A stretch of DNA of 64,000 nucleotides from assembly GCA_947494305.1 (NCBI GenBank), contig CANLUL010000001.1:744001-808000 (forward strand), read 5' to 3'. Shown in pieces: positions 1 to 64,000 of this stretch (position 1 is its first letter; each line of letters opens with the position of its first letter). The DNA is from an uncultured Sphingomonadaceae bacterium. Its GTDB lineage: Bacteria > Pseudomonadota > Alphaproteobacteria > Sphingomonadales > Sphingomonadaceae. The position numbers and the translations under genes were made by a program. The notes below the pieces were generated by a model. The model was not told the DNA's origin, ran no database searches, and saw only the letters and a list, made by a program, of their open reading frames with translations.

Positions 1-1056
1 GACCAACCCAATTGCCAAGGCAGCAAAGCCAAGTTCGATACCCATCAGATGAGCAACGTAAATAGCAACGGCAAGATTCATGCAGGGACCCGTTGCTCGG
101 AACAGGGCCACCGCAATTGGCAATACAACATCTGCCGATCGCTCTCCGACGCCCATCGCTTTTACGCCGCTTACCATGGCAGGCAGGGAAGCCAAAGAGC
201 TTTGGGTTGAGATTGCTACGGCTTGTGCCGGGGCTGAAGCTCGGAAAAAAGCAACCGGCCCTTTTCCCGCCGCCAGCCAGGTCATGACATAACTGAGCAG
301 CCAGATAACGGCACCGATACTGCTTACTATAACGACATAATGTAGTAGTGCGCCAAAAGCTGCCAGACCCGCTTTCGCGCCAACACCCAAGGCAAGCGCG
401 AATACCCCGATTGGGGCCAGCGCCAAAACCCACTGGATGATAATCAGCAAAGCATCACCCAGTGCATTGAAAAAATTGTCGAGCAGAACCCGCTGCTTTT
501 CGGGCAGACGGGATATCGCGAATGCAAAGGCTAGTGCAAAGATCATAAGAGGAAGGACAGCATCTTCCGCTGCCGCAGCAATTGCATTCGTAGGAATTAG
601 GGCGCGCAAAAATTCTGTGAAAGGTGGAACGTCGCCCGGAGATTCCACATCTCCTAAAGCAGAGCGTAAGGCAGATGCCGCGTCAATATCTAGCGGGAAC
701 AGCTGTAACAGAGCTGGAGTAGCGAATGCCGCCATTGCGGATGAACACCACAATATGAAGATCATGAAGAAAATAGCTTTTGCCGTCATTGTCCCGGCAC
801 GGGCCATGGCTGCGGCTTTCCCTATACCAACGACCAACAAGGTGAAGACCAAAGGAATAACCGTCATGCGCAACGCATTTAGCCACATGTTTCCGACAAC
901 ATCAGCTGCGTTTACCAGCCATTCGGATTTTGTTCCCACAGATAAGCCGATCAAGACACCAGCGATAAGAGCAAAGAGAATGATAAGTGCTTTTTTGATA
1001 GAACAAGTCCCCGATATTTTTAGATATGTTGAACCACGCCCAGTCTGGTCTGGCAA
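1..1056 (-). CDS. Dicarboxylate/amino acid:cation symporter (DAACS family), C-terminus beyond window
   Basis: Reading the minus strand from about 1056 to 1 gives an open frame of about 350 codons with repeated hydrophobic helices. It includes the serine-rich re-entrant-loop motif STQSSLASLP typical of GltP/DctA-type symporters, which take up C4-dicarboxylates or acidic amino acids with Na+ or H+. The N-terminus reads KKALIILFALIAGVLIGL, a normal first helix. The 3' end lies outside the window. The start is unclear because no in-frame ATG or GTG precedes helix 1. A TTG at 1056 has no ribosome site. A GGGGAC sequence (1012-1007) lies 7-8 bases before an ATC codon at 999, where this family would normally start. 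It is transcribed divergently from glmM. The family call is firm; substrate and start are not. Confidence 0.85.
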   Translation of the reverse strand, partial: MPDQTGRGSTYLKISGTCSIKKALIILFALIAGVLIGLSVGTKSEWLVNAADVVGNMWLNALRMTVIPLVFTLLVVGIGKAAAMARAGTMTAKAIFFMIFILWCSSAMAAFATPALLQLFPLDIDAASALRSALGDVESPGDVPPFTEFLRALIPTNAIAAAAEDAVLPLMIFALAFAFAISRLPEKQRVLLDNFFNALGDALLIIIQWVLALAPIGVFALALGVGAKAGLAAFGALLHYVVIVSSIGAVIWLLSYVMTWLAAGKGPVAFFRASAPAQAVAISTQSSLASLPAMVSGVKAMGVGERSADVVLPIAVALFRATGPCMNLAVAIYVAHLMGIELGFAALAIGLV

Positions 1057-1164
1057 GCCATGATTGGATGTAAATTGGCGCAAAAGCAGTTTTCTGGCTT
1101 GGTTTGTCGGCATCCTATCGGCTAAGGCCGTAAAAAAGTGGCATAACCCGGAAAGTGGTTTGAA

Positions 1165-2505
1165 ATGGCTAAGAAATTTTTTGGTACAGACGGCATCAGA
1201 GGTCTGACCAACACACACCCTATGACGGCTGAAATTGCGATGAAAGTTGGGCAAGCCGCCGGGCGTCATTTCGTACGCGGCGATCATCGGCATCGGGTGG
1301 TTATTGGAAAAGACACCAGGCTTTCAGGCTATATGATGGAAAACGCATTGGTTGCGGGCTTCACCAGTGTGGGAATGGATGTAGTGCAGGTTGGTCCCAT
1401 GCCAACACCGGCAGTCGCATTGTTAACACGATCAATGCGCGCTGATCTTGGCGTCATGATATCAGCCAGCCATAATCCATTTCATGACAATGGTATAAAG
1501 CTGTTTGGGCCAGATGGATTCAAGCTTTCCGACGAAGATGAAATGAAGATTGAGTCCTATTTGGAGGAAGATGCCCAATTGGCGGAAGCCGCCGACATTG
1601 GTCGCGCCAAGCGGTTTGAAGATGCAAGAGGGCGTTATATTCACGCTATCAAAATGTCATTACCGGAACATATCAGGCTCGATGGTCTAAAGATTGTTTG
1701 TGATTGCGCGAATGGCGCGGCTTACGAAGTCGCGCCATCTGTATTTTGGGAATTGGGTGCCGAAGTAATTACAATAGGTGTCAGTCCTAATGGACTGAAC
1801 ATAAATGATAAATGCGGATCAACTGATGTGACCGCCTTGCAGGAAACTGTGGTTGCCAGTGGTGCCCATATTGGCATTGCATTGGACGGAGACGCTGATC
1901 GGTTGATAGTAGTCGATGAAAAAGGTCAGATTGTTGACGGTGATCAGCTCATGGCCCTCATCGGCTGGAGCTGGAGCCGCAATGGATTGCTGCGCGGAGA
2001 TGGTATTGTTGCCACTGTGATGTCAAATCTCGGCCTGGAGCGCTTTCTGAATTCTCAAAACCTGGAATTGGTAAGGGCAAAAGTAGGTGATCGCTATGTC
2101 CTGGAGGAAATGAAAAAAGGCGGTTTTAACGTCGGCGGCGAACAATCGGGTCATATGATCCTGCTAGATCATGGGACTACTGGAGACGGTACTGTGGCGG
2201 CGTTGCAGGTTATGGGTGAACTGGTTGAAAGTGGAAAACCTGCCAGTGAACTGTTGCACCTGTTTGATCCGGTGCCTCAGTTGCTAAAAAATGTTCGCTA
2301 TGCATCCGGTGACCCGCTCGCAGATGAAAGGGTGAAATCGGCGATCCTTGATGCGGAACAGGAGCTGGAAAGTTCGGGTAGACTTGTTATTCGTGCTTCA
2401 GGAACAGAGCCACTCATCCGCGTTATGGCGGAGGGAGACAATTCTGAACAAGTAACGCAGGTTGTTGATCGCATTTGCGCGGTGGTTGAAGAGGTAGCGG
2501 GCTAG
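1165..2505 (+). CDS. glmM: Phosphoglucosamine mutase GlmM
   Basis: Converts glucosamine-6-phosphate to glucosamine-1-phosphate, the cytosolic step feeding UDP-GlcNAc for peptidoglycan and lipopolysaccharide. The 446-residue length is standard. Visible motifs in order are the N-terminal FGTDGIRG, the phosphoserine loop SASHNP with catalytic Ser at residue 102, the metal loop DGDADR near residue 240, the sugar-binding GGEQSGH near residue 326 and the phosphate-binding [10 protein letters not shown] near the C-terminus. It is the first gene of a tight plus-strand run: thiD starts 22 bases after its stop and overlaps rnhB. No promoter motif is clear in the 108 bases separating it from the divergent symporter. 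Confidence 0.97.
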
Positions 2506-2527
2506 TGATTGGGATGATTATCACCTC

Positions 2528-3280
2528 ATGACTATGCAGCCGCCCAGAGTGCTCACTATTGCTGGATCGGATAGCGGCGGCGGTGCAGGTATCCAGGCAG
2601 ATATCAGAACAATCACAAATCTGGGCGGCCATGCGATGACGGCTGTCACCGCTGTAACGGCCCAGAATAGTGCGGGTGTTACCGCGGTCGAAGTCATGAC
2701 GTCAGACATGGTCCTAGCGCAGATCTGGGCCATAATGGATGACTTCGGTATAGATGCAGTGAAAATCGGGATGCTGGGATCGGTCGAAAATGCTCTGGCA
2801 ATTGCAGGTTTTTTGAAGTCTGTTCGCAGTAAGCCTGTGATTTTTGATCCGGTGATGGTTGCCACCAGCGGTGCGGAACTGTCAGATGATGCGACGGTGG
2901 CGGTATTCCAAAAGATCATTCCTCATGTAACGCTGGTAACGCCCAATCTTCAGGAAATGGAGCGTTTGGGCGGCGAAGCGATTGTTTCGGGCCATGACGC
3001 CCGGTTTCTTGTAAAAGGCGGTCATGGTGAAGGCACTGTCCTGACGGACCGGCTGATTGATAAAAACGGCGAAATTGCGAGTTGGGAAGGCTCCCGGATC
3101 GATACCAAGCACAGTCACGGTACAGGCTGCACGTTATCTGCAGCAATTGCCACCTATCTAGCCATTGGAGATCCAATCGAGGATGCAATCGCCAAAGCTC
3201 GCGAATATGTTCGAGAGAGTTTAAAAGCGGCGCCTGGCTTTGGCATGGGTAGCGGTCCGATGGGAGTTCCCAGACAATGA
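2528..3280 (+). CDS. thiD: Hydroxymethylpyrimidine/phosphomethylpyrimidine kinase ThiD
   Basis: Phosphorylates HMP and HMP-phosphate to HMP-PP for thiamine synthesis or salvage. The 250 residues are the usual length for the ribokinase-fold enzyme. The substrate motif [14 protein letters not shown] lies near residue 14, and the C-terminal anion hole [12 protein letters not shown] carries the catalytic Cys. A second in-frame ATG lies two codons in, and neither start has a strong ribosome site. No TPP riboswitch-like structure is seen before it, so it is probably cotranscribed with glmM. Its stop overlaps the rnhB start by four bases (ATGA), which suggests translational coupling. Confidence 0.95.
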
Positions 3281-3846
3281 TGTCTTCTTCCGTCGCTGGG
3301 GTTGATGAAGCGGGCAGGGGGCCCTTAGCCGGTCCGGTTGTTGCTGCAGCAGTTATCTTGCCAACTGATCACGGCATCGAAGGGCTGGATGACAGCAAGA
3401 AACTGTCAGCGAAAAAGCGTGAACGCTTGGAAGCAATGATTATTGAAAAAACGCAACATTCCATAGCGATGTGCGATGAAAGTGAGATTGATACTCTCAA
3501 TATATTATGGGCGACGATGGAGGCGATGAAACGCGCAGTTGATGGTTTGCCCAAAACCCCTGACCATGTGTTGGTCGATGGTAACCGTCTTCCAGGCTGG
3601 TCCTACCATGCCGAGGCGGTGATTGGCGGTGATGCGATCCATCCCTGCATTTCTGCGGCCTCCATCCTTGCGAAAGAACATCGCGATCGACTAATGCTGG
3701 CGGCCGCAGAGCAGTATCCCGAATATGGTTGGGAACGAAACAAGGGTTATGGAACAGCCGAGCATCTGGCTGCGCTTCGCAAATATGGCCCGACACCGCT
3801 CCACCGGAAAAGTTTTGCACCCGTTGCACAGCTCGAACTGATTTAA
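3277..3846 (+). CDS. rnhB: Ribonuclease HII
   Basis: Cleaves the RNA strand of RNA-DNA hybrids and initiates removal of misincorporated ribonucleotides. The family motifs are present: [13 protein letters not shown] with catalytic Asp and Glu at about residues 10-11, [15 protein letters not shown], and [11 protein letters not shown] carrying the later acidic metal ligand. The 189 residues make a compact but complete protein. An ATGATG start gives two adjacent candidate codons; the first overlaps the thiD stop. It is the last gene of the glmM-thiD-rnhB run, and the gap after it holds the GANTC and TTAAC motifs before ccrM. Confidence 0.96.
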
Positions 3847-3856
3847 TTTCTAAATC

Positions 3857-5247
<1,391 letters not shown>

Positions 5248-5248
<1 letters not shown>

Positions 5249-6387
5249 TGAGCGCTACAATATCGGAAGAGATGGAAGCCTGTTCGGCGGATTCAAAAAT
5301 CTATTTGAAGCCTGTTGGGTTCCTCGATAGTCCTCAATATTTTGATGATAATAATACTCGTTTAAACAATAGTTTGATATGGTTTTCTCAGATAGAATGT
5401 TCGGTATTTGGACCTCTCAAACCGGCTTTGCGAATATTGATTCCGGTTGCGGAATGGGCCGAGACAATCAAATCATTTGCCGAGCCATTGCAGCAATCTG
5501 CACAAAAGCAATTCTCCAATCTTGTGCGGCATCATGAACCGCTGGATTGCGGTGAACGCACGATCCGATTTGATCAGCCGCATGTGATGGGCATATTGAA
5601 CATTACACCCGATAGCTTTTCCGATGGCGGTCAGCATGTCGACGATCCACAAGCCGCCGCAAGTGCTGCGGTTGATATGGCGGTGGCAGGCGCGTCGATC
5701 ATCGATATCGGCGGCGAAAGCACACGACCCGGTGCTGAAACAGTCTGGGAAGGCGATGAGATTAAACGCGTCGTGCCAGTAATTGAAAAGTTGGCTCATT
5801 GCGGAGCAGCGATATCAGTCGACACGCGCAAGGCTGCTGTGATGGAAGCCGCCTTGGCGGCGGGTGCCCATATTATCAATGATGTTTCGGCACTCCTGCA
5901 TGACAAGCGTTCGCTTGAGGTTGCCGGTGTCTCCGGACGCCCTGTCGTTTTGATGCATGCACCGTCCAGCGGCAAAAATCCGCACAAGGGTGATGGCTAT
6001 GGCAATGTCGTGACAGATACTTACGACTGGCTGGAACAACGCATCGAAGATGTTGTCAAAGCCGGATTTGAGCGGGAAAAGATTATTGTCGATCCCGGTT
6101 TGGGTTTTGGCAAATCGCTGGCGGACAATTTGGCGTTGATGAACAATATCGCTTTGTTCCACTCGCTTGGTCAGCCGCTTTTGATCGGTGCGAGCCGAAA
6201 ACGGATGATTGGTGCGCTATCCAAGGAGGCCCCGGTTGATCAACGTCTGGGCGGTTCCATAGCCTTTGCTCATCATGCCGTGCAGCAAGGCTCACAAATA
6301 GTTCGTGTGCATGATGTACCGGAAACAGTCCAGGCTGTGCAGATCTGGCGTGGTATGCGCGATGCGGGTGTGACTGCCAAAGTATAG
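5248..6387 (+). CDS. folP: Dihydropteroate synthase with N-terminal extension
   Basis: Condenses 6-hydroxymethyl-dihydropterin diphosphate with p-aminobenzoate in folate synthesis. The DHPS core begins near residue 110 with MGILNITPDSFSDGG and continues with IGGESTRPGA, SVDTRK, DPGLGFGK, GASRKR and the terminal RVHD motif. At 379 residues it is about 100 longer than a typical DHPS, and the extra N-terminal segment (residues 1-108) matches no domain I recognise. The start overlaps the ccrM stop (TAATG), supporting coupling and making this long form likely real. In many alphaproteobacteria folP sits next to glmM; here three genes separate them. Confidence 0.93.
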
Positions 6388-6455
6388 AGTTGAACATTCA
6401 TTGAGTTAGGACGAACCAAATAATTAGGACCGTAATTTCATCGGAATTGTAGTTT

Positions 6456-7301
6456 ATGCCCAAAATAGAAAAGATTTTCACAGACGATCCGATCATGTCG
6501 AGCGTAGATATTTCCACCGGTACGGCTCCCACACCCTATTTAGTACATGATGGCGAAGCAATCTTGATTTTTGGAACGGTAAATTCCGATTTCTTGATGC
6601 CGGAACTCGCCCATGAAACGGTACATGCGGTTAACACAGTTGAGGGCAGAGTGGCTGCGGGTTTCATATTGGCCAACTTTCGTGAGGCCAGCATGGGTCC
6701 GCATAGCGAGCTCCAGTTTTTTACATTGGCTAGCCGACGATCCGGTGAATCTATCAGTCCAGCCCCTTTTGCGGTTCCAATTGCCATGGGAACACGCCCA
6801 GACTGGGGCACCTTATGTATGCGTTTGTGGAATGATGACAAATCGGTGCTTGCTTATAACAATGAATATTTGGGGCTAAATGCTGAAGAAGCGATGTTCC
6901 GTCACTTCGATGGCAATGATCCTGAAAATATCTATTTCGATGTCGCAAGCTCCGGAGGAAACCCTATTATCTCTGGTCAGATTGCACGTCAGGAATCAAC
7001 TACTCCTGGTGTCATGTGGGATATGTTAAAGCTTGCGGGGTTCATTCGATTTCTGAAATTGGGCATGGCACCATATACGAGCGGCCATGTGATCAACAAG
7101 GTCAGCTCGGCCATGCCAACCAACCGCCATGCTCAAATTTTCACAGCATCCGACAACAATATTGTCAGACAATGGTCCAAAGATAACGACAGCTTGAAAA
7201 TTTCCGATCCAATGATCAGCGCACTCGACTTTGTGCCGGTTAGTGTTCAGCATCTATGGCCGTTTCGTTTTGTCTATCGTCACCCCGATGATGCACAGTA
7301 G
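6456..7301 (+). CDS. Uncharacterised protein, possibly acetoacetate decarboxylase-like fold
   Basis: I do not recognise this 281-residue protein with confidence. It has no signal peptide or clear membrane helix. The segment MGPHSELQF near residue 80, followed by a beta-rich region with AYNNEYLGLNAEEA, loosely resembles the layout of acetoacetate-decarboxylase superfamily proteins. The catalytic lysine of true decarboxylases is not evident, so any activity is a guess. A second in-frame ATG occurs 13 codons in (MSSVDIS). It stands alone: 68 bases separate it from folP, and it converges on the threonine dehydratase. An N-terminal conserved FGTVNSDFLMPELAHE block may help identify it. Confidence 0.6.
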   Translation: MPKIEKIFTDDPIMSSVDISTGTAPTPYLVHDGEAILIFGTVNSDFLMPELAHETVHAVNTVEGRVAAGFILANFREASMGPHSELQFFTLASRRSGESISPAPFAVPIAMGTRPDWGTLCMRLWNDDKSVLAYNNEYLGLNAEEAMFRHFDGNDPENIYFDVASSGGNPIISGQIARQESTTPGVMWDMLKLAGFIRFLKLGMAPYTSGHVINKVSSAMPTNRHAQIFTASDNNIVRQWSKDNDSLKISDPMISALDFVPVSVQHLWPFRFVYRHPDDAQ

Positions 7302-7415
7302 TTTAATACAGACAATAACGAATTTTCGCGATCTGGCTCGTTCCCGCTATCAGGTTTTTGCGGTTTGTTTCGTCAAAATCCTGTTGTTCATGCTGCAAGA
7401 TGAAATCGATCTGAT

Positions 7416-8657
7416 CTAGTTCGCCAGTTCAACCTGTCGGACATCGTAGCCCGATTTGTTCAAATCTTTGATCAATGCCTCCAATTGTTCCCGGTCTTTG
7501 GCTTCGCACTCAATATCGGTTATCAATCCCTTGGCGGGCAGGTTGGTAAATACCCGTTGGTGATACACCTCGATAATGTTCACTTCATGATCGGCAAATT
7601 GCTTGACTACATTGTATAGGGCGCCGGGCTGATCGCGCAGGTGGAGGCGAAGGCGGGCAAGTCGGCCCGTCCGAGCTAAATCGCGGAGTAAAACATTGGC
7701 TAGCAGGCGAATGTCGATATTTCCGCCGCAAAGGACCAAGCCGACTTTTTCACCGGTAAATTTTTCTTTGTTACCGAGCAATGCTGCGAGGCCTGCAGCC
7801 CCCGCGCCTTCGACGACGGTCTTTTCTATCTGGAGAAGCAGGCTAACTGCCTCTTCCAATTGAGCCTCACCAACAAGCAGTATCTCATCAACATATTTTT
7901 TTATAATTTCCGCTGTGAATTCCGAGGGGTTTCTGACGGCAATGCCTTCTGCCAGTGTATCTCCACCGGGATTTACATCCTCACCAGTTAGTTTCCCGTA
8001 CATGCTGGGATAAAGCTTAGCCTGCACACCAGTCAACTTGATTGCGGGATTTATAGCATGGGCCGCTGTCGCCATTCCGGAGAAAAGTCCGCCACCACCG
8101 ATGGGAATGATCAAGCGCTCTAGGTCTGGGATCGCTTCGAGCATTTCAATTGCAACCGTGCCCTGTCCGGCGGCGACAAACGGATCATCAAAAGCGTGAA
8201 TATAAGTCAAGCCGCGTTGTCCAGCGAGCTCCAATGCATGGGCATACGCTTCATCATAAGTCCCACCAAACAGGACTATTTCAGCTGCGTGCCCGCGTGT
8301 TTGTTCAACTTTGACCATCGGTGTGGTTTTGGGCATTACAATAGTTGCCGGGATTTTTAGGTTCCTGGCATTGTAAGCAAGTCCTTGCGCATGATTGCCA
8401 GCGGAGGCGGCGATAACGCCAGCCTGCCTTTTGCTCTCATCCATCAATAACAGGGCATTCAGCGCGCCGCGCTCTTTGTAGGCAGCGGTAAATTGCAGGT
8501 TTTCAAACTTTAGATAAACCTCTGCACCAGCCATCTCTGACAATGTAATGCTTTTAAGCGTGGGTGTTTTGACGACGCGATCTTTGATTCGTTCGTGCGC
8601 TGCTTTGATATCTTCGAAATCAAATGAGGGCGTGGTGGGCGTTAGCATGTTGGTCAT
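7416..8657 (-). CDS. ilvA: Threonine ammonia-lyase with C-terminal ACT domain
   Basis: PLP enzyme deaminating threonine to 2-oxobutanoate, the entry step to isoleucine. The PLP lysine is in FTAAYKERGA, the glycine-rich phosphate site is IGGGGLFSGMA, and SAGNHAQG is the substrate loop. The last 80 or so residues form one ACT-like regulatory domain (LRLHLRDQPGALYNVV), shorter than the two-domain E. coli IlvA. I prefer the ATG at 8657, which has GGGG about 10 bases upstream, over the outermost ATG at 8699. That gives 413 residues. A catabolic TdcB-like role cannot be excluded from sequence alone. Confidence 0.9.
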   Translation of the reverse strand: MTNMLTPTTPSFDFEDIKAAHERIKDRVVKTPTLKSITLSEMAGAEVYLKFENLQFTAAYKERGALNALLLMDESKRQAGVIAASAGNHAQGLAYNARNLKIPATIVMPKTTPMVKVEQTRGHAAEIVLFGGTYDEAYAHALELAGQRGLTYIHAFDDPFVAAGQGTVAIEMLEAIPDLERLIIPIGGGGLFSGMATAAHAINPAIKLTGVQAKLYPSMYGKLTGEDVNPGGDTLAEGIAVRNPSEFTAEIIKKYVDEILLVGEAQLEEAVSLLLQIEKTVVEGAGAAGLAALLGNKEKFTGEKVGLVLCGGNIDIRLLANVLLRDLARTGRLARLRLHLRDQPGALYNVVKQFADHEVNIIEVYHQRVFTNLPAKGLITDIECEAKDREQLEALIKDLNKSGYDVRQVELAN

Positions 8658-8744
8658 AGCGAAAACGCCCCTAACGCATCTGGCCATATAGGGAAACAAT
8701 GATTATGCCCTTCCACAAGTACAATGCAGGGGACGACGATATAT

Positions 8745-9626
8745 ATGGCTAAAATCGGTTTTATTGGAATTGGCGTGATGGGCGGGCCGATGGCTGGCCA
8801 TCTCGTCAAAGCGGGTCATGAGTTAACAGTCTATAATCGGACCAAGGCAAAGGCCCAAAAATGGGTCGATGAATATGGCGGTTTTGTTGCCGACAATCCG
8901 TCCGATGCCGCAAAAGAGGCTCAGATCGTAATCACCTGCGTTGGCAATGATGATGATCTTGCCGCTGTCACAATGGGCCGCGACGGGGCTTTTTCGACCA
9001 TGCAAAAAGGGTCGCTCTTCATCGACCACACCACTGTATCGGCGCGTATTGCCCGGCAATTATCGGTTGAGGCGCAGGGCAAGGATATCCACGTCATCGA
9101 TGCGCCAGTGTCCGGCGGACAGGCGGGCGCGGAAAATGGAAAACTTTCGATTATGTGTGGAGGCGGCCAAGAAGCATTTAAGGCCGCTGAGATCATCATG
9201 TCAGCCTATGCAGGCCGAATTGTACATGTAGGAAGAACCGGTGCTGGACAGACAACAAAGATGTGCAATCAAATAGCCATCGCTGGTGTGTTGGAAGGCT
9301 TATCAGAAGCGCTAAGGTTCGCACAGGCCAGCAAGCTGGATCTGGATAAAGTTTACGACGCCATCTCCGGTGGAGCTGCGCAAAGTTGGCAGATGGACAA
9401 TCGCTGGAGAACAATGGCCAGCGATGAATTTGACTTTGGCTTTGCAGTAGATTGGATGCGCAAGGATTTAGGATTGGCTATAGAGGAAGCAAGAACCAAC
9501 GGTGCGGCGATCCCGGTCGCTTCGTTGGTCGATCAATTTTATTCTGAAGTGCAAACCGCTGGTCGCGGGCGCAGTGATACTAGCTCTCTGGTTACTCGAT
9601 TGCCGAAAGCCGGAGGAGGGAAATGA
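8745..9626 (+). CDS. NAD(P)-dependent beta-hydroxyacid dehydrogenase (3-hydroxyisobutyrate dehydrogenase-like)
   Basis: A 293-residue member of the 3-hydroxyisobutyrate/tartronate-semialdehyde reductase family. The N-terminal Rossmann motif is GFIGIGVMGGPMAGHL. The substrate-binding block is DAPVSGGQAGAENGKLSIM, and GAGQTTKMCNQ carries the conserved catalytic lysine. The ATG at 8745 follows AGGGGACG at a usable distance; the upstream ATG at 8724 has no ribosome site. The stop overlaps the next gene by four bases (ATGA), pairing it with the secreted amidohydrolase. The precise substrate (hydroxyisobutyrate or another 2-methyl hydroxyacid) is not determined. Confidence 0.88.
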   Translation: MAKIGFIGIGVMGGPMAGHLVKAGHELTVYNRTKAKAQKWVDEYGGFVADNPSDAAKEAQIVITCVGNDDDLAAVTMGRDGAFSTMQKGSLFIDHTTVSARIARQLSVEAQGKDIHVIDAPVSGGQAGAENGKLSIMCGGGQEAFKAAEIIMSAYAGRIVHVGRTGAGQTTKMCNQIAIAGVLEGLSEALRFAQASKLDLDKVYDAISGGAAQSWQMDNRWRTMASDEFDFGFAVDWMRKDLGLAIEEARTNGAAIPVASLVDQFYSEVQTAGRGRSDTSSLVTRLPKAGGGK

Positions 9627-11290
9627 ACCGTCTTGTGAGAGCAATGACCTTAGTCGTTGCTGGTTTGAGCATAGCCACATTTGGCGCTGACCCATTAAAA
9701 GCCGATAGCCTGATCGAGAATGTCAATGGTATGACGATGACCAAGCAAGGCACGGTGCAGCGGTTTAATGCGATGCTGATTGATGATGATGGCCGCGTAA
9801 AGCAATTACTTAATCGTCGCGATAAGCGCCCAAAGCAGGTTGATTTTCAGTTTGATGGAAAGGGCCAAACATTGATCCCGGGGTTTGTAGATGCCCATGG
9901 CCATGTGATGGGATTGGGATTTGGGGCGCTGACGCTCGATCTATCAGATACCAACAGTCTTGCAGAAGCGTTGGCAGCTATCAAGGCATATGCAGAGCAA
10001 TATCCAAACCGCCAGTGGATTTTAGGGGGTGGTTGGAATCAGGAAAAATGGGGGCTTGGTCGTTTCCCCACGGCTGCCGAATTAGACGCAGCAATCCCTG
10101 ATCGCCCCGTATGGTTAGAGCGCGTTGATGGGCATGCTGGCTGGGCCAATAGTGCTGCAATGAAGGCCGCCAGTTTTTCTACTAAGAGCAAGGCTCCTCT
10201 GGGCGGAGAAATCATAAAAATAGACGGGAAGCCGAGTGGTATCTTTGTCGACAAAGCGTCAACTCTAATAGCCTCAGCCATCCCTGTCCCCCGGCCGATT
10301 GAACGGGACCTGGCATTGGCAAAAGCCCAGGAGATATTGTTGGCCAATGGTGTGACAACAATCGCGGATATGGGAACAACGATGCAGGATTGGCAAAGTT
10401 TCCGTAGGGCTGGAGATAAAGGTCAACTGAACATTCGTATAATTTCATATGCTGCGGAAATTGACAATATGATTGCAATAGGTGGCCCAGGTCCGTCGCC
10501 TTGGCTCTATAATGATCGTTTAAAACTGGCGGGTGTGAAGCTCTACTTAGACGGTGCTCTGGGATCGCGAGGGGCTTGGCTAAAGCAACCATACGCAGAT
10601 AAACCTGATACGGAGGGGCTAGCATTGCTTACGCTCGCTCAGTTGAAGAACAAGATGAGCCGGGCAGCAATGGACGGTTTTCAAGTTGCTGTTCATGCTA
10701 TCGGCGATCGGGCAAATGCCGAAACTTTATCCGCCATTGAGGAAATGCAGGGAACATTTTCTGGCGACAGGCGTTGGCGAGTGGAACACGCACAAATCGT
10801 TACGCCTTCGGATATTGCTCGCTTTGCAAAGACTGGAGCCATAGCATCTATGCAGCCAGTACACCAAACATCGGATCGGCTCATGGCCGAGAACAGGCTC
10901 GGTCCGAACCGATTAATAGGTGCTTATGCTTGGCGCTCCATTCTCGATTCGGGTGGAAGATTGGCATTTGGGACCGATGTTCCAGTAGAATCTTCGGACC
11001 CATTTGCTGGTTTTGCTGCCGCAATCACAAGAGAAGATGCTTCCGGTCAGCCATTTGCCGGTTGGATGCCCGAAGAGCGGCTTTCGCGGGAACAGGCATG
11101 GAAGGGCTATTCAATTGATGCCGCATATGCCGCTTTTGCAGAAGATCGGATAGGGAGCCTAGAACCCGGAAAACAAGCAGATTTTCTAATTGTTGATGGG
11201 GATTTGATGCTTGATACACCGAGCGTCGTTCGTAATCAAAAAGTGCTTCAAACTTGGGTTGGGGGACGTCCCGTCTTTGTGAATAAGTAG
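9623..11290 (+). CDS. Secreted metal-dependent amidohydrolase, YtcJ-like
   Basis: A 555-residue amidohydrolase of the YtcJ/NfdA group. An N-terminal hydrophobic segment (about residues 5-22, MTLVVAGLSIATFG) suggests export to the periphery. The metal site motifs are VDAHGHVMG near residue 90, HAIGDRAN and EHAQ in the barrel, and GTDVPVESSDPF late in the domain. The C-terminal LEPGKQADFLIVDGD is the usual composite beta-domain ending. Its start overlaps the dehydrogenase stop, so the two are cotranscribed. The substrate is unknown; relatives hydrolyse exocyclic amide or formamide bonds. Confidence 0.87.
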   Translation: MNRLVRAMTLVVAGLSIATFGADPLKADSLIENVNGMTMTKQGTVQRFNAMLIDDDGRVKQLLNRRDKRPKQVDFQFDGKGQTLIPGFVDAHGHVMGLGFGALTLDLSDTNSLAEALAAIKAYAEQYPNRQWILGGGWNQEKWGLGRFPTAAELDAAIPDRPVWLERVDGHAGWANSAAMKAASFSTKSKAPLGGEIIKIDGKPSGIFVDKASTLIASAIPVPRPIERDLALAKAQEILLANGVTTIADMGTTMQDWQSFRRAGDKGQLNIRIISYAAEIDNMIAIGGPGPSPWLYNDRLKLAGVKLYLDGALGSRGAWLKQPYADKPDTEGLALLTLAQLKNKMSRAAMDGFQVAVHAIGDRANAETLSAIEEMQGTFSGDRRWRVEHAQIVTPSDIARFAKTGAIASMQPVHQTSDRLMAENRLGPNRLIGAYAWRSILDSGGRLAFGTDVPVESSDPFAGFAAAITREDASGQPFAGWMPEERLSREQAWKGYSIDAAYAAFAEDRIGSLEPGKQADFLIVDGDLMLDTPSVVRNQKVLQTWVGGRPVFVNK

Positions 11291-11505
11291 TTGCTTTTGA
11301 ATCTATAAATCGTTTCGTCTTTGGAACAGTTCATTCAGACGTAAATTATTGTTTCCCAACTTGCTTTTACAAAATTGCTATTGTATCTGAAAATCAGCGA
11401 GGGCGTAAAAGATAAGTCGCATAGGTTTTCGCTACAAGTTTGGGGGCAATGAACCGGCCTTCGGTTTAAGTATAGGTTTAAATACAATCCTGATTGGAGC
11501 AGATA

Positions 11506-11739
11506 ATGAAATTTAACAAGATGGCAGCGGGCCTTGCAGCAGCATCCCTCGCAGTCGCACCTGTCGCGGCACAAGCTGCTGATAGCGTTGCACCAGCAGT
11601 AGAGCGGATTGGCGCTACTTCTGAGAACTCAGAAAAGCTTGAAGGCGAAAATGGTATCCTGATCGCTTTGTTGGCCGCAGCCGCTGTGATCGCTGGCATC
11701 ATCATCATTGCTGATGATGATGAACCAACAAGCCCTTGA
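11506..11739 (+). CDS. Small secreted or membrane-anchored protein of unknown function
   Basis: A 77-residue protein starting MKFNKMAAGLAAASLAVAPVA, a clear Sec signal peptide with cleavage likely after AQA. The mature part is short and polar, followed by a hydrophobic helix (ILIALLAAAAVIAGIIII) and an acidic tail ending DDDEPTSP. GGAGC lies 5-6 bases before this ATG, which is better than the ATG four codons upstream. A strong terminator follows immediately, so it is a single-gene transcript. Similar small proteins with the same signal, helix and acidic tail are common in sphingomonads, but I know of no function. Confidence 0.75.
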   Translation: MKFNKMAAGLAAASLAVAPVAAQAADSVAPAVERIGATSENSEKLEGENGILIALLAAAAVIAGIIIIADDDEPTSP

Positions 11740-11760
11740 GGTTTTGATACATAGAATTTG

Positions 11761-11789
11761 AGAGCGGGGCTTTTGCCCCGCTTTTTTTT
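11761..11789 (+). terminator. Rho-independent terminator
   Basis: AGCGGGGC at 11763-11770, a TTTT loop, GCCCCGCT at 11775-11782, then a run of T to 11789. This is a perfect eight-base GC-rich stem that ends the small secreted-protein transcript. Confidence 0.95.
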
Positions 11790-11909
11790 GGTTTGGAGTA
11801 ACGTGTTTGCCTTTCCAGTGAATCGATTTGGTAAATTGACTTTCCATTCTTCCTTGTAAGCGTCATAACTGTTTTATCGATTCCCGAATTATGACAAAGG
11901 TTGGCTTTT

Positions 11910-12674
11910 GTGACTGCACCGGTTCGCTTTCCGCGATTTTTTGTAACCAATCCTAGCCCGTGCCCTTATTTGCCTGGCAAGAGTGAACGCAAGGTTTTTA
12001 CTGAGCTTAATGGTCCTCATACCGACGAATTGAACGATGCATTGGGCCGTATTGGTTTCCGGCGCAGTCAGAATGTAGCTTATCGCCCTAGTTGTTTGGA
12101 ATGCAAAGCATGTGTTTCCGTTCGTGTGCTAGCCGACGAGTTTAAGCCTAGCGCGACTCAACGGAAAAACCTCAGACGCAATCAGGATTTGGTTGTTGAA
12201 GCTTGTGAGCCTTGGGCGACAGAAGAGCAATTTCAACTACTACAGAAATATCTCTCAAAACGGCATCCCGGCGGCGGTATGACGGAAATGGATGAGATGG
12301 ACTATTCTGACATGGTGGAGCAGACTCCGGTAAAATCTTTGGTTATCGAATACCGTGAGCCAACCGGCGATGGATCAAAAGGTCGTCTTGTTGGAGCCTG
12401 TCTGACAGACCAGCAAGGCGATGGCCTGTCGATGATTTACAGCTTTTTTGATGCTGATCATGAAACGCGGTCCGGCTTGGGGAATTATATAATTGCGGAC
12501 CATATCATGCGTGCCAAACGCGCTGGATTGCCCTATGTGTATCTTGGCTATTGGGTAGATGGCTCAAGCCGCATGGAATATAAAATCAAGTTTCGCCCAC
12601 TCGAACGTCTTGGTCCGGATGGCTGGCTTCGTTTTGATTCTACCGAGTATTTGCGAAAACAAAATCAAAGCTAG
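11910..12674 (+). CDS. bpt: Aspartate/glutamate leucyltransferase (Bpt, arginyltransferase family)
   Basis: Transfers leucine from charged tRNA onto N-terminal Asp or Glu, marking proteins for ClpAP through the bacterial N-degron pathway. The N-terminal zinc-like cluster [12 protein letters not shown] near residue 60 and the C-terminal GNAT-like region with [17 protein letters not shown] are family hallmarks. The GTG at 11910 with AAGG eight bases upstream is preferred to a TTG at 11901, giving 254 residues ([11 protein letters not shown]). It lies between two terminators and is likely monocistronic. The N-recognin ClpS is not in this window. Confidence 0.93.
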
Positions 12675-12712
12675 GCACCAGCTTTTCGATTAGCTGAGCT
12701 AGTTCGGATACT

Positions 12713-12746
12713 AAAAACCCGCCAACCTTTAGGTCGGCGGGTTTTT
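12713..12746. terminator. Bidirectional rho-independent terminator
   Basis: AAAAACCCGCC and GGCGGGTTTTT form an 11-base stem with an inner ACC/GGT extension around a TTTA loop. T runs occur on both strands, so it can end bpt and the convergent glycine-zipper gene. Confidence 0.93.
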
Positions 12747-12764
12747 GTTTTTACAAACGCCAGC

Positions 12765-14189
12765 TTACTGATCGTAGTAACAGTTCGCTTGCTGACAACC
12801 CTTCAAAACCGGAGCCGGTTTGGCGCGTGGTTTCCAAACGCGTTTGGCCGGTTTGTAGCGTTTCTTTGCTACATATTGCGGTTTCTCATACACATATTCT
12901 TCTTCAATCGTGGTTGTTGTTGTGGTCGTCGTCACAGGTTGAGATTGAATCACAACAGTAGTGGTCTGTGGCTGATAATAGGCTGGTTGTTGGTAATAAC
13001 CCTGCCATCCGTAGCCATAACCATATCCATGATGGGCTTGTGTTGGTGCGCGCTGTACCGGAACACGACGCTCAGCATAGTCGCGGTCGTAGCCGTATTT
13101 CTTCATAAGTTTGCGGCAACGATCGGTACCCTGATCTATTGCTGCACCAGCAATGGCACCAAGACCGCCGCCAATGAGCGATCCACCTAGTCGGTTACCG
13201 CGTCCAGCTATTCTATTACCTGCTAGCGCACCAATTGCGCCGCCGACAACTGCGCCGCCAATGCCGCTACTTTTGCGGCATTGCTGCAGATAGGCAATTT
13301 CTTCCTGTTCTCTGCTGTAGCGGCGATCATAATCGCGTTCGTCATACTGGCGCGTTACCGGACCACCATGCGCGTAATTTGCGCCAGCAGGTGCGGTTCC
13401 GCCTTCACCAATAAAGGTACCGGCATATTCACCTTCATAAACACGACCCTCGGCATCCTGATACGTACCCTGCCAATTCCCTTGATAAGAACCGTCTTCG
13501 CGATAAGCGCCATCCCAATCCCCACGATAGGTTGTGCCGTTTTGCGCAACGGGTCCGCCGGGATAGGTGGGTGTTTCTACCACACGATGATCGTAAGGTA
13601 TTTGTTGATGACTTTGCGCCGCGATGCGGGCGGCCGGTTTAGTTAGGCCTTTGCCTTTAGGGGCAACCGTTTCAACAACAACCGTAGTTGGAGCTGGCGC
13701 GGGGTAAGCGACCGGTGTTGGAACAGGATAAGGGACCGGGTAGTAAGCGGGTTGAGGTTGTGCATAGCGATAGGTAGGCTGCTGCACATAATATGTTGGC
13801 TGACTATAACCCAGCGTCGGAAAGCCACCGCCATAGAAAAATCCGAAATTGCTGTTCCGGAAACCTCTGCGGCCTTTATGCCCTTTCCGGTAGCCGCGAT
13901 TGTGGCCGTAGTTTTTTCCGCCAGCGCGATGACGCATTTTGGCACCTTGATGGCGTTTCATGCCTTTCATCCGGTGGCCGCGCATATTCTTCATGCCGCG
14001 CATTCCATGACCACCCATTTTGGCGCGTGGAGCTTTCATACCCTTAGAACTCACAGCAATTGCTGATGGCGAAGCAAAAGCCAAATCGACCATAGCGCTG
14101 TTTGTCGGCGCCGAGTCGACAGCCGCTATTGCGGTTGCTGGCACAGTAGCCAAAATGCCAGCGAGGCCAGCAGTTAAAAGGGTCTTCAT
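12765..14189 (-). CDS. Envelope protein with MORN-like repeats and glycine-zipper 2TM domain
   Basis: The likely start is the ATG at 14189, preceded by GGGAG with nine bases spacing; it begins MKTLLTAGLAGILATVPATA, a Sec signal peptide. The 474-residue product then has a Met/Lys/His/Gly-rich basic region and a Tyr/Pro/Gln-rich stretch. Next come about four short Y-x-G-x-W/Y-x-G-x-Y/F repeats resembling MORN motifs (around residues 220-265). A glycine zipper (GGAVVGGAIGALAGNRIAG and GGSLIGGGLGAIAGAAID) follows, then another Tyr/Gln-rich tail with Lys/Pro at the end. Glycine-zipper segments usually insert in the outer or inner membrane. The combination looks structural. No enzymatic motif is seen. 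Confidence 0.75.
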   Translation of the reverse strand: MKTLLTAGLAGILATVPATAIAAVDSAPTNSAMVDLAFASPSAIAVSSKGMKAPRAKMGGHGMRGMKNMRGHRMKGMKRHQGAKMRHRAGGKNYGHNRGYRKGHKGRRGFRNSNFGFFYGGGFPTLGYSQPTYYVQQPTYRYAQPQPAYYPVPYPVPTPVAYPAPAPTTVVVETVAPKGKGLTKPAARIAAQSHQQIPYDHRVVETPTYPGGPVAQNGTTYRGDWDGAYREDGSYQGNWQGTYQDAEGRVYEGEYAGTFIGEGGTAPAGANYAHGGPVTRQYDERDYDRRYSREQEEIAYLQQCRKSSGIGGAVVGGAIGALAGNRIAGRGNRLGGSLIGGGLGAIAGAAIDQGTDRCRKLMKKYGYDRDYAERRVPVQRAPTQAHHGYGYGYGWQGYYQQPAYYQPQTTTVVIQSQPVTTTTTTTTIEEEYVYEKPQYVAKKRYKPAKRVWKPRAKPAPVLKGCQQANCYYDQ

Positions 14190-14372
14190 GGTTAACAACT
14201 CCCTAAATTTGGCCATGCCTACCGCACGACCACCCATGTCTTGGTTAACAAATTGTTACCATTTTTTGCGGGCTTTGGCCATTAGAAGCTTGTAAAATAG
14301 GGTAGAATTCGGCGCGTGTCTCGATTTGGGGCAGATTGTGAAACTGGATTTAACAAAATTCAGAAAAACTAG

Positions 14373-14858
14373 TCAGCTTAGTGACGAGGAAATTGTATCA
14401 ATTAGCCGCTCTAAACCTGCCTGGTCCTCGGGACTAAAACGCTCTTTAATAGGGCTATCCAAATCCAGAACAGCAATCACCTGATCACCTCCAAAAATAG
14501 GGATCACTAACTCGCTTCGGCTTTCTGCATCACACGCAATATGGCCAGGAAAAGCGTGAACATCGGCAATCCGTTGTGTTTCGCCGGTCTCAGCGGCGGC
14601 TCCGCAAACGCCTTTGCCCATTGCTATGCGGATACAGGCACTTTTACCCTGAAACGGACCAAGTACCAACTCGCCGTCGATCACCCTGTAGAAACCGGCC
14701 CAGTTGAGATCTGACACATATTGCCAAATGAGGGCCGAAATATTCGCCATATTTGCGATCGTATCAGGTTCATTGGCAACCAACGCTTGTGCGGCTTCGA
14801 TCAAATCCTCATACAAGATTTTGCCAGAGTCATCTTTTGAAACTGAAAATTCATACAT
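14373..14858 (-). CDS. msrC: Free methionine-(R)-sulfoxide reductase, GAF domain
   Basis: A 161-residue single-GAF protein matching fRMsr, which reduces free methionine-R-sulfoxide in the cytosol. The three family cysteines are visible in GKSACIRI, GKGVCGAA and GHIACDAESRSELVIP. WAGFYRV near residue 55 is also typical. It lies eight bases after the S9 peptidase stop on the same strand and is probably cotranscribed behind it. Confidence 0.9.
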   Translation of the reverse strand: MYEFSVSKDDSGKILYEDLIEAAQALVANEPDTIANMANISALIWQYVSDLNWAGFYRVIDGELVLGPFQGKSACIRIAMGKGVCGAAAETGETQRIADVHAFPGHIACDAESRSELVIPIFGGDQVIAVLDLDSPIKERFSPEDQAGLERLIDTISSSLS

Positions 14859-14866
14859 GAAAGTGT

Positions 14867-16945
14867 CTACTCCTCAGTTTCTGTATTGGCCTTTTGAGTG
14901 GGATCATATTTTGCGAACCAGCCCATGATATTATCGACCTTAGCGATCAATTGACTGGGCCGACCGGCGATCAGGTGGGAGGCGCCCGGTACCCGGACCA
15001 GCAGGCTATCCACATTCTGTACCTTCAAAGCCGTGTAATATTGCTCGGCTTCCCAGGCTGGTGTGCGCCAATCTGCCTCTCCGACCATTACCATAGTTGG
15101 CGTCTTTACATTGCCGACCAATGAAAGCGGCGAACGACGCCAATATTCCTCCGGCTGTTCCCATGGCTGCGCGCGAAACCAGTGGCGGCTGACAAATCTG
15201 GAAATATCGGCGGAAAGGGCCATGCTAGTCCAGTTGATAACCGGCTTGATCGTCGCGGCTGCAGCAAAGCGATCTGTTTTGCCCACGGCCCATGCGGTTA
15301 ATACGCCGCCGCCAGATCCACCGGTGATAAACAACCGTTCCTTGCTGACATAGTTTTTGGCGATCAGTGCGTCGACAATACTCATCAAGTCATCATGGTC
15401 TTCACCCGGATAGTTCAAATCAATCAGCTGCGCGAATTGCTCGCCATAGCCGGTCGATCCTCTGGGGTTTGCATAAACTGTGACATATCCTTCTGCCGCA
15501 AAGCGTTGGATCTCAGCCGCAAAAAACGGTCCGTACATTGTATGTGGACCACCATGTATTTCCAATATCATTGGGTAGCTGCCATCCGCACGAAAACCTG
15601 GGGGCAAGGCAACCCAAGCTTCGATCTCACGCCCATCATGTCGTGACGAAACTTTTATTTCTTCAACTTGCGCAAGGTTCAAATGACCCAACGCATCTTC
15701 GTTTAGGTCGGTGAGAACCCGACCAGTCCGATTTCCGCGGGACAATGCCACTTCGGCAGGCCGCATTGTTGAACCCTTGGTATAGGCGATGACCGGCGTG
15801 CTTCCGCCAGCGCGATCAGCTACCGAGAAGCTACCGCCAGCATAAGGGCGGCCAATTGATGTCCCCCCGACATCGGTTGCCAATGATCGGATGTTTCCTG
15901 ACAGGTCGATCGATATCAGTGTCAGTAACCCATCCACTTCCGATTGAGCAATAAGAGCACGCCCGTCGGCGCGCCATTCTATTGCGCCAACCGATCGGTC
16001 ATAGCTGTTGGTCAGATTGCGAACACCCGTCCCATTGGCATTCATCACATAGACTTCGGTTTGTTGATAAGCCTTAAGCTTGTCATCATAACCCAGAAAA
16101 GCGATGCGGGAACCGTCCGGAGAAACGGTCGGTGCGATATCCGGACCATCACGCTGGGTTAGAGCAGTTCGTGAAAGATCGTTTAAATCAACACGATAAA
16201 TTTCGCTCTCAATTGGGTCGAGCTCAGCATTATCTACATCATTGCCGGTTGCCAGTAATGTCCCGTTGTCGAGCCACTCTGGAGATCCAAACCCGTTTTT
16301 GCCCTCAGTAACTTGACGCGGAGTGCCGCCTTCTGTGCTTAGGACAAAAACATGATTGGTACCTTTGGGTAAATATCCGGCACCATCAAAACGGAAAACG
16401 AGATCATCAATAACTTTTACCGGCTTGGCCCATTCTGCCCCTTTGGGGCTGCGAGGGGATTGGGTTAGGCTTTCACTTTTCTCCGGTACCAGCATAGAAA
16501 ATGCCAGACTTTTCCCGTCTGGTGACCAGGATGGTGCGCTGGGCGGAAATTCAAACTGAGCCAGCGAAAAGCTCTCTCCACTATCAGTGAATCGCAATCG
16601 CATTTCCGGTTTTCCATCGGTGGATGTCAGATACACCAACCGATCTCCATTGGGCGACCAGCGCACTGAGGATTTGGATGACTTGCTCGTCACCAAGGGG
16701 CGATGATCGCCGCTCTTGGTGTTGATCGACCATAGATCCGCTTTGACCCGATCAGTGAATTTATCCATCGATTTGCGGGAATAAACAATGGTAGAACCAT
16801 TGGGAGATATTTGCGGATCGTCTGCAAATTCTAGATCAAAAACACGATCAGCGGAAAATTTTCTGGAATCCGGATCCTTTTCTGCAAGTGCCGCATATGG
16901 AAGCATTGCGAGACAGCAAGCCGAAACAAGATAGCGTGATTTCAT
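14867..16945 (-). CDS. S9 family prolyl oligopeptidase/acylaminoacyl-peptidase, exported
   Basis: The ATG at 16945 follows GGGGA by five bases and opens a signal peptide (MKSRYLVSACCLAMLPYAALA); the printed upstream ATG is unlikely. The 692 residues comprise a WD40-like beta-propeller with repeated SPDG/SPNG blades (roughly residues 30-410), then an alpha/beta hydrolase domain. The nucleophile is Ser ~544 in GGSGGG, Asp ~625 lies in EADWRTP, and His ~657 lies in GASHLIAG. It is expected to cleave short peptides in the periplasm. A shorter downstream gene for methionine sulfoxide reductase follows closely. Confidence 0.92.
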   Translation of the reverse strand: MKSRYLVSACCLAMLPYAALAEKDPDSRKFSADRVFDLEFADDPQISPNGSTIVYSRKSMDKFTDRVKADLWSINTKSGDHRPLVTSKSSKSSVRWSPNGDRLVYLTSTDGKPEMRLRFTDSGESFSLAQFEFPPSAPSWSPDGKSLAFSMLVPEKSESLTQSPRSPKGAEWAKPVKVIDDLVFRFDGAGYLPKGTNHVFVLSTEGGTPRQVTEGKNGFGSPEWLDNGTLLATGNDVDNAELDPIESEIYRVDLNDLSRTALTQRDGPDIAPTVSPDGSRIAFLGYDDKLKAYQQTEVYVMNANGTGVRNLTNSYDRSVGAIEWRADGRALIAQSEVDGLLTLISIDLSGNIRSLATDVGGTSIGRPYAGGSFSVADRAGGSTPVIAYTKGSTMRPAEVALSRGNRTGRVLTDLNEDALGHLNLAQVEEIKVSSRHDGREIEAWVALPPGFRADGSYPMILEIHGGPHTMYGPFFAAEIQRFAAEGYVTVYANPRGSTGYGEQFAQLIDLNYPGEDHDDLMSIVDALIAKNYVSKERLFITGGSGGGVLTAWAVGKTDRFAAAATIKPVINWTSMALSADISRFVSRHWFRAQPWEQPEEYWRRSPLSLVGNVKTPTMVMVGEADWRTPAWEAEQYYTALKVQNVDSLLVRVPGASHLIAGRPSQLIAKVDNIMGWFAKYDPTQKANTETEE

Positions 16946-17154
16946 GATATTCCCCGTATTGTGCACGATATCTTATGGTGCCGATCGACGGATTGCTAGC
17001 GGTAATGCAATCGATTTTGTTGCTGAAGTGCCCAAAAAAAATCGGGCTTTCCTCATAGTTCGGGAGTGGCGGTTGCGCAAAATGCAATCACTCTATTCTT
17101 GTTTGCATAGCGCGCGAATGGGCAAACGGTTCGAATTAGTCTAATAGGCTCGAT

Positions 17155-18594
17155 ATGACCGATGCTGAGCTCGCACTGATACTGGCCCGGATCCAGTTCG
17201 CTTTTACCGTCAGTTTTCATTTCATTTTTCCAGCATTCTCTATCGGGCTGGCCAGTTTTCTGGCGGTATTGGAGGGTCTATGGCTGAAGACCGGTAAGCA
17301 ACTCTATATGGATTTGTTCAAATACTGGCTGAAGATTTTTGCCATAACATTTGCCATGGGTGTCGTCTCTGGCATTGTTATGTCCTATCAATTTGGCACC
17401 AATTGGTCGGTTTTTTCCGATAAAGCCGGTCCAGTTATCGGACCGCTAATGGCTTATGAAGTTTTGACGGCTTTCTTCCTGGAGGCAGGGTTTTTGGGCG
17501 TAATGCTGTTCGGAATGAACAAAGTTGGCAAAAATCTTCACTTTGTGGCCACCTTAATGGTTGCGATAGGCACGTTTATTTCCGCATTCTGGATATTGAG
17601 CGTCAACAGCTGGATGCAAACACCTACAGGTTTTGAAATGGGTGCGAATGGACAGTTTCTTCCGGGCGATAGCTGGTGGGATATTGTGTTCAATCCCAGC
17701 TTCCCTTACCGGCTCGCCCATACAGTGATAGCCGCCTATCTGACGACCGCTTTTGTTGTTGGTGGGGTAGGGGCCTGGCACCTGCTCAAAGACAAAACAA
17801 ACGCCCATGCGCGAAAAATGTTTTCCATGGCAATGTGGATGGCTGCTTTGGTTGCGCCCGTTCAGATATTTGCCGGCGATCTGCACGGCCTGAATACGCT
17901 TGAACACCAGCCAACCAAGATTATGGCGATGGAGGGTCACTATAAAAGTCATCCTGATGGGGCGCCGCTCATTCTGTTTGGTATCCCAAACAGTGATGAA
18001 AAACGGATCGACTACAAAATAGAAATTCCAAAACTCGGGTCACTGATACTCAAGCATGACCCAAATGCTCCGATGGACGGCCTGGATACTGTTCCAGAGG
18101 CGGACCAGCCGCCGGTGGGTATAGTTTTTTGGTCTTTTCGGATCATGGTCGGCATTGGCTTTGCAATGCTTGGAATCGGCCTTTGGAGCCTGTTCGCCAG
18201 ATGGCGTAAGAAACTGTACGAATGGTCCTGGCTTCACCGTGCCGCGATACTGATGGCGCCGACTGGATTTGTCGCCGTTATCGCCGGATGGATTACCACG
18301 GAAGTCGGGCGACAGCCATTTACAATTTACGGCTTGCTTCGGACGAGCGAGAGCGCTTCACCGCTTGCAGCACCGGCAATTGCGATATCCTTGCTGGCAT
18401 TTGTCATTGTCTATTTCGCGGTGTTTGGCGCGGGCACTTGGTATATTATGCGATTGATGAAGCAATCGCCAAAGTCTGGCGAAAAGGGCGTAAAGTCTTC
18501 CGAAACAGGTCCAATCCGAGCAGCAGGGATAGTGCCGGGTCCCGCGCAAAAAGACACACCTGTCTTTGATGCAAATACCAAAGGAGCGACCTGA
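17155..18594 (+). CDS. cioA: Cytochrome bd-type quinol oxidase subunit I, CIO-like
   Basis: Membrane subunit carrying the haems of a bd-type quinol oxidase that reduces oxygen without proton pumping. At 479 residues it has about nine membrane helices. The haem ligand histidine early on is in FHFIFPAFSIG, a later His is in YRLAHTVIAAY, and the periplasmic quinol loop (GDLHGLNTLEHQPTKIMAMEG) lacks the long E. coli CydA insertion. The GRQPFTIYGLLRT motif is the cyanide-insensitive oxidase form. The start has only a weak ribosome site. It overlaps cioB by one base. No clear FNR-type box was seen upstream. Confidence 0.95.
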   Translation: MTDAELALILARIQFAFTVSFHFIFPAFSIGLASFLAVLEGLWLKTGKQLYMDLFKYWLKIFAITFAMGVVSGIVMSYQFGTNWSVFSDKAGPVIGPLMAYEVLTAFFLEAGFLGVMLFGMNKVGKNLHFVATLMVAIGTFISAFWILSVNSWMQTPTGFEMGANGQFLPGDSWWDIVFNPSFPYRLAHTVIAAYLTTAFVVGGVGAWHLLKDKTNAHARKMFSMAMWMAALVAPVQIFAGDLHGLNTLEHQPTKIMAMEGHYKSHPDGAPLILFGIPNSDEKRIDYKIEIPKLGSLILKHDPNAPMDGLDTVPEADQPPVGIVFWSFRIMVGIGFAMLGIGLWSLFARWRKKLYEWSWLHRAAILMAPTGFVAVIAGWITTEVGRQPFTIYGLLRTSESASPLAAPAIAISLLAFVIVYFAVFGAGTWYIMRLMKQSPKSGEKGVKSSETGPIRAAGIVPGPAQKDTPVFDANTKGAT

Positions 18595-19589
18595 TGGACT
18601 TAACAATCATTTGGGCCTTCATCATCGCCTTTGCGGTTTTTGCGTATGTTGTGATGGATGGATTTGATCTCGGTATTGGAATCCTTTTTCCCTTCTTCAA
18701 AGTCGGAGATGAGCGCGATCAGGCGATGAACAGCATCGCTCCGGTTTGGGATGGTAATGAAACTTGGCTGGTACTGGGCGGAGGCGGTCTGTTTGCTGCC
18801 TTTCCCTTGGCCTATGCGATCATCATGCCGGCCACATATCCATTGATCATTGTCATGCTACTGGGTCTTGTATTCCGCGGCGTAGCTTTTGAGTTTCGTT
18901 GGCGCGACCCGGAGCATCGAAAGCTTTGGGATTTCGCATTCACTTCAGGTTCGCTTGCAGCTGCCTTTGCACAAGGAATGATACTTGGGGCGATATTGCA
19001 GGGGGTAGAGGTCGTTGATCGTTCCTATGACGGCAGCTGGTTTGCTTGGTTTACGCCTTATACATTGCTTACTGGGATAGGCACCGTAGCCGGCTATGCT
19101 CTATTGGGTGCAACATGGTTGATATGGAAAACTGAAGGTGGCGGGCAAGACGCGGCATATCGGCTGGCGAAACCCGCTGCCTGGGCGACGCTGTTCCTGA
19201 TGGCTGCCGTTAGCCTTTACACGCCCTTTTTGGATGCGCAATATTATCAACGTTGGTTCACAATGCCTAACATCTTTTTCGCCAGCCAAGTGCCTTTGCT
19301 GGTCATTATCCTGAGCTACTTTCTTTTCCGCGGGCTTTACAAAAAACACGAAGTCTCTCCATTTTTACTAACGCTGGGCTTGTTTGTGTTGGGTATGGCA
19401 GGATTGGGGATCAGTATGTTCCCCTTCATCGTACCCGATCAAATTACCATCTGGGATGCTGCCGTTCCCGAAAGCAGCCAGATTTTTATGCTGGTTGGGG
19501 TTGCCATTACTTTACCGTTGATTTTGATTTATACCGGTTGGGCCTATTGGGTGTTTCGCGGCAAGGTTGGGTCAGAGGGTTATCATTGA
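18594..19589 (+). CDS. cioB: Cytochrome bd-type quinol oxidase subunit II, CIO-like
   Basis: The 331-residue partner of CioA, with about eight membrane helices. The family motifs YVVMDGFDLGIG at the N-terminus, APVWDGNETWLVLGGGGLFAAFP and the FEFRWRDPEHR loop are all present. It stabilises the haem subunit in the cytoplasmic membrane. The ATG shares a base with the cioA stop, and the DUF2474 small gene begins inside its own stop codon, so all three form one transcript. Confidence 0.95.
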   Translation: MDLTIIWAFIIAFAVFAYVVMDGFDLGIGILFPFFKVGDERDQAMNSIAPVWDGNETWLVLGGGGLFAAFPLAYAIIMPATYPLIIVMLLGLVFRGVAFEFRWRDPEHRKLWDFAFTSGSLAAAFAQGMILGAILQGVEVVDRSYDGSWFAWFTPYTLLTGIGTVAGYALLGATWLIWKTEGGGQDAAYRLAKPAAWATLFLMAAVSLYTPFLDAQYYQRWFTMPNIFFASQVPLLVIILSYFLFRGLYKKHEVSPFLLTLGLFVLGMAGLGISMFPFIVPDQITIWDAAVPESSQIFMLVGVAITLPLILIYTGWAYWVFRGKVGSEGYH

Positions 19590-19711
19590 ACCAAGATACT
19601 AAACTGGCGCCCCTTTGGCAGAGACTTGGCTGGATGGCGATAATCTGGTTGGCCAGCGTATCGGCGCTTGGAGCAGTTGCTTACATCCTTCGGCTTTGGA
19701 TAAAAAACTAG
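19586..19711 (+). CDS. DUF2474-type small membrane protein of the bd oxidase operon
   Basis: A 41-residue open frame starting with TTG at 19586, overlapping the cioB TGA (TTGA arrangement). The product, beginning MNQDTKLAPLWQRLGWMAII, contains one hydrophobic helix (WMAIIWLASVSALGAVAYIL) and a short basic tail. Length, helix, the RLGW motif and position after cioAB match DUF2474 proteins, which are thought to be small accessory subunits comparable to CydX. It ends seven bases before the convergent arfB stop. The TTG start and small size explain why automated callers may miss it. Function as an oxidase subunit is inferred from context. Confidence 0.8.
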   Translation: MNQDTKLAPLWQRLGWMAIIWLASVSALGAVAYILRLWIKN

Positions 19712-19718
19712 ACTAGGT

Positions 19719-20117
19719 TTAATCTAGGCTAGGCTTCCCACGCATCTTCTTGACCGAACTTTTTCGCTTCTTTGAATCGACCCGGCGAGCCTTGGCGGCT
19801 CGGCTGGGTCGTGTCTTAATCCGGCGCGCATCACGTTGATGTGCTTCATCTAACATCTCCTCAACACGTTTCCTAGCTTCTGTTCTGTTGGCCTCACGTG
19901 TCCGGTGTTGACGGACGGTCATTACAAGTTCGCCACTTGCCGTCATCTTACTTCCTGCCAGTTGTTTCAGCTTGCGAAAGGCAAATGGGGCGAGCTTTAG
20001 AGCATAGACATTAACGCGTATCTGGACGGCAGTTTCTACCTTGTTGACATTTTGGCCGCCCGGACCGGATGCGGCCAGGAAGGTTTCGTCAATCGCGTTT
20101 TCCGGAATAGAGGCCAT
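19719..20117 (-). CDS. arfB: Alternative ribosome-rescue factor / peptidyl-tRNA hydrolase ArfB
   Basis: A 132-residue ICT1/YaeJ homologue. The catalytic GGQ is in SGPGGQNVNK near residue 18, and the C-terminus is a Lys/Arg-rich tail that enters the mRNA channel of stalled ribosomes. It hydrolyses the peptidyl-tRNA on non-stop ribosomes. It is divergent from ctrA, sharing the 364-base AT-rich intergenic region, and convergent with the bd oxidase operon. Confidence 0.93.
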   Translation of the reverse strand: MASIPENAIDETFLAASGPGGQNVNKVETAVQIRVNVYALKLAPFAFRKLKQLAGSKMTASGELVMTVRQHRTREANRTEARKRVEEMLDEAHQRDARRIKTRPSRAAKARRVDSKKRKSSVKKMRGKPSLD

Positions 20118-20186
20118 TTGTGCTTCTTAACTGAACAATGGTCGTTCGGACAGGGGGCGTTAACGAACAGTGCGATCTGGTGTTAA

Positions 20187-20203
20187 AATATCGTTTCGAT
20201 ATT
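20187..20203. repeat. Short perfect inverted repeat in the arfB-ctrA intergenic region
   Basis: AATATCG, three bases, CGATATT. It is operator-like in shape and lies 70 bases before arfB and 280 before ctrA. No regulator is assigned. The surrounding 20118-20290 is A/T-rich with several A and T tracts and contains no open frame I support. Confidence 0.45.
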
Positions 20204-20292
20204 GGTCATTTTTTCAAAAATAACACCCATTTTGATCATATTTGGTTTTTTGAACTCTCTCAAATCAAAAAAAAGTTAAATTTTTTTTGGCG

Positions 20293-20366
20293 GACTCGGG
20301 AGTCCTGAAACGACTCATTTCTGCGGGTTACAGACTCATTTGACTCTCCGCGACTCGTGTTGAATC
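20293..20366. promoter_or_regulatory. Cluster of seven GANTC methylation sites upstream of ctrA
   Basis: Sites start at 20293, 20300, 20312, 20333, 20342, 20352 and 20362 (GACTC, GAGTC, GACTC, GACTC, GACTC, GACTC, GAATC). Chance expectation is about 0.3 in 74 bases. The last four are 9, 10 and 10 bases apart, i.e. on nearly the same helix face. The first two form an inverted pair GGACTC-GG-GAGTCC. The cluster ends 116 bases before the ctrA ATG. Methylation-sensitive control of ctrA is known for a single GANTC site in Caulobacter; a role for this array is inferred. Confidence 0.75.
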
Positions 20367-20382
20367 CTGCCTTAGGGAAAAA

Positions 20383-20416
20383 TTAACCTTTTAAGTTCAT
20401 CTAATTCATGGTTAAT
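20383..20416. promoter_or_regulatory. CtrA-like half-sites in the ctrA promoter region
   Basis: TTAACC at 20383, TTAAG at 20391 and ATGGTTAAT at 20408-20416 (reverse complement contains TTAACCAT). These resemble CtrA half-sites and lie 66-100 bases before the gene, suggesting autoregulation. Spacing does not match the canonical TTAA-N7-TTAA box exactly. Confidence 0.45.
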
Positions 20417-20481
20417 AAATCACCTATCGGGCCGTTAGTTATCTGGTTCGGGGGGAAGTAATTAAGAGAAGGGGCTGCCTG

Positions 20482-21189
20482 ATGCGTGTGCTGCTAATTG
20501 AAGATGAGCCAACAACAGCAAAAGCAATTGAGCTGATGCTAACAACTGAAGGCTTTAATGTGTATACAACTGATCTTGGCGAAGAAGGCCTCGATCTCGG
20601 CAAACTCTATGATTATGACATTATCTGTCTCGATCTAAACCTTCCCGATATGCACGGATATGACGTGCTGAAGAAATTGCGTGTTGCCAAAGTGCAGACA
20701 CCAGTTCTTATTCTTTCCGGTATCAGCGAGATGGATAGCAAAGTGCGTTCATTCGGATTTGGTGCCGATGACTATGTAACCAAGCCTTTCCACCGCGAAG
20801 AGCTGGTTGCCCGTATTCATGCCGTTGTGCGTCGTTCGAAGGGCCACTCACAATCGGTTATCCGCACAGGCAAGCTTGCTGTAAACCTCGATGCCAAAAC
20901 TGTTGAGGTTGATGGCAACCGTGTGCATCTGACTGGTAAAGAATATGCGATGCTTGAGCTACTTTCACTGCGCAAAGGTACAACGCTTACCAAGGAAATG
21001 TTCCTCAACCACCTATATGGCGGTATGGACGAGCCTGAACTCAAAATTATTGACGTCTTTATCTGTAAGCTTCGCAAGAAACTGGCTTTGGCCTGTGGCG
21101 GCGAAAATTACATCGAGACTGTCTGGGGTCGTGGTTATGTTCTTCGGGATATGGAAGAAGAAATCGGGCCAGAAGCTCAGGTTGCTTAG
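20482..21189 (+). CDS. ctrA: Cell-cycle response regulator CtrA
   Basis: An OmpR-family response regulator whose sequence is plainly CtrA. The receiver domain begins [10 protein letters not shown], the phospho-acceptor is Asp51 in [14 protein letters not shown], the conserved Lys lies in VTKPF, and the winged-helix DNA-binding domain contains [12 protein letters not shown] and [11 protein letters not shown]. The 235 residues are slightly more than Caulobacter CtrA, with a short acidic tail ending EAQVA. It controls cell-cycle or motility-type genes by binding TTAA-containing boxes. It is monocistronic, with a strong terminator after it, and divergent from arfB. Upstream GANTC and TTAAC motifs point to methylation and self control. 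Confidence 0.96.
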
Positions 21190-21241
21190 TAAAGTAACGG
21201 GTCGTATTTAAAGCGTAGTATTAGTTCACTACCCAAAAATT

Positions 21242-21277
21242 AAACCGGCAGAAAGCTTAGCTTTTTGCCGGTTTTTT
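21242..21277 (+). terminator. Rho-independent terminator of ctrA
   Basis: AAACCGGCA at 21242 pairs with TGCCGGTTT at 21266, with an inner AAAGC/GCTTT extension and a following T run. It overlaps the last bases of the convergent phosphoesterase gene. Confidence 0.92.
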
Positions 21278-22040
21278 ATTCCGCAGTATCGATATACCAG
21301 TGATCTGCACCCTCAAGTCCAATTGCAGTCAATTTTTCCGAATAATAAGCTCCGGTATCAATACCAATCCGATTACCCTTTTCTACCACCTCGTCGTTTA
21401 TGGTATGGCCGTATACTATTACCTTCTCATGCGGCTCTTTAGCTGACAGAAACTCTTCACGAATCCACCGTAGATCCTTTGGTTTTTGTTCATCCATTGG
21501 AATACCGGGGCGAACACCGGCATGTACGAACGCATAATCTCCGATGACGATTTGATCTTCGAATGACTTTATGAAACTGACATGTTCTTCTGGAAATAAA
21601 GTTGGAATTCTGTGCGCCAGGCGCGTGTGATCCATATCCATATATTCTTTGATCGATATATCGTAGCTTAGGATGGTTTCCTTGCCTCCGATGCGATTGA
21701 AGAATTTTACGGCTTTTTCATCGCCCTCTGCGGCTTTCAGATATACTTCCTCATGATTACCCATCAGGAAACGAACGTCACCCAGTTCTTGTTTCAATGC
21801 CATCGCGGTTTCAATAACGCCGCTGCTATCAGGTCCGCGATCAACCAGATCACCCAGGAAAATAAGTTCACTTTCCGCGTCGCCACGATCACCATCGTCA
21901 GCCACTATCTTCCCAATCAGTTTTTTGAGAAGGTCATTGCGACCGTGAATATCGCCAATAGCATATATGCGTCGCCCATCAGGGACGCGAGCATTGTCCA
22001 TTGGACTGCTGGAAGATTTGCCAAATAAACGTTTGAACAT
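21276..22040 (-). CDS. Metallophosphoesterase, PP1/Ap4A-hydrolase-like
   Basis: A 254-residue calcineurin-like phosphoesterase. All metal-site motifs are visible in order: YAIGDIHGRND near residue 30, FLGDLVDRGPDS near residue 65, FLMGNHEEVYL near residue 95, VHAGVRPG and YGHTIN towards the end. This pattern fits bacterial serine/threonine phosphatase or diadenosine-tetraphosphatase-like enzymes; the substrate cannot be chosen from sequence. It stands alone between the ctrA terminator and the saccharopine-dehydrogenase-like gene. Confidence 0.88.
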   Translation of the reverse strand: MFKRLFGKSSSSPMDNARVPDGRRIYAIGDIHGRNDLLKKLIGKIVADDGDRGDAESELIFLGDLVDRGPDSSGVIETAMALKQELGDVRFLMGNHEEVYLKAAEGDEKAVKFFNRIGGKETILSYDISIKEYMDMDHTRLAHRIPTLFPEEHVSFIKSFEDQIVIGDYAFVHAGVRPGIPMDEQKPKDLRWIREEFLSAKEPHEKVIVYGHTINDEVVEKGNRIGIDTGAYYSEKLTAIGLEGADHWYIDTAE

Positions 22041-22118
22041 GATAGGCTTAATTTTGTCCTGCTATATCCCATTTCAAGGGCTATATCGACTTTATTAGCT
22101 GAACCTTGAATGAGCTAC

Positions 22119-23300
22119 TCAACTCTCAACGGTAAAACTCAAACCGGCGCTAGCTTCCAATCTCTTAACGATTTTTTTGCCCATCAAGGCACCCGGTGTC
22201 CAAACACCGCCGCCATGTTTAATCTTGTCCTGGGCCAGACAAAGTGCCGATTCTGCTATCATTTTTGAAGTGGAGCCATAGCCAGGATCTTTATCACCTT
22301 TTACACACAGGCTTGCTGTTTCACCATCTTCCGTTTTTCCAAGAAACAGAACATCATAATGGCCATTGTCTCGTTGTTCTTTTGTCGGCCCTTCGCCTGG
22401 TTTTGGTGCATCATCACCGCCAAAAGGATTGGCTTTTGACAACATTTCAGCAGCTTGTTTGCCCATTTCACCGGCGCTGGTTACGACCATTTCGTCATAC
22501 TTAAAATCTGCGCCATAGGGGAAGTCAGCGAGAAAATTTGTTCGATGAACGTTTTTCGTATTGATTGGCGCCATAACAAAGGGCGCAACCCAGCTATCGA
22601 TATCCTTATCGTGCTTTGGAATTAGCATGTTTGGTTGATCAGGGCCTTCAAAGCCAGGGGTTAAACCAAAGCTACTCGCCAGAATTTTGACTAGCGCGGG
22701 GTTTTTGGCAAGCGCCTTCATGGTTGCTCCCAAGCTTGCAACAGTACCGCCAGAAGGACCACCCTCCATTGCGCGAACCCGGCATTTCACTCTGCTAGCC
22801 GGCTTGCCAAAACGTTTCGTCATGTCCTTTTGCAGCATGAATACACCGAGATCGAATGGGATTGAATCAAACCCGCAGGAGAAGCAAATCTGTGCGCCCG
22901 ATTTTTCCGCAGCATCTTGATGCTCGTCAATTTTTTCACGCATCCATCCCGGTTCACCGCAAAGATCAACATAGTGCGTGCCGTTGGCAACACAGGCGGT
23001 CACGACGTCATCGCCATACAATTGATAGGGACCAACGGTCGTGCAGATAACGGTGGCACGCTTTGCCATGGCATCCAGCGATTCAAAGTCATTAGCATCT
23101 GCGACGACCAAAGGTGTGTCCGCAGGAGCACCAATCAAGTCTCTGACTTCTTCGAGTTTTTCTTGAGAGCGTCCAGCCATCGCCCATTTGGGGGCATCGC
23201 CACCAACGCCATATTGTTCCGACATATATTCAGCGACCAGGCGGCCTGTATAGCCAGTTGATCCGTAGATGATGACATCAAATTCACGCGCATCGGACAT
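22119..23300 (-). CDS. Saccharopine dehydrogenase-like oxidoreductase (trans-acting enoyl reductase type)
   Basis: GGAGGA lies seven bases before the ATG at 23300, so this start is chosen over an upstream ATG whose codons contain the ribosome site. The 393-residue product begins with an NAD(P)-binding fold, DVIIYGSTGYTGRLVAEYM, followed by CTTVGPYQLYGDDVV and HYVDLCGEPGWM, characteristic of the membrane-associated saccharopine-dehydrogenase family. In mycobacteria relatives act as trans enoyl reductases, but in proteobacteria the reaction is not established. True lysine-pathway activity is unlikely. Confidence 0.85.
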   Translation of the reverse strand: MSDAREFDVIIYGSTGYTGRLVAEYMSEQYGVGGDAPKWAMAGRSQEKLEEVRDLIGAPADTPLVVADANDFESLDAMAKRATVICTTVGPYQLYGDDVVTACVANGTHYVDLCGEPGWMREKIDEHQDAAEKSGAQICFSCGFDSIPFDLGVFMLQKDMTKRFGKPASRVKCRVRAMEGGPSGGTVASLGATMKALAKNPALVKILASSFGLTPGFEGPDQPNMLIPKHDKDIDSWVAPFVMAPINTKNVHRTNFLADFPYGADFKYDEMVVTSAGEMGKQAAEMLSKANPFGGDDAPKPGEGPTKEQRDNGHYDVLFLGKTEDGETASLCVKGDKDPGYGSTSKMIAESALCLAQDKIKHGGGVWTPGALMGKKIVKRLEASAGLSFTVES

Positions 23301-23323
23301 AGGGTGTTCCTCCAAATAGTGCT

Positions 23324-23398
23324 GTCATGCTGAATTCGTCCCAGAATCTCTTTCGAGCGTAAGTGCCCTTGTAGATCCTGAAACTAATTCAGGATGAC
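23324..23398. repeat. REP-like element: two facing copies of a 26-base repeat
   Basis: The plus copy at 23324-23349 begins GTCATGCTGAATTCG. The minus copy at 23398-23373 begins GTCATCCTGAATTAG. They match at 21 of 26 positions and face each other across about 23 bases. The minus copy also contains an internal CCTGAA/TTCAGG inverted repeat. It lies between the saccharopine-dehydrogenase-like gene and dcd. The GTCAT-CTGAA core resembles intergenic repeats I recall from sphingomonad genomes. Confidence 0.65.
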
Positions 23399-23426
23399 GG
23401 TATAAAACTTGAAGAACGCTTATGGC

Positions 23427-23981
23427 CTACAGCTTGGGTAGAGTCACACCTTTTTGGCCCATATATTTGCCAGATCTTTCAGCATAGCTCGTTTCGCATG
23501 GCTCATTGCCTTTCAGGAACAGGAACTGACAGGCGCCTTCGTTGGCATAGACTTTGGCGGGAAGGGGGGTTGTGTTCGAAAATTCGAGAGTCACATGACC
23601 TTCCCATTCTGGTTCAAGTGGGGTCACATTGACGATAATGCCGCAACGCGCATAGGTGGATTTGCCTAAACAAATCACCAGAACATCACGTGGTATCCGG
23701 AAATATTCTACAGTGCGGGCAAGAGCAAAGCTGTTTGGCGGAATGATGCAACAGTCGGTTTTGCGGTCTACAAAGCTGCTATCCGAGAAATTTTTTGGGT
23801 CTACTATTGCGTTGTTAACGTTGGTGAACACTTTGAATTCATCCGAGACTCTTGCGTCATATCCATATGATGACAGTCCATAACTAATGCACCCGTCGCG
23901 CTTTTGAGATTCTACAAATGGCTCGATCATGCCAGCATGTTTGGTTTCGTTACGGATCCAGCGATCGGAGAGAATAGACAT
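23427..23981 (-). CDS. dcd: dCTP deaminase
   Basis: Deaminates dCTP to dUTP, supplying dTMP synthesis. The 184-residue length is standard. YGYDARV, the substrate-binding GKSTYARCG, the catalytic-loop [16 protein letters not shown] and the conserved Glu in [10 protein letters not shown] are all present. It lies 20 bases after the GH25-like gene on the same strand and is likely cotranscribed with it. Confidence 0.96.
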
Positions 23982-24001
23982 TCAAAATTTCCTATCAGAA
24001 T

Positions 24002-24694
24002 TTAAGGTCGCACTACGTTCCAGTTTACAGGGCCGTCAACCCCGCTTATCCTTCGGATATTGGATGCACGCCACATTACCCAAGGTTTGGTCGCATAGTC
24101 AGGTGGAAAAAAATTATCTTCCAACCAGAACGTACGATTAATTCCACTGGCCAAATTATAGTCTGCTTCCAGCTCTGGAGACACGGCAATCACCGCTGCT
24201 TTTCCAGTGTGTGACTCAATTTGATTGAGGAACGTGTTAAGTTCGCTAAGTACCAGCGCGCGCCCGGGCCGTTCTCCGCATTTTTCATTGTAATCTAGCC
24301 GTACGGCGGGGGGAAGCATGTTTTCATTACGTGGGACGGTTGTAACGAACATCGTAGCCTGATCGCTGGCAAGCCGGCAAAGCGAATATTCATGAAGCGC
24401 ACCATATCGGACGCCTGCCTCGCGGGCGCCCTTAATATTTGTCGCAAAACTTGTATCACGTTTTTCGGCACCGTTGGTTGCAGTCAAATAGGCAAAATCC
24501 ACTCCAGTCGCTCCAGCGACATGCCACACTATTTTTCCATGACTTTCGTCAACTGAAATTCCCTGGACCGGGTATTGGTCGCGCGGCGGCGCCCATCCAA
24601 TAGCGATATTTCGCAACACCAGTGCGAGAACCAGCAACACAATTGCAATCAATCCAATCTGGATTGCGCGTTTTTTATAATTTAGATCTGCCAC
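24002..24694 (-). CDS. Membrane-anchored GH25 (lysozyme-like) protein with altered active site
   Basis: A 230-residue protein with a basic N-terminus and one helix (residues ~12-28), so it is probably an inner-membrane protein facing the periplasm. The rest follows the glycoside hydrolase 25 pattern: a GISVDESHGKIVW start, VDFAYLTATNGAEKRDTSFATNI, and AREAGVRYGALHEY. The acidic pair usually in a D-x-E motif appears as VRLDYNEKC, and the first-strand Asp of GIDVS is replaced by Ser. Muramidase activity is therefore doubtful; it may bind cell wall instead. It sits between UPF0262 and dcd on the same strand. Confidence 0.7.
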   Translation of the reverse strand: MADLNYKKRAIQIGLIAIVLLVLALVLRNIAIGWAPPRDQYPVQGISVDESHGKIVWHVAGATGVDFAYLTATNGAEKRDTSFATNIKGAREAGVRYGALHEYSLCRLASDQATMFVTTVPRNENMLPPAVRLDYNEKCGERPGRALVLSELNTFLNQIESHTGKAAVIAVSPELEADYNLASGINRTFWLEDNFFPPDYATKPWVMWRASNIRRISGVDGPVNWNVVRP

Positions 24695-24724
24695 CCTGTT
24701 TCCCTGTACTGATACGCTGGGGAA

Positions 24725-25207
24725 TTAATTCTTGATATGCAAAACACAGATTAAAGTGAAGAGCCGTCTTGCAGTTTTGAAATCGACTTCGATTTTCCCT
24801 TCTAGGCGTTCTTGTAGCAATTCGGCACCCCGATCATGCACGCCGCGTCTCGCCATGTCGATCGTCTCAATCTCTGCAGCGGTCGCCTTTCGAATTGCTT
24901 GGTAATAGCTATCACATATCGCGAAATAATCTCTTATAGGTCTACGAAAGCGGCCCAGAGCAAGAATTAGTGTCTCGAGAGGTTCATCATTCTCACGCGA
25001 AATAGATAGAACCAACCGGCCTTCTTGCACGCTTAGGTTCAGTTTATATGGCCCTGAGTATCCATGGTCATGTTCTCGAAGCGGCTTGAAATGGTTTTCC
25101 TCAATCAAGTCAAAAATCGCAATCCGGCGTTCTTGCTCAATATCCGCATTACGCCAGATAATGGTCGCCTCGTCTAATTGGACATCGATGATACGCGGAT
25201 CGGACAT
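24725..25207 (-). CDS. UPF0262 family protein
   Basis: A 160-residue cytosolic protein whose start, [19 protein letters not shown], and block [14 protein letters not shown] match the alphaproteobacterial UPF0262 family. The start at 25207 is chosen from family length; the longer open frame up to 25519 would overlap dnaB and reads as noise. The function is unknown. In many alphaproteobacteria UPF0262 lies near nucleotide- or cell-cycle-related genes, as here between dnaB and dcd. It diverges from dnaB across 152 bases. Confidence 0.85.
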
Positions 25208-25359
25208 TGCGCCCTGTTGCCGAAGTAAGAAGCTTTGGACAAGAGTTTTTGCGGCGCAGCAATTTTTATCAACTGTTGTCCACAAACCTGTCCCCGCATG
25301 ATTTGGTAAATTCATCGTAACCATCTTGCCAGAATCTAACCGAACGTGGATGAAGGGGC

Positions 25360-26859
25360 ATGGCCGAATTGATGCAATTTGATAATGATGACAGTGAAGA
25401 ACAACGCTTGCCGCGCAATGTTGAGGCAGAGGCGACGTTTCTTGGCGCGTTGCTGATCGACAACCGAGTCGCTGAGGATGTGCAGATAAAGCTGCGTCCT
25501 GAACATTTCTATGAACCACTTCATGGCCGGATTTATGAGCAGGCGTTGAAACTGCTCGATAAGAATATGGTGGTTACGCCGGTGACACTGAAACCATATT
25601 TTGATTCCGATGAGGCGATGAAGGTTCTTGGCGGCCCTTCCTATTTGGCTAAACTCACCGGAGATGGTGCCGGCCTGATCGGGGCGCGTGATTTTGCCAA
25701 TCAAATTTATGATCTCGCTTTATTGCGAGAATTGGTCACGGTTGGCCGGACGCTGGTTGATGGAGCCTTGGATACGAGCGAGAGCGTCGCCCCCAAGGAA
25801 CAAATTGAAGAGGCGGAAACGGCGCTTTACCGCGTTTCCGAAGGCGAAGCACAGGAAGGTGGGGTAAAGTCGTTCCTCGCGGCTTCCACTGAAGCCATAG
25901 CCAATGTAGAGCGAGCGTTTAACAGCGGCGGTAAAGTTTCAGGCATTACCACAGGCCTGACAGATTTGAACGCTAAGATGGGCGGCCTGCATAAGTCAGA
26001 CCTTCTCATTCTGGCAGGGCGACCTGGCATGGGTAAGACATCGTTGGCGACCAATATCGCATTTAACGCCGCACAGCGCTGGATGCGCGATCAACAGGAT
26101 GGGATTGCGGAAGAAGATTCACTCGGCGCACGGACGGCGTTTTTCAGCCTGGAGATGTCGGCCGATCAGCTAGCGACCAGAATCTTGTCCGAACAAGCCG
26201 AGATTAGTTCGGAGCTTCTGCGTAAAGGTCAAATTAGCCGCGATGACATGCATCGTCTTGCGATGGCATCGCGTGAGCTGCAGGATTTGCCACTTTATAT
26301 AGATGATACGCCGGCATTGACGATTGCAGCGCTCAGAACGCGGGCGCGGCGGTTACAGCGACGTAGCGGGATTGGCTTGATAGTGGTTGATTATCTGCAA
26401 CTGCTTCAAGGTTCCGGACGCGCCAACGACAACCGCGTGAACGAAATTTCGGAAATTAGCCGAGGCCTGAAAACTCTTGCGAAAGAGTTGAATTGTCCAG
26501 TGGTGGCGCTCTCCCAACTTAGCCGTGCGGTCGAAAGCCGCGACGACAAGCGCCCACAACTATCCGATCTGCGCGAATCTGGTTCGATCGAGCAGGATGC
26601 AGATATCGTGATGTTTATTTTCCGCGATGAATATTATCACTTGGCGGTAAAACCCGATGATCCAGATGAGAGCAGCACAGAAGAACAGCGTGCAAAATAT
26701 CTCGCGTGGGAAACTGACCATCAAAGCAAGGTGAACAAAGCGACCGTAATAGTCGCGAAAAACCGTCAAGGTTCGACCGGTAATGTGCCGCTTAGCTTTA
26801 TTGCAGAGTTCACCAAATTTGGCGATCTGGCCTATGGGGATTCACCCGAAGATTATTAG
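25360..26859 (+). CDS. dnaB: Replicative DNA helicase DnaB
   Basis: The hexameric fork helicase. The N-terminal domain starts [20 protein letters not shown] (about residues 12-115), followed by a linker and a RecA-like domain. Walker A is AGRPGMGKT near residue 219, Walker B is IVVDYLQLL, the H3 motif is [11 protein letters not shown], and H4 includes [17 protein letters not shown]. At 499 residues it is intact without an intein. It is monocistronic and convergent with the nitronate monooxygenase gene. Confidence 0.97.
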
Positions 26860-26917
26860 GGAAAAGCAACTGTCTGTGTGCAGTTGGGCATAGTAGCACG
26901 CCAGTTATTGAATGCAT

Positions 26918-27937
26918 TTAGATTAAGCTTTTGCTTAAAAGTTCTGCTGCTTCTGCGTCAATATCATGGATCACCTGTTCGGCTGAATCAACTTCGTTGA
27001 TGAGCCCTACAGCCTGACCGACGGTAATATGCGCTCTACTATAGTCCTCCTGCTGAACACCCTCCAGATAATCTTGGATTGCTTCTTCGGGGTTGGCGCG
27101 AAGCTCATCGGTTTGACTTTCCCATTTGCGATGCAACTGGTTTCTTATCGCTCGAAAATCAAATTGCTTAGGCCAGTTTTTGCTCCGCAATATATCAAAT
27201 ATTTCGCTTCTGGCCGTACCATCACCATTGATCGGAATCGCAGTCTGTTTTGCAGTGTCGGCGGCCAAAGACTCTTCGGTTGCCCATAGCCTTGATCCAA
27301 TCAGTGCACCATCAGCGCCCAGCATCAGAGAGGCCGCAAGGCCTCGGCCATCGGCTACACCACCGGCAGCAAGTAAAACCGTTTGCGGGGAGTGATTGGC
27401 AAGCCAATCTGCAATTTCTGGAACGAATGTGAAGGTGCTGCGTCCTTCGAAATTATTCATTCCATGACCGCCTGCTTCGGCTCCCTGCGCAACGATGACC
27501 GACGCACCGGCATCCACTGCTTGGGGTAGCTGTGAAAATGATTGTATCTGGCAAATAACCGGGATTTGATGATCAATCAAAATTTTGGAAAAGTGGGTTG
27601 GATCACCAAATGATAACATGATCGCTGCCGGCTTTTGTGGCTGATCGAGCAACCAGTCGAAAGCACTGCTGTCTTCTTCCAGTTTCCAAGATATAAAGCC
27701 GCAACCAAGGCGCGACAAACTTAGTTCGTCTCCATCGAGCCTAGTCAATGCATCCATATATTCACGCTTAGTCCAAGACAGATCTCCATATCCGCCGCCA
27801 ACCAAACTCAACGCGCCTGCACGAGCACAAGCTGCCGCCAGATTGCCGCCAGTTGCGAGGGCCATGGGGGCTAAGGCAATGGGTGTGGTAAGATTGAACT
27901 TTTGAACAAATCTATTGTTGATCAATGGCTGTTTCAT
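26918..27937 (-). CDS. Nitronate monooxygenase / NAD(P)H-dependent flavin oxidoreductase
   Basis: A 339-residue TIM-barrel flavoprotein of the 2-nitropropane dioxygenase family. APMALATGGNLAAACARAGALSLVG opens the barrel. The substrate/flavin region AQGAEAGGHG carries the catalytic His of class I enzymes, and LAAGGVADGRGL with GADGALIGSRL binds FMN phosphate. It presumably oxidises alkyl nitronates such as propionate-3-nitronate; enoyl reductase (FabK-like) activity is an alternative. It is a single gene with dnaB converging on it. Confidence 0.85.
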   Translation of the reverse strand: MKQPLINNRFVQKFNLTTPIALAPMALATGGNLAAACARAGALSLVGGGYGDLSWTKREYMDALTRLDGDELSLSRLGCGFISWKLEEDSSAFDWLLDQPQKPAAIMLSFGDPTHFSKILIDHQIPVICQIQSFSQLPQAVDAGASVIVAQGAEAGGHGMNNFEGRSTFTFVPEIADWLANHSPQTVLLAAGGVADGRGLAASLMLGADGALIGSRLWATEESLAADTAKQTAIPINGDGTARSEIFDILRSKNWPKQFDFRAIRNQLHRKWESQTDELRANPEEAIQDYLEGVQQEDYSRAHITVGQAVGLINEVDSAEQVIHDIDAEAAELLSKSLI

Positions 27938-28038
27938 TTCATGCGACTAGATAAGCTTTCTATAGAATTCAAACGATAGTTGAATGCATGATCATTCAAA
28001 GAACACATCTCCACTCAGAATGTGCGTGACCTTGTATT

Positions 28039-28821
28039 CTAGAAAATTGGATCATTCGCCCCGTTGTCATCGGTGCCTGGTAACGGCGTTACATCTTCAT
28101 GTATGCCGCATTCGGTTTTGTCCCAACCGCGCCAGCGACCGGCCCTGGGGTCTTCTCCTGGTTTGACTTTTGATGTGCAGGGCGCACAGCCAACCGACAG
28201 ATAGCCTTGTTCTTCAAGCGGATGACGAGGGATGTCATATTCTTCAAAATAGGCATCAAGGTCATCCTTGGTCCAATCGCCTAGTGGATTGATTTTTAGC
28301 TTCCCTTCTTTGACTTCAAAGCGCGGCAGGTTTTCACGAGTAATCGACTGGAAAGATTTCCGTCCAGATATCCAGGCGTCCAAACCAGCTTTTGCGCGCG
28401 CCAACGGCTCAACTTTGCGAATTTCACAGCAGCCATCGGGATCAAAGGACCAGCGCAAACCGTTTTCGTCTTTCTCGGCGAGAACGTCCGCTTTTGGTGT
28501 GACGACCTGAGCATTCTTGATGCCCAATTCATCGATTAACTGTTCACGATATTCCAGCGTTTCGGGGAACATTTTTAAAGTATCAACGAATATGACCGGT
28601 ACTGTTGGATCTGCCTTCGCTACCAGATGCAGCAGTACGGCCGCCTCTGTGCCAAAGGATGAAACCAGACCCACCGTACCCAGTTGATCTTCGGCAAACA
28701 GTGTTTTTAACATTGTCGCCGTTTCAACACCTTCAAATCGGGTGTTTAGTTCATCTGCGTCGGCCTGCGTAAACGTCGGCCTTGCATCTATGAAATCGAT
28801 TTTTCTTGCTGCTTCACCCAT
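28039..28821 (-). CDS. cysH: Assimilatory APS reductase (CysH family, iron-sulfur type)
   Basis: Reduces adenylyl sulfate to sulfite with thioredoxin or glutathione. The 260-residue start at 28821 (MGEAARKIDF) overlaps the DUF934 stop by eight bases and is chosen by family length. The PP-loop motif is SSFGTEAAVLLHL. The paired cysteines DGCCEIRK and VGCAPCT form the Cys-Cys...Cys-x2-Cys signature of [4Fe-4S] APS reductases, and the catalytic Cys is in the C-terminal ECGIH. This points to APS rather than PAPS as substrate, so no APS kinase step would be needed. It is the last gene of the sulfur operon. Confidence 0.92.
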   Translation of the reverse strand: MGEAARKIDFIDARPTFTQADADELNTRFEGVETATMLKTLFAEDQLGTVGLVSSFGTEAAVLLHLVAKADPTVPVIFVDTLKMFPETLEYREQLIDELGIKNAQVVTPKADVLAEKDENGLRWSFDPDGCCEIRKVEPLARAKAGLDAWISGRKSFQSITRENLPRFEVKEGKLKINPLGDWTKDDLDAYFEEYDIPRHPLEEQGYLSVGCAPCTSKVKPGEDPRAGRWRGWDKTECGIHEDVTPLPGTDDNGANDPIF

Positions 28822-29239
28822 GGCGTAACTTCCAGATTGGGGACCGTTGATCGGTCGTTCCCTGATAGATATTTTCGTAGCGGCCAAGCGATCGTTCCAT
28901 GACTTCGGGATCGATCGGTTTTTCAGGAGCGAAAGAGTCAAATCCGCAACGCCGCATATAGGCAAGTTGATCAACCAGAACATCGCCGCTAGCGCGCAAT
29001 TCACCTGTATAGCCCTGCTCACGTAAAATTTGAGCAGCGGAATAGCCGCGGCCGTCACCAAAAGCAGGGAAGTCAACTTCGATCAGCGCCAATCGTTCGA
29101 GATAGGGCAATAGTTGCCGAACATCCTCGCCCGCCTCTATGCGCACGGCAGTGGCATTGGATTGATCCAGAAAGCTGTCCATGGAGCCTGCTGGCTCTTC
29201 ATGCGGTTCGTCATCGCGAAAACGGATTGCCTCAACCAT
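28814..29239 (-). CDS. DUF934 protein of the sulfite reductase operon
   Basis: A 141-residue protein; MVEAIRFRDDEPH at 29239 overlaps the cysI stop by eight bases. Motifs IEVDFPAFGDGRGYSAAQILRE and GELRASGDVLVDQLAYMRRCGFD are the DUF934 signature. The family is nearly always found beside assimilatory sulfite reductase and is sometimes labelled an oxidoreductase, but no redox-cofactor motif is visible. A role in sulfite reductase assembly or electron supply is inferred from context only. Confidence 0.88.
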   Translation of the reverse strand: MVEAIRFRDDEPHEEPAGSMDSFLDQSNATAVRIEAGEDVRQLLPYLERLALIEVDFPAFGDGRGYSAAQILREQGYTGELRASGDVLVDQLAYMRRCGFDSFAPEKPIDPEVMERSLGRYENIYQGTTDQRSPIWKLRHG

Positions 29240-30866
29240 AAATCGCCTCCTTGAATTTCTCCATTCCAACACGGCGATAGGTATCGATGAAGCGTTCATC
29301 TCCCTGTTTTTCTTGCAAATACAGGTCGGTAACCGTTTCAATTGCCTCGATAACGCCATCTTCCGTGAAGCCCGGGCCGGTTATTTTTGCCAAACTGGTA
29401 TCTTCAGCAGCTGACCCGCCCAGCAACAGTTGATAGTTTTCTGTGCCTTTCCGATCGACGCCGAGAATTCCGATATGTCCGGCATGGTGATGACCACAGG
29501 CATTGATACAACCAGAAATTTTGAGCTTTAACTCACCCAATTCCTTTTGACGGCCTTGATCGGCGAATTTTTCACTGATTTTCTGGGCTAAGGGAATGGA
29601 GCGCGCATTGGCGAGACTGCAATAATCCAAGCCGGGGCAGGCGATGCTATCTGTGATTAGATCCAGATTGGCGGGGGCGAGCCCAGCTTCATCCAGCTTT
29701 TGCCAGAGCGCATAAAGATCGCTTTTCTTCACATGTGGCAGCACAATATTCTGACTGTGGGTCACGCGAAGCTCATCAAAGCTATATTGCTCTGCCAAAT
29801 CTGCCATCAAATCAATTTGTGCAGAAGATGCATCGCCAGGAATGCCGCCGCGTGGTTTCAAGCTGATTGTTGCGATTGCATAGCCGGATTGCTTATGCGT
29901 ATCGATATTTTGATCGACCCAGATGGCAAAGTCAGGATCGGAAAGATCCAGATCATCGCTGGCGTCTAGATCAAATGCAGGATCAGCGAAATATTCGGTA
30001 ATCCGCGCAAGTTCCTCAACCGGTGGGTTGAGGCCCAGCTCTTTCATATGTGCAAATTCTTCTTCGACCTGGCGAGTATATTCGTCTTTGCCCAGTTCGT
30101 GGACGAGGATTTTGATCCGCGCCTTATATTTGTTATCGCGCCGTCCATAGCGGTTGTAGACGCGCAAACAGGCCTCTGCATAACTGATCAACTCATCGGC
30201 AGGTACGAAGTCCCGTATTTCCGGAGCAATCATCGGTGTCCGGCCCATGCCGCCACCTACAAAGAATTTGGCGCCCAATTCACCGGCATCATTGTGAACC
30301 AGTTGAATGCCAATATCATGCAGTTTCATTGCTGCGCGATCTGTATCGCTGGCAATAACCGCAATCTTGAACTTACGGGGCAGGTAAGAAAATTCCGGAT
30401 GAAAGCTCGACCATTGCCGCAAGATTTCCGCCCAAGGGCGAGGATCAGCAATTTCATCGGCCGCGGCACCGGCAAACTGGTCGGACGAGATGTTGCGAAT
30501 ACAATTGCCGCTGGTCTGGATGGCATGCATCTCGACACTGGCTAGCTCGGCGAGCAAGTCGGGAGCATCTTCCAGCTTGATCCAGTTATACTGGATATTC
30601 TGACGTGTCGTAAAATGACCATAGTCCCGGTCATATTTGCGCGCGATATGGGCAAGCATCCGCATCTGCTTGCCGTTCAACGTGCCATAGGGAATGGCAA
30701 CGCGAAGCATATAAGCGTGCAGCTGAAGATAGAGCCCGTTCATCAAGCGCAGCGGCTTGAACTGATCTTCGGTGATTTCACCAGCCAGACGGCGCTTCAC
30801 TTGATCGCGAAACTCCTCGACACGTGTGTCGACCATTTGTTGGTCATATTTATCATATTGATACAT
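29232..30866 (-). CDS. cysI: Assimilatory sulfite reductase, sirohaem/[4Fe-4S] subunit
   Basis: Six-electron reduction of sulfite to sulfide. The 544-residue product has the nitrite/sulfite reductase half-domains: an early FTTRQNIQYNWI, and later the cluster ligands ACPGLDYCSLA and SGCINACGHHHAGHIG (C-x5-C and C-x3-C). These residues bind the bridged sirohaem-iron-sulfur centre. No NADPH flavoprotein CysJ gene is adjacent, so ferredoxin is the likely electron source. The start lies one base before the DUF2849 stop, in a tightly packed operon. Confidence 0.95.
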   Translation of the reverse strand: MYQYDKYDQQMVDTRVEEFRDQVKRRLAGEITEDQFKPLRLMNGLYLQLHAYMLRVAIPYGTLNGKQMRMLAHIARKYDRDYGHFTTRQNIQYNWIKLEDAPDLLAELASVEMHAIQTSGNCIRNISSDQFAGAAADEIADPRPWAEILRQWSSFHPEFSYLPRKFKIAVIASDTDRAAMKLHDIGIQLVHNDAGELGAKFFVGGGMGRTPMIAPEIRDFVPADELISYAEACLRVYNRYGRRDNKYKARIKILVHELGKDEYTRQVEEEFAHMKELGLNPPVEELARITEYFADPAFDLDASDDLDLSDPDFAIWVDQNIDTHKQSGYAIATISLKPRGGIPGDASSAQIDLMADLAEQYSFDELRVTHSQNIVLPHVKKSDLYALWQKLDEAGLAPANLDLITDSIACPGLDYCSLANARSIPLAQKISEKFADQGRQKELGELKLKISGCINACGHHHAGHIGILGVDRKGTENYQLLLGGSAAEDTSLAKITGPGFTEDGVIEAIETVTDLYLQEKQGDERFIDTYRRVGMEKFKEAIYG

Positions 30867-30867
30867 A

Positions 30868-31164
30868 TTAGATCACCCAGTCTGCGGCATTGGGGTCAGC
30901 CGGTTTTAGAGTTAAGTCGGGACGAACGGTGGGGCCAAGCGCACGCACGCGTTCCTTGATATGGGTCGGGCGGGGACCTTCATCGGTCTGCTCTGCATCG
31001 ATAATGTAGGATGCATTGACGCGGCGTGATGCTTCTTCGCGTTGCAAAATCGCTTCGCCATCTTCTGCTACATCCGCAGCATCTGCGACAAAGCGTGACC
31101 AATCGAGGCCATTCCACCAGATTACATCACCGGTCTTCAGGTCATTGCCTGTTAGTAATTTCAT
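30868..31164 (-). CDS. DUF2849 protein of the sulfite reductase operon
   Basis: A 98-residue soluble protein matching DUF2849: TGNDLKTGDVIWWNGLDWS near the N-terminus and an ALGPTVRPDLTLKP tail. It overlaps the cobA stop by four bases and nearly touches cysI, as is typical in alphaproteobacterial cys operons. No catalytic motif is visible. A helper role in sulfite reduction is contextual inference. Confidence 0.9.
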   Translation of the reverse strand: MKLLTGNDLKTGDVIWWNGLDWSRFVADAADVAEDGEAILQREEASRRVNASYIIDAEQTDEGPRPTHIKERVRALGPTVRPDLTLKPADPNAADWVI

Positions 31165-31952
31165 GCCAGCACTCCCGCTGCTTCTGCAAATTCAAGAAAT
31201 TTATTTTCGGCATCGCCATATCGCGCGACTTCCCCGACAACGAGCAGGGCAGGGCTCTTCACTTCTTCACGGCGTACCATGTCACCCAGATCAGTGAGCA
31301 ACGTGCGCAATGCTCGAAAATTGTCGCGTGTGCCGTTTTCCAGAACAGCCACTGGCAGGTCTGGCGAGGCGCCATCGTCGATCAGTTTCTCGACAATCGC
31401 TTCGGCATTGGCCACGCCCATATAGATGATCAGCGTTCGGCCTTTCCCGGCAAGTCCCGACCAATTTTGATCAGACAAGCCTTTGCACTGACCGGCTACG
31501 AACGAGACTGCGCTGGATGCATCACGATGGGTTAAGGGCATTTTTGCCTGTGCTGCACAGCCAAGCGCTGCGCTGATGCCCGGTACAATCTCAACCTCGA
31601 CACCGGCTTTCGCACAGTCATCAGCCTCTTCGCCGCCGCGACCAAAGATAAACGGATCGCCGCCTTTTAATCGCACGACCAAGTTACCAGCCTTTGCTTC
31701 GGCAACCAGAATTTCATTGATCCGGTCTTGCGGAACGCTGTGCTTGGAACGTTTTTTTGCAACAGAAATCATACGTGCTTCTGGGTTGGCTAGAGCCAGT
31801 ATATCGGAACTGACCAAACCATCATGGACCAACACCTCAGCCGCAGCGAGTAATCGAGCGGCGCGAAGCGTTAGTAAATCCGGATCGCCGGGGCCGGCGC
31901 CAACCAGATAAACTTTTCCTCCGATGGGAAAGGGATTGTTTGAATTTTCCAT
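31161..31952 (-). CDS. cobA: Uroporphyrinogen-III C-methyltransferase
   Basis: SAM-dependent enzyme making precorrin-2, the precursor of sirohaem for CysI. The 263-residue SUMT has the N-terminal YLVGAGPGDPDLLTLRA, the LKGGDPFIFGRGGEEAD loop, and the middle MPLTHRDASSAV segment. It lacks the CysG dehydrogenase/ferrochelatase domain, so those steps must be elsewhere. It is the first gene of the operon cobA-DUF2849-cysI-DUF934-cysH. The 75 bases before astD contain no evident riboswitch. Confidence 0.95.
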   Translation of the reverse strand: MENSNNPFPIGGKVYLVGAGPGDPDLLTLRAARLLAAAEVLVHDGLVSSDILALANPEARMISVAKKRSKHSVPQDRINEILVAEAKAGNLVVRLKGGDPFIFGRGGEEADDCAKAGVEVEIVPGISAALGCAAQAKMPLTHRDASSAVSFVAGQCKGLSDQNWSGLAGKGRTLIIYMGVANAEAIVEKLIDDGASPDLPVAVLENGTRDNFRALRTLLTDLGDMVRREEVKSPALLVVGEVARYGDAENKFLEFAEAAGVLA

Positions 31953-32027
31953 GAAAGCGATATGATGGAACGTCTGCTTTTCTTCAAAGCAGAAGTTTTT
32001 TCAACCGCATAAGCTAAGCTATTGTGC

Positions 32028-33464
32028 TCAGGCTTCAGTTTTTTCCTCGTCTTTCAATCCTACACCAATGGACGCACGCGTTTGCTCCGCTTCCATCGAC
32101 ACAACTGGATAAGCGCAATAATCCGCCGCATACAAGGCACTGGGGCGGTGATTGCCGGAAAGCCCTATACCGCCAAAAGGCGCTTCTGAGGATGCGCCAA
32201 CGGTCATCTTGTTCCAGTTGACAATACCGGCACGGCTGTTTGACCAAAATTGATTATATTCACCCGCTGATCCGCCAATTAACGCGGCTGACAGGCCGTA
32301 TCGGGTATTATTGGCTTCCGCGATGGCTTCGTCAAAATCTTGAACTTGAATGACCTGCAATATCGGGCCAAACAATTCAATATCTGGTCTCTCAGTCATA
32401 TCGGTTACATCGATTATACCGGGTGTTAGGAACGGGCGCTCGTCAATCGGGCGCGCCATATGCTTAATCGGTTTACCACCTGCACTCATCAACGCCAAGA
32501 AGCTCTCAGTGAGGCCGTCAGCAGTGTCGTTGTCAATCACAGGTCCCATGAAGGGAGCCGGTTTGCTAAACGGCTCACCAATGATGAGGCGGTCTGCAAT
32601 TTTCTTAACCTCTCGTACTACCTGATCATAAATTCCATCACGCACAATTAGCCGGCTTGCCGCAGAGCATCGCTGACCTGCGGTTAGAAATGCCGATTGG
32701 ACAATCAAAACAGCTGCACTGTAGATATCATCTGTATCCCATGCGATAATCGGATTGTTGCCACCCATTTCCAGCGCAAGTATCTTGTCTGGGCGATCTG
32801 CAAACTGCCTGTTCAGTGCGATCCCGGTTTGGGCAGAACCAGTAAAAAGAACACCGTCAATGTCTTCATTTTGAGTTAGCAGTTTGCCAGTTTTGACACC
32901 GCCCTGCACAATGTTGACAACGCCAGCTGGTAAACCAGCTTTTGCAAAGCAATCAATCAAGAACTCACCCACTGCCGGGGTTTTTTCAGATGGTTTGAAC
33001 ACAATTGTATTGCCGGCAATTAGGGCAGGAACAATATGTCCATTGGGCAAATGAGCAGGAAAATTGTAGGGGCCCAGCACGGCTAGAACACCATGCGGTT
33101 TATGCCGCAAAGCCGCGCGCATATTGGGCTGGCTGGGCAATTGGCGTTGAGATGTGCGCTCGGCATAGGCTGTAACTGAAATGTCGACTTTTTTAACAAC
33201 GGATTCAGCTTCGGTCCTGGCTTCCCAAATAGGTTTTCCTGTTTCTCGAGCGATGAGTTCAGCCAATTGATCCGAGTGGCTGCGCACCCGATTAGAATAA
33301 CGGCGGACTAACTCAATTCGTGAGGTAAGGGCCATGGCCGCCCATGCAGGCCACGCGTTTCGTGCATTCGCAACGGCTGCGTCTACATCGCTTTCCTGAC
33401 CTTCCCACAGAACTGCGCCGGTTGCAGGTTCGGTTGAGATTAACTTACTCAAAATATGTCCCAA
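32028..33464 (-). CDS. astD: Succinylglutamate-semialdehyde dehydrogenase
   Basis: A 478-residue aldehyde dehydrogenase with closest resemblance to AstD of the arginine succinyltransferase pathway. LGPYNFPAHLPNGHIVPAL and FKPSEKTP bind NAD, LALEMGGNNP carries the catalytic Glu, and TAGQRCSAASRL the catalytic Cys. No other ast gene lies nearby, so the pathway is either encoded elsewhere or the enzyme acts on a different semialdehyde. It is on the same strand as cobA and selO but separated by gaps of 75 and 123 bases. Confidence 0.85.
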   Translation of the reverse strand: MGHILSKLISTEPATGAVLWEGQESDVDAAVANARNAWPAWAAMALTSRIELVRRYSNRVRSHSDQLAELIARETGKPIWEARTEAESVVKKVDISVTAYAERTSQRQLPSQPNMRAALRHKPHGVLAVLGPYNFPAHLPNGHIVPALIAGNTIVFKPSEKTPAVGEFLIDCFAKAGLPAGVVNIVQGGVKTGKLLTQNEDIDGVLFTGSAQTGIALNRQFADRPDKILALEMGGNNPIIAWDTDDIYSAAVLIVQSAFLTAGQRCSAASRLIVRDGIYDQVVREVKKIADRLIIGEPFSKPAPFMGPVIDNDTADGLTESFLALMSAGGKPIKHMARPIDERPFLTPGIIDVTDMTERPDIELFGPILQVIQVQDFDEAIAEANNTRYGLSAALIGGSAGEYNQFWSNSRAGIVNWNKMTVGASSEAPFGGIGLSGNHRPSALYAADYCAYPVVSMEAEQTRASIGVGLKDEEKTEA

Positions 33465-33587
33465 TTTCCTTTGTTTGCGTCAGAAAGACTGGTTTCCAAC
33501 ACCGCACTACTGAATCTCTTGATACTACTAGCAACAATAGGTGCAAGATGGTAAATTATTTATGATGTTTTGAGGTCACAATGACAC

Positions 33588-34985
33588 CTAAATACGCAGA
33601 GCTTGGGCCATGTTTCGGATGCTAGATATCTTTTCCATTAGTGGTTGCCAATCGTCGTTGTCGGCAATCGCAGCCCAGATGGATTCGACCTCCTCAATAT
33701 GCATTGAGCAGGGTGAGTCCTGATCCCAATATTCATGGTCCAGCGAACGTGTTCTTGTTCGGTCCTTAATTTCACTGTGGAGACCGTCATATTCTTCGCC
33801 GGAGTAGCTTTTGGCATCCGGTTCGCTTGAACGGCCCCAGTCGTAAAAGAAATTGTCAATCTTGCTGGTTTTCGTCGCAAGCGCTTTCTCCGCGGCTACG
33901 ATCAACGGCTTGTCTGTCTCAAATCCTTCCGACTCCACACCTAATCGCCAGCAAAAATGTTCGGTAAAAGCTTCACCATAGGCGCGTGGGAAGCTTTCCA
34001 ATGTTGAAACCAAAGGGCCGCTGTCGGAAATTAGACGAAGGGAACTTGCTAACTGTGCCAAATTCCAGTGAAGCGCTTCGGGCTGGCGAGCGAAGCAGTA
34101 TAGGCCCTGATGATCAAAATAGGCCGCCGTGAAGCCTGGTTCCCAATAAGGTGTGAAGCGCCAGGGACCATAGTCAAAGCTTTCTCCGGTAACATTCATA
34201 TTGTCCGTGTTGAGAACACCGTGGACAAATCCCGACGTCATATATGCTCCGGCTAGTCGAGCAACTTTCTCGGTGACATGACCAAATAGTTCAGCAGCAG
34301 GGTTATCAGTTTTTGACCCACCATAAAAATGTCTCAAACAGTAATCGACCAGTTGATGCATCAATTCTTCATTTTGTTCAAAAGCAATCCGCTGGAATGA
34401 ACCAAATCGAATATGACTGTGGCTTAAGCGGGTCATTACGGCTGATCGCGTCGGTGAAGGCTCATCACCGCGATGAAGATCTTCGCCGGTTTCTACGACT
34501 GAAAATGTCTTGGACGTATCGACACCAAGGGCTTCCAACATCTCGGTAGCCAAAATTTCTCTCACAGCGCCCTTAAGTGTAAGCTTCCCATCGCCTTCGC
34601 GGCTCCATGGGGTCGTTCCGGATCCTTTTGTACCAAGATCCATCAACCGGTTTTCGTGATCTCTCAGCTGGGCAAACAGGAACCCGCGACCATCGCCAAT
34701 ATCAGGGTTATAGTTGCGAAACTGATGCCCATGATAGCGAAGCGCCAAGGGTGGATCCAGGTTTTCGGGTAGCGGATTAAACTTTCCAAAATGGTCAATC
34801 CACTCGTCTGAGGAGAGTGAAGCTAAGCCAACACTGCCTTCCCAACGATCGTTGCGAAACCGCAATATATGTTTTGGATAATTGGCGGCTTTAACAGGAT
34901 CGCCAATCTTTTCTCCAAGGTCAGTGATTTTGACATCGGCATTGTAAGGAGAAGTTTTCGGTTCAGATTGCGGTTTATATGGCAT
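33588..34985 (-). CDS. selO: Protein adenylyltransferase SelO (YdiU)
   Basis: A 465-residue pseudokinase-fold AMPylase that modifies protein Ser/Thr/Tyr with AMP, mainly in redox homeostasis. The YDIU signature YHGHQFRNYNPDIGDGRG near residue 85, FGSFQRIA, HGVLNTDNMN (metal-binding Asn/Asp) and PYWEPGFTAAYFDHQG are visible. Bacterial SelO lacks the selenocysteine of the human protein; the C-terminus here carries no Cys motif. It is divergent from the alpha/beta hydrolase gene. Confidence 0.93.
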   Translation of the reverse strand: MPYKPQSEPKTSPYNADVKITDLGEKIGDPVKAANYPKHILRFRNDRWEGSVGLASLSSDEWIDHFGKFNPLPENLDPPLALRYHGHQFRNYNPDIGDGRGFLFAQLRDHENRLMDLGTKGSGTTPWSREGDGKLTLKGAVREILATEMLEALGVDTSKTFSVVETGEDLHRGDEPSPTRSAVMTRLSHSHIRFGSFQRIAFEQNEELMHQLVDYCLRHFYGGSKTDNPAAELFGHVTEKVARLAGAYMTSGFVHGVLNTDNMNVTGESFDYGPWRFTPYWEPGFTAAYFDHQGLYCFARQPEALHWNLAQLASSLRLISDSGPLVSTLESFPRAYGEAFTEHFCWRLGVESEGFETDKPLIVAAEKALATKTSKIDNFFYDWGRSSEPDAKSYSGEEYDGLHSEIKDRTRTRSLDHEYWDQDSPCSMHIEEVESIWAAIADNDDWQPLMEKISSIRNMAQALRI

Positions 34986-35046
34986 TTTACGTTAGTGGCC
35001 GCTAATGCCCTTCGCAGCAAGAGGATAAGGCGAGATAGGGGCGCGG

Positions 35047-35910
35047 ATGTCGAACGAAAATATCTATCGAAATGTCTATTGGCAATCAGATGATGGATTG
35101 AAGCTCCATTGCCGAGACTACTCATCTGAAAGCGACAAAGCCCCGATAATTTGTATTCCTGGACTTACCAGAAACGTAAGAGATTTTGCGCACCTAGGTC
35201 CCTATCTAAATGGCAAACGCCGGATAGTAATGATCAACCTGCGTGGTCGTGGAGAAAGCGAATATGCAAAGGACAGCAAAACCTATCATCCGAAAGCCTA
35301 TGTCGCTGATATAATAAAATTGATGAATGAATTGGATATCCCTAAGGCAATTTTCTTGGGGACGTCTTTAGGCGGTATAGTGACAATGGTACTGGCGGCT
35401 TCCCATCCAGCGCGTGTGGCCGGAGCCATGTTAAATGATATCGGGCCCGAAGTTGACCCAAAAGGACTTGAACGCATTGGCAACTATGTTGGGCAGGGAC
35501 GTAGTTTTGAAACATGGGCGCATGCGGCGCGTGATATGGCGTCGACGAGTAACGACATTTTTCCGGATTACAGTTTGAATGACTGGATCGCTTTTTCCAA
35601 AAAACTGTACCGAATGAATAGCTCCGGTCGTATCAAGTTAGATTACGATTTAAAAATTGCAGAGCCATTTGATTCCAAGGGCGGCGGCAGTGCCGCTCTG
35701 TGGAAGGCGTTAGAAGCATTGAAAAATAGTCCAACACTATTGTTGCGCGGAGAATTGTCGGATTTGTTTAGCGATGAAACGGCCGCAAAGATGTTGGAGG
35801 TGCTTGATGATGGTGAATTGGCAATCATACCGAATGTGGGTCACGCCCCAACTTTGGAAGAACCTGTTGCGCTGGAAGCGATATCGAGCTTTCTAAAACG
35901 GGTAGACTGA
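35047..35910 (+). CDS. Alpha/beta hydrolase
   Basis: A 287-residue alpha/beta hydrolase. The oxyanion motif is ICIPGLTRN and the nucleophile elbow GTSLGGIVT carries Ser. Asp probably lies in RGELSDLFSD and His in GHAPTLEEP near the C-terminus. No signal peptide is seen. Substrate is unknown. Its TGA and the following ATG overlap by one base (TGATG), so it is coupled to the glycosyltransferase. Confidence 0.88.
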   Translation: MSNENIYRNVYWQSDDGLKLHCRDYSSESDKAPIICIPGLTRNVRDFAHLGPYLNGKRRIVMINLRGRGESEYAKDSKTYHPKAYVADIIKLMNELDIPKAIFLGTSLGGIVTMVLAASHPARVAGAMLNDIGPEVDPKGLERIGNYVGQGRSFETWAHAARDMASTSNDIFPDYSLNDWIAFSKKLYRMNSSGRIKLDYDLKIAEPFDSKGGGSAALWKALEALKNSPTLLLRGELSDLFSDETAAKMLEVLDDGELAIIPNVGHAPTLEEPVALEAISSFLKRVD

Positions 35911-37049
35911 TGAAATCATCCAAAATTCTGCATCTGCACAGCACCTTTAACCTCGGCGGGAAAGAGGCGAGGGCGGTGCGCTTGATGAATCATTTCGGTG
36001 GCAAGGCAGAGCATACAGTTTTGTCTGCCGAACCAGATCAATTGTCTGCGCGCGATGGGTTGGATAAAAACATCAAGGTGCACTTTCCAAAAGATGCGCC
36101 ATCGTTGGCAGGCAAGCCATCACTCGGCCGCTACCGACAATTTGTTGAATATTTCCGGCAGTTCGATCTGATCCTATCCTACAATTGGGGCTCGATGGAT
36201 GGTGTGATGGCCCGTACGCTGTTCGCGCGCGTTGGCGGCTTGCCCCCGCTGATCCATCATGAAGATGGGTTTAATGAGGATGAACGCGAAAAACTGAACT
36301 GGAAACGCAATCTATTTCGTAAATTTGCGCTGGGCGGCAGTATGGCATTGGTCGTTCCATCCATTCGATTGGAAGATATTGGGAAAAATATCTGGAAACA
36401 GCCAGCAAGTAAAATACAGCGTATCTCCAATGGCATAGATGTAAAGCGGTTTGAGAAAAAACCACAGCGGGGGGCAATCCCTGGTTTCAAGAAAGCCGAT
36501 GACGAGCTTATTGTAGGAACGATTGCTGGATTGCGAACGATAAAGAACTTGCCGCGGCTTGTCAGAGCGGTCGCAGCCGGCGGTGATAAGGTAAAGTTAG
36601 TAATCGTTGGAGAAGGACCAGAAAAAGAGAACATCTTAGCGGAGGCGAAAAAGCATGGCATATCGGATCGACTGCTGATGCCGGGCTTCCTTCCTGAACC
36701 CGCCCGCTATGCCGGACTTTTTGATATATTTGCGCTCTCTTCCGATAGTGAGCAATTTCCCATCTCGCTGATTGAGGCAATGGCCGCTGGATGCCCGGTA
36801 GTGGCGACCGACGTGGGCGATGTAAAATCCATGGTGTCGCAGCCCAATCAGGGTTTCATAAAATCGCCATCAGACGAAAAACAGTTTACAGAAGCTTTGG
36901 TGACACTGGTTCAACATAAACAACTACGCGAAGACATAGGCGCGCAAAACAAGATGAAGGCGCAGGCAGAGTATAACGAAAGCAAAATGCTTGGCCGCTA
37001 TGCACAATTGTACGGACATGCTCTAGGACGGAGTGATTTGGGAGCCTAA
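35910..37049 (+). CDS. Glycosyltransferase family 4
   Basis: A 379-residue GT-B glycosyltransferase. The N-terminal LHLHSTFNLGGKEARAVRL is the acceptor-side glycine loop, and the C-terminal domain includes IVGEGPEKENI and the donor-binding EQFPISLIEAMAAGCPVVATD. It is presumably cytoplasmic, adding a sugar to a cell-envelope polysaccharide or lipid. It is coupled to the upstream hydrolase and ends at a rho-independent terminator. No wzx/wzy or other polysaccharide genes are near, so the glycan is unknown. Confidence 0.88.
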   Translation: MKSSKILHLHSTFNLGGKEARAVRLMNHFGGKAEHTVLSAEPDQLSARDGLDKNIKVHFPKDAPSLAGKPSLGRYRQFVEYFRQFDLILSYNWGSMDGVMARTLFARVGGLPPLIHHEDGFNEDEREKLNWKRNLFRKFALGGSMALVVPSIRLEDIGKNIWKQPASKIQRISNGIDVKRFEKKPQRGAIPGFKKADDELIVGTIAGLRTIKNLPRLVRAVAAGGDKVKLVIVGEGPEKENILAEAKKHGISDRLLMPGFLPEPARYAGLFDIFALSSDSEQFPISLIEAMAAGCPVVATDVGDVKSMVSQPNQGFIKSPSDEKQFTEALVTLVQHKQLREDIGAQNKMKAQAEYNESKMLGRYAQLYGHALGRSDLGA

Positions 37050-37081
37050 AACCTTGGGACGCACCCAAGGTTCGTTTTTTT
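37050..37081 (+). terminator. Rho-independent terminator after the glycosyltransferase
   Basis: AACCTTGGG at 37050, a five-base loop, CCCAAGGTT at 37064, then CG and T7. The putative TTG start at 37080 would fall in this T run, which supports the later start for the next gene. Confidence 0.93.
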
Positions 37082-37139
37082 GGAGATTTTTAGAAACAGA
37101 GTGCCTATAGCGGCGCCAAGGGGAACGCAGGAGATTTCA

Positions 37140-38543
37140 TTGTTTAAGGGTTTAAAACCCATCCAATATGGCGGTCGCGAAGTTTGGCCGTTAATTGAGG
37201 GTGGAAAAGGGGTCGCTGCAACCAATCATGCCAGCTCAGGAGCTTGGGCTGCCGCGGGTGGAATCGGAACAGTTTCAGCTGTAAATGCGGATAGCTATGA
37301 TGAAGATGGCAACGTCATTCCGCAGATATATCATGGCCGGAAGCGCGAAGAACGGCATGAGGAATTGGTGCAATATGGCATTGATGGAGCAGTAACGCAG
37401 GTTACCAAGGCCTATGAAATCGCCAACGGAAAAGGCGCAATCAACATCAATGTCCTATGGGAAATGGGCGGCGCAGAACAGATTTTACACGGTGTTTTGG
37501 AGCAAACCAAAGGCATGATTGCCGGTGTTACATGCGGGGCTGGAATGCCTTACAAACTTGCCGAGATTGCCAAGCAATATGGCGTCAATTACTTGCCTAT
37601 TATCAGTTCAGCCCGAGCCTTTAGAGCGCTCTGGAAGAGATCTTATAAGAAGGTGCCTGAGCTGATGGCTGCCGTGGTCTATGAAGATCCTTGGTTGGCT
37701 GGCGGACATAATGGTCTCTCCAATGCCGAAGATCCGCTAGTTCCAGAGGATCCTTACCCGCGCGTTAAAGCTTTGCGCGATGTTATGCGAGGGGAAGGGA
37801 TATCGGATGATGTTCCTATCATCATGGCAGGCGGTGTTTGGCATTTGCGTGACTGGGAAAACTGGATCGATAGCGAAGAACTGGGGCAAATCGCTTTCCA
37901 ATTTGGAACGCGACCTCTGCTGACAAAGGAAAGCCCTATTCCGGAGAGCTGGAAGAGTGAGTTGATCAAGATTAACGAAGGTGACGTTCTTCTTCATAAA
38001 TTTTCACCAACTGGGTTTTACTCATCTGCAGTACGCAACGAGTTTTTGCGTAGCCTGGAAGCTCGATCAGAGAGGCAAGTCTCCTACTCAACTGAAAAAG
38101 ATGAAGAGCATACACACCAACTTGATGTTGGGGTGAAGGGCAAGAATTTTTGGGTAACCCGAAATGATCTTTTGCGTGCTCGTGAATGGCATGGTCTAGG
38201 TTTTACGATGGCGATGAAAACGCCAGATAGCTCAGTGATTTTCGCAACACCGGAAGAAGCAAAAATGGTTCGTAAGGATCAGGCCGATTGCATGGGTTGC
38301 CTGTCACATTGCGGTTTTTCGTCGTGGAAAGACCATGACAATAATAGCACTGGCCGATTGGCCGATCCCCGCAGTTTCTGCATCCAAAAAAGTTTGCAGG
38401 AAATTGTGCACGGAGCGCCGGTCGAAGAACATTTAATGTTCGCGGGTCATGGTGCCTATAACTTTGGCAAAGATCCTTTCTATTCCAATGGCTTTGTTCC
38501 GACAGTGAAGCAATTGGTTGATCGCATATTAACTGGCGATTGA
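37140..38543 (+). CDS. Long-form nitronate monooxygenase-like flavin oxidoreductase
   Basis: The TTG at 37140 has AGGAG six bases upstream and gives 467 residues (MFKGLKPIQYGGREVW); an upstream TTG lies in a terminator and is rejected. The TIM-barrel segments include SGAWAAAGGIGTVSAVNAD, GMIAGVTCGAGMP, and IIMAGGVWHLRDWENW, as in 2-nitropropane dioxygenase-like proteins. It is about 130 residues longer than the nitronate monooxygenase at 26918. The extra C-terminal part holds DCMGCLSHCGFSSW, a C-x2-C-x3-C motif that may bind metal or an iron-sulfur cluster. Reaction unknown. Confidence 0.82.
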   Translation: MFKGLKPIQYGGREVWPLIEGGKGVAATNHASSGAWAAAGGIGTVSAVNADSYDEDGNVIPQIYHGRKREERHEELVQYGIDGAVTQVTKAYEIANGKGAININVLWEMGGAEQILHGVLEQTKGMIAGVTCGAGMPYKLAEIAKQYGVNYLPIISSARAFRALWKRSYKKVPELMAAVVYEDPWLAGGHNGLSNAEDPLVPEDPYPRVKALRDVMRGEGISDDVPIIMAGGVWHLRDWENWIDSEELGQIAFQFGTRPLLTKESPIPESWKSELIKINEGDVLLHKFSPTGFYSSAVRNEFLRSLEARSERQVSYSTEKDEEHTHQLDVGVKGKNFWVTRNDLLRAREWHGLGFTMAMKTPDSSVIFATPEEAKMVRKDQADCMGCLSHCGFSSWKDHDNNSTGRLADPRSFCIQKSLQEIVHGAPVEEHLMFAGHGAYNFGKDPFYSNGFVPTVKQLVDRILTGD

Positions 38544-38609
38544 ATTCAAGCGAATATTAACAATTCCTTTCCTTTTAAACGTTATAGTTTGAAGGAATTG
38601 GGGATTCTT

Positions 38610-38939
38610 GTGGCTTTGAAATCGACGCGATATCAAAAAGTAAAACCGGCGGCGTTAAACCGTCGTACGATGGCGCGTCACCAAGTTAATATTACCGGTT
38701 CTTTTGTGAAACGCAGCCAGAAAAACAAAATCCAAGCAACCATATTGGATGTTTCGATTTATGGTTGCAAATTGGCTCTCGACGCTATTTTACCAGAGGG
38801 CGAGGTGATCCAGATACAGATTGCTGATACCGATTCAGTGGATGCAACTATTGTTTGGCAAAAAGCGCGGGAGGTTGGTTGCCGCTTCGCCGATGCGATT
38901 TCTCCACAAAAAATGAAAGCACTGACACCTTCAAGTTAA
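38610..38939 (+). CDS. PilZ domain protein
   Basis: A 109-residue protein starting at GTG 38610 with GGGGA five bases upstream. A single PilZ domain is indicated by NRRTMARHQVNITGSFV (the R-x3-R c-di-GMP-type region appears as RRTMAR) and the DVSIYGCKLAL strand (canonical D/N-x-S-x-x-G). The second motif element is intact, whereas the arginine loop is not textbook, so binding of c-di-GMP is likely but unproven. It may regulate surface or polysaccharide functions; no partner is adjacent. Confidence 0.8.
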   Translation: MALKSTRYQKVKPAALNRRTMARHQVNITGSFVKRSQKNKIQATILDVSIYGCKLALDAILPEGEVIQIQIADTDSVDATIVWQKAREVGCRFADAISPQKMKALTPSS

Positions 38940-39015
38940 CCTAGCAGGTAATTGCGCCTTTCAGTTGCTTTCCCTTATTGTGAACAACCATGATATGAGT
39001 AGTGTGGAGAGGGAA

Positions 39016-39372
39016 ATGCTCGAGCGAATTTGTTGGGTAGTACTGGCGTTAATTCATCTATCGCCCTTTGCGGCTTTCTTTGCACCGGCGATGATTTCTA
39101 GACTCTATACGGTAGCGGCGGACGATCCCAATTTTGCGATATTACACCATAGAGCAGCTTTGTTTGGCGTAGTCTTTGTTACATGTATCTGGGCTTCGTT
39201 TGATCCAAATGTACGAAAGCTTGCAGTTTTAGCGGTAGCGTTATCGATGCTAAGCTTTCTGTTTATCTACATTGTTTACGGACAACCGACTGCGCTGCAG
39301 ACAATAGCTGTCATCGATACGATAGGATTGCCATTTTTAGCGTATGCTGGATGGAAGGCCTTTACTGCTTAA
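39016..39372 (+). CDS. Small membrane protein, four predicted helices
   Basis: GGAG lies six bases before the ATG at 39016 (MLERICWVVLALIHL), preferred to an upstream TTG at 38965. The 118 residues are mostly hydrophobic, with about four helices (ICWVVLALIHLSPFAAFF, ALFGVVFVTCIWASF, LAVLAVALSMLSFLFIYIVYG, TIGLPFLAYAGWKAF). It is not assigned to a family. Its stop overlaps the convergent amtB stop by four bases. Position alone does not reveal a function. Confidence 0.7.
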   Translation: MLERICWVVLALIHLSPFAAFFAPAMISRLYTVAADDPNFAILHHRAALFGVVFVTCIWASFDPNVRKLAVLAVALSMLSFLFIYIVYGQPTALQTIAVIDTIGLPFLAYAGWKAFTA

Positions 39373-40682
39373 TCCAGATCCCAGGCACGTTCGCCATGGC
39401 TAGATATATCGAGACCATCGCGTTCGTCATCTTCACTAACCCGCATAGGTAGTATGAAGCTGATTCCGAATCCAAGCAGGAATGTCGCGAATGCGGACCA
39501 AAGTGCAACTGTTGCCACACCGATTAACTGGGCCACAAACTGGCTGCCAAAGGCCATGTTTTCGGCATAGCCTGTTCCACCAAACCCCTCACTGATGAAA
39601 AGAGCCAAAAGCAATGATCCCAGTATTCCGCCGATTCCGTGAACAGCAAATACGTCGAGGCTGTCGTCGATCCCAAAACCATTTTTGACCAAACCCACTG
39701 CGAAGAAACAGACCAGCCCAGCCAGCGCACCAATAATGATGGACGCTCCCGGGCCTACAAAACCAGCCGCTGGCGTGATTGTCGCTAGGCCTGCAATTGC
39801 GCCGGTTGCTATGCCGATTGCCGTGGATTTTCCGACTTTTATTTTCTCTATGACTATCCACATCAGAGCCGCCATTGATGCCGCAATATGCGTGTTTATG
39901 ATCGCCTGTGAAGCGTCATCGGTGGCTGTTAGTGCTGAACCACCATTAAAACCAAACCAACCAACCCAAAGCAAACCAGCACCGGCTACGGTGAGGGCGG
40001 GACTATGCGGCAACATCAGAGTTTTCGGCCAGCCAATACGTTTGCCCAGCATGATAGCTGCTACCAACGCTGATACCCCGGCAGTGGTATGGACAACGAT
40101 GCCACCAGCAAAATCCAGAACGCCAAGTTCGGACAACCAGCCACCACCCCATACCCAATGGGTGACCGGGGCGTAAACTACGAGCAACCATAATGCTGAG
40201 AAAGCGATGACCCAACCAAAGCGCGCTCGTTCAACCCAAGCACCAACCATAAGCGCGGGGGTAATGACGGCAAAAGTCATCTGGAACATCGCGAATGTCG
40301 ATTCCGGAATAGTAGTGGATTCGCGTACATTGCCGAGATTGAGGAACATCCAGTTCAGGCCGCCGCCTAAAAATCCGTTGGTTACGGGACCGAATGCCAA
40401 TGTGTAGCCCACAATAACCCAAAGTATGGAGCAGACACCACCTACTGCCATGCATTGGATGAGAACAGACAGAAAGTTTTTGGATCGGACCAGACCGCCA
40501 TAGAATAGCGCGAGGCCGGGGAGGGTCATGAGCAATACCAACGCAGTTGCGGAAATAATCCACGCTGTGTCACCGCTATCATTAACGGCCGCTGTTGGAT
40601 CAATCACATCCTGAGCAAGCGCTGGTGTCGCCAATAATAAAGTCACGAGCATAGCGCCCAGATATTTGCTCAATTTATTCAT
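39369..40682 (-). CDS. amtB: Ammonium transporter
   Basis: A 437-residue Amt channel with a cleavable-type N-terminus (MLVTLLLATPALAQ) and eleven helices. Pore histidine regions VVHTTAGVSALVA and FAVHGIGGILG, the gate region MTLPGLALFYGGLVRSKN, and the C-terminal tail ending GERAWDLD are typical. It conducts ammonium across the inner membrane. The usual PII partner gene glnK is not beside it; the upstream neighbour is a hydroxyacid dehydrogenase. No NtrC or sigma-54 promoter was recognised in the 69 bases before it. Confidence 0.96.
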   Translation of the reverse strand: MNKLSKYLGAMLVTLLLATPALAQDVIDPTAAVNDSGDTAWIISATALVLLMTLPGLALFYGGLVRSKNFLSVLIQCMAVGGVCSILWVIVGYTLAFGPVTNGFLGGGLNWMFLNLGNVRESTTIPESTFAMFQMTFAVITPALMVGAWVERARFGWVIAFSALWLLVVYAPVTHWVWGGGWLSELGVLDFAGGIVVHTTAGVSALVAAIMLGKRIGWPKTLMLPHSPALTVAGAGLLWVGWFGFNGGSALTATDDASQAIINTHIAASMAALMWIVIEKIKVGKSTAIGIATGAIAGLATITPAAGFVGPGASIIIGALAGLVCFFAVGLVKNGFGIDDSLDVFAVHGIGGILGSLLLALFISEGFGGTGYAENMAFGSQFVAQLIGVATVALWSAFATFLLGFGISFILPMRVSEDDERDGLDISSHGERAWDLD

Positions 40683-40751
40683 GATCTTCCCCGACGAATC
40701 CTAGATTGACAGTTAACTAGTCGAGAGAATTGGTTGGTTCAACCAATATAC

Positions 40752-41750
40752 TCAGGCCCAGCCTTCCAACACTTGATCCGGAGGACGGTGACCATCGGCC
40801 CACACGCGAATATTGGCTATCACACGTTCGCCCGACGCTTCTCGCCCTTCAAACGTTGCGCTGCCCATATGGGGTAGGAGGACCGTATTTTTAAGATCCA
40901 GAAACCTCGGGTCAACATTGGGTTCTTGTTGATAAACATCTAGTCCTGCCCCACCAATTTTCTCGGCCTGAAGCGCCTTAATCAAAGCATCCTCGTCGAT
41001 CAGATCCCCGCGTGCTGTATTGATCAAATAAGCGGACGGTTTCATCGCTGCTATTCGCCCTGAATTGATCATCTCATGGGTTTCTTCGGTATGCGGGCAA
41101 TGCAATGAAATAATATCGCATTCCCGGATCAATGTATCGAGATTTTCAATGTAGTTTGCGTTGAGTGATTCCTCCACAGCTGGGGGTAACTGTCTGCGAT
41201 TATGATAACATATCGACATGCCAAATCCGGAAGCGCGTCGAGCAACGGCCTGGCCAATGCGGCCCATACCAACAATGCCTAGTTTTTTTCCGCCAATACA
41301 ATGGCCCAACATTCCGCCAGGACGCCAGCCAGTCCATTTTCCTGACCGCATGATTTTTTCACCCTGAGCCAAACGACGAGGAACAGAAAGGATCAACGCC
41401 ATGGTCATATCGGCGGTATCTTCGGTAAACACGCCCGGTGTATTGGTAATCATGATTGTCTTGGCTCTGGCAGCGGCCAGATCAATATGATCCACACCTG
41501 CACCAAAGCTTGCAATCAACTTTAGCCGATCCGGTGCCTGCTCGATCATTTCAGCGTCGATATGATCTGTAACGGTTGGAACCAGCACGTCGCAGTCTGC
41601 CATCGCTTCGATCAATTCAGCTCTGGAAAACTCTTTGTCTTTGTAGTTTGGAACAGCATCGAAAAGTTCGCACATACGATCCTGATTGGAGTCAGCCAAT
41701 TCACGTGTGATTATAACGCGGGGTTTGGTGGGACGTTCATATTCAGCCAT
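40752..41750 (-). CDS. D-2-hydroxyacid dehydrogenase, glyoxylate/hydroxypyruvate reductase type
   Basis: A 332-residue NAD-dependent D-isomer dehydrogenase. FGAGVDHIDLAAARAK precedes the nucleotide domain, whose Rossmann motif is GIVGMGRIGQAVARR. Catalytic Arg lies in INTARGDLID, Glu in YQQEPNVDPRF and His in LPHMGSATFE. This order fits glyoxylate reductase; formate and phosphoglycerate dehydrogenases differ in length. It lies upstream of amtB on the same strand and 69 bases from it; they may or may not be cotranscribed. Confidence 0.9.
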   Translation of the reverse strand: MAEYERPTKPRVIITRELADSNQDRMCELFDAVPNYKDKEFSRAELIEAMADCDVLVPTVTDHIDAEMIEQAPDRLKLIASFGAGVDHIDLAAARAKTIMITNTPGVFTEDTADMTMALILSVPRRLAQGEKIMRSGKWTGWRPGGMLGHCIGGKKLGIVGMGRIGQAVARRASGFGMSICYHNRRQLPPAVEESLNANYIENLDTLIRECDIISLHCPHTEETHEMINSGRIAAMKPSAYLINTARGDLIDEDALIKALQAEKIGGAGLDVYQQEPNVDPRFLDLKNTVLLPHMGSATFEGREASGERVIANIRVWADGHRPPDQVLEGWA

Positions 41751-41852
41751 AGCGCAACGCTATGCCCGAAAATTTTGACAGGTCAAGCAGGCGGGCCTTG
41801 ATGAAGAATCCCTTTTCAGTTTAAGAGCAAATTGTCGGGGGACAGTTTGAGT

Positions 41853-42338
41853 ATGACAATGCGTATTATTTTTGCCTTCACTCTTGCATGGTTGGTTGCT
41901 TCGCCTGCTTTGGCGCAGCGTGACCCACCCTATTGGGGGTCAATAGATGAACCGGAGGCCAGAATGCGCACCGGCCCAAGCACCGAATACCCGACAATGT
42001 GGATATACAAACGTGAGCGTATGCCGGTCAAAATACTGGCTCGGTACAAGGCTTGGCGTAAAATTGAGGACGTTGATGGCGCACAAGGCTGGATGCATGC
42101 GCGTTTATTGAGTGCGAGCAGAACAGCATTGGTGCAAGGCGATGCCGGAAAGGTACTCGTTCTGAGATCCAATCCTAGGGGTGATGCAAAAGTGACTTGG
42201 CGCGTTCAACCCGGGGTGGTGGGTAACATTAGCCAGTGTCAGAATGATTGGTGTCTGTTCGACGTTACTGGTCGACAGGGGTATATCAAATTCAATCAGA
42301 TATGGGGAGAGGAGACGCTGAAACAATCAGCGCCTTGA
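41853..42338 (+). CDS. Exported SH3-domain protein
   Basis: The ATG at 41853 opens a signal peptide (MTMRIIFAFTLAWLVASPALA); GGGGGA lies about 10 bases upstream. The mature 140 residues contain two bacterial SH3-like repeats: one around RMRTGPSTEYPTMWIYKRERMPVKIL-type strands with GWMHARLL, and one ending GRQGYIKFNQIWG. Such proteins bind cell wall or act as periplasmic scaffolds. The domain pair is visible, but the partner is unknown. It converges on the thiolase gene with two bases between stops. Confidence 0.83.
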   Translation: MTMRIIFAFTLAWLVASPALAQRDPPYWGSIDEPEARMRTGPSTEYPTMWIYKRERMPVKILARYKAWRKIEDVDGAQGWMHARLLSASRTALVQGDAGKVLVLRSNPRGDAKVTWRVQPGVVGNISQCQNDWCLFDVTGRQGYIKFNQIWGEETLKQSAP

Positions 42339-42340
42339 AA

Positions 42341-43531
42341 CTAGTCCTCTAACTCGACTGCAACTGCAGTGGCTTCACCGCCGCCAATACACAAAGCCGC
42401 TACTCCTTTTTTCAGGCCGCGTTTTTTAAGAGCCGCAACCAATGTCACCATAATACGGGCACCGCTAGCACCGATAGGATGACCCAGTGCAGTTGCACCA
42501 CCATTTACGTTCAATTTGTCATGCGAGATTCCAATATCCTGCATCGCGAACATGGCAACGCAGGCAAAGGCTTCGTTCACTTCCCAAAGGTCAACATCTC
42601 CAACTTCCCAGCCAGCGTTTTTCAGGACTTTTTGAATAGCTGACACAGGGGCAGTCGTAAATTTGGCTGGTGCATGAGCATGCGCGGCATGCGCAACAAT
42701 TTTGGCAACTGGCTTCAAGCCTTTTTCTTCCGCAATGCTGGAACGGGAAAGCACCATAGCTGCAGCGCCATCGGAAATTGAAGATGCATTTGCGGCTGTA
42801 ATGGTGCCATCTTTAGCAAATGCAGGCCGTAGTTCGGGTATTTTGTCCGGACGACCTTTGAGCGGCTGCTCATCTTTGTCGATTGTAACACTACCCTTGC
42901 GCGTTTTAACTTCGACAGCGACAACTTCATCATCGAACGCATCACCTTCTACGGCAGCCTTGGCCCTGGCCAGTGATTCTATCGCATATTCGTCCTGTGC
43001 TTCTCGTGTGAGTTGATATTCTCCTGCCGTTTCTTCGGCAAAGCTTCCCATCGCGCGACCTGGTTCGTAGGCATCTTCCAAGCCGTCGAGGAACATATGG
43101 TCCTTTGCTTCAGCGTGGCCCAACCTCGCGCCGCCGCGCATTTTTGGCAGCAGATATGGCGCATTGGTCATGCTTTCCATCCCGCCTGTGACAATCATAT
43201 CGACTGAACCCGCGGCAAGGGCTTCTGCACCCATGATGGCGGTCTGCATGCCTGACCCGCACATTTTGTTAACGGTGGTTGCTTCTACGGATTGCGGTAA
43301 GCCGCCCAATATACCTGCCTGACGGGCTGGGGCTTGTCCCTGACCTGCGGATAGAACGTTGCCCATATATATGCGCTCAACATCTCCACCATCAATGCCT
43401 GCACGTGCGACTGCTGCCCTAACCGCGACGGCGCCCAAATCCGGAGCGCTCACTTCACCAAGCGCGCCTTGCATGCCGCCCATCGGGGTGCGCGCGTAGG
43501 AAAGAATAACAATGGGATCGGGGTTAGACAT
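42341..43531 (-). CDS. Acetyl-CoA C-acetyltransferase (thiolase)
   Basis: Condenses two acetyl-CoA or cleaves acetoacetyl-CoA. The 396-residue enzyme has the acyl-accepting Cys91 in NKMCGSGMQ, the conserved GGMESM, the His in GHPIGASGAR near residue 350 and the second Cys in CIGGGEATA near residue 382. It could serve polyhydroxybutyrate synthesis, ketone or fatty-acid degradation; no phaB or other polyester gene is adjacent. I therefore give no gene symbol. Confidence 0.93.
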   Translation of the reverse strand: MSNPDPIVILSYARTPMGGMQGALGEVSAPDLGAVAVRAAVARAGIDGGDVERIYMGNVLSAGQGQAPARQAGILGGLPQSVEATTVNKMCGSGMQTAIMGAEALAAGSVDMIVTGGMESMTNAPYLLPKMRGGARLGHAEAKDHMFLDGLEDAYEPGRAMGSFAEETAGEYQLTREAQDEYAIESLARAKAAVEGDAFDDEVVAVEVKTRKGSVTIDKDEQPLKGRPDKIPELRPAFAKDGTITAANASSISDGAAAMVLSRSSIAEEKGLKPVAKIVAHAAHAHAPAKFTTAPVSAIQKVLKNAGWEVGDVDLWEVNEAFACVAMFAMQDIGISHDKLNVNGGATALGHPIGASGARIMVTLVAALKKRGLKKGVAALCIGGGEATAVAVELED

Positions 43532-43659
43532 AGGAAGTGGCCTTTCTTTTTCGCTTGTTGCGAAATCTGATTACTCTTTGGCGCTGACATAGGGGCGGCC
43601 GCTTTGGTTTTCAATCGCGAGATTGCACAGAATGACTGCACGTGGCAATTCTGAAAGTC

Positions 43660-44439
43660 ATGATTCTTGATGTTAACCTTCCATATTTTGTTTTGCCGAT
43701 AGCCGGAGCGGTCCTGGGCTTAATTGTTGGTAGCTTTCTGGCAACGTTGGTGGTGCGTTGGCCGCAAGGGCAATCTGTCATAAATGGGCGTTCAAAATGT
43801 GATGGGTGTAACCGGCAACTTAATCCTTTAGAATTGATTCCCGTTATCAGCTTTGTCTGGCAGAGAGGTAGTTGCACAAAGTGCGGAGCGCCAATAAGTA
43901 AACACCATCTGGCCATTGAGCTTACAGCAAGCCTGATCGGGGCGGTGGCTCTGATGGTTGCGCCTAATGTAGTTGGATTGTCAGGCGCTGTTTTTGGATG
44001 GCTTTTAATGACGCTTGCAGCTCTTGATTTGGATCATCATTGGTTGCCAGACAGATTGACGGCATTGCTGGCCGCATCGGGATTATTGTCTGCGCTCATT
44101 GTTGAGCAGCCAACGGCGGTGGATCGCCTATTTGGTGGTCTAATCGGCTATTTCTCGTTGCTTTTGATTGCTGTAATTTATCGCACTGTCCGAGGCCGAG
44201 AGGGGCTGGGCGGTGGCGACCCCAAGATGTTAGGGGCAATTGGGTTGTGGCTCGGATGGCAATATTTGCCGTTCGTACTATTGGGTGCTTCAATCATTGG
44301 GTTAGTAATAGCATTTGTGCTCAAGTCGAGAAGCCAACCGGTTGGTTTGGAAAGTCAATTTCCATTGGGCAGTATGATGGCGTTGGCGGCATTCCCAATC
44401 TGGCTAATCCATTCGGCAGGCCTCAATCTTTTGGGCTAA
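43660..44439 (+). CDS. Prepilin peptidase (A24 leader peptidase / N-methyltransferase)
   Basis: An inner-membrane aspartic protease that cleaves and methylates type IV pilin or type II pseudopilin signals. The two zinc pairs CDGCNRQL and CTKCGAPI lie in the cytoplasmic loop. The catalytic Asp residues are in ALDLDHHWLPD and GGGDPKMLGA. About seven helices are predicted. ATG 43660 gives 259 residues; GTG 43642 is an alternative. No pilin or secretion genes are in the window, so its substrates are encoded elsewhere. Confidence 0.92.
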   Translation: MILDVNLPYFVLPIAGAVLGLIVGSFLATLVVRWPQGQSVINGRSKCDGCNRQLNPLELIPVISFVWQRGSCTKCGAPISKHHLAIELTASLIGAVALMVAPNVVGLSGAVFGWLLMTLAALDLDHHWLPDRLTALLAASGLLSALIVEQPTAVDRLFGGLIGYFSLLLIAVIYRTVRGREGLGGGDPKMLGAIGLWLGWQYLPFVLLGASIIGLVIAFVLKSRSQPVGLESQFPLGSMMALAAFPIWLIHSAGLNLLG

Positions 44440-44533
44440 CCGATAACCTTCTAAAAACCATTGCCAGCCCGTAATCTAGTCGCTAACAGAGCGGCGTTTT
44501 GATCGTCGCTAAATAACGATATAGTCAAAAAGT

Positions 44534-44618
44534 GCCCCTGTGGTGGAATTGGTAGACGCGCTCGACTCAAAATCGAGTTCCGCAAGGAGTGTCCGTTCGA
44601 GTCGGACCAGGGGCACCA
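44534..44618 (+). tRNA. tRNA-Leu(CAA)
   Basis: 85 bases, acceptor GCCCCTG pairing with CAGGGGC, encoded CCA. The anticodon loop CTCAAAA gives anticodon CAA, and a long variable arm is present as expected for leucine. It lies between the prepilin peptidase and a TonB-dependent receptor. Confidence 0.95.
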
Positions 44619-44896
44619 TTCCCAAAAATGTAATTGTGAGCGCTAAGGAGTGTTGTTCTCAGACCTCTCTTGCATCACCCCGCTAAGCCGCGAGACTGGC
44701 TGTCATAATGGTTGTTTTTACGGCTTGGCACTGTGGCTCTGTTGCAACATTTACGCTGTCAATTGACTATTTTGTGGTCAAATCATCGAGTGCCGCAACA
44801 TAATTGCTGGACTTAATCGATTGATTAGTTGAATGTTATACAAGTTGGGAGACGGGCAAAAGCTTCGCTCCCATTAAACGGGATTGGGAGAGAAGA
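44619..44896. other. Noncoding region between tRNA-Leu and the TonB-dependent receptor
   Basis: With 44440-44533 this is a 457-base stretch lacking protein genes apart from the tRNA. No open frame is supported. GGCTCTGTTGCAA at 44735-44747 resembles the end of IS6-family elements, but nothing else of such an element is present. An inverted repeat TTGAC-N9-GTCAA lies at 44763-44781, in the probable promoter region of the receptor gene. Confidence 0.5.
44763..44781. promoter_or_regulatory. Inverted repeat before the TonB-dependent receptor
   Basis: TTGAC and GTCAA separated by nine bases, about 115 bases before the receptor ATG. The shape suits a dimeric regulator, but no regulator is known; it could be chance. 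Confidence 0.3.
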
Positions 44897-47875
44897 ATGC
44901 GTAAGTCGCTATTATTTGCCGCTACAGCTATATCAACACTATCTGTGCCAGCTATGGCTCAAGATCAAGCCGACGGTGCCAGTGATGACAATGTCATTAT
45001 TGTTACCGCTCAGCGTCAGGCACAAAGCCTACAAGAGGTGCCGATCGCAGTTTCGGCTTTTAATGCAGAAGCGCTAGAGGCTCAGCAGATCGAAAATGCT
45101 TCGGATTTGCAACTAACGCTTCCGAACGTACAGTTTTCAAAAGGTAACTTTACCGGCGCGAGTTTTACCATTCGCGGTATTGGCGATCTATGTGTGGGCG
45201 TTTCTTGTGATTCAGCAACAGCCATTCACTTGAACGACGAACCACTTTTTGGAACGCGTCTGTTTGAAACAGAATTCTATGATATTGAGCGGATCGAAGT
45301 GCTTCGCGGACCGCAAGGAACATTATATGGTCGCAACGCTACATCTGGCGTGGTTAACATTGTTACCGCTAAGCCTAAGCCTGGGGTGTTTGAAGCGTCT
45401 CTCGACGGCGAATATGGCAATTTTGATGCGTATAAAGTCAAAGGCATGGTCAACGTTCCACTAGGAGACACATTAGCTGCACGGGTAGCGGGTATATATG
45501 TGAAGCGGGACGGTTATACTCGCAATACCTTCACTGGGAACAATATTGATGGTCGTGACATTTATAGCATTCGTGGATCGCTCCGTTGGGAACCCGGCCC
45601 AGATACAACAATTGATTTGCTTGGTTCCTATTTTCGTGAAGATGATGATCGTCTGCGTATTCAAAAACAACAGTGTCAGGAAGATCCCACGGGTGTTTTG
45701 GGCTGTCTGAACAATCGTCGTGATTTTGGGAAAACCAATACTAATGCCGGTTTTACTGGTACTTTGGGATCAAGTGAATTTTTGATCACGCAGGGCGGCG
45801 CAGCATTTGGCGCATTTGGTTTAAACAGCCTTTATGGTCCCAACGGCCACTCAAATTTCACAGAACCCAATGATGTTAGAACAGTAACAACTGACTTCGA
45901 GCCGGAATATTTCTCTGACGAGTTGCAGCTGCAGGCCAAAATTGAGCATGATTTTGGGCCAATTACGGCAAAACTGTCAGGTACGTATCAAGAAACCAGC
46001 ATTGATTCCCGTCAGGATTACAACCTGTCTATCATTGATAGGTCACTATACGCACCTGCATTGGCACTTCTAAATGTAGCGCCTGGATTTGGCCCTGTTG
46101 CGGCGGCAATTACGCCAAATGGCGCGGCTGGACAGCTGTGTACTTCCGATACCGATCCAACCGGGTTGGGTAGTTTCGGTGGAAACAGTATCTGCGCCGA
46201 TACGCCGCTATCATTTGACCGTTCGAATTCGGACAATAGCGCATGGTCTGTAGAAGGAATTATTTCCAGCGATTTGGATGGACCGTTTAACTTCCTACTC
46301 GGCGGAATTTATGCAGAAAGCCATTTGACTGAAAACAGCTACTATGTGAACACCTTTGCGATTGACTATATTGCCGGTGTTTTGGGAGCCTCAAATGGAG
46401 GGTACTTGGCAAGTCCTTTCTTCCGAAACAACACGGATGACTTTAAGTTGAAGTCATACGGACTCTTCGGTGAGGTTTATGTAGATGTGACTGACACATT
46501 GAGTTTGACAGGCGGTCTGCGTTATAACAACGATAAGAAATCTGTAAGGGCAAGGTCGGCTCTGGCGTCTTTCCTTGTTCCCTTTGGTTCGACGGGAAAT
46601 GCGTTTGACACTCCTTTTGGTGCTACGTTTGATGCAGATGCGGCTACAAATCCTGATCCGGCGCTGAATATAGCTAATCCTGGAGATCCGGCGACAACCT
46701 GCGGTGATATATCACCTGTTGGAGCAATCGGCTCGGTTCCTGGTTGTGAAGCATTTCAAGAGCGAAGTGTCGCCTTTGACGAAATTACAGGTCGTTTTGT
46801 TATCAACTGGCAATTCACACCAGATAATCTGATCTATGCATCCTACTCGAGGGGATATAAATCTGGTGGTATTAATCCGCCTCTGCAGCCGATTTTTGCA
46901 GTTCCAGAATCCTTCGGTCCGGAACAGATCGACGCTTTTGAAATTGGTATGAAAAATACGTTTGCCAATGGCGCTCTTACTCTGAACGCAACCGCCTTCT
47001 ATTATAAATACAAGGATTTGCAGCTTAGTCGTATTATCGCCCGTACATCGGTCAATGACACGATTGACGCCGATATTTACGGTGTCGAATTGGAGGCATT
47101 GGTTCGTCCTGATCCAGATTGGCTGATCAATATGGGCTTCAGCTACTTGCACACCAAAGTTGCCGGTGATCAGTTCCGTAGCAACACACGAGATCCAGGT
47201 GGTGGACGTGAAGATGCGGTTATCATCAAGGACATCTCTAACGGTGCAAACTGTGCCGTGATCCCAACAACACCGGGAAATGCAGCGGCATCTAACGGGT
47301 TTGTAAATGCTGTGAACGGTGCCATAAACGCAGGACAAATTCCTGGTCTTATGGCCGGCGCTGGTCTTCAGGGAACTACGCCGTTCCCCGCTGATGGTGG
47401 TATCGCATCAACTGGAGCGTTTAGTTTTTGCGGTGTGCTTGAAGCAACAGCGGCAACTATTGGCGCACAATTTGGCGGTGTTGAGGTTCTTAGCCCAGGC
47501 GTGACGGTAAACCTACGTGGCAACAAGCTGCCACAGGCTCCCGTTGTGAAAGCTTCAGTCGGTGTTCAGTATACCAACACCTTTGATAGCGGCTCAAGCT
47601 TAGTGCCACGCGTTGATCTTACTTATACTGGTGACAGTTTCGGTAATGTGTTCAATGGCCGCGTGAATAAGATCGCCGGTTTTGTTCAAGCCAATGCACA
47701 GGTTCAGTTCAATGGTACTGACGACAAATGGTATGTGAAAGCATATGTCCAAAATATCTTTGATAGCAATTCGACCACTGGTCTATATGTGACTGATGCA
47801 TCTTCGGGGCTGTTTACGAACATCTTTACGCTGGACCCTCGTCGTTATGGTATCGGTGTCGGTGTCAAGTTCTAG
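44897..47875 (+). CDS. TonB-dependent outer-membrane receptor
   Basis: A 992-residue receptor with signal peptide (MRKSLLFAATAISTLSVPAMA). After it, DNVIIVTAQRQAQSLQEVP is the TonB-box/plug start. The plug domain spans roughly residues 45-160 with FYDIERIEVLRGPQGTLYGRNATSGVVN. The remainder is a beta-barrel ending in aromatic Phe (GIGVGVKF). Inserted loops around residues 250-320 and 780-860 are rich in Gly and Asn, typical of surface loops. Ribosome site GGGAGAG is strong. A terminator follows. Substrate unknown; sphingomonad relatives take up glycans, siderophores or aromatic compounds. No transporter or hydrolase partner is adjacent. Confidence 0.93.
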   Translation: MRKSLLFAATAISTLSVPAMAQDQADGASDDNVIIVTAQRQAQSLQEVPIAVSAFNAEALEAQQIENASDLQLTLPNVQFSKGNFTGASFTIRGIGDLCVGVSCDSATAIHLNDEPLFGTRLFETEFYDIERIEVLRGPQGTLYGRNATSGVVNIVTAKPKPGVFEASLDGEYGNFDAYKVKGMVNVPLGDTLAARVAGIYVKRDGYTRNTFTGNNIDGRDIYSIRGSLRWEPGPDTTIDLLGSYFREDDDRLRIQKQQCQEDPTGVLGCLNNRRDFGKTNTNAGFTGTLGSSEFLITQGGAAFGAFGLNSLYGPNGHSNFTEPNDVRTVTTDFEPEYFSDELQLQAKIEHDFGPITAKLSGTYQETSIDSRQDYNLSIIDRSLYAPALALLNVAPGFGPVAAAITPNGAAGQLCTSDTDPTGLGSFGGNSICADTPLSFDRSNSDNSAWSVEGIISSDLDGPFNFLLGGIYAESHLTENSYYVNTFAIDYIAGVLGASNGGYLASPFFRNNTDDFKLKSYGLFGEVYVDVTDTLSLTGGLRYNNDKKSVRARSALASFLVPFGSTGNAFDTPFGATFDADAATNPDPALNIANPGDPATTCGDISPVGAIGSVPGCEAFQERSVAFDEITGRFVINWQFTPDNLIYASYSRGYKSGGINPPLQPIFAVPESFGPEQIDAFEIGMKNTFANGALTLNATAFYYKYKDLQLSRIIARTSVNDTIDADIYGVELEALVRPDPDWLINMGFSYLHTKVAGDQFRSNTRDPGGGREDAVIIKDISNGANCAVIPTTPGNAAASNGFVNAVNGAINAGQIPGLMAGAGLQGTTPFPADGGIASTGAFSFCGVLEATAATIGAQFGGVEVLSPGVTVNLRGNKLPQAPVVKASVGVQYTNTFDSGSSLVPRVDLTYTGDSFGNVFNGRVNKIAGFVQANAQVQFNGTDDKWYVKAYVQNIFDSNSTTGLYVTDASSGLFTNIFTLDPRRYGIGVGVKF

Positions 47876-47899
47876 CAAGTTGATACTAAATTAGACAAG

Positions 47900-47933
47900 A
47901 AGCCCTGCCGGGAAACTGGTGGGGCTTTTTATT
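47900..47933 (+). terminator. Rho-independent terminator after the receptor gene
   Basis: AGCCCTGCC at 47901 pairs with GGTGGGGCT (two wobbles) around a short loop, followed by T5. It lies 26 bases after the receptor stop. Confidence 0.85.
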
Positions 47934-48175
47934 GGGTTTGAAGCGGTTCCAATATGGCGATGTTGGAGAAATGAATAGTTTCTAACATTTACAGTATTCT
48001 ATCCAGCGCTACGGATTTCTGGGTGCCAATTTAATCAACTTTGGGAGAGAGTATTGAAGCGCTGAGCGAGATATTGGCGCTCGTCAAATCTGGATTGATG
48101 AGTGCTTGGCCCTCCATCGCAGTCGGGATTTTTCAGGAAAATCGTTCCCTGATCAAATTCTTGATCCTAAAAAAA
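47934..48175. other. Noncoding stretch before tRNA-Thr
   Basis: About 240 bases between the receptor terminator and the tRNA. A 54-codon frame from a TTG at 48041 runs into the antisense of tRNA-Thr and is not supported. Nothing else is recognised here. Confidence 0.5.
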
Positions 48176-48251
48176 TGGTGCCGCTTATCCGACTCGAACG
48201 GATGACCTACCGCTTACAAGGCGGTTGCTCTACCAGCTGAGCTAAAGCGGC
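48176..48251 (-). tRNA. tRNA-Thr(UGU)
   Basis: 76 bases on the minus strand, encoded CCA, acceptor GCCGCTT, D arm with AGCTCAGCTGGTAGAGC, anticodon loop CTTGTAA (anticodon TGT), and T arm GTTCGAGTC. It lies next to a gene for an RNase H-like unknown. Confidence 0.95.
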
Positions 48252-48281
48252 ATATGCTGGAATTGCAGCGCGCTATTAGCC

Positions 48282-49154
48282 TTAAATGACTCCAAAGGTC
48301 CAGCCTTCTTTTTGTGCAATTTCAGGTGTCATAGCAGCGGGTTTCCATAGAGCTGGATCAGAAGCGACTTGCTTCATCCATGCAGCCGTTATGAGCGCAT
48401 CGGTGCTATGATCGTCATATTGCGCCAAACGAGCCGGGCAGGGCGTATTTAACGCCTTTAGGGCTTGTTCTAACCCCTGTCGGTCCCTCACTTTACTGCT
48501 GCCTTTGGGGAGATTGGCAGCGAGGGCTGCTATGGTGGTGTAAATCTCTACGATCACTGGACCATGCTCTGGCACAGGGTCAAATGGCCAAACCGGAATG
48601 GCGCCACCCAGTTGATGTAACATACGCATACCTGTCAGGCTGGATTTCCCAACTTGTGCCGCTCCGACCAAATTGAAACAGCTAGCACTATTGCCTTGCT
48701 TCGTTCGGCGTTGGTGGTGTTCTACAACCCGCAGGCGTCCGGTACCGCCCTTGAACAAGTCTCCGATTTTCCCCTTGCCGTGACGAAAATGACGATATGC
48801 TTGCGGATGTTCGATGAAGCTGGAAACACTGATGAAAGGATCACGACTGCAAATCTCATCAACTAGTTTCCAAAGGGATTGAGCGTTTTGTGGACTTTCG
48901 TTCCATCCAGGAAAATAAGCTGACTCATCTTCAAAAGGCAGTCCCATGGACAGATCAAAGCCAATCAGAACATCTTCTTGAGTTTTTGAAAGTCTGCGTA
49001 ACCAATCTCTTACATCTGCGCGAGACCATCTTGGCTTTGGCGACAAAAGGGCAGGCGGGCCATCTTGCCCCACTAGGCCTACAGCTATCCCTGGAGGTCT
49101 TTCTGTATTGGCTCCGGACCAATCAAAACAGGCGAATTGAGAGAAGTTCCTCAT
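48282..49154 (-). CDS. Uncharacterised RNase H-like (DUF429-type) protein
   Basis: A 290-residue soluble protein. FACFDWSGANTERPPGIAVG near the N-terminus, VLIGFDLSMGLPF near residue 65, and a late YDDHSTDALITAAWM put acidic residues where RNase H-fold, DUF429-like predicted nucleases have them. PVIVEIYTTIAA in the middle is a matching strand. No known enzyme is named. It lies 30 bases from the tRNA-Thr end and follows a terminator from the mechanosensitive channel gene. Function is unknown. Confidence 0.6.
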   Translation of the reverse strand: MRNFSQFACFDWSGANTERPPGIAVGLVGQDGPPALLSPKPRWSRADVRDWLRRLSKTQEDVLIGFDLSMGLPFEDESAYFPGWNESPQNAQSLWKLVDEICSRDPFISVSSFIEHPQAYRHFRHGKGKIGDLFKGGTGRLRVVEHHQRRTKQGNSASCFNLVGAAQVGKSSLTGMRMLHQLGGAIPVWPFDPVPEHGPVIVEIYTTIAALAANLPKGSSKVRDRQGLEQALKALNTPCPARLAQYDDHSTDALITAAWMKQVASDPALWKPAAMTPEIAQKEGWTFGVI

Positions 49155-49186
49155 TGCTCGCGTTTAACAAGCAAATAGCCGAAATG

Positions 49187-49220
49187 AAAAGGGGCGAACC
49201 GCTAAGTTCACCCCTTTTTT
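49187..49220. terminator. Stem-loop terminator between the channel and the RNase H-like gene
   Basis: AAAAGGGGCGAAC and GTTCACCCCTTTT with one mismatch and a six-base loop. T runs occur on both strands, so it may act in either direction; it follows the channel gene's stop on the minus strand. Confidence 0.8.
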
Positions 49221-49236
49221 GTCTATATGAGACCGC

Positions 49237-50457
49237 TTATTTTTTAGCAGTGGTTTTCCGTGCTGCTGGTTTGCGAGCAGGCGCTTTTGGTTTGGCATCG
49301 CCTTTGGTGAGGTCTTCGAGAACCCTACCAGCTACGTTGCGTCCACCCCAGCCAAAGGCCAGAGCAGCTGCTGCAGCGCCGCCAATCATAAGAGCGGTAA
49401 ATGCAGTTTGAACGATTTCTTCACCGACGCCCATGAACTGAAGACCCATGAAGGCAAACAATAACAGTGCGGCATAGCGAACAACCGCAGCGGCCATTGC
49501 GTTCTCACCCATCAGTTTGGCCAACAGGTTAGCAATGAAGAAGCCGATTACGATCACAACACCGCCAAAGACGACACGGCCACCCAATTCAAGAACACTA
49601 TCTAGAATGGACGTTAGCTCCGGGAAGTTTAGCAGGCGTGTTGCCGCAATTGCTGCAAACAGCATAATGGCAACCATGACGATCTTGGACACGATCGATG
49701 ATGCCGTGCTGCCTTCTGGTAGGATACCCATGGCGCCAACAGAGCGATCCACGCCGAGACCTGGGAGAATTTCTTCAACCAAACTGCCAACCCAACGAGC
49801 AATCAGATAGGCGATGCCCAATACAATCGCAGCGCCAATGATCAGAGGAATTGCACCCAGAATTGTTTCCAGCAATGTTACGGCAGGGCCGCTAATCGCA
49901 GAGATTTGCAGTGCCTGCAGCGCCGCAATTGCAACTGGAACGATGATCAGAACATATACAATCGTGCCGATGGTACTGCTAATGGCAGAGTTTCCAGTTA
50001 CTTCATCCGCACCCGCCTTATTGGCCCATTTGTCTAAATTGACCGTTTGCATAGCAGTTGTAACCAAATCGCGAACGATTTTGGCGACGATCGAGCCAAC
50101 GAAGAAGATTATGCCAGCACCAACAATATTGGGAACAAAGCCCATGACATTGTCGAGAAGTGCCTGAAGTGGTTCAGTTACAGCATCCAGTTCAAATACG
50201 GTCAGGATAGCGATCCAACCAAATAGCCAGACCAGAAGACTAACAATGCGGCTCAGTGAATCGCCGACCGATTCTCCGCCACCTGTGTCACGTTGCAAAA
50301 ATGAAATGCTGTCTACCAGCTTTGCAAAAGCCCATTTGACCGCTTTTGCGACAATCCAAGTGACAAACCAAATTAAAATTGCAGCGCCAATTTTCATCCC
50401 CCAGTCGCTCGCGATATCCATATCGAGAGCGTAATTCCCGATCCTTAAATCATCCAT
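49237..50457 (-). CDS. Mechanosensitive channel-like membrane protein with TM-helix repeats
   Basis: A 406-residue protein with about five to eight long Gly/Ala/Ile/Val-rich helices (for example IGAAILIWFVTWIVAKAV, PNIVGAGIIFFVGSIVAKIV, GAIPLIIGAAIVLGIAYLIA and VVFGGVVIVIGFFIANLLAKL). Three share the pattern of helix-repeat, CmpX-like mechanosensitive channels. The C-terminus is a Lys/Ala/Pro-rich basic tail. It may open under membrane tension or act in envelope stability. A 12-base palindrome lies between it and the next gene upstream. The MscS beta-domain is not evident, so true channel function is not certain. Confidence 0.8.
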   Translation of the reverse strand: MDDLRIGNYALDMDIASDWGMKIGAAILIWFVTWIVAKAVKWAFAKLVDSISFLQRDTGGGESVGDSLSRIVSLLVWLFGWIAILTVFELDAVTEPLQALLDNVMGFVPNIVGAGIIFFVGSIVAKIVRDLVTTAMQTVNLDKWANKAGADEVTGNSAISSTIGTIVYVLIIVPVAIAALQALQISAISGPAVTLLETILGAIPLIIGAAIVLGIAYLIARWVGSLVEEILPGLGVDRSVGAMGILPEGSTASSIVSKIVMVAIMLFAAIAATRLLNFPELTSILDSVLELGGRVVFGGVVIVIGFFIANLLAKLMGENAMAAAVVRYAALLLFAFMGLQFMGVGEEIVQTAFTALMIGGAAAAALAFGWGGRNVAGRVLEDLTKGDAKPKAPARKPAARKTTAKK

Positions 50458-50543
50458 TTTGCTATTCCCCTATGTGTAAATTCGCGATCCCATTTCGCGA
50501 TTCTGGATATGCGTTAACACTTTCTTGGGTTTAGTTACAGAGG

Positions 50544-50555
50544 TGAGGTACCTCA
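50544..50555. repeat. Perfect 12-base palindrome upstream of the channel gene
   Basis: TGAGGTACCTCA reads the same on both strands and lies about 90 bases before the channel start. A dimeric repressor site is possible but not shown. Confidence 0.35.
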
Positions 50556-50586
50556 GAACGGGCTATTCATGTAATCACATGTAAAA

Positions 50587-51576
50587 TCAGTCCATAAGAA
50601 GAACGGCGCGACCAACAACTTCACGTTTTTCCAGCGCTAAAAGAGCGTCCTCTATCTCCTCTAAAGCAAAGCGATGGGAGATATGTGGACGCATGGCTCC
50701 GCGCTCAGCCAGGTCTATCAATGCTTGCTTTTGCCTCGCTGCAATTTCTGGAACGCGGCGCGGTGTCGCCCCGGCCCGCACGCCAATAACCGTGTAGGTT
50801 TTAATCAATATATGATTTGCTGGAAAAGAAGGAATATCGCCGCTGGCAAAGCCTATGATTAAATACCGTCCACCATGGGCGATAGATCGTGTGGCTTTGG
50901 TCGCCAGATCACCGCCCACAGGATCATATACGGCTTCGGCACCTACGCCGTTCGTGATGCTTTTGACTTTGTCTGCCAAATCAGGGTCCGCCGGATCAAG
51001 AGCATGATCAGCTCCTGCTTCGAGAATGATCTGCCGCTTTTGCTCTGTGGAACCTGTCCCAATAACTATTGCGCCAATATTCTTTGACAATTTTATCGCC
51101 GCCATCCCGACACCGCCGCTGGCACCCAGTATCAAAACGGTTTCGCCAGCGATCACCTTCCCTTGTTCGACCAATGCATGCCAAGCGGTATTTGCCGCTG
51201 TTTGCCAGCACGCGCCCTCTTCATAGGACAATGCTGGGGGTAGTGTTGAACAAGCCTCAGCTGGGACGACCATCTGCTCTGCAAACGTACCGCCTTTTGA
51301 ACCAGCCATGACCCGGTCTCCGATTTTCCAGCGTGATACATCCGGCGCGACTTCGGAAATTTCCCCCGCTGCGTCTAGTCCGGGAACAAACGGTGGGTCT
51401 GGCCGAAATTGATATTTCCCGTATGTCATTAGTAGGTCAGGGAAATTTAATCCTGCTGCTTTCAAAGCTATACGGACCTGTCCTAGTTCAAGCGGTGGCG
51501 CGGTTCTCTCCTGAATTTCCATCGCCTGAGGACCCGTAAGATCAGTACAAACCGCCGCACGGTAGGTTTTACTCAT
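50587..51576 (-). CDS. NADPH:quinone oxidoreductase family (zinc-independent MDR)
   Basis: A 329-residue medium-chain dehydrogenase/reductase. The N-terminal GroES-like part holds ALKAAGLNFPDLL. The NADP-binding motif is LILGASGGVGMAAIKL, and YDPVGGDLATKA is the quinone-reductase type signature. Zinc cysteines are absent. It reduces quinones or other alkenals in the cytosol, probably as a detoxifier. Its start overlaps the serine hydrolase stop by four bases (ATGA), so it is the last gene of rarA-hydrolase-reductase. Confidence 0.88.
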   Translation of the reverse strand: MSKTYRAAVCTDLTGPQAMEIQERTAPPLELGQVRIALKAAGLNFPDLLMTYGKYQFRPDPPFVPGLDAAGEISEVAPDVSRWKIGDRVMAGSKGGTFAEQMVVPAEACSTLPPALSYEEGACWQTAANTAWHALVEQGKVIAGETVLILGASGGVGMAAIKLSKNIGAIVIGTGSTEQKRQIILEAGADHALDPADPDLADKVKSITNGVGAEAVYDPVGGDLATKATRSIAHGGRYLIIGFASGDIPSFPANHILIKTYTVIGVRAGATPRRVPEIAARQKQALIDLAERGAMRPHISHRFALEEIEDALLALEKREVVGRAVLLMD

Positions 51577-52976
51577 TTCCCCATTGCCTTCACAACAGCT
51601 CTGGTAAAGGCTTCAATATCGAAGCGAGTTTCACGCGTATCATAGCCTCGGCGAACAATTGCGATATCCATCGAAGGGATGATCACCAAATACTGGCCTC
51701 GATTGCCAAAGGCCGCGAACGTGTCTTTCGGAATTCCATCAGATTGGTTCATCAGCCAGAACTGTGCCCCATAACCAAAATTACGCCCGGTGGGCTGTGG
51801 CCCTGAGGGAGTGCTGACATATTCGCGCCAGTTTTCGGGCAAAAGCCTCTTACCGTCCCACATGCCGTTATTCAGGTAAAGCATGCCCATGCGCCCTAGA
51901 TCGCGGGCGGTGGTCCAGACTTGGCTGGAGAGAATATAATTATCTTGCCAATCTGTCTCAACATATGTCCGTGTCATGCCAAGTTTCTGAAAAAATCTGA
52001 ATGGATCGAAATCATGGACTTCGGGCATATAATTTCCCAGTTTGTTTTTTCGATCTCTGTGAGCTGCCTGGACAGCGAGAACCGCTAACAGGGTATCATT
52101 GTTAGCATACCGAAACTTGGTTCCAGGTCTGTGCAACAACGGCCATGCAGTAACTCGCTGACTGACGCTAGCTCCGCCCATGTATATTGCATCTGTGCGA
52201 TTGCCTGCAGTATCACTGGTCAGCCCGCTAGACATTCTGAGCAGGTTATCAATCGTCAAAAAAGCGCGTGGATCCCCAAATTTTTTCCATTGCGGAATTT
52301 GTACTCTGGAAGAAACCTCTACCATGCCTTGGTGAACGGAATGTCCAATGATTGTCCCGGCCATCGATTTTGCAACAGACCAAGTGCGCTGAGCTGTGTG
52401 CAGATCATGGCCCGGTTTATATTGCTCGGCAATCACCTGGCTGTCTTTGATAATCAGAACCGCACTGGTCTTACTGTTTGTACCGAAGCTTTCTCCATCA
52501 AAGGCGGCTGAAGCCGCTTTGCGCGCCTGTGCAACTTCTTTACTAGCTCGAATGGCTGGAATTAGATCTCCCATTGGCCATGGCCGATCATCGCGAAATG
52601 TGCGCTCTTTGATGGGCGCTCCTGTTTTCAATCCACCAAAACCAATTGGCATGGCAGTGCAACCAGAAGTGCGATTCCAAATTACGATGCGTGGTGGCAT
52701 ATCGTCGCTATATTTCACCCGAACCTGACGCTCGGTTTGATCAATATCGGCATCCAGTGTCGGCACTATATCTGCAATTTTTGGATAGATTCCCGTCAGT
52801 TCGTCGGCGGCAATATCTTCCGGCGACTTATTGCCGTTCCAAAGCCCAGAGCAGGTAAATTGCGCCTTGTAACCGGCCGCCAAAGCACGATCATATTCGC
52901 TAACACTGTTTGTTTGCGCCAGGGCATTTCCAGCCAATGAAAGGCCAATAACCACGCTAACCAGTTTTTTGATCAC
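51573..52976 (-). CDS. Periplasmic serine hydrolase, class C beta-lactamase-like
   Basis: A 467-residue protein with signal peptide (MIKKLVSVVIGLSLAGNALA). The SxxK motif is in WSVAKSMAG, YxN is in RYANNDTLL, and the third motif is probably in the C-terminal YDTRETRFD-region rather than a clear KTG. It belongs to the broad serine-hydrolase/esterase group; penicillin-binding, esterase or lactamase activity are all possible. A role in resistance is not shown. It overlaps rarA's end by 20 bases and the reductase by four. Confidence 0.85.
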   Translation of the reverse strand: MIKKLVSVVIGLSLAGNALAQTNSVSEYDRALAAGYKAQFTCSGLWNGNKSPEDIAADELTGIYPKIADIVPTLDADIDQTERQVRVKYSDDMPPRIVIWNRTSGCTAMPIGFGGLKTGAPIKERTFRDDRPWPMGDLIPAIRASKEVAQARKAASAAFDGESFGTNSKTSAVLIIKDSQVIAEQYKPGHDLHTAQRTWSVAKSMAGTIIGHSVHQGMVEVSSRVQIPQWKKFGDPRAFLTIDNLLRMSSGLTSDTAGNRTDAIYMGGASVSQRVTAWPLLHRPGTKFRYANNDTLLAVLAVQAAHRDRKNKLGNYMPEVHDFDPFRFFQKLGMTRTYVETDWQDNYILSSQVWTTARDLGRMGMLYLNNGMWDGKRLLPENWREYVSTPSGPQPTGRNFGYGAQFWLMNQSDGIPKDTFAAFGNRGQYLVIIPSMDIAIVRRGYDTRETRFDIEAFTRAVVKAMGK

Positions 52977-54276
52977 GCAAATTCTCCCAATATTCTAGCC
53001 GTTCACGTATTTTGTGTTCAAAACCACGATCAACGGGTTCGTAAAATTTTTCCGGTTCCATATCTTCTGGCCAGTAATTGTCTCCAGAAAACCCGTCATC
53101 GGCTTCATGATCATAGCTATAGCCTTCACCATAGCCGATATCTTTCATCAGTTGGGTGGGTGCATTTAGTATGTTTTGTGGCGGCATGAGCGATCCGGTC
53201 TGTTTTGCCGACTTCCAAGCGGACTTTTGTGCCCGATAAACTGCGTTGGATTTAGGAGCCGTCGCACAATAGAGGCAAGCTTGAACAATCGCGAGCTCAC
53301 CTTCGGGGCTTCCCAAAAATTGATAAGCGTCTTTGGCGGCGAGGCAGTGCACCAATGCTTGCGGATCAGCGATACCAATATCCTCGCTGGCAAATCGCAC
53401 TATTCTGCGCAAAACGTATAGCGGTTCTTCGCCGGCAACGAGCATACGAGCGAGGTAGTATAAAGAAGCTTGCGGATCAGACCCGCGCATAGCTTTGTGG
53501 AGCGCAGATATGAGGTTGTAATGACCTTCGCGATCCTTATCATAAACTGCCATGCGCCGGTGCAGCAATTTGGCGAGTTCGGAAGGTGTAAGAGAATCTT
53601 TTATTTTGAGCGAAAACAGTGTTTCCGCTTGATTGAGAAGAAATCGGCCATCGCCATCAGCGCTTGCGATCAATGCTTGCCGGGCATCTGCGGTGATGGG
53701 AAGTGTCTTTCCTTCTAATGCTTCTGCCTTGTTCAGTAACTCGTCGAGCGCTTCTGTGTCCAGCCGATTGAGGATCAAAACTTGTGCACGGCTCAATAAC
53801 GCGGCGTTTAATTCAAAGGATGGGTTCTCGGTTGTCGCACCAACCAAGGTCACGAGGCCCTTCTCCACATAGGGTAAAAAGCTATCCTGCTGTGATCGAT
53901 TGAACCGGTGTATTTCATCCACGAACAACAATGTTGAATTGCCAACTTGTTGCTGCCGTTCTGCTTCAGCGAAAACTTTTTTTAGGTCGGCGACACCAGA
54001 GAATACAGCAGATATTGCCTTGAAGTGAAGGTCGGTTTCATTGGCCAGTAACCGGGCGAGGGTGGTTTTGCCCGTTCCTGGCGGACCCCAGAATATGATG
54101 GAAGACAGTTTTCCTGCTTTGATCATTTGAGATAGCGAACCATCGTCGCCAACCAGTTGATCTTGTCCAACAACTTCCGAAAGTGCTTTAGGCCTCAATC
54201 GTTCGGCCAATGGCATGTTAGAATCAGTTGATACCAAGTGATCCGTATCTTTATTCAGCTGAAAAAGATCACTCAT
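52957..54276 (-). CDS. rarA: Replication-associated recombination ATPase RarA
   Basis: An AAA+ clamp-loader-like protein acting at stalled forks. AGGAG is six bases from the ATG at 54276 (MSDLFQLNKD), so an upstream TTG is rejected and the product has 439 residues. Walker A is GPPGTGKTT, Walker B LLFVDEIHRFNRSQQD, sensor ATTENPSFELNAALLSR, and the C-terminal MgsA/WHIP-like domain follows. It lies after a glycosyltransferase gene with nine bases between them. Confidence 0.94.
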   Translation of the reverse strand: MSDLFQLNKDTDHLVSTDSNMPLAERLRPKALSEVVGQDQLVGDDGSLSQMIKAGKLSSIIFWGPPGTGKTTLARLLANETDLHFKAISAVFSGVADLKKVFAEAERQQQVGNSTLLFVDEIHRFNRSQQDSFLPYVEKGLVTLVGATTENPSFELNAALLSRAQVLILNRLDTEALDELLNKAEALEGKTLPITADARQALIASADGDGRFLLNQAETLFSLKIKDSLTPSELAKLLHRRMAVYDKDREGHYNLISALHKAMRGSDPQASLYYLARMLVAGEEPLYVLRRIVRFASEDIGIADPQALVHCLAAKDAYQFLGSPEGELAIVQACLYCATAPKSNAVYRAQKSAWKSAKQTGSLMPPQNILNAPTQLMKDIGYGEGYSYDHEADDGFSGDNYWPEDMEPEKFYEPVDRGFEHKIRERLEYWENLRDQKTG

Positions 54277-54285
54277 TGCCAACTC

Positions 54286-55467
54286 CTAGCGCAATGCGTC
54301 AGCGGACAATGGTCCTCGACCACCTTCTCGTTGGCGGATCAAGCGAATGTAGGTTTGCGCGACAACATCGTTGATTTGATCCCAGCCAAATTCCTCTGAC
54401 CGCTTTTCACCGGCCTTACCATGGCGTTGTCGCAGTTCGTCATTCTGACAATAATCTTGCAACGCGTCTGCAAAATCTCGAATTGCGCCCGGGAGGATTA
54501 AGCGGCCAGACTCGTTGTCCCTGACCAAACTTTGACTGCCCGTTGCCTTTGCGGCCACTACGGGAAGGCCGCAAGCCATTGCTTCCAATGTCACATTGCC
54601 AAAAGTCTCTGTAATTGAGGGGTTAAACAACATATCCATGCTCGCAACCGCGCGTCCCAAGTCAGCGCCATTTTGAAATCCAACAAAGGCCGCGCCGGGT
54701 ATACGATCTTCAAACCATTGCCGGGCAGGTCCCTCACCGATCACAAGGACACGGTGGCGAACCTTGCGTCGTTTAAGTTCGTCAATACTATCCGAGAAAA
54801 CATCTAAGCCTTTTTCCATAACCAGTCGGCCTAGAAACCCGATCACAATCTCATCGTCAGCTATGGCTTGCTGTTGACGCCAAGAAAGATCACGCCTCCC
54901 GGAATTGAATATTTCTTTGTCGACACCGCGAGACCATATGCCAATGTCATAGTTCATCCGCTGATCTCTAAGGACCTGAGCCATCGATTCTGAAGGTGTC
55001 ACCAATGCATCACATCGCCGGTATAGCCGTCGTAAAATCGCTTCAATGACAGGTTCTAGAAAGGCTAAATTATAGTAACGTGGATATGTTTCAAAACGGG
55101 TATGTACGGAGGCTAAAACAGGAATATCGTTTTTGCGTGCCCAGCCGACCATCTTGTGGCCTACGCGATCTGGACTGGAAATCTGCATGATGTTTGGTCG
55201 AAACTTCGCCAGATCTTTTTTTACATTCGAGGAGATATGTGTTGGAAACTGATATTCCCCTCGTCCTGGAAACGCGACAGATGGGACGCTTATCAAGTCC
55301 CCAGTCGGTTCAAACGCGGGCGTGTTAGTCGTTGGTGAGTAGACACGCACGGCGGCACCTTGGCGCAGCAAGTAGTCAACAAGACGGTTTAGTGCCTGAT
55401 TGGCTCCATCCCTCACAAAGTTGTAATTGCCGCTGTAAAGCGCAATCCGAAGATCACTAATATCCAT
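54286..55467 (-). CDS. Glycosyltransferase family 4 (mannosyltransferase-like)
   Basis: A 393-residue GT-B enzyme. The N-terminus (LRIALYSGNYNFVRDGANQALNRLVDYL) and the SPDRVGHKMVGWARKNDIPVLASVH segment resemble phosphatidyl-inositol/glycolipid mannosyltransferases. The donor site is PSITETFGNVTLEAMACGLPVV. It likely sugars a membrane lipid such as a glycosphingolipid or other envelope glycolipid. It is the first gene of the minus-strand run to rarA, divergent from the MOSC gene. Confidence 0.88.
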   Translation of the reverse strand: MDISDLRIALYSGNYNFVRDGANQALNRLVDYLLRQGAAVRVYSPTTNTPAFEPTGDLISVPSVAFPGRGEYQFPTHISSNVKKDLAKFRPNIMQISSPDRVGHKMVGWARKNDIPVLASVHTRFETYPRYYNLAFLEPVIEAILRRLYRRCDALVTPSESMAQVLRDQRMNYDIGIWSRGVDKEIFNSGRRDLSWRQQQAIADDEIVIGFLGRLVMEKGLDVFSDSIDELKRRKVRHRVLVIGEGPARQWFEDRIPGAAFVGFQNGADLGRAVASMDMLFNPSITETFGNVTLEAMACGLPVVAAKATGSQSLVRDNESGRLILPGAIRDFADALQDYCQNDELRQRHGKAGEKRSEEFGWDQINDVVAQTYIRLIRQREGGRGPLSADALR

Positions 55468-55533
55468 TGAAACCTTAAAAGCATAATGAGAGGGAAATTG
55501 CCAATATGATCTTACTGAGCTAGCGCTGCTGAT

Positions 55534-56190
55534 ATGATCAATACCATTCTCGATACAGTTCTAATCGGTACCCCGCAACTATTCCGTGATGACGGAGAGC
55601 TAAGCGCCATAGTGAAGCGACCTGTTAGCGATGCTATAAAATTGGGCGAGTTTGGTTTGGAAGGAAACCAAGTTGCAGATATTTTGCATCATGGCGGTCG
55701 CGACAAGGCTGTGCATCTATATCCGATAGAACATTACGCATTTTGGCAAGAGAAGTATCCCGATGTTGATGTGTTGAGATTACCCGGGGCATTCGGTGAA
55801 AATTTCAGTTGTTCGGGGATGACTGAGGACGAGATTTGTTTGGGCGATATGTTTCGAGTTGGAGGGGCAGTGATTCAATGCAGTCACGGACGTTCACCTT
55901 GCTGGAAGCTCAACCATCGGTTCGGCAAAAGGGATGTTCTGAAAACTGTGGTTAAAACAACTAAATCAGGATCCTATTACCGCGTATTGAATTCTGGGAT
56001 TATAAAGGCAGGTGATGTAATAGAGCAAACCGAGCGCCCTTTCCCAAATTGGCCAATTAGTAGGGTTTTCAAGCTTATTGTAGGCGGTGGCCACAAGGGT
56101 AACGGGGAAGATCTACACTATCTTTCCAAAGTCAGCGTGCTTGCAGAATCTTGGCGAAAACGTGCACATCAACTAGCCACGAATAGCTAA
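55534..56190 (+). CDS. MOSC-domain protein, YiiM-like
   Basis: A 218-residue protein with one MOSC domain (about residues 30-165), including the family Cys in QCSHGRSPCWKLNHRFG. The layout HHGGRDKAVHLYPIEHYAFW and LRLPGAFGENFSCSGMTEDEICLGD fits E. coli YiiM, a molybdenum-cofactor protein reducing N-hydroxylated compounds. It converges on corC; the two stops overlap by four bases. Standing alone, its substrate is unknown. Confidence 0.88.
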   Translation: MINTILDTVLIGTPQLFRDDGELSAIVKRPVSDAIKLGEFGLEGNQVADILHHGGRDKAVHLYPIEHYAFWQEKYPDVDVLRLPGAFGENFSCSGMTEDEICLGDMFRVGGAVIQCSHGRSPCWKLNHRFGKRDVLKTVVKTTKSGSYYRVLNSGIIKAGDVIEQTERPFPNWPISRVFKLIVGGGHKGNGEDLHYLSKVSVLAESWRKRAHQLATNS

Positions 56191-57110
56191 TCGTCAGCTC
56201 GCGGTTTTTTCGGAGCGTGTAATTTGATCCGTGTTACCCGCCGGTCATCGGCTTCCAATATATCCAGTTTCCAGCCGCTGGGGTGTTCTAGCTCTTCTCC
56301 AACCGTAGGAATGTGGCCTGCGAGTACAAAAGACAAACCGCCGATCGTATCGACATCTTCCTCTATCTCTTCCAGAGCCGGGTCGATTTCTTTGCCAATA
56401 TCCTCAAGCTCAGCACGAGCATCCACTTCCCAAGTACCGTTTTCAAGAGAAGTTATCATCGGGACAGGTTCATCGTCATGCTCGTCCTCAATTTCGCCGA
56501 CAATTTCTTCGACGATATCCTCAATTGTCACCAATCCTTCGGTTCCGCTATATTCGTCCAATATGATCGCTAGATGGGTTCGGTTTGATCGCATATCCGC
56601 GAGTAGATCCAACACGCCCATGGATTCTGGTACGAATAGCGGTTGCCGCAGAAACGGTTGAATGTCGGTTGGGTGTTTTTCACCCCTTGCGACAATAGCA
56701 AAAATGTCTTTGATATGCACCATGCCGATAATTGTGTCGAGATTGTCTCGAAATACCGGAATGCGGCTATGACCATTATCGGAAAAAATCCTGATATATT
56801 CCTCGAAGGGTGCACTTTCTTCGATCGCAATAATATCGGCTCTTGGCACGGCAATATCATCTACGTCATGATCACTGAAATGAAGCAGGTTTTTGAGCAT
56901 TTCGAGCTCAACTGGTGACAAATCTTTATCATCTTTGTCGTCATCGCCATTTTCATTTTCGTGCTCGTCGATAACTTCTTCGAGCTGAGCACGCAGGCTA
57001 TTGTCTTCCGGATCACCGAATAGCAGAGCCTTCAGGCTCCGCCATATTCGTCCAGGTTCTTCATCTTCTTTTGCCTGGTCATTGGACTGGGTGATTTTAT
57101 CTTCGGGCAT
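56187..57110 (-). CDS. corC: Hemolysin/CorC-type CBS-domain protein
   Basis: A 307-residue protein with two CBS domains (around residues 85-200), then a CorC_HlyC C-terminal domain (LENGTWEVDARAELEDIGKEI onwards). HTAGE-type helices are absent, so it is the soluble form near ybeY. Lines AVPRADIIAIEE and HSRIPVFRDNLDTIIGMVHIKD are typical. It has been linked to cobalt/magnesium efflux or to envelope lipid work, and usually lies after ybeY and before lnt; lnt is not here. Confidence 0.87.
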   Translation of the reverse strand: MPEDKITQSNDQAKEDEEPGRIWRSLKALLFGDPEDNSLRAQLEEVIDEHENENGDDDKDDKDLSPVELEMLKNLLHFSDHDVDDIAVPRADIIAIEESAPFEEYIRIFSDNGHSRIPVFRDNLDTIIGMVHIKDIFAIVARGEKHPTDIQPFLRQPLFVPESMGVLDLLADMRSNRTHLAIILDEYSGTEGLVTIEDIVEEIVGEIEDEHDDEPVPMITSLENGTWEVDARAELEDIGKEIDPALEEIEEDVDTIGGLSFVLAGHIPTVGEELEHPSGWKLDILEADDRRVTRIKLHAPKKPRADD

Positions 57111-57116
57111 TCGTTG

Positions 57117-57632
57117 TTATCTTTTCACACTGTCGTCTAAATAGGGGTTGGCAATACCAAGCGTTTGAAGTGCTTTTACTTCAAGTCCTTCCATATGCAA
57201 AGCCTCAGCTTCATCCTGATGATCATAGCCCAGAAGATGTAAGGTGCCGTGAATAACAAGATGAGCAACATGGCTTTCCAGCGAAATTTTTTTTTCTTCG
57301 GCTTCTTCCTGACAAGTAGTTTTCGCTAAGATAATATCTCCGAGCAATATCTCTCCATCATGGCAATCGGAAAGCGATTCCAACAGGTCACTTTTGACAA
57401 GTGGGAAGGATAGAACATTCGTTGGCTTATTTTTTCCACGATAAGCCTCGTTGAGCTGTTGAACTTCAGCGTCGTCTGACATTTTAATGCTAATCTCAGC
57501 AGGAGGTTTTTGTGATAACAATTGCTCAAATTGCGAAACAGACAGGGCCGCTATTGCACTGTTTTCACTAATTTTGTTCCAGTCTGTTTCTGCGCTCCAC
57601 TGCGAGCCAATAGCAAGCTCAATCAGCGGCAT
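57117..57632 (-). CDS. ybeY: rRNA maturation endoribonuclease YbeY
   Basis: GAGGG with five bases spacing precedes the ATG at 57632 (MPLIELAIGSQW), preferred to one at 57656; the gene then overlaps phoH by 14 bases. The 171-residue metalloprotease-like RNase carries the zinc site HGTLHLLGYDHQ and the substrate part FPLVKSDLLES. It processes the 3' end of 16S rRNA and aids ribosome quality control. Position between phoH and corC is the canonical order. Confidence 0.95.
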   Translation of the reverse strand: MPLIELAIGSQWSAETDWNKISENSAIAALSVSQFEQLLSQKPPAEISIKMSDDAEVQQLNEAYRGKNKPTNVLSFPLVKSDLLESLSDCHDGEILLGDIILAKTTCQEEAEEKKISLESHVAHLVIHGTLHLLGYDHQDEAEALHMEGLEVKALQTLGIANPYLDDSVKR

Positions 57633-58647
57633 CTTTGCCCTCGTAAGCCTCAACAATCTTACCTACTAAAGGATGACGGACAACATCTGCTGCACCAAAT
57701 GTTACAACGCTAACTTTTTCCACATCATTTAACTTGTGAACGGCATCGGCAAGACCGGAAACCGCGCCGCCTGGAAGATCGACTTGTTTGGGATCTCCAC
57801 AGATAACCATTCGGCTGTTCATGCCAAAACGAGTGAGAAACATCTTCATTTGAGCGGGAGTTGTGTTTTGTGCTTCATCCAGAATCACAAATGCATCGGC
57901 TAGGGTCCGACCGCGCATGAAGGCAATAGGTGCGATTTCAATTTCACCGCTTTCAATGCGTCGTTCCACTTGCTCCGCCGGAAGGGTGTCGTAAAGGGCA
58001 TCATATAGTGGACGTAAAAAAGGATCTACCTTCTCCTTCATATCACCTGGAAGAAAGCCTATTTTCTCTCCTGCTTCCACAGCAGGGCGAGAGAGGATTA
58101 AACGATCTACCGTTCCTGTAATTAGCTGCGAAACGGCCTGAGCTACCGCCAAATAGGTTTTTCCAGTACCGGCAGGCCCCAACGAGAAAATCAAATCATC
58201 CTTTGCCAAGGCCTCCATGTAAACTGCTTGGCGTGTTGATCGCGGGAAGATCGTTTTCTTCTTCGTTTTGATCATAATTTTGGGAGGTTCAGAAACATCT
58301 TTGCGTGTTGAAGCATGGCCAACGGCAGAATTGGCCGTTTTTGCGACGCGGGGATCCGCAGCCATTGCAATGATAGCTTCAACCGCGCCTGCGTCTATTT
58401 CTTGCCCTTTTTCAATGCGATTGTAGATGCCTGTTAACACATCACGCGCTTGCATGGCGGCTTCTTCCTGACCTTCAATTTTCAGCTTTTGTCCGCGAGC
58501 AGCGATGTAAACGCCCAGCCGGTTTTCAATTGCAACAATATTGCGGTCATATTCGCCAAATAAGTCGCCCAAAAGCTGTGGATCATCGAACTCCACATCC
58601 AGCGTTATCAAGTTTGATTTGTTTTCGTTGGTGGCCTTTCGCGTCAT
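57619..58647 (-). CDS. phoH: PhoH family ATPase
   Basis: A 342-residue PhoH/PhoL-type protein. An N-terminal KH-like part is followed by the ATPase domain with Walker A GPAGTGKT at residues 157-164, then LSRPAVEAGEKIGFLPGDMKEKVDPFLRPL and the Walker B DAFVILDEAQNTTPAQMKMFLTR. It is usually linked to RNA metabolism together with YbeY. It shares one base with the miaB stop (TAATG). Confidence 0.94.
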   Translation of the reverse strand: MTRKATNENKSNLITLDVEFDDPQLLGDLFGEYDRNIVAIENRLGVYIAARGQKLKIEGQEEAAMQARDVLTGIYNRIEKGQEIDAGAVEAIIAMAADPRVAKTANSAVGHASTRKDVSEPPKIMIKTKKKTIFPRSTRQAVYMEALAKDDLIFSLGPAGTGKTYLAVAQAVSQLITGTVDRLILSRPAVEAGEKIGFLPGDMKEKVDPFLRPLYDALYDTLPAEQVERRIESGEIEIAPIAFMRGRTLADAFVILDEAQNTTPAQMKMFLTRFGMNSRMVICGDPKQVDLPGGAVSGLADAVHKLNDVEKVSVVTFGAADVVRHPLVGKIVEAYEGKDAAD

Positions 58648-59984
58648 TAAGCAGCTATTCTTTCACTAAGTTGGCCCGCCAAGCTATTTGGACCGGCGCT
58701 TTCAATATCAACGCTTACCATATCTCCGATGGACAAATTGGGCGCAACGATATGAACCGACGTCAGCCAAGGCGTCTTTCCAACAAATTGTCCTTCCAGT
58801 TTTCCAACGCGCTCGAGCAATATATCCGTTTTTCTGCCAACCAACTGTTTGTTAAAATCATGTTGTTGCTCGTTGAGCAGTGCTTGCAATCGTTGCAACC
58901 TTTCATCCATGACTTCGCGCGACAATTGGTTGTCCATAGTGGCAGCAGGCGTGCCTGGGCGAGGAGAGTATTTGAACGAGTATGCCTGCGAATATTCGGT
59001 TTCACGAATGATGCTTAGCGTATCTTCAAAATCGGCCTCGGTTTCGCCGGGAAATCCAACGATAAAATCACCTGATAGAGCTATATCGGGCCGTGCCTCT
59101 CTAACGCGCCGAAGAACATCGAGATAGCTATCCCGCGAATGTGATCTATTCATCGCTTTCAAAATGCTGTTGCTTCCCGACTGTACCGGTAAATGAAGAT
59201 ACGGCATGAGCTTGGGTATTTCGCCATGCGCGTTGATCAAAGCGTCTGTCATGTCATTGGGATGGCTGGTCGTATAACGTATGCGTTCCAAGCCACCAAT
59301 TTTATCCAGCGCGCGGATCAAGCCGTCAAGACCTTGAGATGCACCTTTTCTATCTTCGCCAGTCCAAGCATTTACATTTTGACCTAGCAAGGTGATCTCT
59401 TTTACCCCGCCATCTACCAGAGCTTTTGCCTCATCTACTAGATCGGACCAAGGACGAGAAATCTCTGCTCCCCGTGTATAAGGCACAACACAATATGTGC
59501 AGAATTTGTCACACCCTTCTTGAACCGTTAGAAAAGCGGATGGCCTTGCTTGCTTTTTTCGTGTTGGCAGAACATCAAATTTGGATGCAGTTGGCATATC
59601 CGTGTCGAGCGCTTTTTTTCCACTTTTCGCGGTATCAATCAGCTCGGGTAGGCGATGATAGGCTTGCGGGCCGACTACGATGTTAACGCTTGGCGCGCGG
59701 CGGGAAATTTCCTTTCCTTCCGCTTGAGCGACACAACCAGCAACGGCAATCATAGGGCTGCTACCATCCTTTTTCCGCAAACGACCAATGTCGGAATAGA
59801 CTTTTTCGGCGGCTTTTTCACGGATGTGGCAAGTATTGAGCACGACTAGATCGGCCTCTTCACCATCAGATGCGCCGGACATGCCCTGATCCACGAGCAT
59901 TTCGGACATCCGCTCGCCATCGTAGACATTCATCTGGCAGCCGTAATTTTTGACGCGAAATTTTTTAGAATTGGCTTGAGTCAT
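58647..59984 (-). CDS. miaB: tRNA-2-methylthio-N6-isopentenyladenosine synthase MiaB
   Basis: A radical-SAM methylthiotransferase acting on A37 of tRNAs that read codons starting with U. At 445 residues it has the N-terminal cluster cysteines in NYGCQMN, LNTCHIR and AGCVAQ. The radical SAM loop is CDKFCTYCVVPYTRG (C-x3-C-x2-C), and a C-terminal TRAM domain follows. Gene order with phoH is standard. Confidence 0.96.
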   Translation of the reverse strand: MTQANSKKFRVKNYGCQMNVYDGERMSEMLVDQGMSGASDGEEADLVVLNTCHIREKAAEKVYSDIGRLRKKDGSSPMIAVAGCVAQAEGKEISRRAPSVNIVVGPQAYHRLPELIDTAKSGKKALDTDMPTASKFDVLPTRKKQARPSAFLTVQEGCDKFCTYCVVPYTRGAEISRPWSDLVDEAKALVDGGVKEITLLGQNVNAWTGEDRKGASQGLDGLIRALDKIGGLERIRYTTSHPNDMTDALINAHGEIPKLMPYLHLPVQSGSNSILKAMNRSHSRDSYLDVLRRVREARPDIALSGDFIVGFPGETEADFEDTLSIIRETEYSQAYSFKYSPRPGTPAATMDNQLSREVMDERLQRLQALLNEQQHDFNKQLVGRKTDILLERVGKLEGQFVGKTPWLTSVHIVAPNLSIGDMVSVDIESAGPNSLAGQLSERIAA

Positions 59985-59993
59985 AGCGCGCGC

Positions 59994-60848
59994 CTATACA
60001 ATGGCTTTGCCGCCCAGTGAAGCAGAAAGCTTATTAGAGATTTGGCGACGCGCTTCGGCCGCGATTTCTTTTCGGTCAACGAAATGGTCAGGATCAAAAG
60101 GCTCCAGAAAATGGACCTTTACCGGGAAGCCACCACGACGTGTGAGCAGTCTCCATGCGTTGTCAGGGGCACTCTCATCACCAACCCAACCAATTTCATA
60201 GGCATTTTCGCCGTAGTCCAGAAAAACAGGTTGAACCATAATGCCGGGGGGAGGGGTTTCAAGCACCTTTAAAAGTGGTGCCTTAAAGGGTAGAAGCGTG
60301 GATCCGTCGGTGGTGGTTCCTTCTGGAAAAATGGTGATTGCCCAAGTTTCTTCTAACGCATCTCTCAGTTCATTGATTTGTTGCGCAATCGCCATCCGAT
60401 CGCCGCGTGATACAAATACGGTGTCGTTGAGTCTGCATAGCCAGCCTATAATTGGCCAATCAGCAATTTCCTGCTTTGAAACAAACGCAGTTCCGCTGTG
60501 TCCGCCCAATATGGCGATATCAACCCATGAGATATGGTTTGAGATGAAGAAGACATCGCGCTTAATAGGGGTGCCGAAGATTTTCACCCTTGCTCCGCAA
60601 GCATATGCTGCAATTTTGAGAAATGTTTTGGGCCATGGATTGGACAATCTCAATACGCGCCAGATATAATAGAATGGAACACAAGCGATCAGTGCAGTGA
60701 ACAAGAGCAACATGCGAAGGCCAAACCGGATGTAGCCCATCAGAGACGTTCCATCCCATAGTCGGTATGCCATCGGTTGGGTGTCACAAGGCCGCGCATC
60801 CGGGTCAATGTCCGGCAAATCAACTTTTTCTGGCGAGAGATACGCCAT
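59994..60848 (-). CDS. plsC: 1-acyl-sn-glycerol-3-phosphate acyltransferase
   Basis: GGAG with five bases spacing marks the ATG at 60848, giving 284 residues (MAYLSPEKVDLPDI). An N-terminal membrane helix lies around residues 44-64. The acyltransferase motif I is FFISNHISWVDIAIL (a variant of HxxxxD), FPEGTTTDG is motif III, and a basic end follows. It makes phosphatidic acid from lysophosphatidic acid at the inner membrane. It overlaps the fur stop by about 29 bases, and the miaB ATG lies 10 bases downstream. Confidence 0.88.
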   Translation of the reverse strand: MAYLSPEKVDLPDIDPDARPCDTQPMAYRLWDGTSLMGYIRFGLRMLLLFTALIACVPFYYIWRVLRLSNPWPKTFLKIAAYACGARVKIFGTPIKRDVFFISNHISWVDIAILGGHSGTAFVSKQEIADWPIIGWLCRLNDTVFVSRGDRMAIAQQINELRDALEETWAITIFPEGTTTDGSTLLPFKAPLLKVLETPPPGIMVQPVFLDYGENAYEIGWVGDESAPDNAWRLLTRRGGFPVKVHFLEPFDPDHFVDRKEIAAEARRQISNKLSASLGGKAIV

Positions 60849-61242
60849 AAAGCTCCATGCGATGGTCGACCAACCGATATCCCAGTTTTTCCGCAATTAT
60901 TTTTTGTAACGCTTCCAATTCCGGGTCAACAAACTCAATTACTTTGCCAGTTTCAACATCAATCAGATGATCGTGATGGGATTCGGGCACGGCTTCGTAG
61001 CGTGCACGGCCATCACCAAAGTCATGACGATCAAGAATTCCTGCCTCTTCGAACAGACGAACGGTCCGATACACTGTTGCAATAGAAATTCGTGAATCAA
61101 CAGCAGCTGCACGGGCATGCAGTGTTTCTACATCAGGGTGGTCCTCCGAATCTGAGATTACGCGCGCGATTACTTTGCGCTGATCGGTGATCCGCAATCC
61201 TTTTTCCGCACATAACGCTTCAAGATCAATTTTTTGCGGCAT
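60820..61242 (-). CDS. fur: Ferric uptake regulator-type repressor Fur
   Basis: A 140-residue winged-helix metalloregulator. RITDQRKVIARVISDSEDHPDVETLHARAA and ISIATVYRTVRLFEEAGIL are the DNA-binding part, and ESHHDHLIDVETGKVIEF the metal and dimer part. There is no CxxC pair near the C-terminus, as usual in alphaproteobacterial Fur/Irr-like proteins, so Fur versus Mur specificity is not decided. It overlaps plsC and lies 124 bases after mucR's end, with a hairpin between. Confidence 0.93.
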   Translation of the reverse strand: MPQKIDLEALCAEKGLRITDQRKVIARVISDSEDHPDVETLHARAAAVDSRISIATVYRTVRLFEEAGILDRHDFGDGRARYEAVPESHHDHLIDVETGKVIEFVDPELEALQKIIAEKLGYRLVDHRMELYGVSLARKS

Positions 61243-61297
61243 CTTCCCCGTCCGTTCATTCGCTCAGGACTCTATGCTCTAAGGACCATAATGAAAA

Positions 61298-61330
61298 GGA
61301 GAAATTACGGTGATTTACCGTAACTTCTCC
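61298..61330 (-). terminator. Stem-loop terminator between mucR and fur
   Basis: On the plus strand GGAGAAATTACGGT and ACCGTAACTTCTCC pair across a five-base loop with one internal mismatch. In the minus direction it is followed by TTTTC, so it probably ends mucR. It also forms a potential operator next to the fur promoter. Confidence 0.75.
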
Positions 61331-61366
61331 ATAGATGTTTTGATAAATACTGCGCTTCAGGCAAAC

Positions 61367-61792
61367 TTACTTCTTTTTGGTACGCTTGCCTTTTTTCTTT
61401 CCGAGGCCAATGGCTCTGGCTAGCTCGGCCCGTTTCTTAGCATAATTTGGAGCAACCATGGGGTAGCTAGCGGGAAGCCCCCACTTGGTGCGATAATCAT
61501 CGGGAGTCATTTTGTAATGAGTCATGAGGTGGCGCTTGAGCATTTTTAATTTTTTGCCATCTTCCAAGCAGACAACATAATCAGGCTTGATCGATGATTT
61601 AACCGGAACGGCGGGTTCCGGTTTTGCTTGCTCAGCGGCTTTCCCCGAAAGACCTGTTAAAGCGCCATGTACGCTACTGATGATAAGTGGTAAATCTGAA
61701 ACTGCCACGCTGTTGTTGCTTACATGTGCAGCAACTATGTCTGAGGTGAGCGTGATCAACGTCTCATCCAGAGCGAGTTCTTCCTCTGTCAT
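61367..61792 (-). CDS. MucR/Ros family zinc-finger regulator
   Basis: A 141-residue protein with the alphaproteobacterial MucR core: YVVCLEDGKKLKMLKRHLMTHYKMTPDDYRTKWGLP, in which the first zinc Cys and a pair of His appear, then LARAIGLGKKKGKRTKKK as basic tail. It binds AT-rich DNA and in related species represses exopolysaccharide and cell-cycle genes. Only one cysteine (VCLEDG) of the usual finger is evident, so a degenerate or non-standard metal site is possible. Confidence 0.9.
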   Translation of the reverse strand: MTEEELALDETLITLTSDIVAAHVSNNSVAVSDLPLIISSVHGALTGLSGKAAEQAKPEPAVPVKSSIKPDYVVCLEDGKKLKMLKRHLMTHYKMTPDDYRTKWGLPASYPMVAPNYAKKRAELARAIGLGKKKGKRTKKK

Positions 61793-61903
61793 ACTATTCC
61801 TTAATGTGCGACCATCTTTGTGGTTATTTGGCTTTTGCCGATATTCTATTTACACAAATGACAGCAGGCCGCAACTGTCAAACATCGGCAATTGAAACCT
61901 TAT

Positions 61904-62419
61904 CTAGCTATCACTTTGCAAAAGCTTCCGATATGTGTTTGCATCATATTTAACTTTGTTCCGCCCAGTATAATATGCAGTTCTTACACCGATTTTCTCA
62001 AAGCCTTGTCGCTGATACAGAGATTGAGCGGGGTTATTGGCGCGAACTTCTAGGAATATGACTTCCACACCTTGCTCTATAGCCCTCAATGTAATTTCTT
62101 TTAGCAGAGAAGTCGCAATGCCAATTTTTCTAAATGCTGGATCAACAGCGATCATTAACAATTCTTCTTCACCGGCGACAATGCGGCAAATCGCAAAACC
62201 GCATAGTTCATCGCCAAGTCTGGCGAGAAAAAGCTGTGTTCCAGGCAAAGACAACATCGATCGACTTTGATTGTTATTCCAGGATTCGCCATAAGTTTTG
62301 GAAAAAGAGCGTTCCATTACAAACATTACTTCAGACAGATCTTCGATCCCTCCAACCGCAACCTTCAGCTTGCCGAGTTTGTTCGATACAGAATTGCTTG
62401 AGCTTTCATCATTAATCAT
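61904..62419 (-). CDS. rimI: Ribosomal-protein-alanine N-acetyltransferase RimI-like
   Basis: A 171-residue GNAT enzyme. LLMIAVDPAFRKIGIATSLLKEI is the acetyl-CoA motif A, and VIFLEVRANNPAQSLYQRQGFEKIGVR motif B as in RimI. It acetylates N-termini of ribosomal proteins. Its ATG overlaps the tsaB stop by four bases, the usual coupling. Confidence 0.92.
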   Translation of the reverse strand: MINDESSSNSVSNKLGKLKVAVGGIEDLSEVMFVMERSFSKTYGESWNNNQSRSMLSLPGTQLFLARLGDELCGFAICRIVAGEEELLMIAVDPAFRKIGIATSLLKEITLRAIEQGVEVIFLEVRANNPAQSLYQRQGFEKIGVRTAYYTGRNKVKYDANTYRKLLQSDS

Positions 62420-63045
62420 GATGACATAGTCTTCACAGCATCAGGCTCACGAATATATATTGGAGTAACATTGGAGAACATTTGCTTGTTATTTAGCAAA
62501 ATGGCACTGACGGCATTGGGTAATGCAATTGTTGAATGTATATCGGCCTCTTTTGTTTCAGGCAGTTCAATGCTTCCGGTTCCAACAATTGTATCAGATA
62601 GGTTTTTACCCATAGCGGCATCTGGGACTAGAGATTCCAGATCATCAATCGCCAGTCCAGCATCTGAGAAATTCTGGACAAAAAACTCACCGTGGCCAGC
62701 TTGCATACAGACATAAATGGGTTTTTTGTTGCCGATTGCTGAAAGTTCTTGAACGGCCAAAAGTTGAAGGCATTGATATCCCCACAGCTTTGTGTTCCAA
62801 GCTAGAGCGAGGGCTTTCGCAACAGAAATCCCTATTCGTACACCGGTAAAGCTACCAGGGCCGCAATTCACTATAATTTTATCAGCGCGACCTTTTCTCG
62901 GCAAATCGGCAATCATCGGCACCAATTTTTCAGCATGTCCTCGACCGATTTCGGCATAGTCACTGGCAATTAACTTATTCTCCTCGAATAAAGCGACGGA
63001 ACAAGCGGCCGTAGCTGTATCAATTGACAATAATCGCTGACCCAT
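62416..63045 (-). CDS. tsaB: tRNA threonylcarbamoyladenosine biosynthesis protein TsaB
   Basis: A 209-residue ASKHA-fold partner of TsaD. LSIDTATAACSVALFEENKLI at the N-terminus and IIVNCGPGSFTGVRIGISVAKALA near residue 60 are the family marks. Together with TsaC, TsaD and TsaE it makes t6A37 in ANN-decoding tRNAs. It sits three bases after the nitroreductase-like gene's stop. Confidence 0.94.
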   Translation of the reverse strand: MGQRLLSIDTATAACSVALFEENKLIASDYAEIGRGHAEKLVPMIADLPRKGRADKIIVNCGPGSFTGVRIGISVAKALALAWNTKLWGYQCLQLLAVQELSAIGNKKPIYVCMQAGHGEFFVQNFSDAGLAIDDLESLVPDAAMGKNLSDTIVGTGSIELPETKEADIHSTIALPNAVSAILLNNKQMFSNVTPIYIREPDAVKTMSS

Positions 63046-63048
63046 AAA

Positions 63049-63642
63049 TCAGAGTATCGCGTTAAATTTGGAGAATTCCGGGCGCGGACTTCGGTCAAAT
63101 ATGGTTGATCGATCACCGTAACCTAAAGTGGAAATGAAATTGGATTTGACTTTAGGTTGATCGCCAAAAAATTCCTTGTCCACTGCATCATTGTCGAAGC
63201 CAGACATTGGTCCCGTATCCAACCCTAACGCTCTTGCAGCTAGGATAAAATAGCCCCCTTGTAAGGAGCTATTGCGCATAGCATGAACCTTGCGCGCTTC
63301 CGCATCTGAAGCAAACCAACTTCTTGCATCATCATGGGGGAAAAGTTCTGGCAAGTGCTCATGAAAATCATAGTCCATGCCAATGATTACCGATGCAGGT
63401 GCCTTGCGTATTTTTTCTTCGTTGCCAGGCGAAGAAAGAGCAGCCAGGCGGCCTTTGGATTCCTCACTTGTGCACCAGAGCAATCTTGCGGGCAGCATGT
63501 TTGCGCTGGTTGGTCCCATCTTCATCAGATCCCAAATGGCATGCAGCTGCTCACTGGAAACCGGAGTATCAGTATACCCATTAAAGGTACGCGCTTCACG
63601 AAACAGCTGATTCAAAGCCTTGTCGTTAAGAGGTTCGCTCAT
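63049..63642 (-). CDS. Nitroreductase family protein, malonic semialdehyde reductase (RutE)-like
   Basis: A 197-residue FMN-dependent oxidoreductase. FNGYTDTPVSSEQLHAIWDLMKMGPTSANMLPARLL and MRNSSLQGGYFILAARALGLDTGPMSGFD resemble RutE/YdfN. In E. coli RutE acts in pyrimidine degradation; no other rut genes are near, so general nitro- or aldehyde-reduction is equally likely. It lies between nfuA and tsaB in the same direction. Confidence 0.88.
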   Translation of the reverse strand: MSEPLNDKALNQLFREARTFNGYTDTPVSSEQLHAIWDLMKMGPTSANMLPARLLWCTSEESKGRLAALSSPGNEEKIRKAPASVIIGMDYDFHEHLPELFPHDDARSWFASDAEARKVHAMRNSSLQGGYFILAARALGLDTGPMSGFDNDAVDKEFFGDQPKVKSNFISTLGYGDRSTIFDRSPRPEFSKFNAIL

Positions 63643-63670
63643 ATTATCCTCCGATGTGGGATCAAAAACT

Positions 63671-64000
63671 CTAAGCTGCTCTAACTTCTGTCACTTCTGG
63701 AACATAATGTTTCAGTAAAGACTCGATGCCATGTTTCAGAGTGGCGGTAGAAGAAGGGCAGCCCGCGCAGGCGCCCTGCATTTTTAGAAAAACAATACCT
63801 TCATTGAAACCACGATAAACAATGTCGCCACCGTCGTTGGCGACTGCAGGACGTACCCGTGTTTCTATGAGCTCTCTGATTTGGGCAACGATATCCGCGT
63901 CTGCCGGATCATCATGTACTTCTTCTTCGGGAGGGACAGAAATGTCTCCAGCAGATCCGGGTTTGAATAAAGGCAATCCGGCGGAGAAATGGTCGAGCAA
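63671..64000 (-). CDS. NifU-family iron-sulfur scaffold (NfuA-type), N-terminal part beyond window
   Basis: The C-terminal 109 residues of a longer protein that begins outside the window. The NifU-like domain VRPAVANDGGDIVYRGF leads to the cluster-binding pair GACAGCPSSTATLKHGIESLL. It carries [4Fe-4S] clusters to apoproteins. The N-terminal A-type-like domain expected from NfuA is not visible here. Confidence 0.9.
   Translation of the reverse strand: MLDHFSAGLPLFKPGSAGDISVPPEEEVHDDPADADIVAQIRELIETRVRPAVANDGGDIVYRGFNEGIVFLKMQGACAGCPSSTATLKHGIESLLKHYVPEVTEVRAA

Follow-up and report, generated by a model that had tools for sequence, protein, structure and literature searches.

The closest described system is the ctrA P1 promoter of Caulobacter crescentus, whose methylated form is bound by GcrA with a footprint from -35 to -10 (PMC3667746). 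At methylated promoters GcrA, which makes contact with sigma region 2, promotes open-complex formation (PMC7403470). It is reported to prefer the oriented sequence YGAKTCK, with no such preference in Brevundimonas, and ctrA is a predicted GcrA target only in Caulobacterales and Sphingomonadales (PMC7987155). At the Caulobacter ftsZ and mipZ promoters, CcrM-dependent activity requires CGACTC, and ftsZ activity is suggested to increase from the unmethylated to the fully methylated state (PMC3708114). Caulobacter ctrA P1 is distinguished from promoters that need an intact GANTC (PMC3667746); a Caulobacter strain with an unmethylatable ctrA promoter has a phenotype that is not abnormal, and cells without CcrM show ctrA somewhat higher, not lower (PMC3973325). 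For Sphingomonadales, one to five GANTC sites are described in the 300 bp before ctrA, with at least one in all genomes of that paper (PMC8116508).

The window, which is the whole 64,000-nucleotide stretch of DNA analysed, resembles Caulobacter P1 in having a ctrA promoter that bears GANTC, but differs in that P1 carries a single site (PMC3667746) and the window has five conserved sites and two extra ones. Its core shares the CGACTC hexamer with the Caulobacter ftsZ and mipZ promoters, which serve other genes and hold the motif near the start in mipZ and between -35 and -10 in ftsZ (PMC3708114). The initial annotation had described seven GANTC sites within 74 bp upstream of ctrA, and a direct count confirms them, with starts at 20293, 20300, 20312, 20333, 20342, 20352 and 20362. 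The features of the region are listed below; apart from the core, GANTC sites are given without a strand.

19719..20117, minus strand: arfB, the divergent upstream neighbour (NF006718)
20293..20297: GANTC site 1 (GACTC), lineage-specific extra, at -189 to -191 in 3/30 genus loci (window, L105, L110)
20300..20304: GANTC site 2 (GAGTC), genus-conserved, in 29/30 loci
20312..20316: GANTC site 3 (GACTC), genus-conserved, in 30/30; bottom strand fits YGAKTCK by eye
20333..20337: GANTC site 4, genus-conserved, in 30/30; centre varies (G 25, C 5)
20342..20346: GANTC site 5, lineage-specific extra (window, L107, L110), in 3/30, at two separate tree places
20351..20357, plus strand: CGACTCG core (site 6), with GACTC in 30/30 genus loci; bottom strand fits YGAKTCK
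20362..20366: GANTC site 7 (GAATC), mostly conserved, in 22/30; centre varies (A 18, C 3, G 1)
20372..20377, plus strand: candidate -10 region (TTAGGG; TTA in the family), proposed from its fixed distance to the core
20383..20388, plus strand: TTAACC, candidate CtrA half-site by sequence, and alignment anchor
20408..20415, minus strand: ATGGTTAA (reverse of TTAACCAT), candidate CtrA half-site by sequence, present in the genus loci listed
20482..21189, plus strand: ctrA (CtrA equivalog NF045991, 422 bits against a cut-off of 350), the next gene after the array
4058..5248, plus strand: ccrM, encoding the GANTC methyltransferase (PDB 6pbd, E 2.6e-158)

TTAACC and ATGGTTAA are candidate CtrA half-sites, judged by their likeness to the CtrA site. 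The proteins that would write and read GANTC are both encoded in this genome. CcrM is the sole PF01555 match at E <= 0.001, and its residues 46-388 align by sequence to Caulobacter CcrM (PDB 6pbd). GcrA is represented by one PF07750 match (134.2 bits), with sequence matches to 5yiu (query 1-44) and 5yix (132-204), the DNA-binding and sigma-binding parts. Among the best 80 of 584 named loci, the nearest CtrA is that of L003, an uncultured Sphingomonadaceae bacterium, at 99 per cent identity, and by this kinship the source organism belongs to the Sphingomonadaceae.

The density of the array before ctrA is beyond doubt non-random. Some 0.29 GANTC sites would be expected per 74 bp from uniform bases and about 0.14 at the window's own density, and the claim that seven lie far above the roughly 0.3 due to chance was borne out by shuffling: when the 364-bp region between arfB and ctrA was dinucleotide-shuffled 20,000 times, the maximum was four sites per 74 bp, reached 18 times, and 20,000 shuffles restricted to the local 100 bp never exceeded five sites. 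GANTC is otherwise an avoided word in the 64 kb, with 120 observed against 254 expected from dinucleotide shuffles; such avoidance is reported in genomes with CcrM (PMC3973325). At least four GANTC sites within 160 bp occur at two places only in the window, before ctrA and before ccrM.

We then asked how much of the array is kept among relatives. The ctrA region was found in 32/32 genus genomes, own included, and 30 loci (own plus 29) were analysed. Sites 20300, 20312, 20333, 20352 and 20362 are intact in 29, 30, 30, 30 and 22 of these, and every one of the 30 has four to seven GANTC sites in the 300 bp before ctrA. Across the five sites, the GA/TC columns vary by 2.2 per cent and the centre by 7.3 per cent, against 22.9 per cent for the rest of the span (n=30). 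Sites 4 and 7 retain GA-TC around a centre base that differs between loci, as GANTC recognition predicts. Mean conservation drops to 0.61 in the 13 bp that separate site 4 from site 6 (20338-20350). The steps of 12, 21 and 10 bp are invariant wherever both sites exist; in place of the 19-bp step, five loci (L113, L117, L119, L120, L124) have one of 18. Retention of five sites in relatives points to an element that probably works as part of the promoter, rather than to chance.

The sites at 20293 and 20342 are not conserved, each being present in 3/30 loci. On a midpoint-rooted tree of 1400 bp from the ctrA start, the -140 site (20342) falls in the window and in a separate L107/L110 pair, and the -190 site (20293) in window/L105 and in L110, a distribution that hints at repeated gain. 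Since these two sites are lineage extras, neither the run of sites 9-10 bp apart nor the inverted pair GGACTC-GG-GAGTCC, both singled out in the initial annotation, is general. The run exists in the window, where 9, 10 and 10 bp separate the four sites nearest to ctrA, and does not hold genus-wide (20342 in 3/30, 20362 in 22/30). The inverted pair is likewise present at 20292-20305, and we rejected it as a binding site, with a site within two bases of 20293 in just 3/30 genus loci.

Placement of the sites on one helical face is suggestive and modestly supported. At 10.5 bp, phasing gives p 0.002 for all seven ctrA sites (0.006 for the best of six periods), a value that leans partly on the two non-conserved sites, and p 0.011 for the last four (0.007); the five conserved sites alone give p 0.056 (0.039). 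Across 57 neighbouring gaps in family ctrA loci, 24 measure 8-11 bp, where the null averages 7.9 and 24 was reached in 0/5000, but about half of the 24 are one shared pair, the core and a site at -22/-23, and the loci are kin, so the excess is not independent evidence. The five sites before ccrM give p 0.41 at 10.5 bp and p 0.002 with the period left free from 9.8 to 10.8. The helical face, claimed earlier for the closely spaced sites, was therefore dropped as main evidence, because the seven-site p value comes partly from sites that relatives lack, and because a period of about 10 is the only one that suits the ccrM array. Conserved-site gaps are 12, 21, 19 and 10 bp at ctrA, 29, 20 and 19 bp at ccrM, and 15, 10 and 9 bp in a third array described below; counted by hand and post hoc, 8/10 lie no more than one base off a multiple of ten.

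Beyond the genus, the family set comprised the best 80 of 584 named loci, of which 78 plus the window have 300 bp upstream and 76 plus the window have the TTAACC anchor. Aligned in this way, one site of the array emerges as the core, which we identify from sequence as CGACTCG at a fixed promoter position. The core GACTC of the window (20352) starts 31 bp before TTAACC and 20 bp before a TTA. A GANTC lies exactly 31 bp before TTAACC in 29/77 family ctrA promoters, and in 29/29 of these it is CGACTCG. The TTA 20 bp after the core GACTC start is also kept (among the 29 core loci, T 93, T 100 and A 79 per cent), and a second GANTC stands at -22 or -23 from the box in 13/77 loci, the window's being at -21. 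A simple sigma-70 consensus scan found no promoter at the core. GANTC reaches 15.4 per kb at -200..-110, against 1.3 per kb elsewhere in the same 79 loci, and is the most enriched of 16 interrupted palindromes (111 against 28 in mononucleotide shuffles).

Where the initial annotation had looked to orthologous ctrA promoters for such an array, the 30/30 genus loci bear it out and most of the named Sphingomonadales loci do not, with zero to three GANTC per 300 bp in 70/78 of them. At least four occur in L003 (4, near the window's genus), L005 (5), L007 (6), L008 (4), L016 (5), L046 (4), L051 (7, six of them within 62 bp) and L067 (4), so that dense clusters recur, with other spacings, in a minority of other lineages. 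L051 is Sphingomonas kyeonggiensis and L007 is Sphingobium estronivorans, and the spacings in both are unlike the window's. In 23/77 family loci, GANTC is absent from the stretch that runs from 99 bp upstream of the TTAACC box to 29 bp downstream of it, and many relatives therefore manage without one nearby. These figures differ from the published range for Sphingomonadales ctrA promoters (PMC8116508), both in the seven sites of the window and in the 23/77 loci without GANTC near the box; the ctrA array is a denser, finely conserved form of those GANTC-bearing promoters.

Taken together, we consider it probable that the array is a conserved, methylation-read GcrA promoter region of ctrA in working order, made of a core plus added reader sites. 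The proposal that the cluster before ctrA is selected has held up, in that it is conserved, CcrM and GcrA are present in the genome, and the core heptamer sits at a fixed promoter position. CcrM would methylate the GANTC sites of the array, and GcrA with sigma-70 RNA polymerase would read the methylated or hemimethylated core at 20351-20357, the putative counterpart of Caulobacter ctrA P1. By eye, only 3/7 array sites match YGAKTCK, the core included. The other four conserved sites, three upstream (20300-20337) and one by the core (20362), would offer extra docking for GcrA and CcrM. Replication would turn all sites hemimethylated together and CcrM would restore them. The extra sites may have an additive or graded role, and the graded switch put forward in the initial annotation is a hypothesis. 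Because P1 is set apart from other promoters and ctrA is slightly up without CcrM in Caulobacter, the direction of any effect on ctrA cannot be assumed.

The core might instead work alone, the other sites being passengers without array-level function. Its register is the one common to genera (29/77), the number of sites ranges from 4 to 7 across the 30 genus loci, and Caulobacter ctrA P1 has one (PMC3667746). Against this, sites 2, 3 and 4 are kept like the core (29, 30 and 30 of 30) despite the drifted 13 bp between sites 4 and 6, and dense arrays with other spacings exist in some other genera (L051, L007, L005, L016). We regard a core that acts by itself as unlikely, if worth keeping in mind.

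Two further arrays were identified.

3857..4017: second GANTC array, before ccrM, with five sites and their centre bases at 3857 G, 3886 G, 3906 C, 3925 C and 4013 C, no strand assigned
L162:1750-1847, own contig 2 (tight triple at C2:372264, intergenic): third GANTC array, in the divergent region between M23 peptidase-bactofilin and proA

The ccrM upstream region was found in 29/32 genus genomes, own included, and sites 3857, 3886, 3906, 3925 and 4013 are kept in 29, 29, 28, 29 and 29 of these 29 loci. Their centre bases are unchanged at all five sites, and the rest of the span varies by 16.7 per cent. For the family, we took the 30 best CcrM matches from the 198/199 genomes with a match, a set that leans to close relatives, with 27 loci outside the genus. 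When every pair of the given type in the region is counted, 25 of these 30 loci have a GAGTC pair spaced by 28-30 bp, 21 have a G-to-C step of 19-21 bp and 20 have a C-to-C step of 18-20 bp. The Caulobacter ccrM promoter is most probably methylation-regulated itself (PMC3973325); unlike it, the one here has a five-site array that is genus-wide and in good part family-wide. The ccrM array suggests feedback of methylation on its own enzyme.

The third-array region was matched in 30/32 genus genomes, own included. The names M23 peptidase, bactofilin and proA are those we presume for the reading frames there. Its four clustered sites are present in 30, 30, 28 and 15 of the 30 loci, with centres that vary; the GA/TC columns vary by 8.7 per cent, mostly at the fourth site, and the other columns by 27.4 per cent. 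A total of 115 GANTC pairs were counted in the own genome. Among the contig 1 pairs listed, the three-site chains at C1:134565 and C1:1362722 were set aside; they lie in a frame that we take to be ptsP-like and in apparent low-complexity coding sequence.

The centre bases of the three arrays could be read in two ways. The fixed centres of the ccrM array and the core speak for an oriented reader; the variable ones, found in the third array and at sites 4 and 7 before ctrA, speak for selection on GANTC as such. Either pattern is compatible with GcrA plus CcrM. Under another reading, the selected reader would be a transcription factor for oriented GASTC (GAGTC/GACTC), with methylation incidental or modulating. 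Such a factor would account for the unchanged centres at the five ccrM sites (29 loci) and the 29 family core sites, and for a G or C centre in 11/12 array sites against 29/108 others in the window (Fisher p 1.8e-5), a comparison confounded by the coding position of most of those others. It would not predict what the M23/bactofilin sites and ctrA sites 4 and 7 show, GA-TC retained around a varying centre, and the oriented YGAKTCK preference of GcrA (PMC7987155) would explain the orientation without a new factor. A dedicated GASTC reader is in our judgement improbable.

The upstream part of the array raises the question of its target. We noted by eye that the upstream block of the window's genus, TGAAAC-GACTC-A-TTCTGCGGGTT, lies on the opposite strand before ctrA in L008, some 82 to 40 bp upstream of TTAACC, with weaker traces of it in L011, L013, L014 and L057, and this block may act irrespective of orientation. 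Also by eye, the upstream block of the window (20312-20330, GACTC then TTCTGCGGGTTA; compare 20352-20374) resembles the core block of other genera (GACTCG...TTCTGCGGGTTAA), a likeness of upstream to core block that suggests a duplicated promoter unit. The upstream sites (20300-20337) could serve arfB instead of ctrA, given that arfB is divergent from ctrA and that the block is inverted before ctrA in L008; in the window, however, the block is oriented like the core block and some 180 bp separate it from arfB, which would point its action towards ctrA. In our judgement arfB is a very unlikely target. Least probable is a patch kept unmethylated by a bound MucR-like protein, protected and not a switch, a reading that we find hard to credit even though MucR occludes some Caulobacter GANTC sites from methylation (PMC5172544).

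The preferred reading, a GcrA-read core with added sites, leads to a broader and more doubtful idea: fixed-geometry GANTC arrays at ctrA, ccrM and the M23-peptidase/bactofilin operon might form a distinct multi-site methylation-read element in Sphingomonadaceae, which would read remethylation behind the fork as a graded signal and feed back on the methyltransferase. We put this forward tentatively, as something that we think will probably prove too strong. The fixed core geometry and the parallel arrays at ccrM and M23-peptidase/bactofilin were not found in the portions of the literature searched. Studies in Caulobacter concern a one-site methylation switch at ctrA P1, and a genus with arrays on ctrA, ccrM and a likely cell-shape operon offers a natural test of whether multiple sites make the response to replication sharper, later or graded. 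The combination of CGACTCG with TTA at 20 bp and TTAACC at 31 bp from the GACTC start provides a promoter signature for finding methylation-read ctrA promoters.

The two genes at the centre of this scheme are also neighbours. A ccrM match was not found in three genus genomes and lies on a different contig from ctrA in four more; in 25/25 genus genomes with both on the same contig, own included, the match starts of ccrM and ctrA are about 12.5 to 37 kb apart.
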